From NCBI GenBank assembly GCA_024690635.1, contig JAILOW010000168.1, positions 1 to 10,936 of the forward strand: a DNA stretch of 10,936 bases, written 5' to 3'. The DNA comes from Butyrivibrio sp. GTDB taxonomy: Bacteria > Bacillota_A > Clostridia > Lachnospirales > Lachnospiraceae. A program made the translations under genes and the position numbers. Position 1 is the first letter of the stretch, and each line of letters opens with the position of its first letter. Under the pieces are notes generated by a model. It saw only the letters and a list, made by a program, of their open reading frames with translations. It had not been told where the DNA came from and did not search any database. Shown one piece after another: positions 1 through 10,936 of the stretch.

Positions 1-372
1 AAGGCTGCTCTTGGTGATGTAACTGATCAGGTTAAAGAGGTCAGCGGCGTTAAGCTTCTTGCAACTTCCGTAAAGGGCGTTGACATGAACGGACTTCGTG
101 ATCTTGGCGACCAGCTTAAGGCAAAGATCGGCGAAGGTGTAGTTGTTCTTATTTCAGAGGCTGACGGCAAGGTTAACCTTGTAACCATGGCTACTGACGG
201 AGCAATGGCTAAGGGGGCTCATGCAGGCAATCTTGTAAAAGCAATTGCACCCAAGGTTGGTGGTGGCGGCGGTGGTCGTCCCAACATGGCTCAGGCCGGC
301 GGTAAGAACCCTGCTGGTATCGCAGATGCACTTGCTGAAGCAGAGAAGGTACTCGGAGAGCAGATAAAATAA
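1..372 (+). CDS. alaS: Alanyl-tRNA synthetase, C-terminal end (partial)
   Basis: This is the last 123 codons of alanyl-tRNA synthetase, the cytosolic enzyme that charges tRNA-Ala; the 5' part lies outside the window. The reading frame is open from base 1 and ends at TAA 370-372. The visible part matches the C-Ala/DHHA1 region: a segment resembling VSGVKLLATSVKGVD, a strand-rich stretch (VVVLISEADGKVNLV), and the hallmark glycine-rich loop GGGGGGRPNMAQAGG followed by a closing helix (ALAEAEKVLGEQIK). In the family this domain binds the tRNA elbow and helps position tRNA for editing. No terminator hairpin is visible after the stop, and the rpsU promoter starts only about 10 bases later, so some read-through into rpsU is plausible. 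Catalytic and editing domains cannot be judged here. Confidence 0.95.
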   Translation, partial: KAALGDVTDQVKEVSGVKLLATSVKGVDMNGLRDLGDQLKAKIGEGVVVLISEADGKVNLVTMATDGAMAKGAHAGNLVKAIAPKVGGGGGGRPNMAQAGGKNPAGIADALAEAEKVLGEQIK

Positions 373-382
373 TAAATTTTGC

Positions 383-410
383 TTGACGCATGGATTTTTT
401 ATGATATAAT
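383..410 (+). promoter_or_regulatory. Sigma-A-type promoter for rpsU
   Basis: A TTGACG -35 element (383-388) and a perfect TATAAT -10 element (405-410) are separated by 16 bases in an AT-rich stretch. This predicts a transcription start near 417 and a leader of about 88 bases before the rpsU ATG. It begins just after the alaS stop codon, so rpsU can be expressed independently of alaS. Confidence 0.75.
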
Positions 411-419
411 TATTCATGT

Positions 420-447
420 TATGTGAGTAAAAACGGCTCAAAACATA
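420..447 (+). other. Possible hairpin in the rpsU 5' leader
   Basis: TATGT plus GAG (420-427) can pair with CTC (437-439) and ACATA (443-447), leaving a 9-base loop and a 3-base AAA bulge. It lies near the 5' end of the predicted rpsU transcript. It could be a stability or autoregulatory element, but the stem is short and interrupted, and I recognise no known ribosomal-protein leader family. Confidence 0.25.
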
Positions 448-504
448 GCAAATAACCCAATCAGTCATGTACTTGAAGGGACTGAAGGGAGGGTAAGAGT
501 AGAG

Positions 505-681
505 ATGTCAACTGTAGTAGTAAAAGAAAACGAGACTTTGGATAGCGCACTGCGTCGTTTCAAGAGAAGCTGCGCAAAGGCCGGCATTCAGCAGGAGATC
601 CGTAAGAGAGAACACTACGAGAAGCCTAGCGTACGACGCAAGAAGAAGTCTGAGGCAGCAAGAAAGCGCAAATATAACTAA
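505..681 (+). CDS. rpsU: 30S ribosomal protein S21
   Basis: This encodes a 58-residue, very basic protein that matches bS21 of the small ribosomal subunit, where the family sits near the anti-Shine-Dalgarno region and the mRNA exit. Recognisable features are the N-terminal [18 protein letters not shown] segment, a central [20 protein letters not shown] segment, and an Arg/Lys-rich tail ([15 protein letters not shown]). The length is normal for Firmicutes S21. The ATG is preceded by a GGAGGG ribosome binding site (488-493) with a rather long spacer of about 11 bases. The gene stands alone between its own promoter and a strong terminator. Its position after alaS is consistent with a clostridial chromosome. 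I see nothing odd in the coding part. Confidence 0.96.
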
Positions 682-689
682 TCAATAAG

Positions 690-723
690 AAAAGTCCTTG
701 GTCTACCCAAGGACTTTTGTTAT
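690..723 (+). terminator. Rho-independent terminator after rpsU
   Basis: A 12-bp perfect stem (690-701 paired with 707-718, core AGTCCTTGG/CCAAGGACT) has a 5-base loop and ends in a T-rich run (TTTTGTTAT). It starts 9 bases after the rpsU stop and separates rpsU from the metallophosphoesterase unit. Confidence 0.9.
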
Positions 724-777
724 ATCACAGAAAACATTGTATTGTATCCATATAAGAGGTTATAAGAGTAGTTTTTT

Positions 778-1650
778 ATGGTATATATTGTTCTGATTAT
801 TTTTATACTGATTGTTGCAATGATTGCTGTGATCTATCATGACACTCATAGTTTCGTGGTTAGAAATTATGAGGTGAGGTCGGATAAGGTCGGGGGGGAT
901 TACAGGATCGTTTTTCTTACGGACCTTCATGGATATGAGTTCGGGAAGGGGAATGAGAAGCTTTTGGCAGCTATAAGAGACCAGAGGCCTGATGCGATTG
1001 TTTGCGGCGGCGATATGTTTAATGCCAAGGCAAAGAAAAAGAAAGATGTAAGGACTGATACAGGACTTAAGCTTTTGAAGGAGCTTGCCGGGGAATTTAC
1101 TGTTTTTGCTGCAAACGGCAATCATGAGAGAAAGGTAAAGACTTATACCAAAGAGCATGGAAATCTGTTTTCAAGGTATAAGGCTGAACTTGAAAGAGCG
1201 AATGTAAAGTATCTTGAAGATGATTCTTTTGTGCTTGAAAATAGAAATATCAGGATTACAGGGCTTGATACGGAGCTTGAATACTTCAGGAAATTTGTTA
1301 AAACAAAAATGGATTCGGATTATCTGGAGTCAAAACTTGGAAAGATATCTTCCATAGAGAAAGGAAGATTTCAGATTCTTTTGGCTCATAATCCTCAGTA
1401 TTTTAAAGAATATTGCAATTGGGGTGCGGATCTGACGCTTGCAGGTCATTTCCACGGCGGTATAGTAAGGCTTCCTTTTATAGGAGGAGTCATTTCGCCG
1501 GCGTTTAATCTTTTCCCCAGATATTCAGGCGGCAGGTATGAATCGGACGATAAGGTCATGATACTTAGCTGCGGTCTTGGAACCCACACAATTAACGTAA
1601 GGATGTTTAACCCCGGAGAGGTTTCCGTTATTGATATAAAAGGAGTTTGA
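778..1650 (+). CDS. Membrane-anchored calcineurin-like metallophosphoesterase
   Basis: This 290-residue protein belongs to the calcineurin-like metallophosphoesterase superfamily, closest in layout to the YkuE/YaeI group. Residues 2-20 form a strongly hydrophobic N-terminal anchor. The binuclear metal-site motifs are all present in order: FLTDLHG (D49, H51), GGDMF (D79), NGNHE (N115, H116), LLAHNP (H204) and GHFHGG (H224, H226). It should therefore be an active metal-dependent hydrolase at the membrane. Some relatives act on UDP-diacylglucosamine or other phospholipid-like phosphodiesters, but the substrate here cannot be read from sequence. The ribosome binding site is weak (purine-rich TAAGAGTAG), but no better start is visible. 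It is followed by scpA after one base, so the three genes are probably co-transcribed. No convincing dedicated promoter is seen; a TTGTAT/TATAAG pair (737-742, 761-766, 18-base spacer) is only a weak candidate. Confidence 0.88.
   Translation: MVYIVLIIFILIVAMIAVIYHDTHSFVVRNYEVRSDKVGGDYRIVFLTDLHGYEFGKGNEKLLAAIRDQRPDAIVCGGDMFNAKAKKKKDVRTDTGLKLLKELAGEFTVFAANGNHERKVKTYTKEHGNLFSRYKAELERANVKYLEDDSFVLENRNIRITGLDTELEYFRKFVKTKMDSDYLESKLGKISSIEKGRFQILLAHNPQYFKEYCNWGADLTLAGHFHGGIVRLPFIGGVISPAFNLFPRYSGGRYESDDKVMILSCGLGTHTINVRMFNPGEVSVIDIKGV
1641..1645 (+). promoter_or_regulatory. scpA ribosome binding site inside the upstream gene
   Basis: AGGAG lies in the last codons of the metallophosphoesterase gene, 6 bases before the scpA ATG. 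This arrangement suggests translational coupling of the two genes. Confidence 0.7.
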
Positions 1651-1651
1651 A

Positions 1652-2401
1652 ATGTCTTTGGAGATAAAGCTTCAGGTGTTTGAAGGTCCCATGGATCTTT
1701 TGATGCATCTGATAGATAAAAACCAGATCGATATATATGACATACCCATTGTTACGATAACAGAGCAGTACATGGAGTATATCAATGCCATGCAGAAAGA
1801 GGACATGGACATTACCAGCGAGTTCCTCGTGATGGCTGCAACTCTCATTGATATCAAGTGCAGGATGCTCCTTCCCAAGGAGGTCAATGAAGAGGGCGAA
1901 GAAGAGGACCCCAGAGCAGAGCTTGTTGAAAAGCTCCTTGAGTACAAGATGTACAAGTATATGGCCTGCGAGCTTAAGGACAGGCAGATGGATGCCGGAA
2001 TGCAGTGGTACAGACAAAAAGATATCCCTAAGGAAGTCAAGGACTATGAACTTCCCATTGACTTTGAGGATCTTATTGGTGATACCACATTGTCAAAGCT
2101 CAATGAGATCTTCCAGGAGCTGTTGAAGAGGCAGGAAGACAAGGTGGACCCCATCCGAAGCAAATTCGGAAACATCGAAAAAGAAGAGATCGATATGGAT
2201 GCCAAGACCCTTTATATCAAGGCGTATGTAAGAGAGCATTCCAGATTCAGTTTCAGACAGCTTTTGGAAAATCAAAAGAGCAAATCCGAGATCATTGTTA
2301 CTTTCCTTGTTATTCTTGAGGAAATGAAGCTTGGAGAAATAGAGATCGAACAGGAGGATACTTTCGGAGATATTATGATAACCTCCAGAAAGGCTAGCTA
2401 A
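1652..2401 (+). CDS. scpA: Segregation and condensation protein A (kleisin)
   Basis: This 249-residue protein matches ScpA, the kleisin that bridges the SMC heads and binds an ScpB dimer in the bacterial condensin complex on the nucleoid. The N-terminus carries the signature FEGPMDLLMHLIDKNQIDIYDIPI, which in the family contacts the SMC neck. The middle is acidic (EEGEEEDPRAELVEKLLEYK), and the C-terminal part (RFSFRQLLENQKSKSEIIVTFLVILEEMKLGEIEIEQ) is the winged helix that binds the SMC cap. Length is typical (about 240-260). The start is fixed by AGGAG 6 bases upstream, overlapping the end of the previous gene. scpB follows after one base, the classic scpAB arrangement, so both are co-translated. 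Nothing unusual is visible. Confidence 0.96.
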   Translation: MSLEIKLQVFEGPMDLLMHLIDKNQIDIYDIPIVTITEQYMEYINAMQKEDMDITSEFLVMAATLIDIKCRMLLPKEVNEEGEEEDPRAELVEKLLEYKMYKYMACELKDRQMDAGMQWYRQKDIPKEVKDYELPIDFEDLIGDTTLSKLNEIFQELLKRQEDKVDPIRSKFGNIEKEEIDMDAKTLYIKAYVREHSRFSFRQLLENQKSKSEIIVTFLVILEEMKLGEIEIEQEDTFGDIMITSRKAS

Positions 2402-2402
2402 G

Positions 2403-2972
2403 ATGACCAGAGAAGAAGGCGCTGCCATAATTGAGGCAATTCTTTTTACAATGGGAGATTCTGTTGAGGTAACGGCGCTTGCCAAGGCACTTGATACAGA
2501 TGCATCTCATATAAAAGATTATATTGAATATCTTAAGGAAAAATATAATAAGAAGGACAGCGGTATCGGATTTATCGAACTTGAAAAGTCCGTTCAGCTG
2601 TGCACCAAAAAAGAAATGTACGAGTATCTTGTAAAGATCGCCAAGGCTCCGAAAAAGGCGCAGCTTACGGATTCTCTTATGGAAACTCTTTCAATAATAG
2701 CTTACAAGCAGCCAATTACAAGGCTTGAAGTTGAAAAGATAAGAGGAGTAAACAGTGACCACGCGGTAAACAGACTTGTGGAGTTCGGGCTTGTTCAGGA
2801 GCTTGGAAGACTTGATGCTCCGGGGCGTCCTCTTTTATTTGGAACAACCGAAGAGTTCCTTAGAAGCTTCGGCGTCAGATCTCTTGAAGAACTGCCTTCC
2901 ATCGGAACGGTTCAGGTGGAAGAATTCAAGGCTGAAGCGGAACAGGAGATAAACGTAAAACTGGATATCTGA
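2403..2972 (+). CDS. scpB: Segregation and condensation protein B
   Basis: This 189-residue protein matches ScpB, which dimerises and binds the central part of ScpA in the SMC-ScpAB condensin. It has two winged-helix domains, roughly residues 1-75 and 85-160. The second contains the family signature LSIIAYKQPITRLEVEKIRG, followed by the conserved stretch LGRLDAPGRPLLFGTTEEFL and a typical ending (FGVRSLEELP). Length is normal. The ATG is one base after the scpA stop, with a GAAAGG purine stretch about 10 bases upstream inside scpA, so translation is coupled. A terminator begins 7 bases after its stop and closes the metallophosphoesterase-scpA-scpB unit. Confidence 0.96.
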   Translation: MTREEGAAIIEAILFTMGDSVEVTALAKALDTDASHIKDYIEYLKEKYNKKDSGIGFIELEKSVQLCTKKEMYEYLVKIAKAPKKAQLTDSLMETLSIIAYKQPITRLEVEKIRGVNSDHAVNRLVEFGLVQELGRLDAPGRPLLFGTTEEFLRSFGVRSLEELPSIGTVQVEEFKAEAEQEINVKLDI

Positions 2973-2979
2973 TTTTATG

Positions 2980-3017
2980 GGAGAATACCGAATTATTTTT
3001 GGTATTCTCCTTTTATT
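2980..3017 (+). terminator. Rho-independent terminator after scpB
   Basis: A 10-bp perfect stem, GGAGAATACC (2980-2989) with GGTATTCTCC (3001-3010), has an 11-base loop and is followed by TTTTATTT. The T-run overlaps the start of the next promoter. Confidence 0.88.
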
Positions 3018-3043
3018 TACTTGGTTTTATGGTATACTATACT
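3016..3043 (+). promoter_or_regulatory. Candidate promoter of the carboxyltransferase/Na+ pump operon
   Basis: TTTACT (3016-3021) and TATACT (3038-3043) are separated by 16 bases, giving a transcription start near 3050 and a leader of about 47 bases. A second TATACT at 3033-3038 overlaps the chosen -10 but has no suitable -35. The promoter begins inside the T-run of the scpB terminator. The leader is too short for a known riboswitch; it holds only a weak six-pair hairpin (AAAGTT/AGCTTT). Confidence 0.55.
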
Positions 3044-3084
3044 GTGACTAAAGTTGCGGTATCATAGCTTTAAAATATATTTAC

Positions 3085-3089
3085 GGAGG
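3085..3089 (+). promoter_or_regulatory. Strong ribosome binding site of the operon's first gene
   Basis: GGAGG lies 7 bases before the ATG at 3097. It is one of the best Shine-Dalgarno matches in the window, consistent with high expression of this operon. Confidence 0.8.
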
Positions 3090-3096
3090 TAAAGAA

Positions 3097-4527
3097 ATGA
3101 GTAGTTCTTCACAAGCGAGTCAAAGAATCAATGCTTTGCTCGATGAAAACAGTTTCGTTGAGATCGGCGCTTCTGTTACAGCCAGAAGCACAGATTTCAA
3201 TCTGAAACAGGAAGAGACACCCTCAGACGGTGTTGTTACCGGATACGGTGTCATCGACGGCAGTCTGGTCTATGTTTACAGCCAGGATGCATCAGTCCTC
3301 GGAGGTTCCGTAGGCGAGATGCATGCCAAAAAGATCGTTCGTCTTTATGATCTTGCTATAAAGACCGGATCACCCGTTATCGGACTTATTGATTCTGCAG
3401 GACTTCGTCTTCAGGAAGCAACTGATGCGCTTAATGCATTCGGTGAGATTTATCTCAAGCAGGCAGAGGCATCAGGAGTTGTTCCTCAGATCACAGCAGT
3501 ATTCGGAAGCTGCGGTGGCGGTCTTGCACTTATTCCTGCTATTACGGATTTCACATTCATGGAGTCCGGGAAAGGCAAGCTTTTTGTAAATTCCCCCAAT
3601 GCGCTTGAGGGCAATTACAAGGAGAAGTGCGATACTTCTGCAGCTGACTGGCAGAGCAGCAATACAGGCAATGTTGATGTAGTTGCTGATGAGGCTTCTG
3701 TTTACGCTCAGATCAGAGAACTTGTTTCTCTTCTTCCTTCCAATAACGAGGATGGTGATTCATTTGTAGAGTGTACCGACGATCTTAACAGAGCATGTGA
3801 GAATCTTGATGGCGCTACTGCAGATCCTTCCATCATTGCAAGACAGATCTCTGACAACGGAGTATTCTTCGAGACCAAGAGAGACTATGCAAAAGAGATG
3901 GTTACAGGATTTATCAAGCTTAACGGTTCAACTGTCGGCCTTGTAGGTAACAGATGCGCTACCTTTGATGAGAACGGCAAAGAGGCTGATAAGTTCGAAG
4001 ATAAGCTTACAGCTCATGGCTGTAACAAGGCTGCTGAGTTTGTAAACTTCTGCGATGCTTTTGATATTCCTGTTCTTACACTTACAAATGCTACAGGCTT
4101 TGCTTCATCTACATGTGATGAAAAGAATGTGGCTAAGGCTGCGGGCAGACTTGTATATGCACTTGCAAATGCAACAATTCCCAAGGTTAATGTTGTTACA
4201 GGCAAGGCCTTCGGAAGTGCTTATGTGATCATGAACTCCAAGGCTGTTGGTGCTGATATCACTATCAGCTGGCCTGATGCACAGATCGGATCCATGGATG
4301 CATCACTTGCAGCCAAGATCATCTGCGATGGCAAGGATGCAGAAACTGTATCCAAGGCTGCCGATGATTATGCTAAGCTTCAGAACAATGTTAAGAGCGC
4401 AGCCGCAAGAGGATATGTGGATGAGATCATCGAAGCTGCCGATACAAGAAAGTATGTGATCGGTGCTTTTGAGATGCTTTATACAAAGAGAGATCAGCGT
4501 CCTGCAAAGAAGCACGGAACAGTTTAA
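3097..4527 (+). CDS. Biotin-dependent acyl-CoA carboxyltransferase (12S/MmdA-like)
   Basis: This 476-residue cytosolic protein is a crotonase-fold carboxyltransferase of the PccB/MmdA/12S type, which moves a carboxyl group between biotin and an acyl-CoA. Family features include NSFVEIG (18-24), GVVTGYGVIDG (45-55), GSVGEMHAKKI (70-80), the N-terminal oxyanion-hole loop GSCGGGLALIPAITDF (137-152), FCDAFDIPVLTL (318-329) and KAFGSAY (370-376), ending in RPAKKHG. Gene order matches mmdA of methylmalonyl-CoA decarboxylase operons. It differs from typical MmdA (about 510 residues) by lacking roughly 40 N-terminal residues. It also has DSAGLRLQE where DSGGARIQE is usual, NATGF for DVPGF, GSAY for GGAY, and SMDASLA for MGPEGA. 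The substrate may be methylmalonyl-CoA, malonyl-CoA or another acyl-CoA; the family assignment is firm, the substrate is not. Its stop overlaps an upstream in-frame ATG of the next frame (TAATG). Confidence 0.9.
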   Translation: MSSSSQASQRINALLDENSFVEIGASVTARSTDFNLKQEETPSDGVVTGYGVIDGSLVYVYSQDASVLGGSVGEMHAKKIVRLYDLAIKTGSPVIGLIDSAGLRLQEATDALNAFGEIYLKQAEASGVVPQITAVFGSCGGGLALIPAITDFTFMESGKGKLFVNSPNALEGNYKEKCDTSAADWQSSNTGNVDVVADEASVYAQIRELVSLLPSNNEDGDSFVECTDDLNRACENLDGATADPSIIARQISDNGVFFETKRDYAKEMVTGFIKLNGSTVGLVGNRCATFDENGKEADKFEDKLTAHGCNKAAEFVNFCDAFDIPVLTLTNATGFASSTCDEKNVAKAAGRLVYALANATIPKVNVVTGKAFGSAYVIMNSKAVGADITISWPDAQIGSMDASLAAKIICDGKDAETVSKAADDYAKLQNNVKSAAARGYVDEIIEAADTRKYVIGAFEMLYTKRDQRPAKKHGTV

Positions 4528-4529
4528 TG

Positions 4530-4536
4530 AAGGGAG
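4530..4536 (+). promoter_or_regulatory. Ribosome binding site that sets the OadG-like start
   Basis: AAGGGAG lies 8 bases before the ATG at 4545. The earlier ATG at 4527, which overlaps the previous stop codon, has no comparable site and would put six extra residues before the signal peptide, so 4545 is preferred. Confidence 0.75.
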
Positions 4537-4544
4537 CACTCAAA

Positions 4545-5399
4545 ATGAAACATAAATTGTGGGTTTTGGGCGTGATGATCAGCTGTCTTCTTGGACTTAC
4601 TGCATGCGGCGCCACAGGCGCACAGGATAATGCTGCCGGAAGTAGCAGATATCCGTCCGAACTGTTTTCAAATGAAAGGGTCACTGATTACGTCAATTAC
4701 CTTGAAAATGACGTATTCGAGCAGTGGTTCCAAAAGGGAATAACTCCCGAGAATTTCGAAGAGAAGGCATATGTTTCACTTGCCATGAACTTCGATCAGA
4801 GTACCGGTCAGATCCGTATCGATGATGACTACTACAATGTTCATAAGTCAGGATACGACAGCTGGTACAAATCACTTAACGATCTTGGATATGGCTCCAA
4901 GGATTCCATTGCAGGTGATCTTAACGTTACTGACGTAAAGACTGAGATCAACGGCGACGGTGTACTTGTTGCTCATGCCACACTTCAGGGAACAAAGCGT
5001 TCTGCTCTCATGGAAGTTTACCTTGGCAATGACTTCAATCCTACAGATATCGGTGTTACGGTAAACAAGACCACAGGAGAGAAGCTCGAGAATGCCGGAC
5101 TTAATACTCTTCTCGGAATGGGTATGGCTTTCTCAATTCTTATTATCATTTCGCTTATCATTTCACTTTTCCCTGTGCTCTTTGGAACAGGCAGAAAAAA
5201 GAAGGAAAGTGACAAGGATATTGCTAAAAAGGCAATGGACAATACCATCAGCCAGATCGAAGAGCAGGAAGAACTTGTCGGTGATGCTGAACTTGTTGCG
5301 GTTATCGCAGCAGCCATTGCTGCCTATGAAGGCAGTGGTTCCACTGACGGATTCCGTGTAAGATCCATTAAAAAAGCTAAATCAAACTGGAAAAGATAA
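4545..5399 (+). CDS. Lipoprotein-type OadG/MmdD subunit of the Na+-pumping decarboxylase
   Basis: This 284-residue protein joins three parts. Residues 1-21 are a lipoprotein signal peptide with lipobox LTAC (cleavage before C21). Residues 22-186 form a mostly acidic extracytoplasmic domain (YPSELFSNERVTDYVNYLEN, TGQIRIDDDYY, VKTEINGDGVLVAHATLQ) that I cannot assign. Residues 187-213 are one membrane helix, followed by a cytosolic tail with RKKKESDKD and the OadG-like end AELVAVIAAAIAAYEGSGS...GFRVRSIKK. In characterised complexes the small gamma/delta subunit (OadG about 80, MmdD about 115 residues) holds the carboxyltransferase on the membrane beta subunit. The tail and the position between carboxyltransferase and biotin carrier point to the same job here. 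The large outside domain is extra compared with those subunits; it may sense or scaffold. The start is set by AAGGGAG. Confidence 0.82.
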   Translation: MKHKLWVLGVMISCLLGLTACGATGAQDNAAGSSRYPSELFSNERVTDYVNYLENDVFEQWFQKGITPENFEEKAYVSLAMNFDQSTGQIRIDDDYYNVHKSGYDSWYKSLNDLGYGSKDSIAGDLNVTDVKTEINGDGVLVAHATLQGTKRSALMEVYLGNDFNPTDIGVTVNKTTGEKLENAGLNTLLGMGMAFSILIIISLIISLFPVLFGTGRKKKESDKDIAKKAMDNTISQIEEQEELVGDAELVAVIAAAIAAYEGSGSTDGFRVRSIKKAKSNWKR

Positions 5400-5412
5400 A
5401 AAAACATATATC

Positions 5413-5440
5413 GAGCACGGAAACCATCAAGTCAGTGCTC
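5413..5440 (+). other. Short hairpin before the biotin-carrier gene
   Basis: GAGCAC (5413-5418) can pair with GTGCTC (5435-5440) around a 16-base loop, ending 4 bases before the AAAGGAG ribosome binding site. It has no T-run, so it is not a terminator. It might affect mRNA processing or the higher translation of the carrier, but a 6-bp stem is weak evidence. Confidence 0.3.
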
Positions 5441-5443
5441 TGT

Positions 5444-5451
5444 GAAAGGAG
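5444..5451 (+). promoter_or_regulatory. Ribosome binding site that sets the biotin-carrier start
   Basis: GAAAGGAG lies 5 bases before the ATG at 5457. A GTG at 5442 is in frame five codons earlier but overlaps this site and has no site of its own, so the ATG is the likely start. Confidence 0.8.
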
Positions 5452-5456
5452 ATACA

Positions 5457-5819
5457 ATGAAGAACTATACAATAACCGTTAACGGAAACGTATATGATGT
5501 AACAGTAGAAGAGGGCGCAGGTTCAGGAGCAGCTCCCGTAGCAGCTGCAGCTCCCGCTCCCAAGGCACCCGCAGCTCCTGCAAAGAAGGCTAGCGCAGGC
5601 GCAGGTTCAGTGAAGATCGAGGCAGGCGCAGCAGGAAAGGTTCTCAGAATCGATGCTAACGTTGGCCAGTCTGTAAAGAAGGGCGATACAGTTATTACTC
5701 TTGAGTCTATGAAGATGGAGATCCCTATGGTTGCTCCTTCAGACGGAACAGTAGCAAGCATCGACGTAGCTGCAGGTGATTCTGTTGAGGCAGGAAGAGT
5801 TCTGGCAACACTTAACTGA
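5457..5819 (+). CDS. Biotin carboxyl carrier subunit (1.3S/MmdC-like)
   Basis: This 120-residue protein is the free biotin carrier that shuttles the carboxyl group between the carboxyltransferases and the membrane pump. An N-terminal strand segment (MKNYTITVNGNVYDVTVEE, 1-19) resembles the start of the propionibacterial transcarboxylase 1.3S subunit. Residues 20-50 are a flexible Ala/Pro/Gly linker (GAAPVAAAAPAPKAPAAPA), typical of swinging-arm carriers. Residues 51-120 form the biotinyl domain with the site ESMKMEIP, in which K86 is the predicted biotinylated lysine. The residue before MKM is Ser, where Ala (AMKM) is most common; this should still be recognised by biotin ligase. It is the only carrier in the operon and so probably serves both carboxyltransferases encoded with it. 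A promoter is not needed, since it lies within the operon. Confidence 0.92.
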   Translation: MKNYTITVNGNVYDVTVEEGAGSGAAPVAAAAPAPKAPAAPAKKASAGAGSVKIEAGAAGKVLRIDANVGQSVKKGDTVITLESMKMEIPMVAPSDGTVASIDVAAGDSVEAGRVLATLN

Positions 5820-5846
5820 TGTCTAGTATTTCAATAAATAGAGAAA

Positions 5847-5852
5847 TGAGGA
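5847..5852 (+). promoter_or_regulatory. Ribosome binding site of the beta-subunit gene
   Basis: TGAGGA lies 6 bases before the ATG at 5859. It is a moderate match, weaker than the sites before the first gene and the carrier. Confidence 0.5.
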
Positions 5853-5858
5853 TATAAA

Positions 5859-7001
5859 ATGGATTACGTTGTTAATACATTATCTAATCTCTGGCATCAG
5901 ACCGCATTTACAACCATGTCACCCGGCAATTATATAATGGTTGTCGTAGCGCTTATTTTCTTGTATCTTGCGATTGCCAAGGGATTCGAGCCACTTCTTC
6001 TGGTACCGATCTCATTCGGTATGCTTTTAGTAAATATTTATCCCGACATCATGGCTAAGCCTGTTGGAGGAGCAGCCGGAGGACTTTTGCATTATTTCTA
6101 TATTCTTGATGAATATGCAATCCTTCCTTCACTTATCTTCCTTGGTGTAGGTGCCATGACTGACTTTGGACCGCTTATTGCCAATCCCATCAGTTTCCTT
6201 ATGGGTGCCGGCGCACAGTTCGGTATTTTTGCCGCTTACTTTATGGCGATCTTCTTCGGATTTAACGATCAGCAGGCAGCTGCTGTATCTATTATCGGTG
6301 GTGCTGACGGACCTACTTCAATCTTCCTTGCAAGTAAGCTCCATCAGACATCAATATTAGGACCCATTGCCGTTGCGGCTTATTCCTACATGGCACTGGT
6401 TCCCATGATCCAGCCTCCTATCATGAAGGCTCTTACAACAGAAAGAGAGAGAAAGATCAGAATGCAGCAGCTCAGGGAAGTTTCCAAGCTTGAGAAGATA
6501 CTTTTCCCTGTTATCGTTACAATCGTTGTAAGTATGATCCTTCCTACAACAGCTCCTCTTATCGGTATGCTTATGCTTGGTAACCTCTTCAGAGAGTCAG
6601 GAGTTGTTCGTCAGCTTCAGGAGACTGCATCCAATGCTCTTATGTACATCGTTGTTATCCTCCTTGGTACTTCCGTAGGAGCAACAACAAGTGCTGAGGC
6701 TTTCCTTAACACAACTACACTTATCATCGTTGTGCTTGGCCTTATTGCCTTTGCTTTTGGTACAGCAGCCGGATGCCTTCTTGGTAAACTCCTTTGCTTC
6801 ATCACAAGAGGAAAGATCAATCCTCTTATCGGATCAGCCGGAGTTTCTGCCGTTCCTATGGCGGCCAGAGTATCACAGAAGGTTGGCGCAGAGTATGATC
6901 CTTCAAACTTCCTTTTGATGCACGCTATGGGACCTAACGTTGCCGGTGTTATCGGAACAGCGGTAGTTGCAGGTACATTCATGGCTGTATTCGGAGTTTG
7001 A
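5859..7001 (+). CDS. Na+-translocating decarboxylase beta subunit (OadB/MmdB/GcdB family)
   Basis: This 380-residue polytopic membrane protein is the pump that decarboxylates carboxybiotin and exports Na+. Family motifs are clear: [10 protein letters not shown] (148-156, D150), [12 protein letters not shown] (176-187), [20 protein letters not shown] (321-340) and [20 protein letters not shown] (350-369). Within the third motif N321, G325, S330 and R337 have the same spacing as N373, G377, S382 and R389 of Klebsiella OadB, and D150 corresponds to D203, residues known to matter for Na+ binding and transport. The protein should therefore be a working pump. It is somewhat shorter than Klebsiella OadB (433), mainly at the N-terminus, and close to MmdB/GcdB length. 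It sits between the carrier and the oxaloacetate carboxyltransferase genes in the operon. Confidence 0.94.
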
Positions 7002-7022
7002 TAAAAAAGAACTAATAAAAAC

Positions 7023-7030
7023 AGAAAGGA
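7023..7030 (+). promoter_or_regulatory. Ribosome binding site of the OadA-like gene
   Basis: AGAAAGGA lies 9 bases before the ATG at 7040, in the 38-base gap after the beta-subunit gene. No hairpin is visible in that gap. Confidence 0.6.
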
Positions 7031-7039
7031 TAAATAGAT

Positions 7040-8452
7040 ATGGCAGAATTAGAGAGAAAGCCGGTTCGTATCAATGAGACTGTCCTTCGTGATGCACATC
7101 AGTCTCTTATCGCAACAAGAATGCCCACCGAAGTTATGTTGCCGATCATCGATACAATGGACAAGGTTGGATATAATGCAGTTGAGTGCTGGGGCGGTGC
7201 TACATTTGATGCCTGCATGAGATTCCTTAAGGAAGATCCCTGGGAGAGACTTCGTAAGCTTCGTGACGGATTCAAGAACACCAAGCTTCAGATGCTCCTT
7301 CGTGGACAGAACATCCTTGGATACAAGCACTATCCCGATGACGTAGTAGATTACTTCGTACAGAAGTCTATCGCTAACGGTATTGATGTTATCAGAATCT
7401 TTGACTGTCTTAACGACCTCAGAAACCTTGAGGCTTCTGTTAAGGCTTGTAAGAAAGAGGGCGGACATGCTCAGATCGCTCTTGCTTACACACTTGGAGA
7501 TGCTTATACAGAAGAGTACTGGATGAGCGTTGCCAAGGACATCGAGAACATGGGAGCAGATTCCATCTGTATCAAGGATATGGCAGGACTTCTCCTTCCT
7601 TATGAGGCTGAAAAGCTTGTTAAGGCTCTTAAGAGCGCAACCAAGCTTCCTATCGACCTTCATACACATTACACATCAGGTGTTGCCAGCATGACTTACA
7701 TGAAGGCAGCTGAGGCAGGCGTTGATATCATCGACTGCGCTATTTCACCTTTTGCTCTCGGAACATCTCAGCCTGCTACTGAGGTTATGGTTGAAGCCTT
7801 CAAGGGACAGCCTTTCGAGACAGGACTTGATCAGAAGCTTCTTGCAAAGATCGCTGATCACTTCAGACCTTACAGAGAAGAGTGCCTTAAGAGCGGACTT
7901 ATGGATCCTAAGGTTCTTGGTGTTAACATCAAGACTCTTATGTATCAGGTTCCCGGCGGTATGCTTTCCAACATGGTTAGCCAGTTGAAAGAGCAGAACG
8001 CAAGCGACAAGTACGATACAGTGCTTGAGGAGATCCCTCAGGTTCGTAAGGACTTTGGTGAGCCTCCGCTTGTTACACCTTCTTCACAGATCGTTGGTAC
8101 ACAGGCTGTTATGAACGTACTTATGGGTGAGAGATACAAGGTTGCTACAGACCAGACCAAGGATCTTCTTGCCGGTGAGTATGGTAAGACAATCAAGCCT
8201 TTCAATCCCGAAGTTCAGAAGAAGATCATCGGCGACAGAGAGGTTATCACATGCAGACCTGCTGATAGGCTTGAGCCCAAGCTTGCTCAGTTTGAAGAAG
8301 AGGTTAAGCAGTGGAAGAAGCAGGATGAGGATGTTCTCTCATATGCATTGTTCCCTCAGGTTGCTACAGACTTCTTCAAATATCGTCTTGCTCAGGAGAC
8401 CAATGTTGATGTATCTGCTGCAGATACCAAGAACGGTGCTTATCCTGTTTGA
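7040..8452 (+). CDS. Oxaloacetate decarboxylase alpha / pyruvate carboxyltransferase subunit (OadA/5S-like, no biotin domain)
   Basis: This 470-residue cytosolic protein is a TIM-barrel carboxyltransferase of the OadA/PycB/5S family, which moves a carboxyl group between oxaloacetate/pyruvate and biotin. Visible motifs are TVLRDAHQSLIATRM (metal ligand D18), WGGATFD (51-57), LLRGQN (86-91), CIKDMAGLL (K179, the lysine carbamylated in the family), DLHTHYTSG (H208 and H210, metal ligands), and C-terminal PGGMLSNMVSQL and VTPSSQIVGTQAV. Klebsiella OadA is about 590 residues because it ends in a biotinyl domain; this protein stops before that domain, as 5S of propionibacterial transcarboxylase does, and must rely on the separate carrier encoded upstream. 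It is the last gene of the operon; a terminator begins 17 bases after its stop. It may run as oxaloacetate decarboxylase with the Na+ pump, or as half of a transcarboxylase. Confidence 0.93.
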   Translation: MAELERKPVRINETVLRDAHQSLIATRMPTEVMLPIIDTMDKVGYNAVECWGGATFDACMRFLKEDPWERLRKLRDGFKNTKLQMLLRGQNILGYKHYPDDVVDYFVQKSIANGIDVIRIFDCLNDLRNLEASVKACKKEGGHAQIALAYTLGDAYTEEYWMSVAKDIENMGADSICIKDMAGLLLPYEAEKLVKALKSATKLPIDLHTHYTSGVASMTYMKAAEAGVDIIDCAISPFALGTSQPATEVMVEAFKGQPFETGLDQKLLAKIADHFRPYREECLKSGLMDPKVLGVNIKTLMYQVPGGMLSNMVSQLKEQNASDKYDTVLEEIPQVRKDFGEPPLVTPSSQIVGTQAVMNVLMGERYKVATDQTKDLLAGEYGKTIKPFNPEVQKKIIGDREVITCRPADRLEPKLAQFEEEVKQWKKQDEDVLSYALFPQVATDFFKYRLAQETNVDVSAADTKNGAYPV

Positions 8453-8468
8453 TGATTATGTAAATATT

Positions 8469-8502
8469 GAAAAACCATCCCAATTGGGGTGGTTTTTCTT
8501 TT
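8469..8502 (+). terminator. Rho-independent terminator after the Na+ pump operon
   Basis: A 13-bp stem (8469-8481 paired with 8486-8498, containing one T-G wobble) closes a 4-base AATT loop. The descending arm includes TTTTT and continues as CTTTT. It begins 17 bases after the OadA-like stop and marks the operon end. Confidence 0.9.
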
Positions 8503-8518
8503 GCAAATAATTACTTAG

Positions 8519-8527
8519 TGCTAAAAT
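8519..8527 (+). promoter_or_regulatory. Candidate extended -10 promoter very close to the yfhO-like ATG
   Basis: TGCTAAAAT fits the extended -10 pattern TGnTATAAT with one mismatch. Normal spacing would place the transcription start near 8534, only about 3 bases before the ATG at 8537. No good -35 is present at 17-base spacing; TTGCAA (8501-8506) would need a 15-base spacer. The whole gap between terminator and ATG is only 34 bases. Confidence 0.4.
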
Positions 8528-8536
8528 ATATATTGT

Positions 8537-10936
8537 ATGTTTAATAAGGATTATGAGCAAAACAAACTAAATATTGTGCATGCTCTTTTATCCGGCGTTA
8601 TAGTTGCTTTTATTTTTATTGCTGTACTTTTTGTCTGCAGGATTGCTCCTTTCGGAGACAATACATTTCTTATGTATGACTTGAAAAGGCAGTATTGCGA
8701 CTATTATGCTTATTTAAAGACTGTTCTTAAAGGGGAGAACAATATCTTTTATTCCTTTTCCACGACCCTTGGATCCGGAACTCTGGGCTTTTTTGTCTAT
8801 TATCTCATGAGCCCTTTTCTGGTTCTTCTTTCTTTTTTTGATCAGGAAAGCCTTTATCTTGGGATCACTCTAATCATCGGACTTAAGCTTTCTCTGGCTT
8901 CTTTTATCATGGATCTTTTTATGCAAAGGTTCATAATACCTATAAGGAAAAATTCGTTATTTGACTCTTCATACATTTCTGTATTTATATGCTCGGTTTC
9001 ATGGGCTTTTTCAGGTTACCTTTTTGCACACAGCATGAATATGATGTGGATGGATGTGGTAATACTTTTACCTTTATTTGTAGGATGCCTTGAAAGCCTT
9101 ATACAAAGCGGAAAAAAGAAAGGCTATATCATCACCTTATTTGCAATCCTGATATTGAATTATTACATTACCTATCAGGTCCTTTTATTTTCTTTGCTAT
9201 GGCTACTTATGCGGATGCTGGTCAGCAAAGTATCCAGCCCTATTAAAGTGATTTTGAACTATATCGCTGCATCTTTTATTTCTGTTATGATGTCTGCGTT
9301 TCTTATGCTGCCTACAGCTATAGAACTGATGGACAGTCCAAAAGATGTTGCTTTGTACGGCCTTTCTTTGTCCGGCAAAAACCTGAATTTGATAGATTTC
9401 TTATCCAAGATACCCTGTTTTTCCTATGACTACATTGAAGCCAGATTTGGTTTTCCGCAGATTTACTGCGGCGTTTTTATGATCCTTCTGACAGTGATGT
9501 TTTTCCTTAGTAAAAAGATTTCTCTTAGGGATAAGCTTGGAATGGGATCTTTGATGCTTGTACTGACTGTTGGAATGTGCAAGGACATACTTAATATTAT
9601 CTGGCATGCACTTATGGAGCCTTCAGGACATCCCTACAGGCAGGCTTTTTTGTATGTGTTTGTGATCATCATATGCTCAGGAGCGGCTCTTTCTCATATT
9701 GATGATGAACATAATCTCCTTACCATATTGGCAGGTACTTGTTTCTTTACTGCCGTTCTTATTCTTGTAAGAAAAGGAAGATATGATCATTTTTCCGACC
9801 TTTCATTTAAGCTCAATCTTTGTATTCTTGCTGTATTTACGATTTTGCTTTTGCTTAAGTTTGTTGGAAACACTCGTGAAATCAGAGCTTTGTCCGTTGT
9901 GATGATTGCTGTTTTTATTGTTTCGGTGGTGGATCTTTCCATAAATGCATGCTTTACCTATAAAAATCAGGCCATGAAAAATGAGCAGGCTTCTGTTTAT
10001 TCACAGAAAGTTGACGCTACTCTCGAAGCCTTGTCCTATGTAAAAGATAAAGACAATTCTTTTTACAGGATGGAAGATCTTAATCCCAGGCAGCAAAACG
10101 ATGCCCTTCAATATGCATATAACGGAGTTACGCACTATAGCTCCGCCGGAAGAGTAAACGTCAGATATTTCCTCCAGAGCCTTGGATATAATGACGACGA
10201 GCTTTATACTGCCTATGGTCATGACAATACTGAGGCTGCGGATGCGCTTCTTGGCGTTAAGTATGTTTTATCTGACGGTACATATAATGCTCATGATGAT
10301 TATCCGGAGCTTTTTTTCGGTGAAAAGAGTGTGTACGAAAATCCCTATGTTCTTTCTGTGGCAATAGGAGTTGATGATTTTGATCTTACAGACATTGCAG
10401 GTAAAGAAGGAAACCTTCCTGATATGTCCATGAGCCATGTTCCTTTACTTGATCCCTTCAGGCTTCAGGAAGATGTGCTAAACAGGCTTTGCGGTAAGGG
10501 CTTAGTTGGCACCTTGTTTACTGATGCAGGTGTTTTGGAGAGTGATGTGTATATATCCGAAGAAAAGTACTGCAAAGACTATACAGCCACGGCGAATGCA
10601 GACGGAGAGTTGTATTTTTATCTAGACGGTCTTATTGGCAAAAGTGAAAGCCTTTCAGTATTTGTTGAAGGCGAGTTTTTGACAACCTATGGCAATGAAT
10701 CCTGTTGTAAGGTTTTGAATCTTGGACAAAAGAAAAAGGGCGATATAGTTCATCTTACGGTTCAGGGGGAAAGCGAGGATGATGACCTTGGAAGTGCAGT
10801 ATTTGTTACCGAGGATCCGACTGTTTTAAAGAGTGCGAAAGAGCTGCTTTCTCCGAATTTCTGTAATATTGTCAAAAAGAGCTCGTCCCATATACAGATA
10901 AAAACAGGGAATCACAAGGGCGTATTTATGACGATA
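8537..10936 (+). CDS. YfhO-family polytopic membrane protein (3' end outside window)
   Basis: An uninterrupted 800-codon frame runs from ATG 8537 to the window end without a stop, so the C-terminus is missing. The layout is that of YfhO proteins, large membrane proteins related to GT-C glycosyltransferases; Bacillus YfhO has been linked to lipoteichoic acid glycosylation. Residues 14-34 form the first membrane helix, followed by the family segment YDLKRQYCDYYAYLK, then GSGTLGFFVYYLMSPFLVLL. Many more hydrophobic helices follow up to about residue 480. Beyond lies an extracytoplasmic part with typical family phrases: FYRMEDLNPRQQND, GVTHYSSAGRVNVRYFLQSLGY, LLGVKYVLSDG and YENPYVLSVAIG. The start is the first possible ATG, since an in-frame TAA lies at 8522-8524, but no Shine-Dalgarno sequence precedes it. 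It follows the Na+ pump operon in the same direction, behind a terminator, so it is a separate unit. The substrate and sugar are unknown. Confidence 0.87.
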   Translation, partial: MFNKDYEQNKLNIVHALLSGVIVAFIFIAVLFVCRIAPFGDNTFLMYDLKRQYCDYYAYLKTVLKGENNIFYSFSTTLGSGTLGFFVYYLMSPFLVLLSFFDQESLYLGITLIIGLKLSLASFIMDLFMQRFIIPIRKNSLFDSSYISVFICSVSWAFSGYLFAHSMNMMWMDVVILLPLFVGCLESLIQSGKKKGYIITLFAILILNYYITYQVLLFSLLWLLMRMLVSKVSSPIKVILNYIAASFISVMMSAFLMLPTAIELMDSPKDVALYGLSLSGKNLNLIDFLSKIPCFSYDYIEARFGFPQIYCGVFMILLTVMFFLSKKISLRDKLGMGSLMLVLTVGMCKDILNIIWHALMEPSGHPYRQAFLYVFVIIICSGAALSHIDDEHNLLTILAGTCFFTAVLILVRKGRYDHFSDLSFKLNLCILAVFTILLLLKFVGNTREIRALSVVMIAVFIVSVVDLSINACFTYKNQAMKNEQASVYSQKVDATLEALSYVKDKDNSFYRMEDLNPRQQNDALQYAYNGVTHYSSAGRVNVRYFLQSLGYNDDELYTAYGHDNTEAADALLGVKYVLSDGTYNAHDDYPELFFGEKSVYENPYVLSVAIGVDDFDLTDIAGKEGNLPDMSMSHVPLLDPFRLQEDVLNRLCGKGLVGTLFTDAGVLESDVYISEEKYCKDYTATANADGELYFYLDGLIGKSESLSVFVEGEFLTTYGNESCCKVLNLGQKKKGDIVHLTVQGESEDDDLGSAVFVTEDPTVLKSAKELLSPNFCNIVKKSSSHIQIKTGNHKGVFMTI

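Follow-up and report, generated by a model that had tools for sequence, protein, structure and literature searches.

Gene content of the operon

The window analysed here comprises 10,936 nucleotides of contig JAILOW010000168.1 from Butyrivibrio sp. Positions 3097–8452 hold five intact, closely spaced genes on the plus strand, in the order MmdA-like, OadG-like, biotin carrier, OadB and OadA-like (the Butyrivibrio-type operon). The profile matches confirmed the initial annotation, which had placed two carboxyltransferase (CT) types, one carrier, one pump and one OadG-like subunit in a single operon with the order mmdA-D-C-B plus oadA. A PF01039 CT and a PF02436 CT thus occur together, which is not the layout of Na+-translocating decarboxylases with a single CT type. 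By homology, the operon contains a 12S protein, a 5S protein and a separate 1.3S carrier, though the curated 5S and mmdA cut-offs were not reached, and the OadB gene sits between the carrier and 5S genes, so that the cluster is not a pump-free one of the propionibacterial transcarboxylase type. No biotin carboxylase was found among the operon genes by profile search.

Upstream, consensus matches gave a terminator-like hairpin between scpB and the operon (2979–3011, plus strand; 14-pair stem, T-rich tail) and a promoter-like site upstream of mmdA (3016–3043, plus strand). The latter lies inside a TATACTATA...TTGCG block that also precedes mmdA in other Butyrivibrio loci; with 11 such sites found in the region and 10.0 expected from shuffles, promoter-like matches are not enriched there. 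No RNA families were detected in the window at gathering thresholds, and no plasmid copies were found in megablast mode.

The MmdA/12S-like acyl-CoA CT (3097–4527, plus strand; 476 aa) matched PF01039 with an E-value of 1.8e-107. Its list of PDB matches was headed by 1vrg (41% identity), and it was 35–44% identical to clostridial 12S proteins outside its own clade, which forms a long branch of window-type MmdA proteins. The GxCGGG motif (residues 137–142) was kept in all 80 related loci and the GSAY turn (near residues 372–376) in 78 of 80, the YGGAY turn reading FGSAY with a Gly-to-Ser change. The 12S/MmdA-like identity proposed initially therefore stands for the CT domain, with the qualification that the protein belongs to a divergent Lachnospiraceae subfamily scoring well below the TIGR01117 (mmdA) cut-off (404.3 against 998.8 bits). 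By an acetyl/propionyl rule, the substrate may be read from the residue that follows the second oxyanion turn; this residue is Val in the window and in 10 of the 11 other aligned window-type copies, Thr in the remaining one (locus L075), and Ile in most clostridial 12S proteins and in 1vrg. Reading the MmdA substrate from this residue was set aside, as Val also occurs in 3n6r_B.

The OadG/MmdD-like subunit (4527–5399, plus strand; 290 aa) matched PF04277 above the cut-off (E 5.5e-18, residues 188–268) and scored below the TIGR01195 cut-off (31.1 against 36.05 bits). The alignment indicated a lipobox (Cys27), an extracytoplasmic region of approximately 155 residues and a conserved C-terminal tail, and a structural model predicted a single long helix (183–219) containing the transmembrane part. 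The subunit is thus, as judged from its sequence, a lipobox-bearing (lipoprotein-type) fusion with a large predicted extracytoplasmic region, which refines the OadG-like subunit of the initial annotation. Searches with the extracytoplasmic region returned nothing convincing in Pfam and no Foldseek match at E ≤ 0.001; NTF2-like folds headed the Foldseek results at approximately 0.05, a hint only.

The carrier (1.3S/MmdC-like; 5442/5457–5819, plus strand; PF00364, E 7.2e-17) likely starts at the ATG at 5457. Counted from there, the biotin site Lys86 of the initial annotation is confirmed (codon 5712–5714), and the MKM motif was present in 79/79 relatives. OadB, the carboxybiotin decarboxylase and Na+ pump subunit (5859–7001, plus strand; 380 aa), matched PF03977 with an E-value of 3e-150, exceeded the TIGR01109 cut-off, and aligned to the solved OadB 6iva including GGADGPT and GPNVAGVIG; among relatives, GGADGPT was kept in 74/75 and GPNxAGVIG in 69/75.

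The OadA/5S-like oxaloacetate (pyruvate) CT (7040–8452, plus strand; 470 aa) matched PF02436 (E 3e-57) and carries an HMGL-like domain; the motifs RDAHQS, KDMAG and HxH are present. It aligned over nearly its full length to 5S (1rqb), OadA (2nx9) and the pyruvate carboxylase subunit beta (5ks8), scoring above the cut-off of NF008985/PRK12331, 'oxaloacetate decarboxylase subunit alpha' (751.8 against 718 bits), and below that of the 5S NCBIfam (552.2 against 827). The chain stops after the PYC_OADA domain and contains no MKM, and E[SA]MKM was found in 0/66 related OadA proteins checked, in agreement with the annotated lack of a biotin domain of its own.

Conservation of the five-gene order

Related loci were chosen by MmdA alone, as the best 80 of 556 confirmed stretches. 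All five genes were present in the same order and strand in 74 of these 80 loci, and the remaining six end at or near contig ends. As selection was by MmdA alone, the shared order is beyond chance; the initial annotation had made its reading depend on such conservation, and the order is indeed kept. In 49 loci (L032–L080), MmdA was approximately 70–73% identical to that of the window, with a median of 76% for OadA and 29–39% for OadG.

Other arrangements were seen in some loci. The 12S–carrier–OadB set occurred without OadA in L112 and L113, 12S–OadB in L111, and carrier–OadB–OadA without MmdA in L125–L127. Ten loci (L104, L105, L114–L116, L119 and L121–L124) had both CTs with no OadB between them. 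Genomes G008, G010 and G074 do have OadB inside the cluster. Three class genomes (G264, G091 and G032) had carrier–OadB–OadA with no MmdA in the stretch examined, no biotin carboxylase found, and PF01039 matches of AccD/A strength elsewhere in the genome. Because these three had 2, 2 and 3 PF00364 matches, respectively, so that a leftover AccB is possible, they were not counted as one-carrier cases.

Carriers and acetyl-CoA carboxylase in relatives

A panel of 26 genomes was drawn from the 80 MmdA-related loci. Each had one OadA-type CT and, AccB aside, one strong carrier; seven had one further weak, partial carrier match of approximately 21–27 bits. In the ten panel genomes nearest the window, a second strong carrier, of AccB type, occurred beside AccC, and the AccC, AccB- and AccDA-type matches lay on the same contig. 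These ten thus have, by gene content, an ATP-dependent acetyl-CoA carboxylase, and the operon would be dispensable for malonyl-CoA there.

Biotin carboxylase was not found in the other 16 panel genomes, whereas a control search of 14 known genomes detected it in 13; apparent gene absences may reflect draft assemblies. In these 16, the single strong carrier lies on the operon contig within approximately 2.4 kb of mmdA, and no donor of carboxybiotin other than the operon carrier is evident. A second CT was encoded elsewhere in 25 of 26 panel genomes, including 15 of the 16, and FabD was likewise present in 15 of the 16. In nine of the 16, accDA genes (four split, five fused) lie in the fatty-acid operon, in which no accB or accC was recognised; the one fusion and one split pair scored were above the NCBIfam accD and TIGR00513 accA cut-offs. 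Butyrivibrio sp. AC2005, NC2002 and MB2005 (loci L027, L030 and L031) are examples of relatives with AccDA that lack accB and accC. With AccDA or a lone 12S encoded away from the operon and no other strong carrier present, the operon carrier looks like a resource shared genome-wide. The suggestion that one carrier serves both CTs was thus upheld in that separate carriers for the two were not found in the panel, and was qualified by the additional AccB-type carrier of the ten closest genomes.

Methylmalonyl-CoA mutase (PF01642) was found in 0/26 panel genomes, whereas a control search of 14 known genomes recovered it in 8; a methylmalonyl-CoA role of the operon is thus unsupported. Weak matches to ATP-dependent phosphoenolpyruvate carboxykinase (ATP-PEPCK) occurred in 12 panel genomes (G015–G026). 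A scan of the window and 16 loci found no FabT- or FapR-like palindromes, in their known motif forms, in the 250 bases preceding mmdA. Among four fatty-acid operons scanned from start points judged by eye (L085, L092, L100 and L106), FabT-like sites occurred in L085 only; co-regulation of the two kinds of operon in Lachnospiraceae is thus unsupported.

Distribution in the class Clostridia

Among 253 genomes sampled across the class, biotin carboxylase was not found in 157. A PF01039 acyl-CoA CT was present in 120 of these 157, and OadA in 119 of the 120. OadA was less frequent where a free-standing biotin carboxylase occurred (39 of 78 genomes) and where both biotin carboxylase and PF01039 were missing (7 of 37). 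All of these are raw counts that ignore kinship between genomes. OadA was separated from pyruvate carboxylase by E-value and frame length. Where the best match was of PYC type, a second PF02436 match was taken as OadA, a rule that affects only the 39/78, as no genome lacking biotin carboxylase had a PYC-type match. Of the 119 genomes, 29 had exactly one PF00364 match, 89 had more and one had none; the single carrier is thus a result for the panel and not for the class.

Discussion

Considering the gene content and order, the kept motifs, the one strong carrier per operon and the 16 panel genomes in which biotin carboxylase was undetected, we propose, with a probability of roughly 60%, that the operon encodes a membrane-attached, ATP-free carboxybiotin hub shared by two CTs and OadB. 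We infer that the subunits form a complex and use the carrier in common, and both the direction of transfer and every substrate named below are conditional on that reading. OadA would transfer a carboxyl group from oxaloacetate to the single carrier, or from the carrier to pyruvate, and the MmdA-like CT would exchange that group between the carrier and an acyl-CoA. OadB would free the carboxyl group as CO2 while exporting Na+; run in reverse by the Na+ gradient, it could help to charge the carrier. Such pump reversal, with pyruvate and acetyl-CoA as acceptors, is reportedly described in a 1984 paper by Dimroth and Hilpert, to judge by its title. That paper is cited elsewhere for the reversibility of these pumps (PMC7274780). 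The three-way machine of the initial annotation is in this way partly supported, with net acyl-CoA:pyruvate transfer as a possible physiological role.

In relatives without biotin carboxylase, the operon carrier would also have to supply the CT of fatty-acid synthesis (AccDA or a lone 12S), and malonyl-CoA synthesis would then draw on oxaloacetate or the Na+ gradient, with no direct ATP cost. Since MmdA forms its own clade and a second CT is nearly universal in the panel, malonyl-CoA may be formed by an enzyme other than the operon MmdA. In the clade of the window, the hub would be retained alongside a complete acetyl-CoA carboxylase, as in the panel genomes. The weak ATP-PEPCK matches, which bear on oxaloacetate supply, and the lack of FabT/FapR-like sites upstream of mmdA were counted against the hub.

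The operon might instead encode two Na+-pumping decarboxylases that share a carrier and a pump and are active at different times, OadA acting on oxaloacetate and MmdA on one carboxyacyl-CoA, with negligible passage of carboxyl groups from one to the other. The well-conserved OadB and the single-CT pumps of L111–L113 and L125–L127 fit this arrangement, which we nevertheless regard as unlikely: a reversible carrier that serves both CTs would be expected to let them exchange carboxyl groups in any case, ten loci have both CTs with no OadB between them, and the mutase route to methylmalonyl-CoA was not found in the panel. The missing mutase also bears on a methylmalonyl-CoA decarboxylase or transcarboxylase in the succinate-to-propionate pathway, which the resemblance of the subunits to MmdA-D-C-B and to transcarboxylase would suggest; with MmdA far under the TIGR01117 cut-off as well, this role is highly improbable.

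That MmdA is divergent, lies on a long branch and carries the Gly-to-Ser change in the YGGAY turn would also suit an ordinary oxaloacetate decarboxylase Na+ pump in which MmdA is a catalytically poor scaffold, holding the carrier and 5S as the 12S core does, and the second CT of 25 panel genomes is compatible with it. However, the identity of MmdA across L032–L080 is near that of OadA and far above that of OadG, and GxCGGG is kept in every locus, which argues for purifying selection on a likely enzyme and makes a scaffold quite improbable.

Returning to the carboxybiotin hub, its extension to the class is more tentative. In much of the Clostridia, the pump carrier might be a cell-wide carboxyl currency, charged from oxaloacetate or the Na+ gradient and serving detached acyl-CoA CTs including AccDA without AccB/AccC, to yield an ATP-free, Na+-coupled acetyl-CoA carboxylase built from parts of two enzymes for malonyl-CoA and lipid; we put this at somewhat short of even odds. 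If true, it would explain malonyl-CoA supply in Clostridia with no detectable biotin carboxylase, more than half of those sampled, and would link lipid synthesis directly not to ATP but to oxaloacetate and the sodium gradient. The nine panel genomes with orphan AccDA and a sole strong carrier of pump type make the hypothesis testable with a few purified proteins.

Comparison with known systems

The transcarboxylase of Propionibacterium consists of 12S, 5S and 1.3S subunits without biotin carboxylase. The operon resembles it in having an acyl-CoA CT, a keto-acid CT and a separate carrier with no biotin carboxylase, and differs in the added OadB and OadG, the divergent 12S, the 5S below its cut-off and the lack of a mutase in the 26 panel genomes. 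With the Na+-translocating oxaloacetate decarboxylase (OadA, OadB and OadG) it shares the OadA-type CT, the OadB pump and an OadG-like subunit, whereas its separate carrier, extra acyl-CoA CT and 290-aa lipoprotein-type OadG fusion set it apart. Methylmalonyl-CoA and glutaconyl-CoA decarboxylase Na+ pumps have the gene order A-D-C-B; the operon has this order, a separate carrier and a pump, but adds OadA and has an MmdA below the curated cut-off, and no mutase was found in its panel relatives.

The fused transcarboxylase of Giardia (Jordan et al. 2003, cited in PMC8700996) likewise combines an acyl-CoA CT, a pyruvate-type CT and a biotin domain, but is one polypeptide, and the citing sentence mentions no pump part. 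A putative four-gene transcarboxylase of Clostridium thermocellum, likened here by its description, has a proposed malonyl-CoA role, the metabolic model routing malonyl-CoA through it because the standard acetyl-CoA carboxylase is absent (PMC5414155). A Caldicellulosiruptor bescii operon, likened by gene description, has both CT types and one carrier, its listed genes being methylmalonyl-CoA carboxyl transferase, a hypothetical protein, a biotin carrier and oxaloacetate decarboxylase, with no OadB among them (PMC7071700). A malonyl-CoA role was proposed for it; FapR binds malonyl-CoA, and in a FapR-less strain the operon was up by 3.6–3.7 log2 units in glycerol and by 1.6–2.2 in glucose and NaCl (PMC7071700).

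Clostridial clusters or operons that unite the two CT types and a carrier are in print, in passages that do not discuss a pump (PMC7764203, PMC7071700). No biochemistry of the pump-bearing complex was found in the literature searched. Two-CT clusters without a pump having already been published for Clostridia, the pump-bearing operon is a variant of that arrangement.

Results

The operon at positions 3097–8452 of the forward strand encodes, from 5′ to 3′, an MmdA-like (12S-type) acyl-CoA carboxyltransferase (CT), an OadG-like subunit, a biotin carrier, the OadB pump and an OadA-like (5S-type) CT, and it is flanked by scpB on one side and a gene for a YfhO-type membrane protein on the other. 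The five genes on one strand bear out the initial annotation, which placed both CT types with a single carrier, OadB and OadG in one operon. The sequence likewise confirmed that OadA (470 aa) lacks its own biotin domain and that the biotin lysine of the sole carrier is residue 86, counted from the ATG at 5457. The top PDB match of MmdA was 1vrg, named propionyl-CoA carboxylase beta; almost the whole of OadA could be aligned to transcarboxylase 5S, to an OadA and to the beta subunit of a pyruvate carboxylase, and OadB was alignable to the solved OadB 6iva. MmdA keeps the oxyanion turns, with the second Gly of YGGAY replaced by Ser, and in the tree it groups with the copy of genome G074 and the 11 further Lachnospiraceae copies included, in a clade that is well supported and stands apart from the remaining 12S proteins of the comparison, those of other five-gene clusters among them. 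The OadG-like subunit (4527–5399; 290 aa, shorter in other Lachnospiraceae) has a lipobox with Cys27 and a confidently predicted extracytoplasmic alpha/beta domain (block pLDDT 83–95 at residues 41–180), for which NTF2-like folds were the best structural matches, weak and none at E ≤ 0.001.

Among the best 120 of 7987 MmdA homologues, those named by source were from Butyrivibrio and the others carried only generic enzyme names. From 556 stretches confirmed in a contig scan, the best 80 (MmdA 70–88% identical) were compared as loci. The five-gene order, whose conservation had been proposed as a check, was the same in 74 of the 80; in the exceptions (L001, L018, L028, L033, L052 and L076) the stretch runs out, at the contig end or close to it, before the last gene or genes are reached. 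The layout is common in relatives. scpB was present in 73 of the 80 loci, and outside Butyrivibrio the scpB–mmdA gap was often some kilobases. Counted in copies that span 85% or more of the window protein, the presumed functional motifs were kept in MmdA (GxCGGG, 80/80; GSAY turn, 78/80), the carrier (MKM, 79/79), OadA (HxH, 66/66; RDAHQS and KDMAG, 62/66 each) and OadB (GGADGPT, 74/75; GPNxAGVIG, 69/75). OadA is in two pieces in L064 and the start of MmdA is split off in L072, reflecting disrupted genes or assembly errors.

A panel of 26 genomes (G001–G026) was hand-chosen from these loci. Biotin carboxylase (PF02785) was found in 10, all Butyrivibrio with MmdA 87–88% identical to that of the window, and in 0 of the remaining 16 (70–78% identical); the same search detected it in 13 of 14 known control genomes. 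Each of the 26 genomes had one PF02436 match, and the search thus revealed no pyruvate carboxylase in addition to OadA. Strong PF00364 carriers (≥56 bits) numbered two in each of the ten biotin-carboxylase genomes and one in each of the other 16, with one additional weak partial match (~21–27 bits) in 7 of the 26. Besides MmdA, the ten had AccD/AccA matches to PF01039 on the AccC contig (in G006 as one stretch with internal stops), and three of them had extra CT-like matches. Elsewhere, PF01039 matched AccD and AccA halves (G011–G014), one long frame (G015, G016, G022, G023 and G025) or a second full-length 12S (G017–G021 and G024), next to which no carrier gene was recognised in the stretches examined; in G026, the window-type MmdA was the only match. 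FabD was found in all panel genomes except G026, and methylmalonyl-CoA mutase in 0 of 26. ATP-dependent PEPCK gave a strong match in 13 of the 26, a match in two pieces in G002, and weak matches only in G015–G026 (n = 12). A divergent PEPCK-like protein (~571–584 aa, weak PF01293; L131:3201–4916 in G018, similar frames in G015–G026) stands where the 14 other panel genomes have a strong or, in G002, split ATP-PEPCK match.

Fatty-acid operons were read directly from the DNA. That of G010 (B. hungatei) runs fabK-fabD-fabG-fabF-accB-(fabZ-like)-accC-accD-accA. In G015, G016, G022, G023 and G025, fabK-fabD-fabG-fabF-fabZ is followed directly by a fused AccDA, and in G011–G014 accD-accA adjoins fabH-fabK-fabD, in both cases without accB and accC; in these operons the CT is therefore in its usual place while the carrier and biotin carboxylase are missing. 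The G016 fusion and the G014 split genes, the only ones scored, exceeded the NCBIfam accD and TIGR00513 accA cut-offs. The operons of G017, G018, G020 and G021 had no acc genes (those of G019 and G024 lay outside the set read).

The class of G010 (Clostridia in the NCBI taxonomy) was sampled with 253 genomes, filtered for completeness at 95. The search found no biotin carboxylase in 157 of them, a free-standing one in 78 and only one of the pyruvate carboxylase (PYC) type in 18. PF01039 was present in 120 of the 157 and in 78/78 with the free-standing enzyme, 39 of which had OadA; OadA occurred in 7 of the 37 genomes with neither biotin carboxylase nor PF01039, which are possibly fatty-acid auxotrophs or reduced genomes. 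A full-length MmdA-type and OadA pair was present in 119 genomes lacking free-standing AccC (11 with the PYC type only and 108 with no biotin carboxylase of either kind) and 30 with it, and missing from 56 and 48, respectively (Fisher p = 1.5e-5, kinship ignored). At least 32 class genomes had the five-gene layout; 29 of these lacked biotin carboxylase, 24 of them with a single PF01039 match. Among the 119 genomes with both CT kinds and no biotin carboxylase, a set different from the 119 pair genomes, PF00364, which also takes in lipoyl and other domains, matched exactly once in 29, more often in 89 and not at all in one. The latter, G042, has OadA, OadB and a PF01039 match of AccDA strength, its carrier being missing, divergent or unassembled.

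Two genomes that lack biotin carboxylase have very divergent 12S-like CTs (25–27% identical to canonical 12S) next to a carrier, in L129 (G130) and L130 (G165); in L130 OadA is adjacent as well. In L101, L104 and L105, an opposite-strand gene (~212–224 aa, QIDDAGSGS near its start) adjoins the oadA 3′ end, where several other clostridial two-CT clusters have frames of similar length.

Discussion

Going by family functions, OadA would transfer the carboxyl group of oxaloacetate to biotin at K86 and OadB would decarboxylate carboxybiotin and export Na+; most likely, MmdA would pass the carboxyl group on to an acyl-CoA, or the reverse. Oxaloacetate decarboxylation yields about −30 kJ/mol and at most 2 Na+ per oxaloacetate according to the available part of PMC8473912, and such pumps are cited as reversible in that of PMC7274780, after whose account of the gamma subunit OadG would keep the CTs and pump together. 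Where biotin carboxylase is missing, the operon's carrier may also serve AccDA or the lone 12S, as the absence of alternatives suggests. The acyl-CoA of the window MmdA itself is the weakest point of this shared-carrier reading because 25 of the 26 panel genomes have another CT. The most interesting part lies outside the window: acyl-CoA CTs without biotin carboxylase accompany OadA in 119 of 120 class genomes sampled.

Among the papers listed in our literature search, which covered titles and abstract openings with subscription journals mostly outside it, none described a purified two-CT Na+ pump or AccDA fed by an oxaloacetate decarboxylase carrier. The accessible excerpts describe a FapR-regulated operon in Caldicellulosiruptor bescii (PMC7071700), a Clostridium thermocellum metabolic model (PMC5414155) and gap filling of another C. 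thermocellum model, in which Cthe_0699, a carboxyl transferase, was given the acetyl-CoA carboxylase (ACC) reaction and a carbamoyl-phosphate synthase that of biotin carboxylase (PMC2852388). Strain BL-4 has a cluster of 12S-, 5S- and 1.3S-like genes, with no mutase candidate identified in the text available (PMC7764203). Thermotoga maritima, in our control set, matched PF01039, PF02436 and PF03977 and not PF02785, in line with the available portion of PMC3199775, in which the ACC biotin carboxylase was not found in Thermotogales. The operons without accB and accC agree with a survey of 62 butyrivibrio draft genomes, which in its accessible part reports oxaloacetate decarboxylase in all and ACC subunits in 36 to 61 (PMC4478896).
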